A DNA stretch of 45,814 bases, taken from assembly GCA_902510995.1 (NCBI GenBank), contig CABXDL010000008.1, forward strand, positions 1 to 45,814. Reading direction: 5' to 3'. Source of the DNA: an uncultured Candidatus Actinomarina sp. Its GTDB lineage: Bacteria; Actinomycetota; Acidimicrobiia; Actinomarinales; Actinomarinaceae. Both the position numbers and the translations under genes were made by a program. The notes under the pieces are model-generated. The model worked only from the letters and a program-made list of their open reading frames with translations. It made no database searches and was not told the origin of the DNA. Shown here piece after piece: positions 1 through 45,814 of the stretch (position 1 is the stretch's first letter; every line of letters starts with the position of its first letter).

Positions 1-1740
1 TATATTTCTATCATCAATATTTATCCTGTAATTAGTTAGTTTTTTAGTAATTGTCTTTAGATAATCATCTACATTTCCAATTGTTAATATGTTTACTTGA
101 GTAGGTGCAAGCCAACCAGGGAAAACTCCAGCATAATGTTCAGTAAGAATCCCTGTAAATCTTTCAATAGATCCTAAAAGAGCTCGATGAATCATTACAG
201 GTGTAACTTTTTTATTATCAGAATTTATGTATTCTAATGAGAAATTATCAGGTTGAGCAAAATCAATTTGAATTGTTGTTAGTTGCCATCTTCTACCAAT
301 TGCATCTTTTACGTGTAAGTCAATTTTAGGTCCATAAAAAGCTCCTTCACCGTGTGCAATCTTATAAGAAATTTTTTGTATGTTTAATGCATCCTCTAAA
401 CTTTGAGTAGCAATTTCCCAATCTTTATCTTCACCTATTGAGTCTTCTGGTCTAGTTGATAAATCTGCTTCAATATTTTCAAAACCAAAACAATTAAGAA
501 GTTTTATTGAGAATGTTAATAAATTTAATATTTCATTGTTTAAATCTTCAGTAGTTGTAAATATATGTGCGTCGTCTTGTGTAAACCCTCTAGCTCTTAG
601 TAGACCATGAAGGACACCTGTTTTTTCCATTCTATATACTGATCCAAGTTCGAAATATCTTATAGGTAATTCTCTATAAGATCTTATATCATTTTTATAT
701 ACAAGAATATGAAAGGGACAGTTCATAGGTTTTAAATAATATTCATCATCAGCATTGTCATCTTTCAATGCTGGATACATGCCTTCCTTATAGTGAGATA
801 GATGACCTGATGTTTCCCATAATATTGACCTACCTATATGTGGAGTGTTAACAAAATCATAACCATTTTTAATATGAGCTTTTTTACTAAAAGATTCTAT
901 TTCATTTCTAAGAATTGCTCCGTTTGGTTGCCATAAAAATTGACCTGGACCTAACTCATCGGCAGTTGTGAATAATTTTAATTCTTTACCTATTTTTCTA
1001 TGGTCTCTTTTTTCAGCTTCTTCTTGACGTGTAAGATATTTGTTTAAATCATCCTTCGTAAACCAAGATGTTCCATAAATTCTTTGCAATTGTGGGTTTG
1101 TTTCTTTACCTCTCCAATAAGCTCCTGCAACTTTTGTTAATTTAAAATGTTTGAGATATCCAGTATTAGGAATATGTGGACCTTTACATAAATCTTTAAA
1201 TTTATCATTTTTATAAATGGATACTTCATTATTGTCAACTCCCTCTTCTTTATCCGCAGTATTTATTAACTCTTTCTTAAATCTTTGATCTTTAAAAAGT
1301 TCTGTTGCTTTTTCAGTATTTGTATATTCTTTTATAAATGTTTGTTTTTTACTAATTATATTATTCATTTCATTTTCAATGCTTGATAAATCATCTTCGC
1401 TTATATTGTTTTCGAATAAGAAATCATAATAGAATCCATCTTCAATTGCTGGCCCTACTCCATACTGTGTATTTGGATATATATTAATCACAGCTTGAGC
1501 AAGAATATGAGCTGATGAATGTCTTAAGATTTCTAAAGCAGTTTGATCTTTTTGTGTAAATATTTTACATTTAGCGTCACTAGATATTGTCTGGTGAAGA
1601 TCTGTCAGTGTTCCATCAATTTCAATACAGATTGCATCTTTTGCTAAGTTTCTTCCTATATCTAAAGCAAGTTCATAACCAGTAATTTCTTTTTCATATG
1701 TTCTTACTGATTTATCAGGAAGTCTAATTCTTATACTCAT
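1..1740 (-). CDS. thrS: Threonyl-tRNA synthetase, 3' end cut by window edge
   Basis: Class II aminoacyl-tRNA synthetase that charges tRNA-Thr in the cytoplasm. The frame is open from the ATG at 1740 to the window edge, about 580 codons; only roughly the last 40-60 residues, the end of the anticodon-binding domain, should be missing. Visible in order are an N-terminal TGS-like domain (starts MSIRIRLPDKSVRTYEKEI), the editing-domain motif HSSAHILAQA, the second-half zinc/editing segment KDLCKGPHIP, the class II core with MNCPFHILVYKNDIRSYREL and the arginine-rich motif 2 (GLLRARGFTQDDAHIF), and motif 3 near the edge (VMIHRALLGSIERF). It is transcribed away from the next gene, with a 75-base divergent gap. 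Identification is secure from motifs. Confidence 0.96.
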   Translation of the reverse strand, partial: MSIRIRLPDKSVRTYEKEITGYELALDIGRNLAKDAICIEIDGTLTDLHQTISSDAKCKIFTQKDQTALEILRHSSAHILAQAVINIYPNTQYGVGPAIEDGFYYDFLFENNISEDDLSSIENEMNNIISKKQTFIKEYTNTEKATELFKDQRFKKELINTADKEEGVDNNEVSIYKNDKFKDLCKGPHIPNTGYLKHFKLTKVAGAYWRGKETNPQLQRIYGTSWFTKDDLNKYLTRQEEAEKRDHRKIGKELKLFTTADELGPGQFLWQPNGAILRNEIESFSKKAHIKNGYDFVNTPHIGRSILWETSGHLSHYKEGMYPALKDDNADDEYYLKPMNCPFHILVYKNDIRSYRELPIRYFELGSVYRMEKTGVLHGLLRARGFTQDDAHIFTTTEDLNNEILNLLTFSIKLLNCFGFENIEADLSTRPEDSIGEDKDWEIATQSLEDALNIQKISYKIAHGEGAFYGPKIDLHVKDAIGRRWQLTTIQIDFAQPDNFSLEYINSDNKKVTPVMIHRALLGSIERFTGILTEHYAGVFPGWLAPTQVNILTIGNVDDYLKTITKKLTNYRINIDDRNI

Positions 1741-1815
1741 TTACTTAATATTAATGACAATTCTTATCTATTTTTATAGTAAGAGAAAATGTAAATATTA
1801 TGTTTTAATTAGTAC

Positions 1816-2382
1816 ATGAGAAAAAATATAAATATCATATTAAATGGTAAATATATAGACGTTGAGTTTAATAATGAGCTAAAAAATCATAGTATTTTTA
1901 TGAGATTTGATATTGTTAACCCATACCAGATGAAATGTGTATCTTTAAAGATTTTAAATACAAAAGATTATGAAATTTCATCAACAGATATAAGGGCTAT
2001 AAATATACATACTCTAATTAAGAAAGCTTTAAAAGCTATATATTCATTTAAAAAATTAGATATAAAAGACTTTAATAAAAAAACTAAAGGTAACTTAAAC
2101 GATAATTTAAATTATAAAAAAATTGTGAAAGATATTAAAAATAGAAATATAAAAGATAGGAATACCTTTCTTTCTTTATATTCTTATATTTATCAGCATG
2201 AATCTCGTAACTATGGAGATAACGTGTCTAATAGATTATCTACATTATTAGATTATTCAGAAGGTTATATAAAAAATATAACTAAAGAAGCGTTCAATAA
2301 GAAGTATATAAGTAAAAATAATAAAGGAGTAGCTGGAGGGTTGCTTTCTACAAAGTCATTAAAAATACTTAATTCTCTTTAA
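1816..2382 (+). CDS. Hypothetical protein with C-terminal HTH-like region
   Basis: A 188-residue lysine- and asparagine-rich protein that I do not recognise by name. The first half looks like a small beta-rich region; the C-terminal third (roughly residues 118-188) has helix, helix, helix, then GVAGGLLSTKSLKIL. This layout resembles the end of many actinobacterial proteins in which an HTH-type segment is followed by a glycine-rich G-x-x-GG turn. That resemblance is my impression, not a search result. No signal peptide or membrane segment is seen. It is divergent from thrS, and its stop overlaps the convergent cyclophilin gene by 14 bases. DNA binding is only a guess. Confidence 0.7.
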   Translation: MRKNINIILNGKYIDVEFNNELKNHSIFMRFDIVNPYQMKCVSLKILNTKDYEISSTDIRAINIHTLIKKALKAIYSFKKLDIKDFNKKTKGNLNDNLNYKKIVKDIKNRNIKDRNTFLSLYSYIYQHESRNYGDNVSNRLSTLLDYSEGYIKNITKEAFNKKYISKNNKGVAGGLLSTKSLKILNSL

Positions 2383-3004
2383 TTTCAATACTTTCAATCA
2401 CAACATCACTAACAGGCCTATCTCCTTCTGCTGTCTCAACTGAAGCAATTTTATCAACAATATCTAATCCGTCAGTAACTTTTCCAAAAATTGTATATTG
2501 ATACGGTAGTGGATAATCTACATGCATAATAAAAAATTGACTTCCATTAGTATTAGGTCCAGCATTAGCCATCGCTAATATTCCTTTTTCATAAGGTTGC
2601 TTATTATTTAATTCATCTTCAAATTTATAGCCAGGATATTTCCCCATTTCACCATGTCCGGTACCACTTGGATCTCCACCTTGAATCATAAAACCGTTGA
2701 TAACACGGTGAAAGATAACTTCGTTGTAGTATCCATCTTTTGATAAATTTATAAAATTGTTTACTGTCAAAGGAGCATCATTTGTAAAAAATTCAATACT
2801 TATATCTCCCATATTTGTTTTCATAACAGCGGTATATTTTTTATTTAAATCAATATTCATTTCTGGTATTGATGTATATACTTTATCTTCATTCATTTCT
2901 GTCTCCTTGTCTATATTTTCTATTTCTAAATAACTATCATCAACTTCTTCTTGAGCTGAACAACTTATAAATAAAATAATTACTAAATATAAATATTTTT
3001 TCAT
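2369..3004 (-). CDS. Cyclophilin-type peptidyl-prolyl isomerase lipoprotein
   Basis: Peptidyl-prolyl cis-trans isomerase that should assist folding of exported proteins at the outer face of the membrane. The N-terminus is a lipoprotein signal with lipobox FISC (Cys15), followed by an acidic linker to about residue 55. The cyclophilin fold follows, with the hallmark stretches VIFHRVINGFMIQGGDPSGTG (the FHR arginine and the QGGD segment), MANAGPNTNGSQFFI and FGKVTDGLDIVDKI. The length of 211 residues is normal for an actinobacterial secreted cyclophilin. It is the last gene of a minus-strand cluster, starting two bases after the stop of the small lipoprotein upstream. Family assignment is secure; substrates are unknown. 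Confidence 0.94.
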   Translation of the reverse strand: MKKYLYLVIILFISCSAQEEVDDSYLEIENIDKETEMNEDKVYTSIPEMNIDLNKKYTAVMKTNMGDISIEFFTNDAPLTVNNFINLSKDGYYNEVIFHRVINGFMIQGGDPSGTGHGEMGKYPGYKFEDELNNKQPYEKGILAMANAGPNTNGSQFFIMHVDYPLPYQYTIFGKVTDGLDIVDKIASVETAEGDRPVSDVVIESIEIKEN

Positions 3005-3006
3005 AT

Positions 3007-3126
3007 TTAACTACCTGATGATCCCATAAATATTTTAGGAACATATTCTCCGTAATTTTGTTCCTGATCATAGTTGCCACTACACGAAAATATTAAAATA
3101 AGTAATATAAATAATTTAATGTTCAT
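3007..3126 (-). CDS. Small (39-residue) predicted lipoprotein
   Basis: A short frame begins at the ATG at 3126, with that ATG overlapping the TGA stop of the thioesterase gene (ATGA), and ends at a TAA two bases before the cyclophilin ATG. The peptide starts MNIKLFILLILIFSCSG, a textbook lipoprotein signal with Cys15 as lipid anchor, leaving a mature tail of only 25 residues ending GSSGS. The exact fit between two genes, the start/stop overlap and the signal peptide argue for a real translated gene. I know no family for it. It may be a membrane-anchored partner of the cyclophilin, or the remnant of a longer lipoprotein. Confidence 0.65.
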   Translation of the reverse strand: MNIKLFILLILIFSCSGNYDQEQNYGEYVPKIFMGSSGS

Positions 3127-3533
3127 TTATTTCCTAGATTAGACATTCTCACTGTTGATTTAGCACATAACGTATCGTCATTAAATATTTCAGCTTCCCA
3201 CAGCTGAGATCTTTTTCCAAGCTTAATTGGTTTAGCTTTAAGTATTAAAGTGCCTTTAGTTGCACTAGCAATAAAATCTGTATTATTGTTTATACCAGCC
3301 CAAATTGATTTATGATTTATTGACGCTCCATAGGAAATAGCAGATTCTGCCATTGCAGAGTATACGCCACCATGTACTAAGCCAAATGGTTGTAAGTGTG
3401 ATTCGTTAATTTCTAATTTTGTTTCAACATAGTTTTCTTCTAATCGAACTAATTTGTGACCAATTAAACCATCAAATGTATCATTTGGAAATTCCATACC
3501 TTCAATTATTTTTACATATTTATCTGTACTCAT
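3123..3533 (-). CDS. PaaI-like hotdog-fold thioesterase
   Basis: A 136-residue hotdog-fold protein, probably hydrolysing an acyl-CoA thioester in the cytoplasm. The family signature is seen at residues 48-66, QPFGLVHGGVYSAMAESA, including the conserved HGG on the central helix. A second conserved strand, LILKAKPIKLGKRSQLWEAEI, ends the fold. Length is typical of the PaaI/YbdB/MenI group. Its start lies 14 bases inside the membrane-protein gene upstream, and its TGA stop overlaps the ATG of the small lipoprotein, so translation is probably coupled along this cluster. It could be a DHNA-CoA thioesterase of menaquinone synthesis, but nothing nearby supports that. Confidence 0.88.
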   Translation of the reverse strand: MSTDKYVKIIEGMEFPNDTFDGLIGHKLVRLEENYVETKLEINESHLQPFGLVHGGVYSAMAESAISYGASINHKSIWAGINNNTDFIASATKGTLILKAKPIKLGKRSQLWEAEIFNDDTLCAKSTVRMSNLGNK

Positions 3534-4095
3534 AAAAAACCTTTTCTAACTTTTTTTCTCCATTTCCTAATAAAAACCACCATATACCAAAAAATAATGT
3601 AACTAAAGTTATTATTACTAGAAAATATAAGTAAATAAGATCGTATTTAATGATAATTAGCTCTCTTAGAGCGAAAATATAAGCAGATAATCCAAGAAAT
3701 GTAATAAATAAAGTTACAAATCCAAACCAAGTAAAATTACTACCTAATTTAGCTACTACTATTTTCCTATCTTGTACGGGAAATAAATAAGAATTTTCTA
3801 ATTTATGGGCAATTAATAAATCATTTCCATTAATTTTATTTATTTTTTCTTCTAAGAATTGACTGTAATTACGTGTAAATATTAAATAATGTGCATGAAA
3901 AGACAACAACACTGAACCAAATAAAGATATAAATGGAATTATTAGAAGTGCATTGATATTAATGCTACTTAAGTAGAAAAATATAACTGTAAAAAAGAAC
4001 AACAAACGTACATCTAATAGAAATTGCTTATGATAAAAATTATTCATTTGTCTCATACGAGTTAATTGACTATTTAAAATATTTATTTCGTCCAT
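3520..4095 (-). CDS. Hypothetical four-helix membrane protein
   Basis: A 191-residue integral membrane protein that I cannot assign to a family. A charged N-terminal helix (residues 1-27, with an arginine/methionine-rich part) precedes two hydrophobic helices at about 29-50 and 52-72. A soluble segment with the sequence LFPVQDRKIVVAKLG follows, then two more helices at about 120-143 and 150-176. The C-terminus is basic and cytoplasmic. It is the first gene of the minus-strand cluster ending with the cyclophilin and overlaps the thioesterase by 14 bases. The start is the ATG at 4095, which is divergent from the next gene. Confidence 0.72.
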   Translation of the reverse strand: MDEINILNSQLTRMRQMNNFYHKQFLLDVRLLFFFTVIFFYLSSININALLIIPFISLFGSVLLSFHAHYLIFTRNYSQFLEEKINKINGNDLLIAHKLENSYLFPVQDRKIVVAKLGSNFTWFGFVTLFITFLGLSAYIFALRELIIIKYDLIYLYFLVIITLVTLFFGIWWFLLGNGEKKLEKVFYEYR

Positions 4096-4116
4096 TTGTT
4101 AAAGTTTATATTGGTT

Positions 4117-4485
4117 ATGTTTAAATCAAAATATATAATATTGATTGTATTGATATTTATTTTTATATCAGTAATAAATATTTTTTCTATAGTGTATGTA
4201 GAGTACAGTTCAGTTTCTCTAGTTAAATTTAAAGAACATAGAATAGAATGTGGTCAGTTAATAGATATTATTACAGATAAAATAGACTATTCAGAAAATT
4301 CAGCATTAAGTATGAATAGAAATACGTGTATGAATATTGCTATAGTTACATTATTGAGCTCAGTTTCATCAATTTTATTTCTCTCATTATTTTTATATTT
4401 AATAATAAGATATATTAAAAAGCGGAAAGATATTGAAGATCTCTCAGATTTAATTCAAATTTTAAAAAATCGAAACTATAGATAA
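4117..4485 (+). CDS. Hypothetical two-helix membrane protein
   Basis: A 122-residue protein with a transmembrane helix near each end: residues about 6-28 after the start MFKSKYI, and about 78-102 before a basic KKRKD stop-transfer. The loop between them (about 45 residues) holds two cysteines. A TTG seven codons upstream is in frame, but the ATG at 4117 gives the usual short basic N-terminus. It sits 12 bases before the LLM oxidoreductase, in the same direction, so the two are probably co-transcribed. I recognise no family. Confidence 0.6.
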   Translation: MFKSKYIILIVLIFIFISVINIFSIVYVEYSSVSLVKFKEHRIECGQLIDIITDKIDYSENSALSMNRNTCMNIAIVTLLSSVSSILFLSLFLYLIIRYIKKRKDIEDLSDLIQILKNRNYR

Positions 4486-4497
4486 TATAATTTATAT

Positions 4498-5439
4498 ATG
4501 AAAATTGGAGCATTCATTCCACAAGGTTGGAGAATGGATTTAAATAATCTTAAACCTAATGAGCAATGGAATAAAATTATAGAATCTGCAAATAAAATAG
4601 AAAAGTATGGATTCGAATCTCTTTGGGTCTATGATCATTTTCATACTGTACCCTCTCCTGCATTGCAGCCTACATATGAATGTTGGTCCTTAATGGCAGC
4701 GCTTTCTCAAACCACAAAAAATATTAGATTAGGTCAAATGTGCACTTGTAATTCTTATCGCAATCCAGCATATCTTACTAAGGTAGCTTCAAATATTGAT
4801 GTTATGTCAAATGGAAGACTGGATTTTGCAATTGGAGCTGGTTGGTATGATCAAGAATATACTGCTTACGGTTACGACTACCCTACTGATGGCGAAAGAT
4901 TAAAAATGCTTGAAGAAGCTTTATTAATCTATATTGAAATGACAACACAAGATGAAGCTACATTCAATGGTAAGTATTACAAAATTAATAAAGCGATAAA
5001 TGAACCGAAGCCTATACAAAAACCATACCCTCCACTTTGGGTCTGTGGAGGTGGAGAGAAAGTAACTTTAAAATTATTAGCGAAATATGGTGATTATGGA
5101 AATTGGGATGTCAATCATGAAGGGTTTAAACATAAATCTGAAGTATTAGAAAAACACTGTCTAGATGTTAATCGAGATTTTAATAAAATAGGAAGAACAT
5201 TACATACAAATGTAATTATTGGTGAAAATACAAATGATTTAAATTCTAAAATTAAAAAAATCTCAAATGAAACGTCAATACCCGAATCTTATTTTATTAA
5301 AAGACCACTAGTTGGTACTAAAGATAAAGTTTTTGAAAGTCTAGATAAATTTGAAGCTTTAGGTTGTGAGTATTTAATAGCTTATGTTGCTGATATAACT
5401 TGGGGCGACTCTCTTGATATTTTAAAAGAACGTTTATAA
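4498..5439 (+). CDS. LLM-class F420-dependent oxidoreductase
   Basis: Luciferase-like TIM-barrel oxidoreductase of 313 residues, from a family that in actinobacteria normally uses coenzyme F420 rather than FMN. The N-terminal strand MKIGAFIPQ, the segment ESLWVYDHF, the conserved NIRLGQMCTCNSYRNPAYL and the signature SNGRLDFAIGAGWYDQEYTAYGYD are all typical of the F420 LLM subgroup, as is the KPIQKPYPPLWVCGGGEKVTL strand. The cytoplasmic substrate cannot be told. It ends just before a strong hairpin at 5445-5468. The family is secure; the cofactor is inferred from the subgroup and from a second deazaflavin-type protein at 41910-42332. Confidence 0.9.
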   Translation: MKIGAFIPQGWRMDLNNLKPNEQWNKIIESANKIEKYGFESLWVYDHFHTVPSPALQPTYECWSLMAALSQTTKNIRLGQMCTCNSYRNPAYLTKVASNIDVMSNGRLDFAIGAGWYDQEYTAYGYDYPTDGERLKMLEEALLIYIEMTTQDEATFNGKYYKINKAINEPKPIQKPYPPLWVCGGGEKVTLKLLAKYGDYGNWDVNHEGFKHKSEVLEKHCLDVNRDFNKIGRTLHTNVIIGENTNDLNSKIKKISNETSIPESYFIKRPLVGTKDKVFESLDKFEALGCEYLIAYVADITWGDSLDILKERL

Positions 5440-5444
5440 AAAAC

Positions 5445-5468
5445 GGAAGCCCTCGTTAGAGGGCTTCC
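5445..5468 (-). terminator. Rho-independent terminator after the DUF3048 gene
   Basis: A perfect 10-bp stem (GGAAGCCCTC / GAGGGCTTCC) with a GTTA loop lies between the convergent LLM gene and the DUF3048 gene. Read on the minus strand it is followed directly by GTTTTTT, the usual U-tract, so it should terminate the DUF3048 transcript. On the plus strand no U-tract follows closely, though a T8 run occurs at 5518-5525. Local GC content is far above the genome level. Confidence 0.8.
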
Positions 5469-5543
5469 CAACAGGGCTGCGTATCACACTTAATTGAAAC
5501 GCACTATTAGAATACCATTTTTTTTATCTAAAAGTAAAGTTAT

Positions 5544-7670
5544 TTAACCAAAAGAAGGATTTTTTGTGTTTGGAACTAATGAAATCCATATTTTTCCTTT
5601 AGGTACATACAATATATTGTCATTATTATCGACAATATGAAATGGATCCGTATTAGAACCTCGCTTCCATTTTGCATCAATCAATTTACCTTTATGTAAA
5701 ATAATTGCTCTACCTTCACCAACGGTTTTTACAGAAGGAAGTTGAAGAGGATGTACATAAGGTTCACAAAATAATGCAATAATAGTAGTTGCAGAAATTT
5801 GTCCTTGGGTACCATCATTATTTATCCAGTAATGAACATTGTTATCTGCAGAATTTTTATATGCATCATAGTAAGTTCTAAGATAAGTAGAACCATTCCA
5901 TGTCCATGTAGTAGTTGTAAAAGTTGAAAAAGTTAATTTAAGGTAGGAATTATTCGTCCAGTTTTCTAAAGATGGGTCTCCCCAAGGAAATAATGGTTGA
6001 GGGTTTGTATATTTTTTATAACCTTTATTTATTGCATGCTGTTTTAACTTAACAGTATCAGCATATAAATTATGAGGTGCATTTCTAGAATCAATTCGAA
6101 AGTATTCTGGTCTTCTGTCTGTTATTACAGGTACACCCATATCAATAATTTCAGGTATTAATCCACCTGTCGCTCCACTTGCAATTAAAACTCCCCCTAC
6201 TGGTCTTAAAACTGTAGGGTCAGTAGGTCTAGCTGATCTAATGGGACCATGATAGTTTGTATCACTTTGGTAAAATATGTTAATAAATCTTGTCATTCCA
6301 CCTTCAACCAATACTTCAACAACTGCATCAGCAAATTGTGGCCCTGATTGAGGTCGAGCATTTACGTTATTATCATTTTTAATACCTATAACAATAGAAT
6401 TATTTGATCCGACAGACATAGGTAGCCCGTTAACTGGTGAATTGTAACCGTCTGTATAATTTTGGGTCGGTACTGGACCTAAAGATGAATATGTTGTTTC
6501 TTTTGTTAGTGACCAATTTTGATTTAAATAAGCATCTAATTCAGCTTGAGAATTCACCTGAGCAATATTTCCATATCTATATACAAAAACTGGATAGAAA
6601 CATGGATCGGGAACCCAGATATCTTCATAATTAACATATCCTGTAAGGCAAGTTGAATTTGGATTGTAGTTTATCAAATCAACAGTAAGATTTGTATTTT
6701 CATTAGTTGTTGTTTCTGTGTTTATAACCTCAGCAGGAGCAACAATTACTTCATTTGTTTGGTTAGTAATAAAAGCATCCTGACCTTTTTCTAATGCATT
6801 TTTTGTTTTAGGTCCTAATATACCATCTTCAACAAGACCACTTCTTTTTTGAAATTCTTTAAGCGAAAGCATTGTTTGAAAACCATATATTCCATCAATA
6901 TCTCCTGTATATATATCCACTTCTTTAAGTTTATTTTGTATATACTTGGTTTCATCTGTACTTTCATAAGAACCTAAATCTACTGTTTCTTGGCCACCTA
7001 TGTTTATATATGAATCACTCCCTTTTTCTAATGCATTTTTTGTTTTAGGTCCTAATATACCATCTTCAACAAGACCACTTCTTTTTTGAAATTCTTTAAT
7101 TGCTAATCGAGTATATGAACCATTTACACCATCAATTTTTCCTTGATAAATATAAAGTTTTTTTAGTTGTCTTTGAGCATCTTCAATATTATTAATGAAG
7201 TTAGTTTTAATTGGAGTATTATTTTCTTCTTTAGGTATAAAAGATGTTGAATTTTCATATTTTGTTACCAACGTAGTTGTTGTAATGTTATCAGTAATGA
7301 CGATGGTTGTAGTAGGGCTTAACGTTTCAATGATTATTGTATTAGTTGTTGTAACTTCTATTTGATTTCTCTCTAGTTTTTGGTAATTAATAATTAAATT
7401 AAATGCTATTAAAACTATAAAAATAATAGAAAATAACTTAACAACACGCATAATAGATAAACTTTTTAGTGTTTTAAATGAAGAAAAATTAATACCTTTT
7501 TTTGAAATTTTTTTTCTTAAATTTTTAGTAATTGGATAATTATTTGTTTTTATTTTAAAAAGATATTTGTATCCCTTATTAAAATGAAGTGGTTCGGATC
7601 TAAGTTTTTTTTTATTTCTTTTTTTATATATTTTACTTTTATGAATAGGCTTTTTCAAATGTTTATACAT
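5544..7670 (-). CDS. Membrane-anchored DUF3048 (YerB-like) protein with two peptidoglycan-binding repeats
   Basis: A protein of about 708 residues anchored in the membrane and acting at the cell wall. A strongly basic cytoplasmic N-terminus (about 75 residues) precedes one transmembrane helix (VVKLFSIIFIVLIAF), a threonine-rich linker, two PG_binding_1 repeats at about residues 160-220 and 240-300 (each with GLVEDGILGPKTKNALEKG), and a C-terminal DUF3048 domain from about 430 with NARPQSGPQFADAVVEVL and GPIRSARPTDPT. The ATG at 7670 is preferred to an in-frame TTG two codons earlier. The function of DUF3048 is not established. The next upstream gene is a shorter paralogue, so the pair probably arose by duplication. 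Confidence 0.88.
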   Translation of the reverse strand: MYKHLKKPIHKSKIYKKRNKKKLRSEPLHFNKGYKYLFKIKTNNYPITKNLRKKISKKGINFSSFKTLKSLSIMRVVKLFSIIFIVLIAFNLIINYQKLERNQIEVTTTNTIIIETLSPTTTIVITDNITTTTLVTKYENSTSFIPKEENNTPIKTNFINNIEDAQRQLKKLYIYQGKIDGVNGSYTRLAIKEFQKRSGLVEDGILGPKTKNALEKGSDSYINIGGQETVDLGSYESTDETKYIQNKLKEVDIYTGDIDGIYGFQTMLSLKEFQKRSGLVEDGILGPKTKNALEKGQDAFITNQTNEVIVAPAEVINTETTTNENTNLTVDLINYNPNSTCLTGYVNYEDIWVPDPCFYPVFVYRYGNIAQVNSQAELDAYLNQNWSLTKETTYSSLGPVPTQNYTDGYNSPVNGLPMSVGSNNSIVIGIKNDNNVNARPQSGPQFADAVVEVLVEGGMTRFINIFYQSDTNYHGPIRSARPTDPTVLRPVGGVLIASGATGGLIPEIIDMGVPVITDRRPEYFRIDSRNAPHNLYADTVKLKQHAINKGYKKYTNPQPLFPWGDPSLENWTNNSYLKLTFSTFTTTTWTWNGSTYLRTYYDAYKNSADNNVHYWINNDGTQGQISATTIIALFCEPYVHPLQLPSVKTVGEGRAIILHKGKLIDAKWKRGSNTDPFHIVDNNDNILYVPKGKIWISLVPNTKNPSFG
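6784..6862. repeat. 79-bp exact direct repeat, copy 1 (PG-binding repeat 2)
   Basis: These 79 bases are identical to 7021-7099 within the DUF3048 gene and encode the C-terminal half of its second peptidoglycan-binding repeat. The two copies start 237 bases (79 codons) apart. Flanking parts of the repeats have diverged, so exact identity here points to recent duplication or gene conversion. Confidence 0.93.
7021..7099. repeat. 79-bp exact direct repeat, copy 2 (PG-binding repeat 1)
   Basis: Partner of 6784-6862. It encodes the same run of residues, KEFQKRSGLVEDGILGPKTK and onward, in the first peptidoglycan-binding repeat. Recombination between the copies would delete or add one in-frame repeat of 79 codons. 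Confidence 0.93.
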
Positions 7671-7713
7671 TACCAACTAATCTATATGAGTTATATATTT
7701 TTATTTAAATATT

Positions 7714-8826
7714 CTAGCTACTTGACCAGCTAATTTGACCTGCTTCTAAAGGTAGTATATGTACCCACTGATTACTTGGTGGTACATAAATAGTATTCTG
7801 CTCTTCATCATAAAATTCAAATGGTTCATTAATATCATTTCTTCTCCACGTTCCTTGAATGTAATTACCATTATTAAATAAATAAACAGGACCAACACCA
7901 ACAGTTAAAACACTTGGTAATGTTGTTGCTTCGTCGATATAAATTGCACCTTGTATTACAGCTATTGTTTCAGTTTGTAATATTTGTATATCTTCATTTC
8001 TATCTATTACATTGTGAGCAACGGCTTCATTAGATGGTGAGTATCCGTCTATAATAAATCTAGAATACTCAGTACCATCAAGCTTCCATATGATTGTTGT
8101 AAAATCACTATATGTAATTGTTACTCTGTTAGCACCTTGATTCCAGTTAGCTTGATTGGTTCCAAATGCATATATTGGTCCCGGAGGAGGATTAAAAGGA
8201 TAACCTTTTTCATCTACTAAGTTTCTAACTAATTCTGTATCTCCATATAAATTGTGTGGAGCATTTCTAGAAGTTATACGAAACATAGCTGGTGCTTGTT
8301 GTTCTTCTAAAACAGCAACACCTAATTCTCTAATCTGGGGTATTAATCCTGGAGTAGCTCCTGACACTACTAGGATTCCTCCATATGGTCTTACTAAAGT
8401 TGGATCAGTCGGCCTAGCTGATCTGATTGGTCCAAGATAGTCACTTGTTTTATCATAAAAAAAAGCAAGAAATCTTGTCATTCCGCCTTCTACTAATATT
8501 TCAAATACTAAATCAGAATCTTCTAAACCCGACTGTGGTCTTGCGTTTAGATTATTGTCAATTTTAAAAGCTAAAATTCTTCTTGGCCTTTTTAACCATA
8601 ATTCAGGAGGTAACTCTAATCCTGTAAATGGTGACATTTTTTCTTCATCAAATACATACATATCTGCGAGTGATGTAGTAGAAGAATCATTTACTTCTTT
8701 TTCGATAGATTGAACTGTAGTTGATACTATTTCTATATTATCGGTGTTTAAAAATTCATCACTATTATCTGTTGAAGAACAAGATAAAATAATAAATACA
8801 AGTAAAACAACTCTTAATTTCTTCAT
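7714..8826 (-). CDS. DUF3048 (YerB-like) lipoprotein
   Basis: A 370-residue surface lipoprotein. The signal peptide ends in the lipobox IILSC (Cys16). The rest is a DUF3048 domain with NARPQSGLEDSDLVFEIL, VEGGMTRFLAFF, GPIRSARPTDPT and ITSRNAPHNLYGDTELV, closely matching the C-terminal domain of the downstream 708-residue paralogue. It lacks the peptidoglycan-binding repeats and the basic N-terminus of that protein. The two genes are 43 bases apart on the same strand and probably co-transcribed. The family is known as YerB in Bacillus; its biochemical role is not settled, so only a cell-envelope location can be given. Confidence 0.9.
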   Translation of the reverse strand: MKKLRVVLLVFIILSCSSTDNSDEFLNTDNIEIVSTTVQSIEKEVNDSSTTSLADMYVFDEEKMSPFTGLELPPELWLKRPRRILAFKIDNNLNARPQSGLEDSDLVFEILVEGGMTRFLAFFYDKTSDYLGPIRSARPTDPTLVRPYGGILVVSGATPGLIPQIRELGVAVLEEQQAPAMFRITSRNAPHNLYGDTELVRNLVDEKGYPFNPPPGPIYAFGTNQANWNQGANRVTITYSDFTTIIWKLDGTEYSRFIIDGYSPSNEAVAHNVIDRNEDIQILQTETIAVIQGAIYIDEATTLPSVLTVGVGPVYLFNNGNYIQGTWRRNDINEPFEFYDEEQNTIYVPPSNQWVHILPLEAGQISWSSS

Positions 8827-8870
8827 ATTTTTATAATAGCGTCTTAATACCTATTTAAATATTATATTTT

Positions 8871-10520
8871 TTATAGAATCGCAGAAAAACCTAATTTAAT
8901 AAAGTTTATTATGGTTTTATCTATTTGAAAATAAGTTAAATTTTTGAAGACTTTTTTTCCTTTTTTATTAGTAACAAACCATAAAGGGTCAATAACATTT
9001 GACATTCTAAATTTAGAATAAACAATACCATTTTCAACAGATTCAAAAAACAATGAGTTATGAACAAAATCTTGGCCACTTTGTATATCGTTATCTTTAT
9101 TCCCAGGAAACCCACCCCATGGCAATGTAGGAATGATAAAACCTATCGCAGACCATTCATTTATAGCTACTGTTCCGTATTTTAATTGATTAATGTAGAG
9201 GTCTGTAATATGTTTATTTTTCTTATTTTTGTACTTTTTGAATAAAACAGTAGCACCTAAGTTCCCCCATAACGTATTGTTACAATAATCGATTACATTT
9301 TGTGCGTACTCTAAATCACTGGTAAAAGGGATTTGCTTAAAATATATAGAGGTACCCCAAACTTCACTCGTTTCAAATTTACTATAGGCTTTAATCTCTC
9401 TTGATAAGTGTGGAGTTGCACATGTAATATCATTTAATCTTTCATAACTGGTGTCTTTTTCAAGAGTATTTAGTTTTTCAATACTATTTGGGTAATAAGA
9501 ATATCTATCATCAATATTTTTCATGTAATCTTTTATATATTTCATTAATTTATCTGTATGTTTCCATCCTTCTGGTAAAACTACGATTTGAGCTGAAATA
9601 CAATTAAAACCACCGTTGTTTAATTTTGCAGTAACTATTTTTCTAGCTTGGTGTTTAATCTCTGAATTTGACCAATTTCCTGGTTGAATAATTATTGGTG
9701 TGACGTTTCCCAACTCACTTGAAAATGATTTATTATTTTTTTTACTTAATGTTTTTAGTTTTTTATCATTTTCATTTAATTTTTTACCATAAACAATATT
9801 TTCATAAGTTTCATCAGAACCAGTTAAATGTATATGGTCAATACCTTTATGATCAACCATGTATTTTGATTCATCAGTAGAACCTTTTGTAACAATCATG
9901 TATCCAAGTGAAATAAAATTTTCAAAAACTTTTTCATAAACTGGTAGGAGATATTCGTTTACAGGATTTAACTTTAAATAAATAACTGATCTTTTAGTAA
10001 CTAGATGAAAAATAGTGTCAAGCAGCGGTATACATGAAACATTTCCAGCACCTAAAACTAAAGTTATTGAAGGTTTATGAGGATATCTCATGGCAAATCC
10101 TCTATAATTTTCAATTTCATTAAAGTTAACATTTTTGTTAAATTTTACTTCTGCAGAAATGAATGGGAAAAATATTTTTTCTAAATTATTATTAGGAAAT
10201 ACTTTATAAGTATTACTTACATCATTAAATAGTTTTTTATTCAATGGTTTTCTTACATCTTTCAAAGTATCGATATAATATTGTAAAGCGAAAACTGAAG
10301 CAAAAGGCCCACCTAACCACTCTTCTCCTTCAGCTATAGTATTTGTAACTCCTTTGTTTTTAGCTGCTACTGTCGCCCAGTAATATGCAATACTTTTAAT
10401 ATTTTGAATGCATTCTTCGAACATTGTTATTAATTTTAAATTATCAATCTCTGCAAACTCTTTTGCATTAACTCTCAATGAATTAATACTTCTGTCAATT
10501 TCTAATTTAGTTAAAGCCAT
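8871..10520 (-). CDS. Aldehyde dehydrogenase superfamily protein
   Basis: A 549-residue protein with the ALDH fold: a nucleotide-binding strand ITLVLGAGNVSCIPLLD, the GSDETYENIVYG segment, the SSELGNVTPIII stretch with the general-base glutamate region, and NNGGFNCISAQIVVL with the probable catalytic cysteine. It is longer than classical ALDHs (about 480-500), and the core motifs are atypical, so it belongs to a divergent branch and could also be an acyl-CoA reductase-like enzyme. It starts 9 bases after the stop of gcvPB and probably belongs to the glycine-cleavage operon, but a link to glycine metabolism is not known to me. Substrate unknown. Confidence 0.8.
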   Translation of the reverse strand: MALTKLEIDRSINSLRVNAKEFAEIDNLKLITMFEECIQNIKSIAYYWATVAAKNKGVTNTIAEGEEWLGGPFASVFALQYYIDTLKDVRKPLNKKLFNDVSNTYKVFPNNNLEKIFFPFISAEVKFNKNVNFNEIENYRGFAMRYPHKPSITLVLGAGNVSCIPLLDTIFHLVTKRSVIYLKLNPVNEYLLPVYEKVFENFISLGYMIVTKGSTDESKYMVDHKGIDHIHLTGSDETYENIVYGKKLNENDKKLKTLSKKNNKSFSSELGNVTPIIIQPGNWSNSEIKHQARKIVTAKLNNGGFNCISAQIVVLPEGWKHTDKLMKYIKDYMKNIDDRYSYYPNSIEKLNTLEKDTSYERLNDITCATPHLSREIKAYSKFETSEVWGTSIYFKQIPFTSDLEYAQNVIDYCNNTLWGNLGATVLFKKYKNKKNKHITDLYINQLKYGTVAINEWSAIGFIIPTLPWGGFPGNKDNDIQSGQDFVHNSLFFESVENGIVYSKFRMSNVIDPLWFVTNKKGKKVFKNLTYFQIDKTIINFIKLGFSAIL

Positions 10521-10529
10521 ATCTATATC

Positions 10530-12035
10530 TTATTCAGTAATTTCAAGAAGTTCAAAATCTCCCCAGTTAACAGTAAGGTGTTTTGCAGGAATTAATTCAT
10601 TTGGTCGCCCAACAGGTAGTTTTTTAGGGTATTGAGTTAATTTATCATTGTTAATTTTTAAATCGTCAATAATATCATTTAAAGTGTGTGCTAATTCATC
10701 TAATGTTTCTACTGTTTGAGTTTCTGTTGGTTCAAACATCAATGCTTCTTCTATTATTAACGGAAAATAAATTGTTGGAGAATGAAATCCCTTATCTAAT
10801 AAGGCCTTACCTATATCGTAAGCTTTAATTTTATGAGATTTTTTTAGTTCTTTAGAGGTGCTTACAAATTCATGCATACAAGGTTTCGTATAAGCTAATG
10901 GTAAAACTTTAGATATAACTGAAGACAAATATCTTGCATTCAATACAGCAAATGACCCTAGAGTATCTAGACCTTCTTTCCCTAATAATTTCATATAAGC
11001 CAATGCTCGTAAAGCAACTAGAAAGTTGCCATGATATCCATGCATCCTTCCAATTGATTTGTCAGGAAAGTACCATTCATAATCTTTTTTATTTTTCTTA
11101 ACTATAGGCCCAGGTAAATATTCTTTTAAAAATTTTTTAACTGCTACTGGTCCGGATCCTGGTCCACCACCACCATGAGGAGTAGCAAATGTTTTATGTA
11201 AGTTTGAATGTACAATATCGAAACCCATATCGCCTGGTCTGCATATGCCTACTATTGCATTGAGATTTGCACCGTCATAATATAATAAGCCATCAACACT
11301 ATGAATAATGTCAGCTATTTCAATAATATCTTCTTCAAATAATCCTCCAGTATTTGGGTTAGTTAACATTAAACCTGCTGTATCTTCATTTACTAATTTT
11401 TTTAATTCTTGAACATCAATTAAACCTTCTTCATTGGTGGCAACTTCTATAACTTCAAAACCAGCCATTTTTGCTGATGCAGGATTAGTACCATGTGCTG
11501 AATCAGGAACTATTATATTTTTTTTATTATCAAAGTTATTTTCAATTAAATATTTTTTAATAATTAATAGACCTGTTAGTTCACCAGATGCTCCAGCTGG
11601 TGGTTGAAAGCTTGCATAATCCATACCTGTTATTTTTATTAGGTAATCTTCCAAAACATTTAATATTTCTAAGGCTCCTTGCGTCTGTTTTTGCGGAGCT
11701 GCTGGGTGCAGATTGGAAAACCCGTCTAATGAAGCAACCCAATCAGCAAACCTAGGATTGTATTTCATCGTGCAGGAACCTAAAGGATAAAAACCTAAAT
11801 CTACAGCAAAATTACGATGAGCTAGTCTAGAGAAATGCATCACTAAATCATGCTCAGATACCTCAGGTAATGGAGCTTTCTCAATCTTTAAACATTCATG
11901 CTCTATTGTCTCTTCATCAATGTCTAGCTTTGGATAATTGAAAGCTCTTCTACCAGGTTTTGATAATTCTTTAATTGTTGGCTCAGGTAAACCACCTACT
12001 AAAGGTAGTGAACTTGCGTTTCCACCACTAATCAT
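10530..12035 (-). CDS. gcvPB: Glycine dehydrogenase (decarboxylating) subunit 2
   Basis: PLP-bearing half of the split P-protein, which decarboxylates glycine and passes the aminomethyl group to lipoyl-GcvH. The PLP lysine lies in DIVHSNLHKTFATPHGGGGPG, followed by the glycine-rich loop. Other conserved stretches are YPLGSCTMKYNPR, FQPPAGASGELTGLL, PDSAHGTNPASAKMAGFE and LTNPNTGGLFEEDI. At 501 residues it is the usual length for GcvPB. Its start overlaps gcvPA by 8 bases, so the two subunits are probably translationally coupled and made in equal amounts. Identity is secure. Confidence 0.97.
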   Translation of the reverse strand: MISGGNASSLPLVGGLPEPTIKELSKPGRRAFNYPKLDIDEETIEHECLKIEKAPLPEVSEHDLVMHFSRLAHRNFAVDLGFYPLGSCTMKYNPRFADWVASLDGFSNLHPAAPQKQTQGALEILNVLEDYLIKITGMDYASFQPPAGASGELTGLLIIKKYLIENNFDNKKNIIVPDSAHGTNPASAKMAGFEVIEVATNEEGLIDVQELKKLVNEDTAGLMLTNPNTGGLFEEDIIEIADIIHSVDGLLYYDGANLNAIVGICRPGDMGFDIVHSNLHKTFATPHGGGGPGSGPVAVKKFLKEYLPGPIVKKNKKDYEWYFPDKSIGRMHGYHGNFLVALRALAYMKLLGKEGLDTLGSFAVLNARYLSSVISKVLPLAYTKPCMHEFVSTSKELKKSHKIKAYDIGKALLDKGFHSPTIYFPLIIEEALMFEPTETQTVETLDELAHTLNDIIDDLKINNDKLTQYPKKLPVGRPNELIPAKHLTVNWGDFELLEITE

Positions 12036-13335
12036 TATTTACCTCTATATAATTGTCGACATATTTATCTATTTCTTTTTTTGTACGTTTCTCAGTAACA
12101 GCAATTAATAAATGATTGTCATCATATTTTATTCCAGCAAGAATGCCTTTGTCAGCCATTAAATCAATAATAATTTCAGGATCTTTCGTTGTTTCTATTA
12201 CGAATTCACGTATTGATGAATCTTTGTTAATAACATTAACCTTTTTATCTATAAGCAATTTTTTCATATAATTTGCCTTTTGCATTGCATGATAACCCAT
12301 TGAATATATGCCTTCGGGTCCCAACCAACATAAATGTATTGCAGACCCAATTGCATTTAATGTCTGATTCGTACAAATATTTGATGATGCTTTTTCTCTT
12401 CTTATATCCTGTTCCCTTGCTCTTAGTGTCATAACATAAGTTTTAAGATTATTTGAATCTCTAGTTTCACCAATTATTCTTCCAGGAACTAACCTTGCAA
12501 ATTCTTTTTTAGTAGCGAACCAACCTACAGTTGGCCCACCGTATGATAACGGTGTTCCTATAGACTGACCTTCAGCTACTACAATATCAAATCCCATATT
12601 TCCAGGAGTTTTTAATATTCCTAAAAGAGTTGGATCCACGTAACAGATAGAAACAACTCCTTTATCCTTAGCTCTCTTAACTAAATCAGTTAAATCTTGT
12701 GCTGATCCGTTGTAATGTGGATAACTAACAACAAACGCTGCATCATCTTCTGTAAATAAATAATCATCTGGGAATCTTTCATCTTTGAGAGTGATATATT
12801 TTATATTAAATTTATCTGAATCAATTAAGGTATCAACTACTTCTTTACTATTAGGATTAAAACTACTAGATATAACTACCCCATCTCGTTTTGTTTTATT
12901 TATAGCAACAGAAATGGCTTCTGCAATTGATGTAGCACCATCGTAAAGCGAAGCATTAGCTAATTCCATTTCAGTTAAATCACACACTAGAGACTGAAAC
13001 TCAAATAAAGCTTGCAATACTCCTTGTGATATTTCAGGTTGATAAGGTGTGTAAGATGTCATAAACTCTGGTCTCATAGTTAAAGTTTTAACAGTATGAG
13101 GTAAGAAAACATCATAATGTCCCCCTCCAGCGAAACATATTAAATCTGTTTTATTTTTCTTGGATATTTTTTCAAAATATTCTATTGCTTCTAATTCAGA
13201 AATTGAATCAGTTACATCTATTCCTTTTTCTAACAAAAGCTGTTTGGGTATATGCGTAAATAGTTCATCTAATGAATTAATTTTTAACTCTTTAAATATT
13301 CTTTTAATGTCAATGTCAGAGTGTGGTACATACAT
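12028..13335 (-). CDS. gcvPA: Glycine dehydrogenase (decarboxylating) subunit 1
   Basis: N-terminal half of the two-gene P-protein, forming an alpha2beta2 complex with GcvPB. Typical stretches are MYVPHSDIDIKRIFKEL at the start, FAGGGHYDVFLPHTV, TSYTPYQPEISQGVLQALFEF, LYDGATSIAEA and GRIIGETRD with the REQDIRREKASSNICTNQ region. The length of 435 residues is normal. The start overlaps the last base of gcvT, and the 3' end overlaps gcvPB, so this is one operon. Split gcvP is common in Gram-positive bacteria and thermophiles, whereas many actinobacteria have a fused form. Confidence 0.97.
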   Translation of the reverse strand: MYVPHSDIDIKRIFKELKINSLDELFTHIPKQLLLEKGIDVTDSISELEAIEYFEKISKKNKTDLICFAGGGHYDVFLPHTVKTLTMRPEFMTSYTPYQPEISQGVLQALFEFQSLVCDLTEMELANASLYDGATSIAEAISVAINKTKRDGVVISSSFNPNSKEVVDTLIDSDKFNIKYITLKDERFPDDYLFTEDDAAFVVSYPHYNGSAQDLTDLVKRAKDKGVVSICYVDPTLLGILKTPGNMGFDIVVAEGQSIGTPLSYGGPTVGWFATKKEFARLVPGRIIGETRDSNNLKTYVMTLRAREQDIRREKASSNICTNQTLNAIGSAIHLCWLGPEGIYSMGYHAMQKANYMKKLLIDKKVNVINKDSSIREFVIETTKDPEIIIDLMADKGILAGIKYDDNHLLIAVTEKRTKKEIDKYVDNYIEVNND

Positions 13336-14357
13336 TAGCTTAAAAACCTTTTATTTATTATTTGTCCTTCTAATAAGTTACCACGTATATCAAACTCTAA
13401 TAAATCACTTTCAGGAAGACTGTCTAATAATACGAAACCAATGGATTTTTCTAAAATTGGTGAGTAATTGCCAGAAGTCACAACCCCGGAAACATTATTA
13501 CTCTTTACCTCTGTACCCGTTCTAGGTATTCTTTTTGATTCGAGTATAAATTTTTTTAAATATTTATGTTCTCCGGTTTTGATATGCTCATCAATTTTAT
13601 TTTTACCTAAATAGTTATCATTATTATTAATTACCCATTTCAAATTAGCTTCAACAGGAGATATTTTTTCAGTAAGCTCAAAACCATATAGTGGTAAAGA
13701 AGCTTCCAATCTAAGAGTATCTCTTGAACCTAAACCACATGGTTTTATATTGTTTTCTATTAAAAATTTTAAAACTTGATCTGTATGTATGTTTTCATAC
13801 ATTATTTCAAGACCGTCTTCTCCTGTGTAACCTGTCCTTGCATATGTAAAAGTTTTATTATTTTTTGTAGAAAATTTATCAGGTATTTCTAATAAAGTTT
13901 TTAATAATTCAATAGATTGAGGTCCTTGTATAGCTATCAATGAAGTTTCAAATGTAATATCTTTATATGAAATTTCATTATTAGTTAAATGCGTAGTGAT
14001 TTTATCTCTATTTATTGCATTACATATTAATATTATGTGCGTTTCAAATTTCCAAAATATAACGTCATCCAATGCATTTCCTTCTTCGTTAGTAAATATT
14101 GAATACATTGCTTTAGTGTTCTTTAATTTTATTAAGTCAGAGCATATTAATTTATTAACATTTTCTATTTCATTATTTTCTATATATATTCTGCCCATAT
14201 GTGAGACATCAAAAAAACCTGATTCAGTTCTTACACAATTGTGTTCTTTAATTGTTCCTTCATAAGAAAAAGGCATAAGCCAACCTGCAAATTCTATCAT
14301 TTTTGCTTTTTGTTCTTGATGGAATTTATATAGGGATGTGGTTAGCAAATCATTCAT
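13335..14357 (-). CDS. gcvT: Aminomethyltransferase of the glycine cleavage system
   Basis: T-protein that releases ammonia from the lipoyl-bound aminomethyl group and forms 5,10-methylene-tetrahydrofolate. Diagnostic stretches are MIEFAGWLMPFSYEGTIKEH, SGFFDVSHMGRI (with the folate-proximal aspartate), the TYARTGYTGEDGLEIM motif, PCGLGSRDTLRLEASLPLYG and the C-terminal GVVTSGNYSPILEKSIGFV. The length of 340 residues is slightly under the usual 360-370. It shares one base with each neighbour (gcvH stop/start and gcvPA start). Assignment is secure. Confidence 0.97.
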   Translation of the reverse strand: MNDLLTTSLYKFHQEQKAKMIEFAGWLMPFSYEGTIKEHNCVRTESGFFDVSHMGRIYIENNEIENVNKLICSDLIKLKNTKAMYSIFTNEEGNALDDVIFWKFETHIILICNAINRDKITTHLTNNEISYKDITFETSLIAIQGPQSIELLKTLLEIPDKFSTKNNKTFTYARTGYTGEDGLEIMYENIHTDQVLKFLIENNIKPCGLGSRDTLRLEASLPLYGFELTEKISPVEANLKWVINNNDNYLGKNKIDEHIKTGEHKYLKKFILESKRIPRTGTEVKSNNVSGVVTSGNYSPILEKSIGFVLLDSLPESDLLEFDIRGNLLEGQIINKRFLS

Positions 14358-14719
14358 TAAGATATGAAAGATTCATATTCTTGATAACTCATTCCAGTAT
14401 CATCTAATTTTTTTATATCAGCTTTAACAAGCCAGCCCGTACCACAAGGATCTGTATTAATAACTTCTGGTTGACTATCTAAATCTGAATTTATTTCAGT
14501 TATTACACAATCCATAGGTGCATATGCTTCTGCGATAGTTTTTGTTGCCTCAATTTCTATCATTGAATCACCTTTGTTAAATTCTTGACCTACATTAGGT
14601 AATGTAACAAATACAATATCTCCAAGTTCACCTTGTGCGAAATCTGATATACCAACAGTAATATTGTTATCATTAATTGAATACCATTCATGAGTTTCTA
14701 AATATTTTTTATCTGTCAA
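14357..14719 (-). CDS. gcvH: Glycine cleavage system H protein
   Basis: Lipoyl carrier that shuttles the aminomethyl arm between the P, T and L proteins. The lipoyl lysine is the K of IEIEATKTIAEAYAP (about residue 63), inside the usual 120-residue fold that opens with YLETHEWYS and closes near GTGWLVKADI. Start choice: no ATG is available, and a TTG at 14719 is preceded by a good ribosome-binding site, AGGAGAG, a few bases upstream. It is the first gene of the gcvH-gcvT-gcvPA-gcvPB operon. The 74-base upstream gap holds no glycine-riboswitch-like structure that I can see. Confidence 0.96.
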   Translation of the reverse strand: MTDKKYLETHEWYSINDNNITVGISDFAQGELGDIVFVTLPNVGQEFNKGDSMIEIEATKTIAEAYAPMDCVITEINSDLDSQPEVINTDPCGTGWLVKADIKKLDDTGMSYQEYESFIS

Positions 14720-14793
14720 TGCTCTCCTATTTATTATTTACAAATGGAATTATATCATTTTTTATTTAAATTTAATAAAGCACTTAGCAGTTT

Positions 14794-16062
14794 TTATATA
14801 TCTAATTCGTTATTTTTAGATATTTCACCAAACCAAATAGCTGACTTATGTGGTTTTCTCTCAAATGTTTCTTTATCAACCTCAACAAGTCCAAAATTCA
14901 TTTGATAACCAAGATCCCATTCGAAATTATCTAACAATGACCAATACAAATAACCAACAACATTCTTATTTGTATCTAAATAATTGTGAATATCATTAAG
15001 TACTGTAGAAACAAACTCAATTCGTTCCTCGTCATTATCAGTTGCAATTCCATTTTCAGTTATAAAAATATCTCTTCCATCAAAAAACTTGGTCAAACGT
15101 TCTATATTGTAAAGGACTGCTTCTGGTCTATATTCATAGCCCATTTTGGTTGTGCGAGTATCAGTATCAATTCTTCCATTTCGTCCAGCAAATATTTGTA
15201 AAATTCTTGGTAGTATAAATCTTCTTATAATTGGGATATCTAATAAAAAAGGAGTAGCAATTGATAAGAGTATACTTTTAGGAAATCTAACTATGGTATA
15301 AGTTTGTAATCCAATAAAATCATCATCTTTAGAGGCTTCAAGGAATTTATCTTCTAAATTATATTTAAGATATTGTTTAATTCTTTTATTATCATCGTCT
15401 TCCCATTCTTGTAAAGCATGAGTCATGCCTACTTTTGCATTAGGATTGTATTTCTTGATAGTTTTTCTTGCTTTTTTATGAGCTTCTATAACATTGTTTG
15501 ATGCCTTAAAAAATATTTTTTCATCGGCAATACCTGGTGGAAATTTATTAGTTGAAAAATAACCAAAAAATGTAAATATTCCAGGTTCATTAATTGTATT
15601 AAAGTATTGAACTTCTTTAGGAAGACTTGTCATAATTTTTTCTACATAATTATTAAAATAACCTATAACATTATTATTTGCCCATGATCCTTCATAAGAA
15701 ACCCATTGAGGTGTAGTGAAATGATGGAATGTAATAATAGGTAATATATTTTCTGATAAAAGTTTTTTTGTTTTATCAATATAATGTTTTATTTCTTTTT
15801 CGTCAAAGTTGTTCTTTGAGGGCTCTACCCTACTCCATTCAATTGAAAATCTAAAAGCCTTTATTCCTAATGTTTTAAGTAAATTTATGTCTGTGTCAAT
15901 TAACTCATAATGTTTACAGGCTTCACCACATTGTTCTTCACATTTTGAATTTTTATTATTCTCCCATGCAGTCCAGTCATTATTATAAATACCACCTTCC
16001 ACCTGATATGAAGCAACAGCTGTACCAAAAATAAAATTATTTGGAAATTTTTTATTAACCAT
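14794..16062 (-). CDS. Glycoside hydrolase family 1 (beta-glucosidase-like)
   Basis: GH1 TIM-barrel enzyme that cleaves beta-linked glucosides or related glycosides, with no signal peptide, so it acts in the cytoplasm. Signatures are FGTAVASYQVEGG near the N-terminus, the acid/base glutamate in FNTINEPG (about residue 158), the nucleophile glutamate in IFITENGIA (about 338), and the C-terminal YWSLLDNFEWDLGY. At 422 residues it is a little shorter than the family norm of 440-470. It overlaps the DoxX-like gene upstream by 8 bases, in an operon headed by glpK. Family secure; sugar specificity not readable. Confidence 0.94.
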   Translation of the reverse strand: MVNKKFPNNFIFGTAVASYQVEGGIYNNDWTAWENNKNSKCEEQCGEACKHYELIDTDINLLKTLGIKAFRFSIEWSRVEPSKNNFDEKEIKHYIDKTKKLLSENILPIITFHHFTTPQWVSYEGSWANNNVIGYFNNYVEKIMTSLPKEVQYFNTINEPGIFTFFGYFSTNKFPPGIADEKIFFKASNNVIEAHKKARKTIKKYNPNAKVGMTHALQEWEDDDNKRIKQYLKYNLEDKFLEASKDDDFIGLQTYTIVRFPKSILLSIATPFLLDIPIIRRFILPRILQIFAGRNGRIDTDTRTTKMGYEYRPEAVLYNIERLTKFFDGRDIFITENGIATDNDEERIEFVSTVLNDIHNYLDTNKNVVGYLYWSLLDNFEWDLGYQMNFGLVEVDKETFERKPHKSAIWFGEISKNNELDI

Positions 16063-16423
16063 ATTTATAAATGATATAAGTTATATAAATTAATACAATT
16101 TGAAGTATTAATCTTACAGTGTGTTGTGCGTTTGAAAAATAATTTTTACCATAAGGTAAATTATTTATCCATACATGTAAATTTCCCAAATAAAGTATGA
16201 CTATGAAGGCAATCATTACTATTGCAGCAACTGTTCTGTATTTTGTTAATAAAAATAATGGAATTATTAGCTCAAGTACTCCTACTAGCAAATGAGCTGT
16301 ACGTGGGAAAGGTATATAACTTGGAACAATCGAATCATAAAAATAAGGATGCCTGAAGTGATTTAAACCTGCATATATGAAAAACAATATATATATGTAA
16401 GTAGTTAATTTGATTAAATCCAC
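16055..16423 (-). CDS. DoxX-family small membrane protein
   Basis: A 122-residue protein with four predicted transmembrane helices. The pattern FIYAGLNHFRHPYFYDSIVP followed by FPRTAHLLVGVLELIIPLFL is typical of the DoxX/MauE-like group. The GTG at 16423 is the only reasonable start and lies 10 bases inside glpK. The 3' end overlaps the GH1 gene by 8 bases. The family is associated with redox and membrane-stress functions in some bacteria, but its molecular role is unclear, and the link to glycerol or glucoside use here is positional only. Confidence 0.82.
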   Translation of the reverse strand: MDLIKLTTYIYILFFIYAGLNHFRHPYFYDSIVPSYIPFPRTAHLLVGVLELIIPLFLLTKYRTVAAIVMIAFIVILYLGNLHVWINNLPYGKNYFSNAQHTVRLILQIVLIYITYIIYKYG

Positions 16424-17880
16424 TTTTTTGATCTCTCTATAGCTTTATTCCATTTAGTTAAATGATTCTTTCTTGTTTCTGTATTCATATTAGGAGCCCA
16501 AGAAGAAGGGTTATTGAATTTAATATCGACTTCATTTATATTTATTTTATTTAAAAATATATATGAAGCTAAAGCTGCTCCATATGCTGTAATTTCTTTT
16601 ATTTCTCTAGCTACTATATTTTTATTTAATATATCAGCTTGAAATTGCATAAGTAAATTGTTTTCTACCATGCCTCCATCAACTTTTAATTCATTAAAAG
16701 TTATGCCTAAATCTTTTTCCATTGATTCTAGAAGTTCATAACTTTGATACGCAACACTTTCAAGTACTGCTCTTGATATATGATGTTTATTAGAATGTCT
16801 CGATAGACCAACTAATACTCCACGAGCTGTTGGGTCCCAATGAGGTGAAAATAATCCAGAAAATGCAGGTACGAAATAAACTCCACCATTATCTTTCACG
16901 GATAATGCTATTTTTTCTATTTCTTCACTAGTTTCTATAATATTTAAATTATCTCTTAACCATTGAACACCAGCACCCGCTATTGCAACTGATCCTTCAA
17001 TAGCGTAATTAGGTTTATCGTTTCCATATTGATAGGCAATAGTTGTAAGTAAACCATTTTTAGAATATACAATATCTTCACCTGTATTTGTTAGAGCAAA
17101 ACATCCAGTACCGTAAGTATTTTTAACATTTCCTTTTGTAAAGCAATGCTGCCCAAACAAGGAAGCTTGTTGGTCTCCCATTACAGCTGTAATTGGGATC
17201 TCATTAAGTATATTTTTACTAAATCCAAACTCGGATAATGAAGGCTTAACATTAGCTAAAGAATCTACAGGGATATTATATTTATTCAATATATTTTCAT
17301 TCCAGCGGAGAGATTCAATATCAAACATTAAAGTTCTACTTGCATTTGTAACATCAGTTTGAAACGTACCAGTTAACTTATAAATTATCCAAGTATCTAT
17401 CGTACCAAATATTACATCATTCCTATCTAGACTTGTTTTAATTTCAGGTACATTTTTTATAAGCCAGATTATTTTTGATAATGAGAAATAAGTAGCTACT
17501 GGTAACCCTGTTTTAGATAAATCATTTCTAATAGATTCATCCTTCATAATTTCTTCGCAGATATCTTGAGTGCGTGTATCTTGCCAAACTATTGCATTAT
17601 AAAATGGTTTTCCAGTAGATTTTGACCAAGCTATAGTTGTTTCTCTTTGGTTTGTAATTCCTAAAGATTTTATTTTCTTAATATCAAATCTACTTGAAAC
17701 TTCATTTATGGTTTTAACTACGCTATCCCATATTTCTTCAGGGTCGTGTTCAACACAGTTCTCAGAAGGAAAATATTGATTAAATTCAATTTGATGTTGA
17801 TCTTCGACATTTCCGTTTTGATCAAATACAATAAATCTACTACTTGTTGTACCTTGATCTATAGATGCAAAGTATTCCAT
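16414..17880 (-). CDS. glpK: Glycerol kinase
   Basis: Phosphorylates glycerol to sn-glycerol 3-phosphate in the cytoplasm, feeding lipid synthesis or glycolysis. The FGGY-kinase fold is clear: the N-terminal phosphate loop ASIDQGTTSSRFIVFD, LGITNQRETTIAW, AIVWQDTRTQDIC, the second nucleotide-binding region KNTYGTGCFALTNTG, and the C-terminal LKVDGGMVENNLLMQFQADIL. About 488 residues, as usual. The ATG at 17880 is chosen over the TTG one codon upstream. It heads an overlapping set glpK, doxX-like, GH1. No glycerol facilitator or regulator is adjacent. Confidence 0.97.
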   Translation of the reverse strand: MEYFASIDQGTTSSRFIVFDQNGNVEDQHQIEFNQYFPSENCVEHDPEEIWDSVVKTINEVSSRFDIKKIKSLGITNQRETTIAWSKSTGKPFYNAIVWQDTRTQDICEEIMKDESIRNDLSKTGLPVATYFSLSKIIWLIKNVPEIKTSLDRNDVIFGTIDTWIIYKLTGTFQTDVTNASRTLMFDIESLRWNENILNKYNIPVDSLANVKPSLSEFGFSKNILNEIPITAVMGDQQASLFGQHCFTKGNVKNTYGTGCFALTNTGEDIVYSKNGLLTTIAYQYGNDKPNYAIEGSVAIAGAGVQWLRDNLNIIETSEEIEKIALSVKDNGGVYFVPAFSGLFSPHWDPTARGVLVGLSRHSNKHHISRAVLESVAYQSYELLESMEKDLGITFNELKVDGGMVENNLLMQFQADILNKNIVAREIKEITAYGAALASYIFLNKININEVDIKFNNPSSWAPNMNTETRKNHLTKWNKAIERSKKWI

Positions 17881-17904
17881 CAACTTATGATAAATTATTA
17901 ATCC

Positions 17905-18435
17905 CTAATAAGCTTTGATATTAATTGTTTTTATTTTGTTATAGCTTTTATATTTATCATTTGTTTTTATTAATAAATAATTAACATTTACTTTTTCTTC
18001 AAAGTCTATTGTTAAAACTTCATCTATGCAGTCAAAGTTTTTAGAGACTACTACAACTGGGCTATGTTCATAATTTCTTGTTGGTTCAATTGTCGTTGAT
18101 TTTGATATTATTTTTAATCCGTTAGATACTTCAATATCCTCAACTCTTATTCGAACAATATCGTTATTAATTCTATTTCTTAAAGTACCAAATACATATA
18201 TATCTTCACTCTTACAGAGTGATTGGTAGTTAGTTACATGAATTTGATTAATTTGAATATCAAGACTAGAAACGTTCTTAATATTTAATTCTATTTTTGT
18301 ATTCGATGATTTAGATACATTAAATTGTCCTAAATTTCTTTCTTTTGATTCAACTGATGAAAACAAAATTAAAGTTATAAAAAAAATAAAAAAAAGTAAA
18401 TAAAAATATATGTACCTTGGGGGCTTATAAGACAT
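17905..18435 (-). CDS. Hypothetical membrane-anchored extracytoplasmic protein
   Basis: A 176-residue protein with one N-terminal membrane helix (about residues 9-29) and a beta-rich exported domain. Two cysteines (in QSLCKSEDIY and KNFDCIDEVL) may form a disulfide. I recognise no family. Its ATG overlaps the TGA stop of the upstream 86-residue protein (TGATG), so the two are probably translated together. It lies 24 bases upstream of glpK on the same strand and could share its transcript. Confidence 0.65.
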   Translation of the reverse strand: MSYKPPRYIYFYLLFFIFFITLILFSSVESKERNLGQFNVSKSSNTKIELNIKNVSSLDIQINQIHVTNYQSLCKSEDIYVFGTLRNRINNDIVRIRVEDIEVSNGLKIISKSTTIEPTRNYEHSPVVVVSKNFDCIDEVLTIDFEEKVNVNYLLIKTNDKYKSYNKIKTINIKAY

Positions 18436-18695
18436 CAGAGTCCGTTTATAGCTCCGAATGGTCCAATAATTGTTCCGACAATAAATCCATAAAGAAAACC
18501 GTATGTAAGACCTATTTTTAAATACTTTAATGTTTCATAAGTAAACAGTTCTTTACCATATTCTTGGATTCGAAATTTAGATCTATATTTCTCTGAGCTT
18601 AAATGTTTCAAAATAGGATAAAGAAAAAATATGGTACCAATGCCTATTCCTGATAATATTCCTTGTATTGATCTTGCTATTACTATTTGTATCAT
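18435..18695 (-). CDS. Hypothetical small glycine-zipper-like membrane protein
   Basis: An 86-residue protein with two hydrophobic segments rich in small residues: residues about 9-28 (GILSGIGIGTIFFLYP) and 65-84 (GFLYGFIVGTIIGPFG), each with GxxxG-like spacing that favours helix packing. A charged middle separates them. No family recognised. It ends in a TGA that overlaps the start of the next protein. The promoter must lie in the 61-base divergent gap to the TauE/SafE gene. Confidence 0.6.
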   Translation of the reverse strand: MIQIVIARSIQGILSGIGIGTIFFLYPILKHLSSEKYRSKFRIQEYGKELFTYETLKYLKIGLTYGFLYGFIVGTIIGPFGAINGL

Positions 18696-18756
18696 TTTTA
18701 TTTATTTATAATTATTATCAAGTAACTATGAAAATAAGTATAAAAGATTTTACCAA

Positions 18757-19506
18757 ATGAATTTAACGTATGACGATTCAACTGTTTATATTATATTGTT
18801 TTTAGTAGCGTTTATTGCATCAGCTATTGACTCTATAGCAGGTGGTGGTGGTTTATTAGTTGTACCAACTATGTTAGTTTTAGGTTTAAATCCACTTACA
18901 GCACTTGGTACAAACAAGTTACAATCCTGCTTCGGAACAGCAACATCATCATTTAATTATTATAAAAATAATCTATTAAAAGAAAAAAATATCAAGTTTT
19001 TAGTATTGCTATCTTTTCTCGGGTCAGGTGCTGGAACACTTCTTGTTAGCCAACTTTCAAATGAAATTTTGAGCAATATAATTCCAATACTTTTAATTTC
19101 TGCAGCTGTATTTCTAATAATTAATAAAAATACTAAGAAAAATACTAATAACTTATTGTCGATATTGTTCATACCATTTATTTTGCTTATTGGCTTTTAT
19201 GATGGTTTTTTTGGACCTGGAACTGGTACTTTTTTTGTTATAACTTTTCTAGTATTAAAACAGAGGAATTTAATGGAGGCCACAGCTGCAACAAAACTAC
19301 TAAATTTTTCTTCAAATTTTGCTTCATTTTTGGTATTTTCATATAAAGGTTATGTAATTTGGCAATTAGGTTTAATTATGGCAATTGCTCAAATACTTGG
19401 TGCATACATTGGTTCTAAGTTAGCGATAACAAACGGTGATAAATTTGTTCGTCCAATAATAGTTTTAATTTCTATTATTCTTTCTATAAGAATTTTATTA
19501 AGTTAG
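18757..19506 (+). CDS. TauE/SafE-family membrane exporter
   Basis: A 249-residue integral membrane protein of the TauE/SafE (sulfite exporter) family, with about 7-8 transmembrane helices. Two half-repeats are visible: the first with SIAGGGGLLVVPTMLVLGLNPLTALGTNKL, and the second with FYDGFFGPGTGTFFVI followed by EATAATKLLNFSSNF. This GGG/P plus GTNK arrangement is diagnostic of the family. Members export sulfite, sulfoacetate or related organic anions; the substrate here is not evident. It is a single plus-strand gene between two minus-strand groups. Confidence 0.9.
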   Translation: MNLTYDDSTVYIILFLVAFIASAIDSIAGGGGLLVVPTMLVLGLNPLTALGTNKLQSCFGTATSSFNYYKNNLLKEKNIKFLVLLSFLGSGAGTLLVSQLSNEILSNIIPILLISAAVFLIINKNTKKNTNNLLSILFIPFILLIGFYDGFFGPGTGTFFVITFLVLKQRNLMEATAATKLLNFSSNFASFLVFSYKGYVIWQLGLIMAIAQILGAYIGSKLAITNGDKFVRPIIVLISIILSIRILLS

Positions 19507-19507
19507 G

Positions 19508-20473
19508 TTAAACTTTTACTTTCATATGTTTATTTAAAAATTCAGCAAACATTTCAAAAGATTTAGTAGTTTCTGGTAGTTTTGCCTCAATGTGAAAAAC
19601 ATGCCACATGCCTTCCCATTCATAGTATTCATATTCACAGCTACTATTTTCAAATGCAATTTTCAAAGATTTTGAATCTGATAAAAGACATTCATCTCCA
19701 CCTACTTGAATCATAGTTGGTGGACAACCTGTAAAATCTCCGTGTATTGGAGAAATATATGGATTTTTTGGATCCATGTCTTCATTTTTAATATAATATC
19801 CTCCAAAACCATCATGTTTATATTTAGCCCATTGTTTTTTCATAATTGGACCTAGTAATAGATCTTTATCAGCCATTTCTTCGGTGTATGTATCACCAGT
19901 AGCTGCAGGATCAGCCCAAGGAGAGATGCACATAACTGCTGCTGGTAAATCTAAACCAAGTTCTTTAAGTTTTAGAATGGTAACGAGTGATAAATTTCCT
20001 CCTGCAGAATCTCCCCCAATTGCAACTTGATTACTTTTATAATTTTCTTCTATTAAAAGAGCTTCATAAGCTTTAACTCCATCTTCTAATTGAGCTGGAA
20101 AATAATGTTCAGGTGCAAGTCTATAATCTGGAACGTAAACGGTTGTACCTGTAATATCTGCTAAATGACTAGCTAAAGAGTAATAACCTTTTGGACCACC
20201 TACTATATATGCACCACCATGAAAATAAAGTATCGCTTTATTAGGATCAGAATTAGGTGTAGTTACCTTCCATGTTTCTATACCGTTTAGTATTAATATC
20301 TCCTTTTTACAATTTTTAGCTTTTGGTTGTAAACCGGTAATCATATTAAAGTTTAATCTTTGACCCGAAACTTTTAATTTTGATACATTATTTGGATCAT
20401 ATGCAAAAGCACTTACCAATCCACCTAATTTTGAATATCTTTTTTTTAGCTTTTTAGCTTCGTCACTTAACAT
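19508..20473 (-). CDS. Alpha/beta hydrolase, hormone-sensitive-lipase-type esterase
   Basis: Carboxylesterase of the HSL (family IV) group, 321 residues. The oxyanion-hole motif LYFHGGAYIVGGP, the nucleophile elbow GGDSAGGNLS (catalytic Ser), the acid region QVGGDECLLSDS and the histidine in GMWHVFHIEA give a complete catalytic set. The ATG at 20473 is preferred to the TTG four codons upstream because a very strong ribosome-binding site (GAGGGGGAG) lies just in front of it. No signal peptide, so cytoplasmic. The natural ester is unknown. Its end is one base from the convergent TauE gene. Confidence 0.92.
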   Translation of the reverse strand: MLSDEAKKLKKRYSKLGGLVSAFAYDPNNVSKLKVSGQRLNFNMITGLQPKAKNCKKEILILNGIETWKVTTPNSDPNKAILYFHGGAYIVGGPKGYYSLASHLADITGTTVYVPDYRLAPEHYFPAQLEDGVKAYEALLIEENYKSNQVAIGGDSAGGNLSLVTILKLKELGLDLPAAVMCISPWADPAATGDTYTEEMADKDLLLGPIMKKQWAKYKHDGFGGYYIKNEDMDPKNPYISPIHGDFTGCPPTMIQVGGDECLLSDSKSLKIAFENSSCEYEYYEWEGMWHVFHIEAKLPETTKSFEMFAEFLNKHMKVKV

Positions 20474-20675
20474 GCTCCCCCTCAAGAAAACGCAAGATAG
20501 AAAACATATATAAGTATTAATTTATCTTTTTTTTATATAAAATGTCGGATATTTTATAAATTTATATAAATTGAAAAAGCTAATATAAATATCCATATTG
20601 TATTTTCTAAACGTTTAGTTATCAAGATTTTGTTATATTTACTATGAATTCCAATAGTAAGGAACAAATTTTTAA
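20474..20675. other. Non-coding gap, AT-rich
   Basis: About 200 bases between the esterase and the DUF1295 gene. It is over 75 percent AT with homopolymer runs, including T9 near 20526. It holds the ribosome-binding site and presumably the promoter of the esterase gene on the minus strand. A 24-codon minus-strand frame has no ribosome-binding site and is not called. I see no strong hairpin or repeat. Confidence 0.5.
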
Positions 20676-21545
20676 TCATTTCCATATTTTTAGAATTAAA
20701 ACAGGAGTATTTTTTTTATATTGAACATACTCTATTAAGTGACCATATCTTTCATCTGCAATTTTTTCAAGCATATTAATTCCACTCATCCTTGTTAAAA
20801 GAACGTATACAAAAATTGGTGAAATAATAGTAAAATATTCTATTCCAGAAAACGATGAATAGGAAATAATATATATTCCTATCCAAAGAGCTATTTCTCC
20901 AAAGTAATTTGGATGTCTCGATTTTGACCATAAACCTGTTGAAATAAATGTTTTATTTGTATTTTCACTTTTTTTAAATTTACTTTTTTGTAAATCTGCA
21001 ATTGTTTCTACACTAAATCCAATTATCCAGATTAATACTCCAATTATTACGTAAATATTTAAAAATTCATTTTCAGATTTTAAGATAGATATTACAGCAG
21101 CACAAGAAGTAATTGAGACCCATAAGGCTTGTCCCATCCAATATTGTAAAAACCAAAAAAAGTTTTTTTTCGCTTTTTCAAATCGTACATCTTCTTTATC
21201 TCTTTGAATTCTTTTAAACAAATATGTACCTAGTCTGATGCCCCAAATCAAAACAAATATAAATAATATTGTATCTGTAATAGTTGTATTTGAAATTGAA
21301 TAATATGCGAAAGATATTACCACTATATATGTTGAACTGCCTATTAAGTCATACAGCCTTTCAGTTTTAAATATATATGAAGGAATAAAGAATAATATTT
21401 GAATTAATACAGATAAAAGCAATAAAAAAGTAAAACTATTTATACCTTGGATTGTTGATTTTATATTAATTCCTAAAAAAGAAAGCAAATATATAGCAAA
21501 TAAAAATACTACAGATGTTATTGCTGATCTTATTTCTTTATTCAT
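20676..21545 (-). CDS. DUF1295 / steroid 5-alpha-reductase-like membrane protein
   Basis: A 289-residue integral membrane protein with about seven helices. The C-terminal signature STGLWSKSRHPNYFGEIALWIG is the hallmark of the DUF1295 and isoprenylcysteine-methyltransferase/5-alpha-reductase fold, and the IWGIRLGTYLFKRI segment is also typical. The natural reaction is not established for bacterial DUF1295 members; lipid or steroid reduction is a family-level guess. It ends in TGA, one of several genes here showing that TGA is a normal stop in this genome. tRNA-Val lies directly upstream. Confidence 0.88.
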   Translation of the reverse strand: MNKEIRSAITSVVFLFAIYLLSFLGINIKSTIQGINSFTFLLLLSVLIQILFFIPSYIFKTERLYDLIGSSTYIVVISFAYYSISNTTITDTILFIFVLIWGIRLGTYLFKRIQRDKEDVRFEKAKKNFFWFLQYWMGQALWVSITSCAAVISILKSENEFLNIYVIIGVLIWIIGFSVETIADLQKSKFKKSENTNKTFISTGLWSKSRHPNYFGEIALWIGIYIISYSSFSGIEYFTIISPIFVYVLLTRMSGINMLEKIADERYGHLIEYVQYKKNTPVLILKIWK

Positions 21546-21552
21546 AATTTTG

Positions 21553-21626
21553 TGGGAGATACAAGATTTGAACTTGTGACCCCTTGCTTGTCGAGCAAGT
21601 GCTCTGCCAGACTGAGCTAATCTCCC
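21553..21626 (-). tRNA. tRNA-Val (GAC)
   Basis: A complete cloverleaf of 74 bases: acceptor GGGAGAT/ATCTCCC, D arm GCTC/GAGC, anticodon stem CTTGC/GCAAG with loop TCGACAA, variable loop GGGTC, T arm ACAAG/CTTGT with loop TTCAAAT, and discriminator A. The anticodon at 34-36 is GAC. The loop has C where position 33 is normally U. The 3' CCA is not encoded. Confidence 0.93.
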
Positions 21627-21669
21627 GTATTAAAAAATATAACAGTTTGAATTATATTTGTAATTATAT

Positions 21670-21873
21670 TTATCTTTCAACAGTATTTATAGTCTTATTA
21701 AATCTATTTAATATTCTTTCACTTATTTCAATAACTAAATTTAAAATCCATAATCCTATATACATAGCTATGAATAAATTTAATAACTTAGAAAGTAAAA
21801 AAACTATTCCTACATAGATAATTATCCATGTAATTGTAAATTTAAATGAATAAATTGGAGATTGTTTATTCAA
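21670..21873 (-). CDS. Hypothetical small two-helix membrane protein
   Basis: A 67-residue frame that starts at a TTG overlapping the TGA stop of the SRAP gene (TTGA), suggesting coupled translation. It has two hydrophobic helices (about residues 11-29 and 33-51) and a charged C-terminus, ISERILNRFNKTINTVER. No family recognised. The overlap and the clean membrane topology support a real gene; the TTG start and AT-rich context leave doubt. Confidence 0.5.
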   Translation of the reverse strand: MNKQSPIYSFKFTITWIIIYVGIVFLLSKLLNLFIAMYIGLWILNLVIEISERILNRFNKTINTVER

Positions 21874-22514
21874 AATGGTACTTCTGAATATTCTTTATAT
21901 AAATTATCATTGTTATTCTTTGGATTATTAACAGCTATATCAACTCGATGGTAATTTATATTATTTATTTCTAAATTTAGTTGTTCTTGTAGGTATTTAG
22001 TATCAGTGTCATAATTATTCCAGTAACTAAGTAATTCTTCATTTAATACAACTGGCATTCTTTCATGTATACCTTTTAATTGAGATGAAGCATTTTTAGT
22101 TAAAATACATACTTCTATAGATTCATCATTTCTTTTGTTATAAATGCCAGCAACTTTAATTGTTTTATTATTTTCTTTAAAAAAAGCATATGGTATTTTT
22201 GATTTTCTTTCTTGTTTCCATTCATACCAACCAGACATTAAAACTAGGCATCTTCTCTTTTCAAAAGGAGTTTTAAATGTCTTTTTTTCTAAAACAGTTT
22301 CTAATCTTGCATTAATTAATGGTTTAGAATCTTTCATTTCTTTTAGCCATGTAGGATATAAACCCCATTTTGCATTAATTATTTGTTTATCTATCACTAT
22401 TGCAACTTCTGAAGTAGGTGTAATATTAAAACTTTTAAAATCACTAATTAACTCATTATTAGAAAGATTAGAAAGTTCTTCTTTTGATATAAAATTATAA
22501 TATCTTCCACACAT
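21870..22514 (-). CDS. SRAP-family abasic-site DNA-protein crosslink protein (YedK/HMCES-like)
   Basis: SOS-response-associated peptidase family protein of 214 residues that shields abasic sites in single-stranded DNA by covalent crosslinking through Cys2. The sequence begins MCGRYYNF, so Cys2 is exposed after methionine removal. Other conserved stretches are LINARLETVLEKKTFKTPF, RCLVLMSGWYEWKQ with the active-site glutamate, and GIHERMPVVL with the conserved histidine. Length is typical. It lies between tRNA-Val and tRNA-Cys on the same strand. No LexA-type box is seen just upstream. Confidence 0.95.
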   Translation of the reverse strand: MCGRYYNFISKEELSNLSNNELISDFKSFNITPTSEVAIVIDKQIINAKWGLYPTWLKEMKDSKPLINARLETVLEKKTFKTPFEKRRCLVLMSGWYEWKQERKSKIPYAFFKENNKTIKVAGIYNKRNDESIEVCILTKNASSQLKGIHERMPVVLNEELLSYWNNYDTDTKYLQEQLNLEINNINYHRVDIAVNNPKNNNDNLYKEYSEVPF

Positions 22515-22528
22515 AATTATTCACCTAG

Positions 22529-22599
22529 AGGCGACGACGAGAATCGAACTCGTGTAAACGGTTTTGCAGACCGCTGCGTAGCCACTCCGCCACGTCGCC
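22529..22599 (-). tRNA. tRNA-Cys (GCA)
   Basis: A full cloverleaf: acceptor GGCGACG/CGTCGCC, anticodon stem GCGGT/ACCGT with loop CTGCAAA giving anticodon GCA, T arm ACGAG/CTCGT with TTCGATT, and discriminator U as usual for Cys. No CCA is encoded. It is 4 bases from tRNA-Gly and likely co-transcribed with it. Confidence 0.96.
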
Positions 22600-22603
22600 A
22601 ATG

Positions 22604-22676
22604 AGCGGAAGACGGGATTCGAACCCGCGGCCTCAACCTTGGCAAGGTTGCGCTCTACCAGCTGAGCTACTTCCGC
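22604..22676 (-). tRNA. tRNA-Gly (GCC)
   Basis: A full cloverleaf of 73 bases: acceptor GCGGAAG/CTTCCGC, D arm GCTC/GAGC, anticodon stem CAACC/GGTTG with loop TTGCCAA giving anticodon GCC, T arm GCGGG/CCCGT with TTCGAAT, and discriminator U. No CCA is encoded. It lies between dut and tRNA-Cys. Confidence 0.97.
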
Positions 22677-22722
22677 ATTAAATTAATAATACAGTTAATT
22701 TGTCTATATTGATATTGAAGAA

Positions 22723-23160
22723 TTAACCTGTAGATCCAAATCCTTTATCAGCTCTTAAGGTGACATCTAATTTTTCTACATCATTAAAATCAGCATTATT
22801 AACTTGAATAAAAACAAGTTGAGCAAATCTATCCCCTTTTTTTATTTTATATAAATTGTCTGAATGATTAATTAAAGGTACTTTAATTTCACCTGTATAT
22901 CCAGGATCAATAAGTCCTGGAGAATTAATAGAGGTTATACCGTGCTTATAAGCTAGTCCAGATCGTGGTAAAACAAAACCTCCAAAATTTATAGGTAGCT
23001 CAAAAGCAATACCAGTTTCTATTATTGTTATTTTTTTTGGTATAAGTTCATATTCACTTGAAGAATATAAATCATATCCAATATCAATATCGTGTTGTTT
23101 TTTCGGTATTTGTGCATTTTTATTAAGAAGTACAATATTTATGTTAATATTTTTATTCAA
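22723..23160 (-). CDS. dut: dUTP diphosphatase
   Basis: Trimeric dUTPase that hydrolyses dUTP to dUMP, keeping uracil out of DNA and supplying dTMP synthesis. All five motifs are present: GYDLYSSS, PRSGLAYKHGI, NSPGLIDPGYTGEIKVPLIN, GDRFAQLVF and the C-terminal RADKGFGSTG that closes over the substrate. The length of 145 residues is normal. The start is a TTG at 23160, with no ATG in frame nearby. It is divergent from the membrane protein whose ATG lies only 13 bases away. Confidence 0.97.
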   Translation of the reverse strand: MNKNININIVLLNKNAQIPKKQHDIDIGYDLYSSSEYELIPKKITIIETGIAFELPINFGGFVLPRSGLAYKHGITSINSPGLIDPGYTGEIKVPLINHSDNLYKIKKGDRFAQLVFIQVNNADFNDVEKLDVTLRADKGFGSTG

Positions 23161-23173
23161 TGCTAACCTTTCA

Positions 23174-24229
23174 ATGATGAATATTAGAGATTTTATATTT
23201 ATAAATAAAGCTAAAAATTTAAATAAGATAAGAATTTTAGATATTTTAGGTTTTGAATCTAATACTTATATAAGTCAGTCCCCCGAAACTATTAAGAATA
23301 TTGCTGACAATTTAACTAAAGAACAAGAATTTGACTCAATATTAGAAAATAATATATCAAATACAATAAAAGAACCTTTAATTAGAAACACTTACGAAGA
23401 AACTAACATGATTGACAAAACTTTAACTGAGACATTTGAACCGATAAATGTAACATCAAAAATAAAAAAAATATGGTCAGATATTGAAAGAAGAAGACAA
23501 TGGGTTGTTCCAGCAATATTATTTATCTCAACATTATTATTGATAGGTTCAGCATCTTCAATATTTTTCAATAATAAAAATACATCAAAAGAGATTGATT
23601 TATTATTTGAAACACTTGCTTTAGAATCAAATAATCTAATAAATGAACTGCCTGAAATAATTAATATATCTACAGATAATTTTTATTCAAAATACGATGT
23701 TTCAAACGCAAGTGCAAAGTTACAGATTATTGAATCTACTGTTATGGAATATGATAGAAACTTAAAAAATAGAGAAAGTTTTTCTAACAACGCAGAGTTA
23801 ACTGATAATTTATCTAATATTTTTGTTTTGATAGATCAATTAGATGATTTAATTAGTTACAGAATATTGAGATCTGAAATATTGATATATGATGATTTAT
23901 TAGTTATCAATGATGAATTAGATATTGATAATTTGGCTAGTCAATTATCTGAAATTTCAGCAAAAAGTAAAAGAAATTATGAAAATTTACCAAAAATTAT
24001 AGAATTCGATAATCATTTTCTACTATTAGAAGAAACTTTAAATTCAGCTGAAGAATTACATGGTAGATTAATTGCAGCTTTAAGAAATAATGAATTTGAA
24101 CTTGGAAAGTCATTAATACTAGCTATTAAGATGAATAAAGACATTGAAACAACTAATTTCGATAAATCTTTATTTGAATTCAAGAATAATAAAACAAGCT
24201 CATTCAATAATATAAGTAATTTACCTTAA
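23174..24229 (+). CDS. Hypothetical membrane-anchored coiled-coil protein
   Basis: A protein of about 351 residues with a cytoplasmic N-terminal region of about 110 residues, one transmembrane helix (VVPAILFISTLLLIGSASSI, about residues 112-131) after a basic stretch RRRQ, and a long extracytoplasmic helical region rich in leucine, asparagine and glutamate that probably forms coiled coils. No family recognised. The ATG at 23174 is chosen over an in-frame upstream ATG or near-cognate start that would run into dut. The 3' end overlaps the nrdR stop by 4 bases. A role at the cell envelope is inferred from topology only. Confidence 0.68.
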   Translation: MMNIRDFIFINKAKNLNKIRILDILGFESNTYISQSPETIKNIADNLTKEQEFDSILENNISNTIKEPLIRNTYEETNMIDKTLTETFEPINVTSKIKKIWSDIERRRQWVVPAILFISTLLLIGSASSIFFNNKNTSKEIDLLFETLALESNNLINELPEIINISTDNFYSKYDVSNASAKLQIIESTVMEYDRNLKNRESFSNNAELTDNLSNIFVLIDQLDDLISYRILRSEILIYDDLLVINDELDIDNLASQLSEISAKSKRNYENLPKIIEFDNHFLLLEETLNSAEELHGRLIAALRNNEFELGKSLILAIKMNKDIETTNFDKSLFEFKNNKTSSFNNISNLP

Positions 24230-24666
24230 TTAAATTCTGCAACTTCTTTCTCAAAGTCAGAAGCATCTGAAAAATCTTTATAAACTGATGCATACCTTAA
24301 ATAAGCAACTTCATTAAATTCTTTTAAATGTTTTAAAACTTTCTCACCTATAAAATCGCTTTTAACTTTTTTTCGATTTCCTTTTATTTCATTACAAATG
24401 TTATCAACAAAAGATTTAAGTTGCTTTTCAGTAATGTCTTGCCCTCCAAAAGCATTCTTTATTCCTTTTTCTAATTTTTCTATTTGGAATTCTTCTAAAT
24501 TTCCACTTCTTTTTTCAACTATTAATTCAATTTCAGTTTTTTCATATGTTGTGAATCGTGAATTGCATTTAGGACATTTCCTTCTTCTTCTGATAGAAGA
24601 TCCTTCGGTGTTTCTTCTTGAATCTATTACCGCTGTATCATCTGCATTGCAGAATGGACATACCAT
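24226..24666 (-). CDS. nrdR: Transcriptional repressor NrdR
   Basis: Zinc-ribbon and ATP-cone repressor of ribonucleotide-reductase genes, 146 residues. The zinc ribbon is MVCPFC ... CPKCNSRF (cysteines 3, 6, 31, 34), followed by the ATP-cone with LIVEKRSGNLEEFQIEKL and EVAYLRYASVYKDFSDASDF. Position 2 is Val where Arg or Lys is more usual. No nrd gene is in the window. A promoter with TATAAT lies so close that the transcript would have about a 3-base leader. In actinobacteria nrdR often lies next to lexA, as here, but the two genes point away from each other. Confidence 0.96.
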   Translation of the reverse strand: MVCPFCNADDTAVIDSRRNTEGSSIRRRRKCPKCNSRFTTYEKTEIELIVEKRSGNLEEFQIEKLEKGIKNAFGGQDITEKQLKSFVDNICNEIKGNRKKVKSDFIGEKVLKHLKEFNEVAYLRYASVYKDFSDASDFEKEVAEFN

Positions 24667-24675
24667 ATATTGTGT

Positions 24676-24703
24676 ATTATAGTTTTTAAAAGTACCGATT
24701 CAA
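24676..24703 (-). promoter_or_regulatory. Probable nrdR promoter
   Basis: On the minus strand a TTGAAT (24703-24698) and a TATAAT (24681-24676) are separated by 16 bases. Counting 7 bases from the -10 box puts the start near 24669, about 3 bases before the nrdR ATG, so the message would be practically leaderless. Confidence 0.5.
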
Positions 24704-24712
24704 AATATTCTA

Positions 24713-24883
24713 TTAGTTATTTATTGAAAACCTTGTTAGATAATCCCAAAAATTTTCTGCAACTACTACTTGTACCCTATTTTCAATTGATTTTAACGAA
24801 AATAAGTTAAAATTTTTAATAATAGGAGTAGTTATTGATGTATAAACAATTATTAAAACAAAAATTATTAACTTTTCTTTCAT
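24713..24883 (-). pseudogene. Possible truncated 5' remnant of a metal ABC transporter binding-protein gene
   Basis: A 56-residue frame starts MKEKLIIFVLIIVYTSI, a signal-like hydrophobic N-terminus, and ends RVQVVVAENFWDYLTRFSIN before a TAA. The VVVAENFWDYL segment resembles the first strand and helix of ZnuA/ScaA-type metal-binding lipoproteins, where V-V-A-A-E-N-F-W-G is common. The several hundred residues that should follow are missing, and nrdR follows within 50 bases. I read it as a deletion remnant or a very short secreted peptide. The family match rests on about 11 residues and is only suggestive. Confidence 0.35.
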
Positions 24884-24919
24884 AAATTTATAATAAATAT
24901 TACGTATGACACTTTTTAT

Positions 24920-24938
24920 CGAACATTTGTACTATAAT
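24920..24938 (+). promoter_or_regulatory. LexA (SOS) box and -10 element of lexA
   Basis: CGAACATTTGTAC at 24920-24932 fits the Gram-positive LexA operator GAACNNNNGTTC with one mismatch in the right half. It abuts TATAAT at 24933-24938. A start about 7 bases on coincides with the ATG at 24945, suggesting a leaderless, self-repressed lexA transcript. Confidence 0.8.
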
Positions 24939-24944
24939 TTAGAT

Positions 24945-25532
24945 ATGGTAAGCAAGAAACAGCAAGAAATTTTAAATTTTATTGATAAAAATATTGAATT
25001 GAACGGGTATTCACCTTCAGTAAGGGAAATTTGTAAAGCAGTTAATTTAAAGTCAACAAGTACAGTCCAATATCATTTAAACAAACTTATAAATTTAGGT
25101 TATTTACAGAAAAGTAACAATATTTCTAGATCTATTCAAAGCCATAACATAAATAGTAAGTACAGTATTCCGATTCTTGGAGAAATTTCAGCTGGTCAAC
25201 CATTAATAGCTGAAGAAAATTATATAGGTGAACTTCCTTATTTCGGTAAAGAAAAAAATAACGAACTAATAGCATTAAAAATAAATGGAGATTCTATGAT
25301 AGAGGCTGGCTTATTTGATGATGATTTAGTAGTAATTGATAAATCTATTACTCCTACAGATGGTGATATAGGGGCTTTTTTAATTAATAACACTGAAGCT
25401 ACAGTTAAATATATAGACACTATTGAAAAAAAGAGATATCTAATACCTGCTAATAAAGATTATGAAAATTTAATTGTTGATGAAAACATAAGTTCAATAG
25501 GAAAAGTAATCTCCCTATTTAGAGATATGTAA
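24945..25532 (+). CDS. lexA: LexA SOS repressor
   Basis: Transcriptional repressor of the DNA-damage response; RecA filaments trigger its self-cleavage. The winged-helix DNA-binding domain covers about residues 1-65 (QQEILNFIDKNIELNGYSPS and LKSTSTVQYHLNKL as recognition region). The cleavage site Ala-Gly lies in EISAGQPL, the catalytic serine in INGDSMIEAG and the lysine in ATVKYIDT. The ATG at 24945 gives 195 residues and the usual MVSKKQQEIL start; an in-frame ATG 13 codons upstream would include the operator in the coding region. It overlaps the convergent dapF by 14 bases. Confidence 0.96.
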   Translation: MVSKKQQEILNFIDKNIELNGYSPSVREICKAVNLKSTSTVQYHLNKLINLGYLQKSNNISRSIQSHNINSKYSIPILGEISAGQPLIAEENYIGELPYFGKEKNNELIALKINGDSMIEAGLFDDDLVVIDKSITPTDGDIGAFLINNTEATVKYIDTIEKKRYLIPANKDYENLIVDENISSIGKVISLFRDM

Positions 25533-26253
25533 CTTCACCTTTTAAAATAATCAAATTAGCTTTAATACTCATTTCTAGTGCACCGCCAGGATAAAGTACT
25601 ATAGAATTATTATCTGTTTTATTTGTATCAAATAAATAATAGAACATACATATTGCACCTGAGCCACAAGCATCAGTTTCGCCTACTCCCCGTTCGTGAA
25701 CTCTTGCAGTAATATATTTTTTATCAATTATTTTATATATTTCAATATTAGATTCCCCTTCTAATATTTCTGATTTATTGACTTTATTTGCAAATTCATT
25801 TAAGTTAAAATTTTCAACATTAGATACTTCAACTAACAAATGTGGATTTCCTATATTAGCTAAAATGCATTCATGATTATCAATAATTATTTTATTCTTA
25901 CTGTAAGAAGGTAATTTAATTTCTATTGAAACATAGTTTTCATCTACTACTGTATAAATTTCTCCAATAGGTGCTAAAACTTTTATATTTGGTGAAGTTA
26001 CAAGTTTATTATCTATTGAATATTTTGATACACATCTAACTCCGTTAACACACAATTCAGCAGTTGATCCATCACTATTAAAGTAATGCATTTTTACAGT
26101 ATTGTTATTAATTTTTTCTACAAATATTATTCCATCAATATCAAATACTGAATCAGCTACTAATGATACTATTTCTATCTCTGTTTTATCACCTGTATAT
26201 TCAGTGATGAAAAATTTATTTCCAGTACCAGACATATAATTAGAATTATTCAT
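25519..26253 (-). CDS. dapF: Diaminopimelate epimerase
   Basis: Converts LL- to meso-diaminopimelate for lysine and peptidoglycan synthesis. The two catalytic cysteines are visible in ELCVNGVRC (first) and ETDACGSGAICM (second). The N-terminus YMSGTGNKFFI matches the usual H-G-x-G-N-D-F strand. The first motif has CVNG instead of the common CGNG, and the length of 244 is short against 270-290. It overlaps miaA by 8 bases, in the order miaB-miaA-dapF conserved in actinobacteria. Confidence 0.95.
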   Translation of the reverse strand: MNNSNYMSGTGNKFFITEYTGDKTEIEIVSLVADSVFDIDGIIFVEKINNNTVKMHYFNSDGSTAELCVNGVRCVSKYSIDNKLVTSPNIKVLAPIGEIYTVVDENYVSIEIKLPSYSKNKIIIDNHECILANIGNPHLLVEVSNVENFNLNEFANKVNKSEILEGESNIEIYKIIDKKYITARVHERGVGETDACGSGAICMFYYLFDTNKTDNNSIVLYPGGALEMSIKANLIILKGEVTYL

Positions 26254-27070
26254 CCATTAACCTTATCATTTCTTTATATACAATATTTTCATTATCAGTT
26301 TCTAATATCTTTAATCTTTTTTCCTTTTTAAACCAAGTAATTTGTTTTTTTGCTAATTTCATAGTCTTAAGGTTAATATTTTCTTCTATATTTTTATCTA
26401 TATTCATTCCAATAGCTTGAAGTATTGTTTTCGAAGGATTATTAATATTTTCTATTTCAGAAATTAGTCCATTTTTTATCATTTCTTCTGTTCTTTTATG
26501 AATGTTCTTCTTAAATTTTGGATTTTTCCAAAATAAACCAACTATATTTTGATTTGCGTTTATCGGTGGAAATATATATTTTGTTTGTTCAAGTATATTA
26601 TCTTCAATGTTTCTAATTAATCTTCTTTTATTTAACTGTGTTTTTGGTAAAGGTATTTCATGTAATTGATGAAAGTTTAATAATTGCTCATAATTTAATT
26701 GTTCTAATTCTGCTCTAATTGTTGGATCAGTTGGTCTAAATTCAAAACTATCGATAATAGCTTTATAGTATAAACCTGTTCCTCCAACTACTAAAATATC
26801 TTTTTCAAATGATAAATTAGGTATATTTTGATCAATTAAATAGTTTAAATAATCAACAACAGAAAAGTTTTGATCAGTTTCAGCTATATCTAATCCGTAA
26901 TAAAATACTTGTTTTCTCATAATTTCTGTAGGTTTTGCAGTTAATATATCTAAACCTTTATACACAGCCATCGAATCTAATGAAAGTATTGGTATTTTTC
27001 TTTCTAGTGCAATCTTGTGTGCTAAATGTGATTTACCAGAAGCAGTTGTACCTGTTAAAAAATATAACAA
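26246..27070 (-). CDS. miaA: tRNA dimethylallyltransferase
   Basis: Adds an isopentenyl group to A37 of tRNAs reading UNN codons; the product is further modified by MiaB, encoded directly upstream. The P-loop is LTGTTASGKSHLAHKI (GTTASGKS, where the family norm is GPTASGKT/S), followed by LDSMAVYKGLDILTAKPT and the VVGGTGLYYKAI motif. The length of 274 is short for the family (about 300). The start is a TTG at 27070, one base after the miaB stop. The C-terminal tRNA-binding helices are shortened. Confidence 0.95.
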   Translation of the reverse strand: MLYFLTGTTASGKSHLAHKIALERKIPILSLDSMAVYKGLDILTAKPTEIMRKQVFYYGLDIAETDQNFSVVDYLNYLIDQNIPNLSFEKDILVVGGTGLYYKAIIDSFEFRPTDPTIRAELEQLNYEQLLNFHQLHEIPLPKTQLNKRRLIRNIEDNILEQTKYIFPPINANQNIVGLFWKNPKFKKNIHKRTEEMIKNGLISEIENINNPSKTILQAIGMNIDKNIEENINLKTMKLAKKQITWFKKEKRLKILETDNENIVYKEMIRLMDE

Positions 27071-27071
27071 T

Positions 27072-28454
27072 TTATATCAAAGTTGCCTTTAAAGCAAAGG
27101 GGGTTGCTTCGGTAATTTTTACATTTACATAATCTCCAATATCTACATCATTAGCTGATATATGAGTAGTTTGACCACCGTCTATTTTTCCAGACATAAA
27201 TTCGTTAGTTTTTTTTGAATAATTTTCAATTAGTAAAATTTGTTCAGTTCCTATAAATCGTCTATATCTTCGATGGCTAATTTCAGTTTGTAATTCCTTA
27301 AGTTTTAAAAATCTTTCTTTAATAGTTTTCTGATCAATAAATTCATCTTTAAAATCAGATGCTTTTGTACCTGGACGCGGTGAAAATTTAAACATATACA
27401 CAGCATCGAATTCACCATAATTTAATATTTTCAATGTTTCATCAAAGTCTGAGTCAGTTTCACCAGGAAATCCTACTATTACATCAGTTGTTAAAGATAC
27501 ATTATCTATATACTTTTTTGCTAAATCTACCTTTTGGATAAACTTTTGCTGATTGTAACCTCTCTGCATTTTTCTTAAAATTCTATCACTTCCACTTTGA
27601 ACAGGCATATGTATTTGATTTGTTACTTTATTTAAATTATTTACAGATTTTAATGTATCAACTTTAAAATCTTTTGGATGTGGCGAGGTGAATCTTATTC
27701 TTTTTAATTTATCAATCTTATTTAACATATGTAATAATTCAGAAAAATAAGGTCTAGATTTAGATTCTATTTTCAAATCTCTTCCATATGAATTTACATT
27801 TTGTCCTAATAATATAATTTCCTTTATTCCTGTATCAACTAATTGAGTTACTTCATTTACTATATCAGATGGTCTCCTACTAATTTCTGGACCTCTTACA
27901 CTAGGCACAATACAAAAAGTACAACTATTGTTACAACCTATTTGAATAGTGACTAATGCTGAAACTTCTGAATCTTGGATTGCTGGTGCAACTGTAGGAA
28001 GTTCATCTATTTGGTCTATAATTTCTGTTATTGGACCCCAATCTTCTGATTGATTTAACAAATTTACTACATTTGTTAAGTTGTGAGTACCAATTACAAC
28101 ATCCACCCAAGGTGCTCTACTTCTAACTAGTTCTTTATCTTTTTGTGCAGCACAACCACCAACAAGTAATTTACGTTTTGGATCATGCTTTTTCCATTTT
28201 TTTAACTGCCCTAAAGTACCATATAATTTATCATCAGCGTTTTCACGTATTGTGCAAGTATTAACAAATAATATATCTGAATCTTCTAACGAATTAGCTT
28301 TTAACATTCCATCTTTTTCAAACATACCAGCAATTCTCTGTGAATCATGTTCATTCATTTGACACCCAAAAGTTTTAACATAGTACTTTAATCCGTTACG
28401 AGATGGTTTAACTAAGTTATTATTTCTTATTTCCAATGTTGTCTTCACATACAA
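27072..28454 (-). CDS. miaB: tRNA-2-methylthio-N6-dimethylallyladenosine synthase
   Basis: Radical-SAM methylthiotransferase acting after MiaA on A37. The N-terminal UPF0004 domain has three cluster cysteines (FGCQMNEHDS, NTCTIRENADD and GGCAAQKD). The radical-SAM CxxxCxxC is in IGCNNSCTFCIVPSVRG. The GQNVNSYG and VIVGFPGETDSDF stretches and a C-terminal TRAM domain complete it. The length of 460 is normal. The start is uncertain: a TTG at 28454 or a GTG two codons in. It is 29 bases downstream of recA, with no recX in between. Confidence 0.96.
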   Translation of the reverse strand: MYVKTTLEIRNNNLVKPSRNGLKYYVKTFGCQMNEHDSQRIAGMFEKDGMLKANSLEDSDILFVNTCTIRENADDKLYGTLGQLKKWKKHDPKRKLLVGGCAAQKDKELVRSRAPWVDVVIGTHNLTNVVNLLNQSEDWGPITEIIDQIDELPTVAPAIQDSEVSALVTIQIGCNNSCTFCIVPSVRGPEISRRPSDIVNEVTQLVDTGIKEIILLGQNVNSYGRDLKIESKSRPYFSELLHMLNKIDKLKRIRFTSPHPKDFKVDTLKSVNNLNKVTNQIHMPVQSGSDRILRKMQRGYNQQKFIQKVDLAKKYIDNVSLTTDVIVGFPGETDSDFDETLKILNYGEFDAVYMFKFSPRPGTKASDFKDEFIDQKTIKERFLKLKELQTEISHRRYRRFIGTEQILLIENYSKKTNEFMSGKIDGGQTTHISANDVDIGDYVNVKITEATPFALKATLI

Positions 28455-28483
28455 ATTATATGAAACTTTTATTTAAATAAATA

Positions 28484-29560
28484 CTATTTTTTGTTATTAG
28501 TTTCTTTTGAAGCTTGTTTCTCTTCAGTATCATCTTTATTAGAAGCTTCACCCTCTACAACTTCATCCGACTCAATCAAGCCGACTGCTTTATAAACATC
28601 ATTTTCAAGTTGTAGTGCCAGATCTGGATTTTCTCTAAGATAATTCTTAGAATTTTCTTTTCCTTGACCTAGTTGAACTTCATCATAAGTAAACCAAGCT
28701 CCTCCTTTTCTGACGATTCCATGTTCAACTCCTACATCAAGCAAGCTACCCTCTCTTGATATGCCTTTACCGAACATAATGTCAAACTCAGCTTCTCTAA
28801 ATGGTGGGGCAACTTTATTTTTAACTATTTTTGCTCTCACCCTGTTTCCAATCATTTCAGCTCCAACTTTAAGAGTTTCTATTCTTCTTATATCAATTCT
28901 TACAGAAGCATAGAATTTCAATGCCCTTCCTCCACTAGTTGTTTCCGGAGACCCCCACATAACTCCTATTTTTTCTCTTATCTGATTAATGAAAATAACT
29001 GTTGTTTGAGTTTTATTAATTGATCCTGTTAATTTTCTTAATGCTTGAGACATTAATCTTGCTTGCAATCCTACATGTGACTGTCCCATCTCACCATCAA
29101 TTTCAGATTTAGGAACTAATGCAGCAACTGAATCAATTATTACAATGTCCACACCACCTGATTCAATTAACATATCTGCTATCTCAAGAGCTTGCTCTCC
29201 AGTATCTGGTTGAGAAACTAATAACTCATCAATATCAACACCAAGTGCTCCCGCATAGACTGGATCTAATGCATGTTCAGCATCAATAAAAGCAGCCACT
29301 CCTCCAGCTTTTTGAGCTTCTGCTGCTACATGTAATGATAAAGTGGTTTTTCCAGAACTTTCAGGTCCATATATCTCAACTACTCTTCCCTTAGGTATTC
29401 CACCTATACCTAGAGCTAAGTCTATTGATAAGGCGCCTGTGGAGATTGCAGGAACTTTTTTTACATTATCAGCTCCTAATCTCATTAAGGAACCTTCTCC
29501 GAATTGCTTTTCTATTTGATCAAAAACTGTATCTAGTTTTTTGGCCCTGTCTTTATCCAT
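28484..29560 (-). CDS. recA: Recombinase RecA
   Basis: ATP-dependent strand-exchange protein and SOS co-protease. Hallmarks are the Walker [12 protein letters not shown] (residues about 65-75), [10 protein letters not shown], Walker [16 protein letters not shown], the L1 loop [16 protein letters not shown] and L2 [19 protein letters not shown]. The length of 358 includes a lysine- and glutamate-rich tail. A strong ribosome-binding site (AAGGAG) precedes the ATG at 29560, and a palindromic LexA box sits 63-80 bases upstream. Base composition is less AT-rich than neighbouring genes, as expected for a highly expressed gene. Confidence 0.99.
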
Positions 29561-29622
29561 TATTTTCTCCTTTTTATAGATTAATTAATTTATATTAAAA
29601 CATCTTTATATGACATATTTTA

Positions 29623-29640
29623 ATAGAACATTTGTTCTAT
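29623..29640. promoter_or_regulatory. LexA (SOS) box upstream of recA
   Basis: ATAGAAC-ATTT-GTTCTAT is a perfect 7+7 palindrome with a 4-base spacer and contains the consensus GAACNNNNGTTC. It lies between recA (minus strand, start at 29560) and the 3' end of cinA, touching the cinA stop codon. It matches the lexA box except for one base, so both are likely LexA targets. Confidence 0.88.
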
Positions 29641-30842
29641 TACAAGGATTTAATGAATTTGATAAGTTCCCATATAGCTTTATTAGCTGCTCTTTCAATA
29701 ATTTCATTTCTATTTCCATTTAATTTATGTTCAGTTACTTGTGTTTTATCATTGTTAGATATTGCAATAAAAATTTTACCAATTGGATATTTAGTATTTG
29801 TTATTGGTCCTGCTTCCCCCAATATAGCAATTGAAATATTTGATTTATATTTATTTAATGATGCAAAGCATAATTCAATACTTAACTCTTCCCAATCTTC
29901 TGTATTTAAATCTATATTCAATAACTTTGATTTTGATTCAGATGTGTAAACAATATCTCCTGAGATAAAGTTTTTACTAACTCCTGGGTTTTGAGTTATT
30001 TTTGAAGAAATCAAGCCACCAGTTATGCTTTCAACTATCGTTAAAGTTAATTTATTCAATTTTAATAAATTAGATAAGATCGTGGAAATTTCAATATTTT
30101 CATAAGCTAATATATCTTCATTAAAGTTTTCTTCTATATTATTTATAAATTTTTTATGATCATCTTTTGATAGAGAATTTTTATCGTAGCGAAGTTTAAT
30201 TATTCCCTTACTGGCTAAATAGGCTATATCTATATCTTTAGGTTTAAACTTATCGATTTCATTTGCTAAAAAAGACTCAGCTTGATTGTAAAACAATATA
30301 AACTCATAATTTTTAGCATTACCTTTATAAGAATTTAATAAAAAAGGTACTAACTCATCTTTAACCAAAGGTATAAATTCATTAGGAGGGCCAGGAAGTA
30401 TGAAAATACTCTTATTATTAATTTCTAAATGCAAACCAGGTGCAGTTCCTTTTGAATTAGTTAATTTTTTTGCACCTTTTGGAACTAACGCTTGTTTAAT
30501 ATTTGTTTTAGGCATTTTTAAACCTCTAGTTTTCCATCGATCTTCCATCCAAGTTACATGGTCTTTATCAAGTATTAACTCTAAGTTGAGTTTATTTGAA
30601 ATTGTCTCTTTCGTTATATCGTCTTGAGTTGGACCTAATCCCCCACATACAATTATTAAATCACTTTTAGTTGCTAAGTATTCATAACCTTCAGTAATTT
30701 CAATTTCATTATCTGAAACTGTCAATTCTGTATTCAATGTATAGCCAGAATTATTTAAAATATTTCCAAGTTTAGCGAGATTTGTATTAAGTGTATCTCC
30801 TAATAAAATTTCAGTACCTACTGTTAATAATCCAATTTTCAT
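29640..30842 (-). CDS. cinA: CinA-family protein (NMN amidohydrolase / competence-damage protein)
   Basis: A 400-residue protein with an N-terminal MoCF_biosynth/COG1058 domain (MKIGLLTVGTEILLGDTLNTN, VCGGLGPTQDDITKE, FILPGPPNEFIPLV) and a C-terminal CinA amidase domain with TIVESITGGLISSKIT. Members hydrolyse ADP-ribose and NMN in pyridine-nucleotide recycling. Both domains look complete though shortened. cinA upstream of recA is a classic order. Its C-terminal codons run into the SOS box, so recA may be transcribed both from its own promoter and by read-through from cinA. Confidence 0.93.
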   Translation of the reverse strand: MKIGLLTVGTEILLGDTLNTNLAKLGNILNNSGYTLNTELTVSDNEIEITEGYEYLATKSDLIIVCGGLGPTQDDITKETISNKLNLELILDKDHVTWMEDRWKTRGLKMPKTNIKQALVPKGAKKLTNSKGTAPGLHLEINNKSIFILPGPPNEFIPLVKDELVPFLLNSYKGNAKNYEFILFYNQAESFLANEIDKFKPKDIDIAYLASKGIIKLRYDKNSLSKDDHKKFINNIEENFNEDILAYENIEISTILSNLLKLNKLTLTIVESITGGLISSKITQNPGVSKNFISGDIVYTSESKSKLLNIDLNTEDWEELSIELCFASLNKYKSNISIAILGEAGPITNTKYPIGKIFIAISNNDKTQVTEHKLNGNRNEIIERAANKAIWELIKFIKSL

Positions 30843-30889
30843 AATTTTAGGTTAGCAATATTTTTTATAAATATAACTAAGCTTTAATT

Positions 30890-31333
30890 ATGAAAAAATT
30901 ATATTTTTTATTTGTTTTTATAATTTCATGTACATCCATATCTGATACTGATTTTTACAATGTATCAAATGTTGAGTTAACATATCAAAATTTAAACGGT
31001 AATTTTATTAGTGAAGACCTTACAGATAAAAGTACAATAATTATATTTTGGGCAGATTACTGAGGAATCTGTAGACAGGAGTTACCTGTCTTAGAGGCAA
31101 ATATAGATACTTTATTAATAAAATATGATGTGATTGCTTTAGCACATAGTGATTTAGAATCTACCAACTATTGGGTAGAAAAAAATCTTATTGGAAAATT
31201 AAATATCGGAATTTCGACAGATGAAATTAGAGATAAATATAAAGTAATAGGACAACCTCTAACAATAATTTTAAACACGGATGGTGAAGTTATTTTTAGA
31301 GAATATGGATATATACCTACAAATGATTTCTAA
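30890..31333 (+). CDS. Candidate selenoprotein: TlpA/ResA-like thioredoxin lipoprotein with UGIC active site
   Basis: One continuous frame of 148 codons interrupted only by an in-frame TGA at 31061-31063 (codon 58). The N-terminus is a lipoprotein signal (lipobox FIISC, Cys14). The TGA falls exactly where the first active-site cysteine belongs: IIFWADY-TGA-GICRQELPVLE against the usual FWASWCGPC-R-x-E-x-P. After it come the thioredoxin strands and the cis-proline loop VIGQPLTIILNTDGEVIFRE. If TGA is selenocysteine the redox motif is U58-G-I-C61, in a membrane-anchored thiol-disulfide oxidoreductase. TGG encodes Trp in the same gene, and TGA ends other genes here, so general recoding is unlikely. 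A SECIS-like hairpin follows. Alternatives are a nonsense mutation or a base error. Confidence 0.72.
31061..31095 (+). promoter_or_regulatory. TGA codon with SECIS-like hairpin
   Basis: A 7-bp stem AGACAGG/CCTGTCT (31073-31079 with 31085-31091) is closed by the loop AGTTA, with a lower TCT/AGA stem (31068-31070 with 31093-31095) across a small internal loop. The apical loop begins 16 bases after the TGA and has G at its second position, followed by T. As I recall the bacterial SECIS model (loop 16-37 bases from UGA, G within the first two loop bases), this fits. Confidence 0.6.
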
Positions 31334-31405
31334 TTAATTTTATCTATTTCAAACACATTGAAAAGAAGATAAGTATTATGAGAATATAACGAAGCGGAGG
31401 AAAGT

Positions 31406-32536
31406 GTGAAGAAAACATTTATAATTCTACTCTCTCTTACTATGTTGATTACTGCTTGCGGTGGGTCAACAGAAGAAGTTGTAGAAGAACCTGCAGTTGT
31501 TGAAGAAGTCGAGACTCTGGATTCTCCAGCGGTTACACAAGCAGTAGTTTTAGATAAAATTACATTCGGTTTCATTCCAAGTGCAGAACAAGCAGATCTT
31601 CAAGATAATATTAAACCACTGATGAAAGTTTTATCTGATGGACTTGGTATTGAAGTTGAAGGTTTTGTTACTAGTGATTTTTCGGGATTGTTAGTTGCTA
31701 TGGGATCAGGTCAAGCTGATATTGGCGCATTTAATACATTAGGTTATGTTAATGCTTTAAATGTATTCCCAAAAAGAATTGAAGCAATTGCAAAAGTAGT
31801 TAGATATGGATCAGGTTCCTATCATGCTAACTTTTGGACAACTGATCCAAGCGTATGTGAATCCCCACCAGTAATTGGTGCATTTGAAAATATAGACGGT
31901 GTTCCACAACTCATTCTGGGTTCTGAAACTGAGTCTCCAGATGTTAAAGCTTTACAGGTTGGGTGGACATTTGGTGATAGTGGAAAAATTCCAGAAGTTA
32001 GAAATATTGATGGTGTTGATGTAACAGTCAGCCCAGGATACGCATGTAATGCTGATTTAAATGTATTAAGGGGTGAGGTAGTATTGTTTGTTGAAGAAGG
32101 TTCAACATCTGGTTATCTCTATCCATCATTACAACTGAAAAATATGGGTATTGATTATACAAAAGATATAACACAGGTTTTTGCAGGATCGCATGATGGA
32201 GTTATTTCCGGATTATATAATGGCGATGCAAAATTTGGAGTTACCTATGACGATGCAAGAAGATCACTAAGGAAAACTAATCCTGACGTTGGTGAAAAAG
32301 TTATTGCTATAGGTATCTCAGCAGAAATACCAAACGATGTTGTTGCAGTAAGGTCTGACTTGCCAGAAGATATTAAAGGTAAGATTTATCAAATTTTATC
32401 TGATTATATGGCAACAGATGAAGGCGCAGCAGTAATGGATGAAATCTATGGGTGGACAGATGTCGTGCCTGCAGATAATGCAGAATTTGATGTTGTAAAA
32501 CAAGCAGCAGAAGAATTCGGACTCTACGACGAATAA
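31406..32536 (+). CDS. phnD: Phosphonate-type ABC transporter substrate-binding lipoprotein
   Basis: Extracytoplasmic binding protein of a PhnCDE-type importer, 376 residues. The lipobox LITAC (Cys18) is followed by an acidic linker. The binding domain begins ITFGFIPSAEQADLQDNIKP, a clear PhnD-type start, and has SGQADIGAFNTLGYV, GSTSGYLYPSLQLKNMGID and FGVTYDDARRSL. The start is the GTG at 31406 with a strong ribosome-binding site (CGGAGG). It is followed by a terminator and then phnC and two phnE genes. The ligand may be phosphonate, phosphite or phosphate ester. No C-P lyase or phosphonatase gene is in the window. Confidence 0.9.
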   Translation: MKKTFIILLSLTMLITACGGSTEEVVEEPAVVEEVETLDSPAVTQAVVLDKITFGFIPSAEQADLQDNIKPLMKVLSDGLGIEVEGFVTSDFSGLLVAMGSGQADIGAFNTLGYVNALNVFPKRIEAIAKVVRYGSGSYHANFWTTDPSVCESPPVIGAFENIDGVPQLILGSETESPDVKALQVGWTFGDSGKIPEVRNIDGVDVTVSPGYACNADLNVLRGEVVLFVEEGSTSGYLYPSLQLKNMGIDYTKDITQVFAGSHDGVISGLYNGDAKFGVTYDDARRSLRKTNPDVGEKVIAIGISAEIPNDVVAVRSDLPEDIKGKIYQILSDYMATDEGAAVMDEIYGWTDVVPADNAEFDVVKQAAEEFGLYDE

Positions 32537-32543
32537 TAGATTT

Positions 32544-32581
32544 TTCAACCGGGTTGATTATTCAACCCGGTTGAATTTTTT
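32544..32581 (+). terminator. Intra-operon terminator between phnD and phnC
   Basis: A perfect 14-bp stem (TTCAACCGGGTTGA / TCAACCCGGTTGAA) with a TTAT loop is followed by six T. It lies between phnD and phnC, so it likely attenuates transcription and raises binding-protein levels over membrane components. Each arm is itself a near-perfect palindrome around its centre. Confidence 0.9.
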
Positions 32582-32586
32582 ATATT

Positions 32587-33354
32587 ATGATAAAATTTGA
32601 AAAAATTAGCGTTACATACCCTGGTGGTGTTGAAGCTTTAAAAGACATAGATCTTGAAATCAATGAAGGTGACTTTATTATTATTGTTGGTCTATCGGGA
32701 GCAGGAAAATCTACTCTTTTAAGAACAATAAACAATTTAGTTAAACCTACTAAAGGAATTGTTTATTTAGAAAATAAGAATGTTACTAATGCTAGTAAGA
32801 AGGATTTAAAAAAGATTCGATCAGAAATTGGAATGATTTTTCAAACCTTTAATTTAGTTAATAGATCTACTGTTCTAAAAAACGTACTAACGGGAAGGCT
32901 TAGTAATGTTTCAACTTTTAGATCAATTTTTGGACTTTGGCCTAAAGAACAAAAACAAATGGCCTTTGAAGCACTTAACCAGGTTGAAATTCTTGAAAAA
33001 GCTTATGTACGTGCATCAAATTTATCAGGAGGTCAACAACAACGTGTTGGTATAGCAAGAGCTTTATCTCAAAAACCGAAAGTAATGCTAGCAGATGAAC
33101 CTGTTGCATCTTTGGATCCAATAACCTCAAGAGTTGTTATGAGTTATTTAAAAAAAATTAATACAGAATTAGGAATTACAACAATTGTAAATTTACATTT
33201 TCTTGATTTAGCAAAAGAGTTTGGAGATCGGTTAATTGGATTAAGAGACGGGGAACTAGTGTTCGATGGTAGCGTAAATGATGTTTCAGATGAAGATTTT
33301 GAAAAAATTTATGGCAGATCCATTAAGTCATCTGATTTAATTGGTAATGATTAA
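32587..33354 (+). CDS. phnC: Phosphonate-type ABC transporter ATP-binding protein
   Basis: Cytoplasmic ATPase of the importer, 255 residues. Walker A GLSGAGKSTLLRTI (residues about 38-47), Q-loop MIFQTFNLV, signature LSGGQQQRVGIARAL, Walker B VMLADEPVASLDP and the switch histidine in IVNLHFLDLAKEFGDR, which is typical of PhnC. It begins 6 bases after the terminator U-tract. Its end overlaps the following permease by 8 bases, so the three downstream genes are translationally coupled. Confidence 0.96.
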   Translation: MIKFEKISVTYPGGVEALKDIDLEINEGDFIIIVGLSGAGKSTLLRTINNLVKPTKGIVYLENKNVTNASKKDLKKIRSEIGMIFQTFNLVNRSTVLKNVLTGRLSNVSTFRSIFGLWPKEQKQMAFEALNQVEILEKAYVRASNLSGGQQQRVGIARALSQKPKVMLADEPVASLDPITSRVVMSYLKKINTELGITTIVNLHFLDLAKEFGDRLIGLRDGELVFDGSVNDVSDEDFEKIYGRSIKSSDLIGND

Positions 33355-34129
33355 TATTCCTCAAAAACCTTCAGTATCTTACTTAGTTATCTTAGGAATT
33401 CCATTTGCTTTTATTTTCTCAATTTTTTCATTTTCAAGAATTGGTTTTAACTTACAAGATTTTAAAAATAATCTTGCAAATAGAGCAATCGTTACTGAAC
33501 CTCTCTTTAATCCAAAATGGAGATGGGCTTGGGAAAATACTTCTGAAGCTCTTTTAGAAACTGTTCAAATAGCGATACTAGCAAGTATCATTGGCTGTGC
33601 TTTTGCCTTGCCACTTGCCTTTTACGCTTCTAGAGCTACTAATTTAAATAAATATTCGTATTTTATTTATAAATCTTTTTTAAACCTTGTTAGAACTATT
33701 CCTGATTTGTTTTGGGCTATGTTATTTACTGTAGCTGTTGGTATTGGACCTTTTGCTGGAGTATTAGCGCTAATTATGTTTTCGCTTGCAATTATGGGCA
33801 AATTGTTATCTGAAACTATTGATAGTATAGATCCTGGACCAATGGAGGCTGCCAAAGCTACAGGTGCTTCTCATAACCAAACTGTTTTTACGTCTGCGTT
33901 GCCTCAAGTATTGCCAAACTTTACAGCATATTTTTTATATATATTTGAATTATGTATTAGAGCAAGTATTATTTTAGGTTTAGTTGGAGCAGGTGGAGTA
34001 GGTAGAATTATTGAAACACAACGTATATTTTTAAGATTTGATAGAATTTCACCAATAATTGTGATCATACTTGTAGTAGTTATTCTCATAGAACAGTTCA
34101 GTGTTTGGATAAGAAAAAAAATATTATGA
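33347..34129 (+). CDS. phnE: Phosphonate-type ABC transporter permease 1
   Basis: Integral membrane subunit of about 260 residues with five or six helices. The permease EAA loop is GPMEAAKATGASHNQTVFTSALPQ, and LVRTIPDLFWAMLFTVAVGIGPFAG is typical of PhnE. The ATG at 33347 is preferred to an upstream TTG. The stop TGA overlaps the ATG of the second permease (ATGA). Two PhnE subunits in tandem suggest a heterodimeric channel. Confidence 0.93.
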   Translation: MINIPQKPSVSYLVILGIPFAFIFSIFSFSRIGFNLQDFKNNLANRAIVTEPLFNPKWRWAWENTSEALLETVQIAILASIIGCAFALPLAFYASRATNLNKYSYFIYKSFLNLVRTIPDLFWAMLFTVAVGIGPFAGVLALIMFSLAIMGKLLSETIDSIDPGPMEAAKATGASHNQTVFTSALPQVLPNFTAYFLYIFELCIRASIILGLVGAGGVGRIIETQRIFLRFDRISPIIVIILVVVILIEQFSVWIRKKIL

Positions 34130-34929
34130 ATATTCCAGATCAGCCAATAAATCAGAAAATTTTTAAATACACAATTACTTTTATGATAGTTTTGGCATCT
34201 GTATGGTCAGCTGCTGGATTAGAAATTACTATGGATAGAATACTCGATGCACCAAGACAAATTGCTTTTTTAATTGGCGCAATGTTTCCTCTTGATATGA
34301 GTCAAGAAGCTTTTGAACGAATCATCCCTAAAGTTTTTGAATCATTATTTATTGCTTGGGCTGGAACTGTTATTGGTGCTGTGTTTAGTTTTCCTGTTTC
34401 GTTTCTAGCAGCTCATAATGTTGCTATAGGATTTGTAAGTCGTATAACCAAACAAATACTTAATGCTATTAGAGCATTTCCAGAACTAATATTAGCTTTT
34501 GTATTTTTACCAATTACAGGTTTAGGGCCGTTTACTGGTACATTAGCTGTAGGAATACATTCAATTGGCACTTTAGGTAAATTATCTTCAGAAGTTATTG
34601 AAGGAATTGATGAAGGCCCCCTCGAAGCTATTAAATCATCGGGTGGTTCTAAAATTAATGAATTAACATTTGGTGTTATACCACAAGTAATGCCAACAAT
34701 AACATCTTATTGGCTTTATAGATTTGAAATTAATTTAAGAGCATCTGCAGTTTTAGGAGTTGTAGGTGCTGGTGGTGTTGGCCAAGAATTAATAAATCAG
34801 TTAAGATTTAGAGACTTTCCAAGAGCTGGTACTGTTTTAGTTTGCACAATAGTTTTGGTTTTAGCAGCTGACACGATATCTGCTGCAATTAGAAATAGAA
34901 TCATTAAAGGTAAAATAGCTAAAAATTAA
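34126..34929 (+). CDS. phnE: Phosphonate-type ABC transporter permease 2
   Basis: Second membrane subunit, 267 residues from the ATG at 34126, which overlaps the stop of permease 1. The EAA loop is EGPLEAIKSSGGSKINELTFG, and AIRAFPELILAFVFLPITGLGPFTG parallels the first permease, showing that the two are paralogues. The C-terminal VVGAGGVGQELINQLRFRDF is diagnostic for PhnE. It ends directly against the convergent ftsK with no gap, so no terminator is visible between them. Confidence 0.93.
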   Translation: MNIPDQPINQKIFKYTITFMIVLASVWSAAGLEITMDRILDAPRQIAFLIGAMFPLDMSQEAFERIIPKVFESLFIAWAGTVIGAVFSFPVSFLAAHNVAIGFVSRITKQILNAIRAFPELILAFVFLPITGLGPFTGTLAVGIHSIGTLGKLSSEVIEGIDEGPLEAIKSSGGSKINELTFGVIPQVMPTITSYWLYRFEINLRASAVLGVVGAGGVGQELINQLRFRDFPRAGTVLVCTIVLVLAADTISAAIRNRIIKGKIAKN

Positions 34930-37308
34930 TTACTCTTCGAACCAATTATCTTCTGTATCTTTATCTTTATTATTAGACACAGGCATATCAGTATCTTCAA
35001 TGACTTCAGTATCAGCATTATGAATAGTAGCTAAAGAACTAGATTCAAATTCTTCAATAGTAATTAAAACTTCTCTAGCTTTAGAACCTTCTGAAGGGCC
35101 TACAACACCCTGGTCTTCTAATATATCCATCAACCTACCTGCTCTTGCAAAACCAACTCTTAATTTTCTTTGAAGCATTGATGTTGATCCAAGTTGAGAT
35201 CGTACTACTAGTTCTTTTGCTGTATTTATTAATTCTTCATCTTCTCCTAAGTCTTTTTCTGAAGTAGCGATAACTTTTTTGTGCTCTTCTATAACAGCAG
35301 GATTATATTCTGCATCTTTCTGGTCTTTAACCCAAGAAACAACATCTTTAATTTCTTTTTCAGTGACCCATGCTCCTTGAATTCTTTCTAATCTAGGATT
35401 TGAAGCTGTTACAACTAGCATGTCCCCTAAGCCTATCAATTTTTCTGCACCAGATTGATCTAAAATAACTCGTGAATCAGTAGTTGAAGCAACAGAAAAA
35501 GCTAACCTAGATGGAATATTTGCTTTCATAACCCCAGTAATAACATCAACTGATGGTCTTTGTGTTGCTACTACTAAATGGATACCTATCGCTCTAGCCA
35601 TTTGAGCAATCCTTACAATAGCAGATTCTACTTCTCTTCCGGCAACCATCATTAAATCATTTAACTCATCAATGAAAACAACAATATAAGGGAACCTGTC
35701 AAATTTATCTGGATCTAATTGTCCGGAATCATACTTTTCGTGATAACCATCAATATCTCTTACTTGACTATCTGCTAATAAATCGTATCTTCTGTCCATT
35801 TCTGAAACTGCCCAAGTTAAAGCATCAACAGCTTTTTTTGGATTAGTAATAACTTTAGTTAACAAGTGAGGAACATTATTATATTGACCAAGCTCTACTC
35901 TTTTCGGATCAACCATAACCATTTTTACTTCGTCAGGGTTTGTTCTTGTTAAAAGTGAAGTGACGATTGAGTTAATACAAGATGACTTACCAGCACCAGT
36001 TTGACCTGCAATTAAAACGTGGGGTAATTCTGATAAATTTGTTAATCGTGGCTTGCCAGAAATATCCAAACCTAAAGCAACAGATAAAGGATGCTTAACT
36101 TTTTTTGCTTCTGGTGAGCTGAGGACATCTCCAAGCGATACTAATTTTCTTTGTCTATTTGGTATTTCAATACCTATAGCGCTTCTTCCTGGTATAGGTG
36201 CAAGTAATCTTACATCAGGAGTAGCAAGTGCATAAGCAATATCATGGGAAAGTGATGTTACCTTGGATACTTTAACACCAGCAGCTAGCTCAACTTCATA
36301 TCTTGTTACAGTTGGTCCAGGAACTATATTTGTTAATTCGGCCTCAACACCATGTTCTTTCAATAAATTTGTTAAATCAGTTGCTGTTTGTTGTAATAAT
36401 TTTTTTGAAGTAGGCATTGTTGAACCACTTTTTAGTAATTTTAAAGGTGGTAATACATATTTATTATTTTTTTGGTTTGAAATTTTATATTTTTTATCAT
36501 CTTTTTTAGTACTTATAGTTTCTTCAGTAATTGTTCCTTTATTTGTTTTATTATTTTTTGTTTTTAATTTAAGGACATTACTTTTTATATCTTTAGAAGT
36601 TTTAGTTTCTTCTTTGTCATCAAGTAAATTATCAAAATTTATTTTAGAAACTTCTCGCCTTGCCTTAAAAAATGCAAATATGAATTTATAAATATAAATT
36701 AATATTGCTTGTCCTCCACCAATAAGATCTTTTAAATCAATATCAGTCATTTTTAATACAGAAACAATCAAACCTAATAATAAAACAGCATGTGTCATTT
36801 GTTGGTCCAGCAAGTTATTTAATGGATAAACAATAAAGGCTGAGACAAAACCTCCAGATTTTTGGAGTATGTTACTACCTACACTTATTGATAAAGGTTC
36901 GGCATGTATATAAAAATGAAATAACGATGCAGAAAATATTTGTACCCACATAGTGCCAATAAATACATTTTGTGATTTTATAACATCTCTATCCCTAATT
37001 AAAATTGCAGCACCATAAAAAAGTAATAACGGTAAGGAATAAATTGCATATCCGAAAGCCCAAGTAAGTAAACCATATATCAAAACACCAATCGGACCGC
37101 CTTTTTCAAATGATGAAAGACCTACGAAAACACCCAGAATCAACATAAAAATAGCTAGTGTTTGATGAGATCCGAGAAAGCTAGAAAAAAGAGATTTAAT
37201 ACTTGAATTAAGTGTTTTAAAGCCCTTGTTAACTTTTATTAAATTGTCCGGTTTAGACACCCGCTTACGCCCTTTTACCCTTTTGCGAGTGGATGTCTTA
37301 ACAGCCAC
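34930..37308 (-). CDS. ftsK: DNA translocase FtsK
   Basis: Septal ATP-driven DNA pump that clears chromosome ends during division, 792 residues with a GTG start at 37308. An N-terminal membrane domain with four helices (to about residue 200), a short lysine-rich linker, and the alpha/beta motor are visible: the PGPTVTRYEVELAAGVKVSK stretch, Walker A IAGQTGAGKSSCINS, Walker B YIVVFIDELNDLMMVAG and LVVATQRPSVDVITGVMKAN. The C-terminal gamma winged helix includes TSMLQRKLRVGFARAGRLMD. It is shorter than E. coli FtsK because the linker is brief, as in other actinobacteria and SpoIIIE. Confidence 0.97.
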   Translation of the reverse strand: MAVKTSTRKRVKGRKRVSKPDNLIKVNKGFKTLNSSIKSLFSSFLGSHQTLAIFMLILGVFVGLSSFEKGGPIGVLIYGLLTWAFGYAIYSLPLLLFYGAAILIRDRDVIKSQNVFIGTMWVQIFSASLFHFYIHAEPLSISVGSNILQKSGGFVSAFIVYPLNNLLDQQMTHAVLLLGLIVSVLKMTDIDLKDLIGGGQAILIYIYKFIFAFFKARREVSKINFDNLLDDKEETKTSKDIKSNVLKLKTKNNKTNKGTITEETISTKKDDKKYKISNQKNNKYVLPPLKLLKSGSTMPTSKKLLQQTATDLTNLLKEHGVEAELTNIVPGPTVTRYEVELAAGVKVSKVTSLSHDIAYALATPDVRLLAPIPGRSAIGIEIPNRQRKLVSLGDVLSSPEAKKVKHPLSVALGLDISGKPRLTNLSELPHVLIAGQTGAGKSSCINSIVTSLLTRTNPDEVKMVMVDPKRVELGQYNNVPHLLTKVITNPKKAVDALTWAVSEMDRRYDLLADSQVRDIDGYHEKYDSGQLDPDKFDRFPYIVVFIDELNDLMMVAGREVESAIVRIAQMARAIGIHLVVATQRPSVDVITGVMKANIPSRLAFSVASTTDSRVILDQSGAEKLIGLGDMLVVTASNPRLERIQGAWVTEKEIKDVVSWVKDQKDAEYNPAVIEEHKKVIATSEKDLGEDEELINTAKELVVRSQLGSTSMLQRKLRVGFARAGRLMDILEDQGVVGPSEGSKAREVLITIEEFESSSLATIHNADTEVIEDTDMPVSNNKDKDTEDNWFEE

Positions 37309-37348
37309 GAATACATTATATCATACTTTTATAGGAAAAAGGCTTTAA

Positions 37349-38224
37349 TTATTGTATTTTTCGATAATTATCCAGTAATTTAAGGGCTAAATTAGAACTT
37401 ATTGGTGTAATTGGTAACAATGGGTCTCCTACATTTTCCCAAGTTTCAGATAAGAGGCTCTTAACAGGACCTGGGCTTGGCTCTTCAAATATTAAAGCAA
37501 ATAAGTCTTGTAGTAGTAAATTTAATTTATTTGCTTCACTGTTTTCACCTGCATGAATTAGTTCCATCATTTTTGCAATTTCATTACCAACTAAATGAGA
37601 AGCAACAGATACTACACCTACAGCTCCATAATTTACAAAATCATATGTTAAAGCATCGTCACCTGAATAAATTTGAACTTTATCTCCTATCTGATCTATT
37701 TGATTTTTTGAAAACTCTAGGTCACCTACAGCATCTTTTATAGAGTGAATAGTTACTTCATTTACTAACTTTTCTAATGTGTCTAGTTCAATAAGAGTGC
37801 CTGTTCGACCAGGTATATTGTAAGCCATAATAGGTAATGTTGTTTCATTACTAATTGCTTCAAAATGTTTCAATATTCCATATTGTGATGGTTTTGAATA
37901 ATAAGGAGTGACTATCATTATGCCATCCATTCCTAAATCTTCTGCTAATTTTGTATATTCAATTGATTGTTTAGTAGAGTAAGTACCTGTTCCAGCAATT
38001 AATTTTGCTTTATCCCCTACTGAATCTTTTGCTGTTGAGTAAATAATTTCTCTATCTTCTTTAGTTAGGTTTGGGGATTCTGCAGTAGTACCAGTCAACA
38101 CTAATGATTTCGACTTTTCATGAATTAATTTTCTACATAACCTCCAAAAAGTATCGGTATTAATTACGCCATTTTTATCAAATGGAGTAATTGCTGCTGT
38201 TATTAAATTTCCGAATTCAATCAT
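37349..38224 (-). CDS. dapA: 4-hydroxy-tetrahydrodipicolinate synthase
   Basis: Condenses pyruvate with aspartate semialdehyde, the first committed step of lysine and diaminopimelate synthesis. Conserved residues are TGTTAESPNLTKEDRE, the catalytic tyrosine in IMAYNIPGRTGT (about residue 132) and the Schiff-base lysine in HSIKDAVGDL (about 159). The length of 291 is normal. It follows dapB by 9 bases, and with dapF in the window it gives three steps of this pathway. It lies directly upstream of ftsK on the same strand, the usual actinobacterial order. Confidence 0.97.
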   Translation of the reverse strand: MIEFGNLITAAITPFDKNGVINTDTFWRLCRKLIHEKSKSLVLTGTTAESPNLTKEDREIIYSTAKDSVGDKAKLIAGTGTYSTKQSIEYTKLAEDLGMDGIMIVTPYYSKPSQYGILKHFEAISNETTLPIMAYNIPGRTGTLIELDTLEKLVNEVTIHSIKDAVGDLEFSKNQIDQIGDKVQIYSGDDALTYDFVNYGAVGVVSVASHLVGNEIAKMMELIHAGENSEANKLNLLLQDLFALIFEEPSPGPVKSLLSETWENVGDPLLPITPISSNLALKLLDNYRKIQ

Positions 38225-38233
38225 ATATTTATA

Positions 38234-38938
38234 CTAAGCCCTTTTATTTAATATTTTTTCTAAGCCATGATAATAGCCATTAAGTGACTCAAGTTTATCT
38301 AGAACTAAATTTAATCCTGTTAAATACGCTTTACGATCAGTAACTATATGCTCTGTATTAAATATTTCAAACTCGTTTTTAAATGATACTATTTGTTCAG
38401 CTAATACATCTTCAGTCCTGATTGAATTAATTTGAATATTTTCTTGAGTATTTAAACTTTTGACCAAGTCAATAGAAGTGCCTGATGGTTTGTCTACTTT
38501 TTTAGTATGGTGTTTTTCTGTAATATCTATATTCTTAAAATCGTTTTTAACTTTTCTTGCTACTAGTTTTTGATACATTGCTCCTATAGAAAAATTGGGA
38601 ATAACACATACGGTTTTTCCTTGTCTATCAACCCACCAATCTTTTATATCACTAGTGAACTCTCCAGAAGAGCCAATCACTATACCCTTTTTGACTTTAT
38701 CAATATATTGAACATAGTTTTTAATGAATCCTCCAAGATAATTAGCAGGAACAAATACAAATAAATAATCACCTTCTATATATCTCATACTTTCCCATGT
38801 AATATACTTATCGCTTTTATTACGAGGGTCGTAAATTCCTGAAATTTCAAAACCATCTTTTGAATCTATTAGCTCTGATAATAAAGTGCCCATTTTTCCA
38901 TTACCACCAGCAATAGCAATTTGTATATTCTTAGACAT
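38234..38938 (-). CDS. dapB: 4-hydroxy-tetrahydrodipicolinate reductase
   Basis: NAD(P)H-dependent reductase of the lysine/DAP pathway. The Rossmann motif is IAIAGGNGKMGTLL (G-G-x-G-x-M-G) and the catalytic site is DITEKHHTKKVDKPSGTSIDL, with the paired histidines and KPSGT. The ATG at 38938 gives 234 residues with the nucleotide fold at once; a TTG upstream in frame would add 7 residues. It is slightly shorter than usual (245-270). Divergent from the vWA gene across about 55 bases. Confidence 0.94.
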   Translation of the reverse strand: MSKNIQIAIAGGNGKMGTLLSELIDSKDGFEISGIYDPRNKSDKYITWESMRYIEGDYLFVFVPANYLGGFIKNYVQYIDKVKKGIVIGSSGEFTSDIKDWWVDRQGKTVCVIPNFSIGAMYQKLVARKVKNDFKNIDITEKHHTKKVDKPSGTSIDLVKSLNTQENIQINSIRTEDVLAEQIVSFKNEFEIFNTEHIVTDRKAYLTGLNLVLDKLESLNGYYHGLEKILNKRA

Positions 38939-38993
38939 AAATATTTTCTCTCTAGTCAACCATCATTAATCTTTAATGATAATGTTATAAATA

Positions 38994-40946
38994 ATGAAGT
39001 CTACAAAGAATAATATTGAGTCTGATGTAATTAAAGAATTTGAAAGAATAAAACCAGCATTAACAAGACTCTTACAATCTGAAAGTAACAACAAAGATTT
39101 AATTTTGAGATTAGGAAAGTCCTCTAGCGAGAATACTAATGAAGTCACAATAAATCCAACAATTCTTGTTAATTCAATAGAAAATTCAAATATAAATAAA
39201 AATGATGTACTGATTGGAACTGTAGTTCATGAATCAATACATTCAATGAATGAATATATAATTAATCCAGAGATTGATTATAAAAGTTTTAATGATGAAA
39301 TAGAAGGATTAACAAACATAGAAGATGTATTGGAAGTTCTCTCAGGTCCTTTTGGAAAATATGTTTTTGAAATAATTATTCACTCATTAGAAGAGAAGAA
39401 TTTTGTTAACAAATTTAATGGTTTGTTTAGCATACTGAAAGAAATTTATTTTGAAAAAGAAACGAAAATAATTTCATTAAAGGAATTTAATATTTTTCTT
39501 ACTTTGCTTTTTCATAAAATAACAAACTATATAGAAATTGATATGTCTAAGTATAAGTCAAATATTAATAAAGCTGTAGATGAGTCACTGCCTATAGTTA
39601 ACAATTTAAACTCTGAAGATATATTTATTTATGATGTTATAGAAAGTACGATAGAAATTATTGATATTTGTAAAAGACACAACCTTTTACCAGATCTTGA
39701 TAAATATTCTTTAGGTGAAAAAAGAGAAATTGTAGAATCTATGGAAGATACAATCATTGATGATCTAAACAAAACACTTATCCCTTCATCTATGAATATA
39801 ACCACAGGAAATGCTTTAGAAAAGTTTATTGCTGATAGTGAGGGGAAGAAGGATAACAATAAGGAGAATCTAATGGATGATCATATTACTAAAGTTGGTG
39901 CTTCTGAAACAATATATCTTCCTGATGGAAAAGTATCTAAATTAGTGTCTACTAAATTACCTAATAATTTTGATTCACTATATAGTTCAGGTTCTTTAAC
40001 TTACAATAATCTTTTAGAAGAGTGGAACTTACCAGTTTTTAAAGTAACAAATAAAATTAAACCTTATTTTATTCATAATCAAAAAAGACAAAGAATAAGT
40101 GGTTATGATCAAGGTGATCTTTCACCACATGTTCCACTTATGCTAGCTTCAGGAAGATACGAAAGAATGTACGAGCAGAAACAAAGATTATCAAATAAAT
40201 CATATGCTGTTTCGCTTCTTATTGACGGAAGTGGTTCTATGTTAGAAAAAAATAAAGATGAATTTTATCCCTGGTCATTATCTGCTGGTTTAATTGGAGC
40301 TAGTTATTTAGCGCAAATTTGTCATGAATTAAATATTGATTTTGAATTAGCTATTTTTAATAGAGGTTTCGTTTCAGATGAAAGCGAGACTGAAACAAAC
40401 TATCTGTCTAGAAAAATGTCTGTATCTTCAATGCTAAATACAAATTATGGATCTAATGCGGAAAACTATTTCAATACTACGAATCATTACTTTGTTAAAG
40501 ATTTTAAAGACAGCTGGAAAGACAATTATGAAAAATTTATTGGTCTGGTTGATTTTTCAAGAAAGTTAAGAGGTTCGATAGATAATATCGATATTAAAAA
40601 TGATATACCTCCAATCAGCATGTTTGAAAGAAGTACAAACGTTGATGAAAGAAATATTATGTATGCTACTAAAAGATTACTTACTCATCCCTCTAACTCA
40701 AAAATGCTTGTTGTTCTTTCCGATGGAATGACAAGAGGTTCTTTGAGTGATCTAAAAAATTCTATAAACTATGCAACTAAAAATCATATCGATGTTGTTG
40801 GAATTGGAATTGGAAAAAGAGGTACATGGAAAGAATATATTAATCATACTCAAATATTTAAACCAGAAGAGTTAATATATTCGATAGTAAACATCACAAA
40901 AGATATACTTATTAAGAACATGAAAGAAAATATTGGTGCTGCTTAA
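38994..40946 (+). CDS. Zincin-like plus von Willebrand factor A domain protein (CobT-like partner of AAA+ ATPase)
   Basis: A 650-residue cytoplasmic protein without signal or membrane helix. The N-terminal part has TVVHESIHSM (His79-Glu80-x-x-His83), an HExxH zincin motif within a domain that looks like a predicted metallopeptidase. A long charged helical region follows. The C-terminal vWA domain (from about 400) has an intact MIDAS, LLIDGSGSML (Asp411, Ser413, Ser415), and LVVLSDGMTRGS (Asp577). It shares one base with the AAA+ gene (TAATG). vWA/MoxR-type ATPase pairs work as metal-chelatase or assembly chaperones. This composition (protease-like plus vWA) resembles the CobT-like and phage-associated group, but no cobN is nearby. 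Client unknown. Confidence 0.78.
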   Translation: MKSTKNNIESDVIKEFERIKPALTRLLQSESNNKDLILRLGKSSSENTNEVTINPTILVNSIENSNINKNDVLIGTVVHESIHSMNEYIINPEIDYKSFNDEIEGLTNIEDVLEVLSGPFGKYVFEIIIHSLEEKNFVNKFNGLFSILKEIYFEKETKIISLKEFNIFLTLLFHKITNYIEIDMSKYKSNINKAVDESLPIVNNLNSEDIFIYDVIESTIEIIDICKRHNLLPDLDKYSLGEKREIVESMEDTIIDDLNKTLIPSSMNITTGNALEKFIADSEGKKDNNKENLMDDHITKVGASETIYLPDGKVSKLVSTKLPNNFDSLYSSGSLTYNNLLEEWNLPVFKVTNKIKPYFIHNQKRQRISGYDQGDLSPHVPLMLASGRYERMYEQKQRLSNKSYAVSLLIDGSGSMLEKNKDEFYPWSLSAGLIGASYLAQICHELNIDFELAIFNRGFVSDESETETNYLSRKMSVSSMLNTNYGSNAENYFNTTNHYFVKDFKDSWKDNYEKFIGLVDFSRKLRGSIDNIDIKNDIPPISMFERSTNVDERNIMYATKRLLTHPSNSKMLVVLSDGMTRGSLSDLKNSINYATKNHIDVVGIGIGKRGTWKEYINHTQIFKPEELIYSIVNITKDILIKNMKENIGAA

Positions 40947-41932
40947 TGGCAAAAAAAGAATTTACAAATCCTATAAATAACGAAAAAGTTGAATTAGATG
41001 AATGCAAATTATCTAAATCAATAGAAGACTACGAAGGAAGGGCTGAAAGAATTCCTAATATAGATAAAAACTATGTCGACCTTGGGATTCAATTCAGACT
41101 AGCGCAGTTAATAAATTCAAAAAACGTATCTTTTAAAAATGAAATTCCTATCCATGTTGCATTAAAAGGGCATATGGGAACAGGAAAAGATCATGATATA
41201 GAACAATTTGCAGCTAAATTAAAATACCCATATTACAGAATTCCTTTATCTGGCGAAGTTAGGGATGTTACTTTGCTTGGTTCAGTTCAACTCTACGGAG
41301 ATGGTAAAGGTGGAACAGAAAGTAAATGGCAAGATGGTGAGCTAACAAGGGCTTTAAGAGGTCCTGCAATTGTTAATTTATCTGAATTAAATGCTGCAGG
41401 ACCTGAAGTATTGTTTGCTTTGCATTCTTTACTTGATAGACATAAAAAACTAGAACTACCAAACGGTGAGGTAATATCACTAAGAGACGATTGTTATATT
41501 TTCGGCACAATGAATCCAACTAGCTTAAGAGATTACTCAGGTACACAAACTTTAAATAAAGCATTTGCCGATAGATGGGTTATCTGGGATAAGCCTTTTC
41601 CTAATAAAAATCAACTACAATTAATATTTAAAAAAAGATATCCGAACTTACAATTAGAATTCAGTGATTTAATAATCAAACTTGCTATTGAAATTAATAA
41701 TTCATTTATGTCAGATGATATAAGTATCAATATAGAAACTCCTATGAGTTTAAGAACAATAGTTGAAAGAATACCTGTTGGGTTAGATATTTATAAAAAT
41801 TCATCAGACCCTTTATATGAAGCTTGGAAAAACTTTGTTTTACCTCATGTCGATTTAGATGACCTTGATCATTACAATACTTTATGGAATACAGTAGTTA
41901 GAAATGGACCTAGTCTGAAACCTCAACTCTGA
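40946..41932 (+). CDS. CobS/MoxR-like AAA+ ATPase with altered Walker motifs
   Basis: A 328-residue AAA+ protein whose Walker A is ALKGHMGTGKDHDIEQFAAKL: the lysine (K81) is kept, but the following Ser/Thr is Asp, while the H-D-I-E-Q-F-A-A run matches CobS. Walker B reads AIVNLSELNAAGPEV, with Ser146 in place of the metal-binding Asp and Glu147 kept. Sensor 1 is IFGTMNPT and the arginine finger FADRW. It probably remodels a client together with the vWA protein just upstream. Possible weak ATPase activity is an inference from the motif changes. It is not assigned to cobalamin synthesis. The 3' end overlaps the convergent gene by 23 bases and stops at TGA. Confidence 0.8.
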   Translation: MAKKEFTNPINNEKVELDECKLSKSIEDYEGRAERIPNIDKNYVDLGIQFRLAQLINSKNVSFKNEIPIHVALKGHMGTGKDHDIEQFAAKLKYPYYRIPLSGEVRDVTLLGSVQLYGDGKGGTESKWQDGELTRALRGPAIVNLSELNAAGPEVLFALHSLLDRHKKLELPNGEVISLRDDCYIFGTMNPTSLRDYSGTQTLNKAFADRWVIWDKPFPNKNQLQLIFKKRYPNLQLEFSDLIIKLAIEINNSFMSDDISINIETPMSLRTIVERIPVGLDIYKNSSDPLYEAWKNFVLPHVDLDDLDHYNTLWNTVVRNGPSLKPQL

Positions 41933-42332
41933 TTAACTTCACCAATGGAATACTTCTATCAGTTCTATCTCTATATATCTGAAATGTAGGATATATTTCA
42001 ATTAATTTATTCCAAAAATATTCTGTTTCATTATCTTTAATAATTTCAGAACGAACTTTATATCTTTTACTTTCTACAGTGACAAACCCTTCATTTTTTG
42101 TAATATTATAAAACCAACTCGGTGAATTGTCACGACCACCATAGGAAGCTGCTACTAAATAGCCGCTATCAATTTTTGTGTAAGTAAGTGGAACTTTTCT
42201 TACCATATTTGAATGTGAACCTATTGTTTCAAGTAATAAGATATCTCCACCAAGTATAAAATTACCTATTTTTGTATGGTTAAATTTAATTAGTTTTGTA
42301 TGTACTGACGTAACTAATTTCACTAACCACAA
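41910..42332 (-). CDS. Deazaflavin (F420)-dependent nitroreductase-like protein, Ddn family
   Basis: A 140-residue split-barrel protein of the Ddn/F420-dependent nitroreductase family. The signature LLLETIGSHSNMVRKVPLTY followed by GYLVAASYGGRDNSPSWFYNI matches the typical LLxTxGRKSG-x-R-x-x-PL and ASxGG-x-x-x-P-x-W-Y pattern, although the serine/glycine loop is divergent (SHSNM). The start is uncertain (TTG at 42332 or an in-frame GTG three codons in). The family reduces quinones, mycolipids or toxins with F420H2 in actinobacteria. Together with the LLM protein at 4498 it suggests that the organism makes F420. Confidence 0.85.
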   Translation of the reverse strand: MWLVKLVTSVHTKLIKFNHTKIGNFILGGDILLLETIGSHSNMVRKVPLTYTKIDSGYLVAASYGGRDNSPSWFYNITKNEGFVTVESKRYKVRSEIIKDNETEYFWNKLIEIYPTFQIYRDRTDRSIPLVKLIRVEVSD

Positions 42333-42380
42333 GGGCCAGAGGTGAAATGTTTTACCGAATAAACGCCAGATAAAATATCC

Positions 42381-42584
42381 TTATGATTCTTGATTCTTAT
42401 CTTTAAAACCGTCTATTTTATTTTGGAAATCTTTGATTTTTTTATCTAAATCATTAATTTCTAAATTTGTTATTTCTTCTTTTAATCTATCTATCTGCTC
42501 TTTAATTGAAGAATTTTCATTAAATAGACCTATAACAAATCTTAAAACTATTAAGTAGGTCATTAATTTCAATATTTTCTTCAT
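42381..42584 (-). CDS. Hypothetical small membrane-anchored coiled-coil protein
   Basis: A 67-residue frame beginning MKKILKLMTYLIVLRFVIGL, one N-terminal hydrophobic helix, then a heptad-like segment IKEQIDRLKEEITNLEINDL and KIKDFQNKIDGF that should form a coiled coil. No family recognised. It lies between the Ddn-like and the TIGR03084-like genes on the minus strand with about 50 bases to the next. The ATG at 42584 is chosen over an upstream TTG. Some DivIC- or FtsL-like small proteins have this layout, but nothing else supports that. Confidence 0.5.
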   Translation of the reverse strand: MKKILKLMTYLIVLRFVIGLFNENSSIKEQIDRLKEEITNLEINDLDKKIKDFQNKIDGFKDKNQES

Positions 42585-42675
42585 ATACAAATTTTAATTA
42601 AATTTAGTTACTTTCATAGTACTTTTATTTAATCTTCCCCTTTGGCTTATATGTTTTCACAATTAGACTTATAAA

Positions 42676-43413
42676 GTGAAAGAAATTCTAAGTAGTCTAG
42701 TTGCAGAACAACAATTATTAGACCAATATTTACAAAGTATTCCAGTTAGAAATTGGGGTACTAAAACATCATTTAAAAATTGGACTATTACAAATCATGT
42801 AAGTTATCTAGCAGGATTAGAAGATTTAGCTTTTAATGCTTTAAAGAAAAAAGGTACTTATTTTTCAAACTATAAGGGTCCTAAAGGACTTGAAAAATTT
42901 GAAAAAGAATGTATTAATAAAGGTAAAGACATGAGACCTCAAGATGTTATTGAATGGTGGAGACTTTCAAGAGCAAAAGTTGTTGAAACTTTAGCAGACT
43001 CTACACCCGGTAGAAAAATTAAATGGTGGCATAAAGAGATTGATTATCTTACATTTGCATCTTCAAAATTAGCTGAAACATGGGCTCATGGTTTAGATAT
43101 TTACAGTGGTATGAAAAAAGATCATGAAGATTCTATACGAATAGAACATGTAGCACTTTATGGATGGCTTAATTCAGAAAAAATAAGTAAAGAAAATAAA
43201 ATAAAATATCAAGATTTAAGAATTGAATTAATAGGACCAGAATACAAGGCTTGGCAATTTGGAAATGAAAAGTCTGAAAATACTATTAAAGGTAACGCTG
43301 GTGACTGGTGCAGAATTGTTACGGGAAGAGTTGATAAAAGTTTTAAGCCTAACCTAACAGCCGAAGGTGACTTTGCTAAAAAGTTTCTAAAGATAAATCA
43401 AATAAAAATTTGA
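42676..43413 (+). CDS. TIGR03084-like (DinB/MDMPI-type) metal-binding protein
   Basis: A 245-residue protein with the layout of the maleylpyruvate-isomerase/mycothiol-dependent DinB-like superfamily. The N-terminal four-helix bundle has NWTITNHVSYLAGLEDLAF (metal-ligand histidine), and LAETWAHGLDIYSGM gives the second histidine region. The C-terminal part, EYKAWQFGNEKSENTIKGNAGDWCRIVTGR, matches the SCP2-like tail. Members use mycothiol or act as unknown thiol enzymes in actinobacteria. The GTG at 42676 is the start. It heads a plus-strand set with 3-4 base gaps to the next two genes. Confidence 0.85.
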   Translation: MKEILSSLVAEQQLLDQYLQSIPVRNWGTKTSFKNWTITNHVSYLAGLEDLAFNALKKKGTYFSNYKGPKGLEKFEKECINKGKDMRPQDVIEWWRLSRAKVVETLADSTPGRKIKWWHKEIDYLTFASSKLAETWAHGLDIYSGMKKDHEDSIRIEHVALYGWLNSEKISKENKIKYQDLRIELIGPEYKAWQFGNEKSENTIKGNAGDWCRIVTGRVDKSFKPNLTAEGDFAKKFLKINQIKI

Positions 43414-43416
43414 TTT

Positions 43417-44181
43417 ATGATTATATACGGTGTTGTACATTTGAAGTCTTTGCCTGGCTCCCCTGGCAATTATTTACATTTAGATGAAATTATCGAATTA
43501 GCTCAAGAAGATGTAAATAATCTAATTTTTGGTGGTGTAGATGGAATTATTATTGAGAATTTTGGTGACACACCATTTGTTAAAGATGACATATCTAAAA
43601 GAACACTAGCAAGTTTTACGACTGTTGTAGAAAATATTGAATATGATCGTGATATTAAGGTTGGTATAAATGTTCTTAGAAATGATGGAATTTCAGCATT
43701 GTCTATAGCTGAAGCAACAAAAGCAGATTTTGTAAGAATAAATGTTCTTAATAATGTAATGATGTATACAGATCAAGGAATGATTGAAGGGCAAGCTCAT
43801 GAAATTGCACAATTTAAAAATTCTTTAAATAAAGAAATTGAAATTTATGCAGATGTATTTGTTAAGCATGCAGTACCACCTGAAGGTTCAAAAATTGAAA
43901 ATCACACTGAGGAACTCATACATAGAGCTGGAGCAGATGTTGTAATTGTTACAGGCGATGGTACTGGACATGAAATTAATATTGAAGATTTAATTAAAGT
44001 TAGATATATAGTCCCTCAAGGAAAACTAGCTATTGGTTCAGGTGTTAATGAGGAAAACATTGAACAATATGTTGATATAGCTGATATTTTAATAATAGGT
44101 ACTAACTTTAAAGTAGATCAAGACGTTTCAAAAAGAATTGACCAAAGAAGTGTCGAAAAATTAATACAAATAATAAAATAA
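43417..44181 (+). CDS. BtpA/SgcQ-family TIM-barrel protein
   Basis: A 254-residue TIM-barrel protein of the BtpA family. The N-terminus IIYGVVHLKSLPGSPG, the strand GVDGIIIENFGDTPF, VGINVLRNDGISAL and the phosphate-binding ADVVIVTGDGTG and AIGSGVNEENI are all as in the family. BtpA was first linked to photosystem I stability in cyanobacteria, but members are widespread and their enzymatic role is not established. No photosynthesis gene is present here, so that role cannot be transferred. Three bases separate it from the upstream gene. Confidence 0.9.
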   Translation: MIIYGVVHLKSLPGSPGNYLHLDEIIELAQEDVNNLIFGGVDGIIIENFGDTPFVKDDISKRTLASFTTVVENIEYDRDIKVGINVLRNDGISALSIAEATKADFVRINVLNNVMMYTDQGMIEGQAHEIAQFKNSLNKEIEIYADVFVKHAVPPEGSKIENHTEELIHRAGADVVIVTGDGTGHEINIEDLIKVRYIVPQGKLAIGSGVNEENIEQYVDIADILIIGTNFKVDQDVSKRIDQRSVEKLIQIIK

Positions 44182-44185
44182 TTTA

Positions 44186-44623
44186 ATGTTTAAAAAAGTT
44201 ATCCAATCTATAGAAAAAGTACATTATATAAAATTTGAAAAAGATGAACTGCTCCTTGAGTCGTTAACTCAATATGCAAAAGATAATAATATAAAAACAG
44301 CAGAAATTAGTTTTATAGGTGCAGTACAAAATGTAAATGTTATGTACTTTAACCAATCAAAAAAAGAATACGATAAACATAAATTTGAAGGTGGCTACGA
44401 AGTGTTGAGTGGCTTAGGTAATGTCAGCATATTAGAAGGTGAACCTTTTGTTCATGTCCATATGACTGTTGCAGATAAGAACGGTAACGCTTTTGGTGGA
44501 CATCTAGATGAAGGTACAAAGATCTGGCTAATAGAAGCTGTAATTAAACAACCTACATTTTTTGGAAAAGGAATTGAAAGACACTTTGATGACGAATTAT
44601 GTTTAAGCGTTTGGAAAGATTAA
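44186..44623 (+). CDS. PPC/DUF296-domain protein
   Basis: A 145-residue single-domain protein of the PPC (DUF296) family. The core FIGAVQNVNVMYF, then GGYEVLSGLGNVSILEGEPFVHVHMTVADKNGNAFGGHL holds the conserved histidines (FVHVHM and GGHL) that bind a metal ion. In bacteria these are small trimeric proteins of unknown function, sometimes acting on nucleotides or DNA. It follows the BtpA gene by 4 bases, probably in one operon. The 3' end overlaps the convergent SDR by 4 bases. Confidence 0.88.
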   Translation: MFKKVIQSIEKVHYIKFEKDELLLESLTQYAKDNNIKTAEISFIGAVQNVNVMYFNQSKKEYDKHKFEGGYEVLSGLGNVSILEGEPFVHVHMTVADKNGNAFGGHLDEGTKIWLIEAVIKQPTFFGKGIERHFDDELCLSVWKD

Positions 44624-45351
44624 ATCATTGAGTTTCCACTCAACAAAAAACCTCCATCAATAGTCAAGACTTCACCAGTAACCCAAGCAGCATCGTCTGA
44701 GCACATGTAATATACAGCATTTGCAATATCTTCAGGCTCACCTAATTTTTTTAATAAATGTAGATTCTTTGCAAATTCTTCATTTTCCCATAGAAGTTGA
44801 GATAATTTAGTTTTCACAATTGCTGGAGCTACACCGTTTACTCTAATATCTGGAGCAAGCTCGTATGCAAGTTGTTTAGTTAAGTAAATTAACGCAGCTT
44901 TAGAAACATTATATGCTCCCATTAGTTGAGAAGGTGCAATACCTCCTACTGAGCAAATATTCATTATTGCTGTACTTAATTCGTTTTTGTAAGCTGCTCT
45001 AGACCATAAAAGTGGCCCCATTAAATTAACGTCCCAGGTTTTCTGTACAGCACCAATATCTACATCCATTAATGCCCCACCAGCTGGGTTGGTTCCGGCA
45101 TTATTAACTAATATATCTAAGCTTCCAAATTTTTCATTAACATCTTTACAAGTTTTATCTGCAGCTTCTGCATCATCTGCTTTAGCTGCAATAGTATGGA
45201 AGTTTTTATTATCTACTTCTTTTGATAATTCTTCTAGTGTCTGTTCTTTCCTGCCAGTTACAACTACATTGTATTCTTCTGTTTTTAAATACTTTTCAGC
45301 AATTGATAACCCTATCCCCCTGCTGCCACCTGTTATTAATATTGTTTTCAT
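44620..45351 (-). CDS. Short-chain dehydrogenase/reductase
   Basis: Classical SDR of 243 residues using NAD(P). The cofactor motif is ITGGSRGIGLSIAEKY, followed by LVNNAGTNPAGG, the serine in IMNICSVGGIAPS, the catalytic Tyr-x-x-x-Lys in YNVSKAALIYL and the C-terminal WVTGEVLTIDGG. Many such enzymes act as 3-oxoacyl-ACP reductases or sugar/alcohol dehydrogenases, and the substrate cannot be told. A short divergent gap separates it from the MFS gene. Confidence 0.94.
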   Translation of the reverse strand: MKTILITGGSRGIGLSIAEKYLKTEEYNVVVTGRKEQTLEELSKEVDNKNFHTIAAKADDAEAADKTCKDVNEKFGSLDILVNNAGTNPAGGALMDVDIGAVQKTWDVNLMGPLLWSRAAYKNELSTAIMNICSVGGIAPSQLMGAYNVSKAALIYLTKQLAYELAPDIRVNGVAPAIVKTKLSQLLWENEEFAKNLHLLKKLGEPEDIANAVYYMCSDDAAWVTGEVLTIDGGFLLSGNSMI

Positions 45352-45404
45352 AATTATCTTAAGTATACATCTTATTTCAATTTTCAGTTACAGTGATAAG
45401 ACTG

Positions 45405-45814
45405 ATGAAAAATTTAGATAAATATACTTACCTCCTTACAAAAAATAGAGATTTTCAAAAATTATTTTATGCAAAACTAATTACTTTTTCTGGTGATTGG
45501 TTTTTAGTTGTTCCTTTGTTAGGGATAGTTTATGAGTTAACTAATAATGCTCTGTTAACTACAACAGTGTTAATAGTTCAAAGCGCACCAATGGTTCTAT
45601 TTTCAAGTTTTGGTGGTTACTTGGCAGACAGATATGATAGACGAGTAATTTTAACAATTTCAGAATTTTTAAGTGCTTTTGCTGTTTTATTGGTGATGTA
45701 TGCTGTCAGTACAGAAAATGTTTTTTACATACTTTCTTCATATTTTATTTTGGTATTAGTGAATGTAGCTTATATGCCAACATCAGATGCTGCATTGCCA
45801 AATATTGTAAAAAG
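45405..45814 (+). CDS. MFS transporter, 5' part cut by window edge
   Basis: The frame opens at the ATG at 45405 and stays open to the window end, 136 codons. It starts MKNLDKYTYLLTKNRDFQKL and then shows at least three hydrophobic helices. The segment FGGYLADRYDRRVILTISE is the conserved MFS loop 2-3 (G-x-x-x-D-R-x-x-R-R). The sequence resembles the MFS_3 exporter group (enterobactin-exporter type), which lacks a signal peptide. Substrate unknown; the rest of the gene lies outside the window. Confidence 0.85.
   Translation, partial: MKNLDKYTYLLTKNRDFQKLFYAKLITFSGDWFLVVPLLGIVYELTNNALLTTTVLIVQSAPMVLFSSFGGYLADRYDRRVILTISEFLSAFAVLLVMYAVSTENVFYILSSYFILVLVNVAYMPTSDAALPNIVK

Follow-up and report, generated by a model that had tools for sequence, protein, structure and literature searches.

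In Escherichia coli, SelB bound to GTP and Sec-tRNA attaches to the loop of a SECIS hairpin as the ribosome meets a UGA codon, and selenocysteine (Sec) is inserted; the hairpin of fdhF also has a bulged U near its loop. This mechanism is textbook knowledge, and bacterial SECIS (bSECIS) elements of the fdhF type lie directly downstream of the UGA, inside the open reading frame. A published model limits them to a loop of 3-9 nt, an upper stem of 4-16 bp, a UGA-to-loop distance of 16-37 nt and a minimum free energy (MFE) of at most -7.5 kcal/mol, with a consensus that has a G as the first or second loop base and, in most cases, G or U next after it (PMC13188914).

Thioredoxin-like selenoproteins with a UxxC active site are likewise already known from marine metagenomes. 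The relevant passages of two studies report 321 sequences of a UxxC 'Trx-like 1' family (COG0526) in the Global Ocean Sampling data (PMC2398784) and list a UXXC thiol-disulfide isomerase-like family (cd02966) for the Sargasso Sea (PMC1088965). These are metagenomic reads, and those passages do not name Candidatus Actinomarina.

The locus described here belongs to Candidatus Actinomarina, which counts among the most abundant bacteria of the ocean and the smallest free-living ones and has a streamlined, 1-Mb genome. It lies in a window (the whole stretch of DNA analysed) of 45,814 nt. We conclude, with a probability of about 96%, that positions 31064-31095 form a bacterial SECIS element and that the UGA at 31061 is read as Sec in a TlpA/ResA-like protein. 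The UxxC active site and the TlpA/thioredoxin fold are shared with the marine metagenomic families and, compared by description, the gene is likely identical with those reads, so that part of the anonymous marine UxxC selenoproteins can be tied to a likely owner. The element itself fits the known model; of most interest are the assignment to a lineage and a set of paired amino-acid substitutions. The literature searched contains no paper with both 'Actinomarina' and 'selenocysteine' and, going by titles and abstracts, none of the papers with both 'selenoprotein' and 'Acidimicrobi' deals with the selenoproteins of this group.

The UGA codon and its host gene

Apart from the UGA, the frame of the gene is open throughout and reads MKKLYFLFVFIISC...TIIIFWADY-U-GICRQELPVLEANID...VIGQP... 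(Table 1). The protein matches Pfam AhpC-TSA (PF00578) with 32.9 bits, above the cut-off, and its relatives in the PDB are thiol-disulfide oxidoreductases, including ResA and StoA. The UGA occupies the site of the first Cys of the CxxC motif, and distant homologues carry Cys at the aligned residue; Sec at the first CxxC position of a thioredoxin fold, with Cys homologues at the same site, is the combination by which UxxC thioredoxin-like proteins are recognised. Cys-type TlpA/ResA/StoA oxidoreductases share the fold and the position of the active site but carry Cys at the site of Sec and lack the hairpin. The family NF041054 ('ResA-like WAxxUGC motif-containing protein') has the ResA-like fold and the WA-x-x-U motif in common with our protein, which differs in reading U-G-x-C and in being about half as long; at 22.1 bits against a cut-off of 300, it is not a member.

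Table 1. Positions in the window of the selenoprotein gene and of the parts of its hairpin
Feature	Position	Strand	Description	Basis
Selenoprotein gene, UGA internal	30890..31333	+	147 residues; TlpA/ResA-like thioredoxin-fold protein, putative lipoprotein	Translation with TGA = U
Predicted signal peptide with lipobox	30890..30931	+	Ends at Cys14 (MKKLYFLFVFIISC)	Read from the sequence; Cys recurs in genus homologues
In-frame UGA	31061..31063	+	Predicted Sec58, residue 1 of the redox motif (WADY-U-G-I-C)	TGA in 35/35 genus homologues
Codon of partner Cys61	31070..31072	+	UxxC motif	Cys in 35/35 genus homologues
Predicted lower stem	31068..31095	+	UCUG/UAGA, U31072 bulged	Seen in this sequence; not supported by covariation
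Outermost, 7th pair	31073..31091	+	A31073-U31091	Paired here; holds in only 13/28 distinct sequences
5' arm of conserved 6-bp SECIS upper stem	31074..31079	+	GACAGG	All cells paired in 25 distinct genus and class sequences; covariation
Apical loop	31080..31084	+	AGUUA	AGUUR in 79/82 genes; G at position 2, then U
3' arm of conserved SECIS upper stem	31085..31090	+	CCUGUC	Pairing and covariation

Other features of the window were noted in passing. Downstream of the gene and on the same strand, positions 31406-34929 encode a substrate-binding lipoprotein, an ATPase and two permeases, which by eye resemble the PhnD, PhnC and PhnE-like parts of a phosphonate/phosphite ABC transporter. Among the other in-frame TGA candidates, only that at 16640, within two short frames, shows a Cys-like motif, and no evidence supporting it was found. 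At 43411 a TGA stands between two long open frames of 248 and 255 codons that share one reading frame and look like ordinary neighbouring genes.

Structure of the hairpin

The original prediction had described a perfect 7-bp stem with a 5-base loop, beginning 10 bases after the TGA and placing the loop 16 bases past the codon. All of this is seen in the sequence: AGACAGG (31073-31079) and CCTGTCT (31085-31091) enclose AGTTA, the first stem base is the 10th after the TGA, and 16 nt (31064-31079) separate the codon from the loop. The G that it had singled out at the second loop position, next to T, as in SelB-binding hairpins, agrees with the bSECIS consensus. When the RNA from 31061 to 31095 is folded, the hairpin forms together with a lower stem of 4 bp (31068-31071 paired to 31092-31095) at -12.4 kcal/mol. 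With a 5-nt loop, a core of 6 bp (7 in this sequence) and a spacing of 16 nt, the hairpin lies within every limit of the bSECIS model, although its spacing is the lowest allowed, its AGUUR loop is its own, and it has no conserved counterpart to the bulged U of fdhF. A search of the genome with Rfam SECIS_1 (RF00031) gave no match and is uninformative, since control genomes gave none either.

Two outer parts of the structure fare less well in comparison. The outermost A-T pair is too poorly kept to count as a conserved part of the SECIS, which leaves a core of 6 bp. A short lower stem had also been predicted and does fold here, yet it shows no compensatory change among relatives and scores like shuffled controls, and we do not regard it as a conserved part either.

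The complementarity had further been judged far beyond chance. The single sequence is unusual to a more modest degree: the fold of 31061-31095 has a z-score of -2.6 and is matched by 4 of 200 shuffles, that of 31064-31101 has a z-score of -3.5, and when codons for RQELPV are drawn at random according to the codon usage of the window, all six core pairs arise in 3.3% of draws if G-U is allowed and in 0.28% if only Watson-Crick pairs are counted. It is the comparison across the genus and class that is decisive.

A short G+C-rich stem within an A+T-rich gene might also be an intrinsic terminator or attenuator. Such an element should carry a run of U, but no U tract follows the stem and a terminator scan gave no match; moreover, the hairpin sits inside conserved coding sequence and occurs only in TGA-bearing forms. 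We therefore reject an intrinsic terminator, and give a terminator or attenuator hardly any chance of being correct.

Conservation and covariation within Candidatus Actinomarina

A gene search of the order, which is represented by this single genus in our set of 42 species genomes, found the TlpA/ResA-like gene in 35, and the codon is TGA in all 35 and Cys in none. The seven genomes without the gene are 60-82% complete. An annotation pipeline that takes every UGA for a stop would break this gene in two or leave it out in most Actinomarina genomes, so annotations may lack a membrane redox protein of a lineage that is dominant in the surface ocean.

If the hairpin is a SECIS, relatives with TGA should keep it. 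The 6-bp core is paired in 35/35 genus genes and, in the rest of the class, in 46/47, the last one forming 5 of the 6 pairs; three genus relatives that were folded gave -7.6 to -11.4 kcal/mol. In the genus alignment, 92% of cells are paired in the true register, compared with 42-64% in slid controls, and the covariation score of 0.294 compares with an average of 0.189 after shuffling. At pair 3 of the core, 21 genes have C-G and 14 have G-C; pair 4 occurs as A-U, G-U or G-C, and pair 2 as A-U or G-U.

The original prediction had observed that the hairpin overlaps codons (R-Q-E-L-P-V) conserved for protein reasons, and had proposed as a check a search for covarying stem bases that keep the amino acids. 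Covarying bases that keep the pairs are indeed found in both the genus and the class. The residues are conserved as described, though two in the stem vary (Q/E/R and V/L/A), and at pair 3 the amino acids change together with the bases: all 14 forms with Glu (GAG) have Leu (CTC), and all 21 forms with Gln or Arg have Val.

Codon choice points the same way. The Glu of the stem-loop is GAG in 35/35 genes, although genes of the window use GAA for 86% of their Glu codons and GAG for 14%; at the Glu five codons downstream, 30/35 genes have GAA. Val in the stem is GTC in 20 of 21 cases and Leu is CTC in all 14, codons that account for 5% of Val and 3% of Leu codons in the window, respectively. Rare codons are thus retained only inside the stem-loop, which shows that the constraint acts on the RNA.

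These observations bear on two alternatives. One is that protein-level conservation of the R-[QER]-E-L-P-[VLA] codons alone explains the complementarity. The residues are conserved, and random coding with G-U allowed gives six pairs at the frequency stated above. Conservation of the protein does not, however, account for Gln/Glu/Arg and Val/Leu/Ala varying jointly with the pair kept, for the fixation of rare GTC, CTC and GAG, or for the lack of the stem in Cys homologues, and we regard this alternative as exceedingly improbable. The other is that the TGA is a real stop or a frame-breaking mutation, with a pseudogene remnant downstream and a hairpin that is a by-product of the conserved protein. 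TGA is an ordinary stop for 5 of the 36 long ORFs in the window, so the codon has not been reassigned wholesale. The comparison across the genus nevertheless refutes this reading: the TGA stands at the active-site codon in every homologue, the frame is kept on both sides of it, downstream residues such as C61 and the GQP motif are invariant, synonymous choices are kept only in the stem-loop, and the Sec machinery is present. There is scarcely any likelihood left for it.

Comparison across Acidimicrobiia and with cysteine homologues

A covariance model built from 25 sequences and used to search 296 Acidimicrobiia genomes matched in 107 of them at E up to 0.1. The 47 genes at the class loci that were fetched are TlpA-like, carry the motif WAEW-U-xxC and have the hairpin too. 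In the combined set of 82 genes (35 from the genus and 47 from the class), pairs 1-4 all show compensatory types, and parsimony on a tree that excludes the paired codons requires at least 4+1+1+2 = 8 independent double changes at these pairs. As complementarity is kept both in the A+T-rich genus (29% G+C in the window) and in G+C-rich class genes, base composition is not its cause. The 82 genes span this range and, with a Cys orthologue for comparison, make up a large natural set of SECIS variants that allows constraint on the coding sequence to be told apart from constraint on the RNA.

The loop departs from AGUUR in three of the 47 class genes, L195, L255 and L260 (AGCUC, AACUC and AGCUU), one of which also loses a pair; L255 has no G at the second loop position, though its genome contains a tRNA-Sec.

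By the original prediction, equal presence of the stem in relatives with TGC would have spoken against a SECIS. At 70 distinct sites of Cys homologues (TGC/TGT), no more than 4 of the 6 pairs form. The sole Cys orthologue of the class subfamily that was found (G381, L198) reads ACGTGG-AGATG-CCGATC, with 3 pairs, and no match to tRNA-Sec was obtained in its genome, which is 97% complete. Outside the genus, tRNA-Sec is present in 56 of 62 class genomes with SECIS (at E below 1e-3; 56 and 62 counted by hand from two tables) and in 94 of 192 without, giving an odds ratio of 9.7 and a p-value of about 1e-9 that is only indicative because the genomes are related. The six SECIS genomes without tRNA-Sec are incomplete assemblies (75-94% complete), and the threshold for tRNA-Sec was strict.

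Two further kinds of locus came to light in the class. In one Acidimicrobiia genus (g281), two or three Sec-TlpA genes adjoin one another, each with its own SECIS (L251 in G594:C62, L252, L253 and L254). A different TlpA-type gene (L196, G197:C154:61393-61665) has an in-frame TGA in the motif WAPF-U-SVC; the hairpin is absent at the position equivalent to the TlpA SECIS, and any SECIS would be elsewhere.

Selenocysteine machinery in the genome

The genome encodes a tRNA-Sec with UCA anticodon (G000:C13:20028-20118; 77.7 bits against a cut-off of 47), which ARAGORN also reports as tRNA-SeC (tca), and a SelA (G000:C7:44968-46206; 393 bits, cut-off 268). Directly after selA follows a gene for a SelB-type GTPase, which runs off the end of the contig in this assembly. 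A full-length relative (L033, G024) also adjoins selA and has a SelB-wing_3 domain; it scores 223 bits, below the NCBIfam cut-off of 242. SelD (372 bits, cut-off 125) is present as well and has one in-frame TGA of its own. A costly pathway has thus been kept in a 1-Mb streamlined genome.

The SECIS reading made from the sequence is supported by these genes together with the covariation, the retention of the stem with TGA and its absence with Cys. The SelB-type factor, carrying GTP and Sec-tRNA(Sec), would bind to the upper stem and to the AGUUA loop 16 nt downstream of the UGA, and the UGA at 31061 would be decoded as selenocysteine rather than as a stop during translation of the mRNA. The product would be a membrane-anchored, extracytoplasmic TlpA/ResA-like thiol-disulfide oxidoreductase with Sec as the attacking residue (U-x-x-C), held by a lipid anchor if the lipobox Cys is processed as its sequence suggests.

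UGA could also be read as Trp, Gly or Cys, through a changed code or a suppressor tRNA, leaving the hairpin without a role. This analysis found no evidence for such recoding, and the alignment of the site with a catalytic Cys and the UCA-anticodon tRNA-Sec in the genome lead us to reject it; in addition, where no tRNA-Sec match is obtained in the genome, the stem and the UGA have both been lost. Its probability is minimal.

Other genes with in-frame UGA in the genus

Further selenoproteins were sought family by family. On balance, though with clear reserve, we take Candidatus Actinomarina to be an obligate Sec user with at least four selenoproteins (TlpA-like, SelD, SelW-like and AhpD-like), all of whose SECIS loops contain GU, and in which the TlpA stem steers paired replacements (Gln/Arg-to-Glu with Val-to-Leu) that keep one base pair.

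SelD (G000:C1:109308-110225, L082) has the selenoprotein form in 39 of 41 genus genomes, its TGA having been located with tblastn. Its hairpin, UUGC-UCAA-GUU-UUGA-n-GCAA, covaries (A-U to G-C and U-A to A-U), has GU in the loop and places the loop 33 nt past the UGA; it is seen in the alignment and is absent from the MFE fold of the SelD region.

A SelW-like gene (G000:C1:79718-79933, L275) has a single in-frame TGA in 12 of 12 sampled genus genomes, followed by the hairpin CCGUGC-AGUUA-GUACGG, with a variable stem and a loop, AGUUA/G, 17 nt past the UGA. That the non-homologous TlpA and SelW-like genes have the AGUUA/G loop in common is predicted by recognition by one SelB. In an AhpD/CMD-like gene (G000:C3:22861-23112; L273, L281), all 10 matches among genus genomes have a single in-frame TGA, which comes after 'NECEY' and gives C-E-Y-U, a CxxU motif, and the associated hairpin is UCUCC-GGUC-GGAGA.
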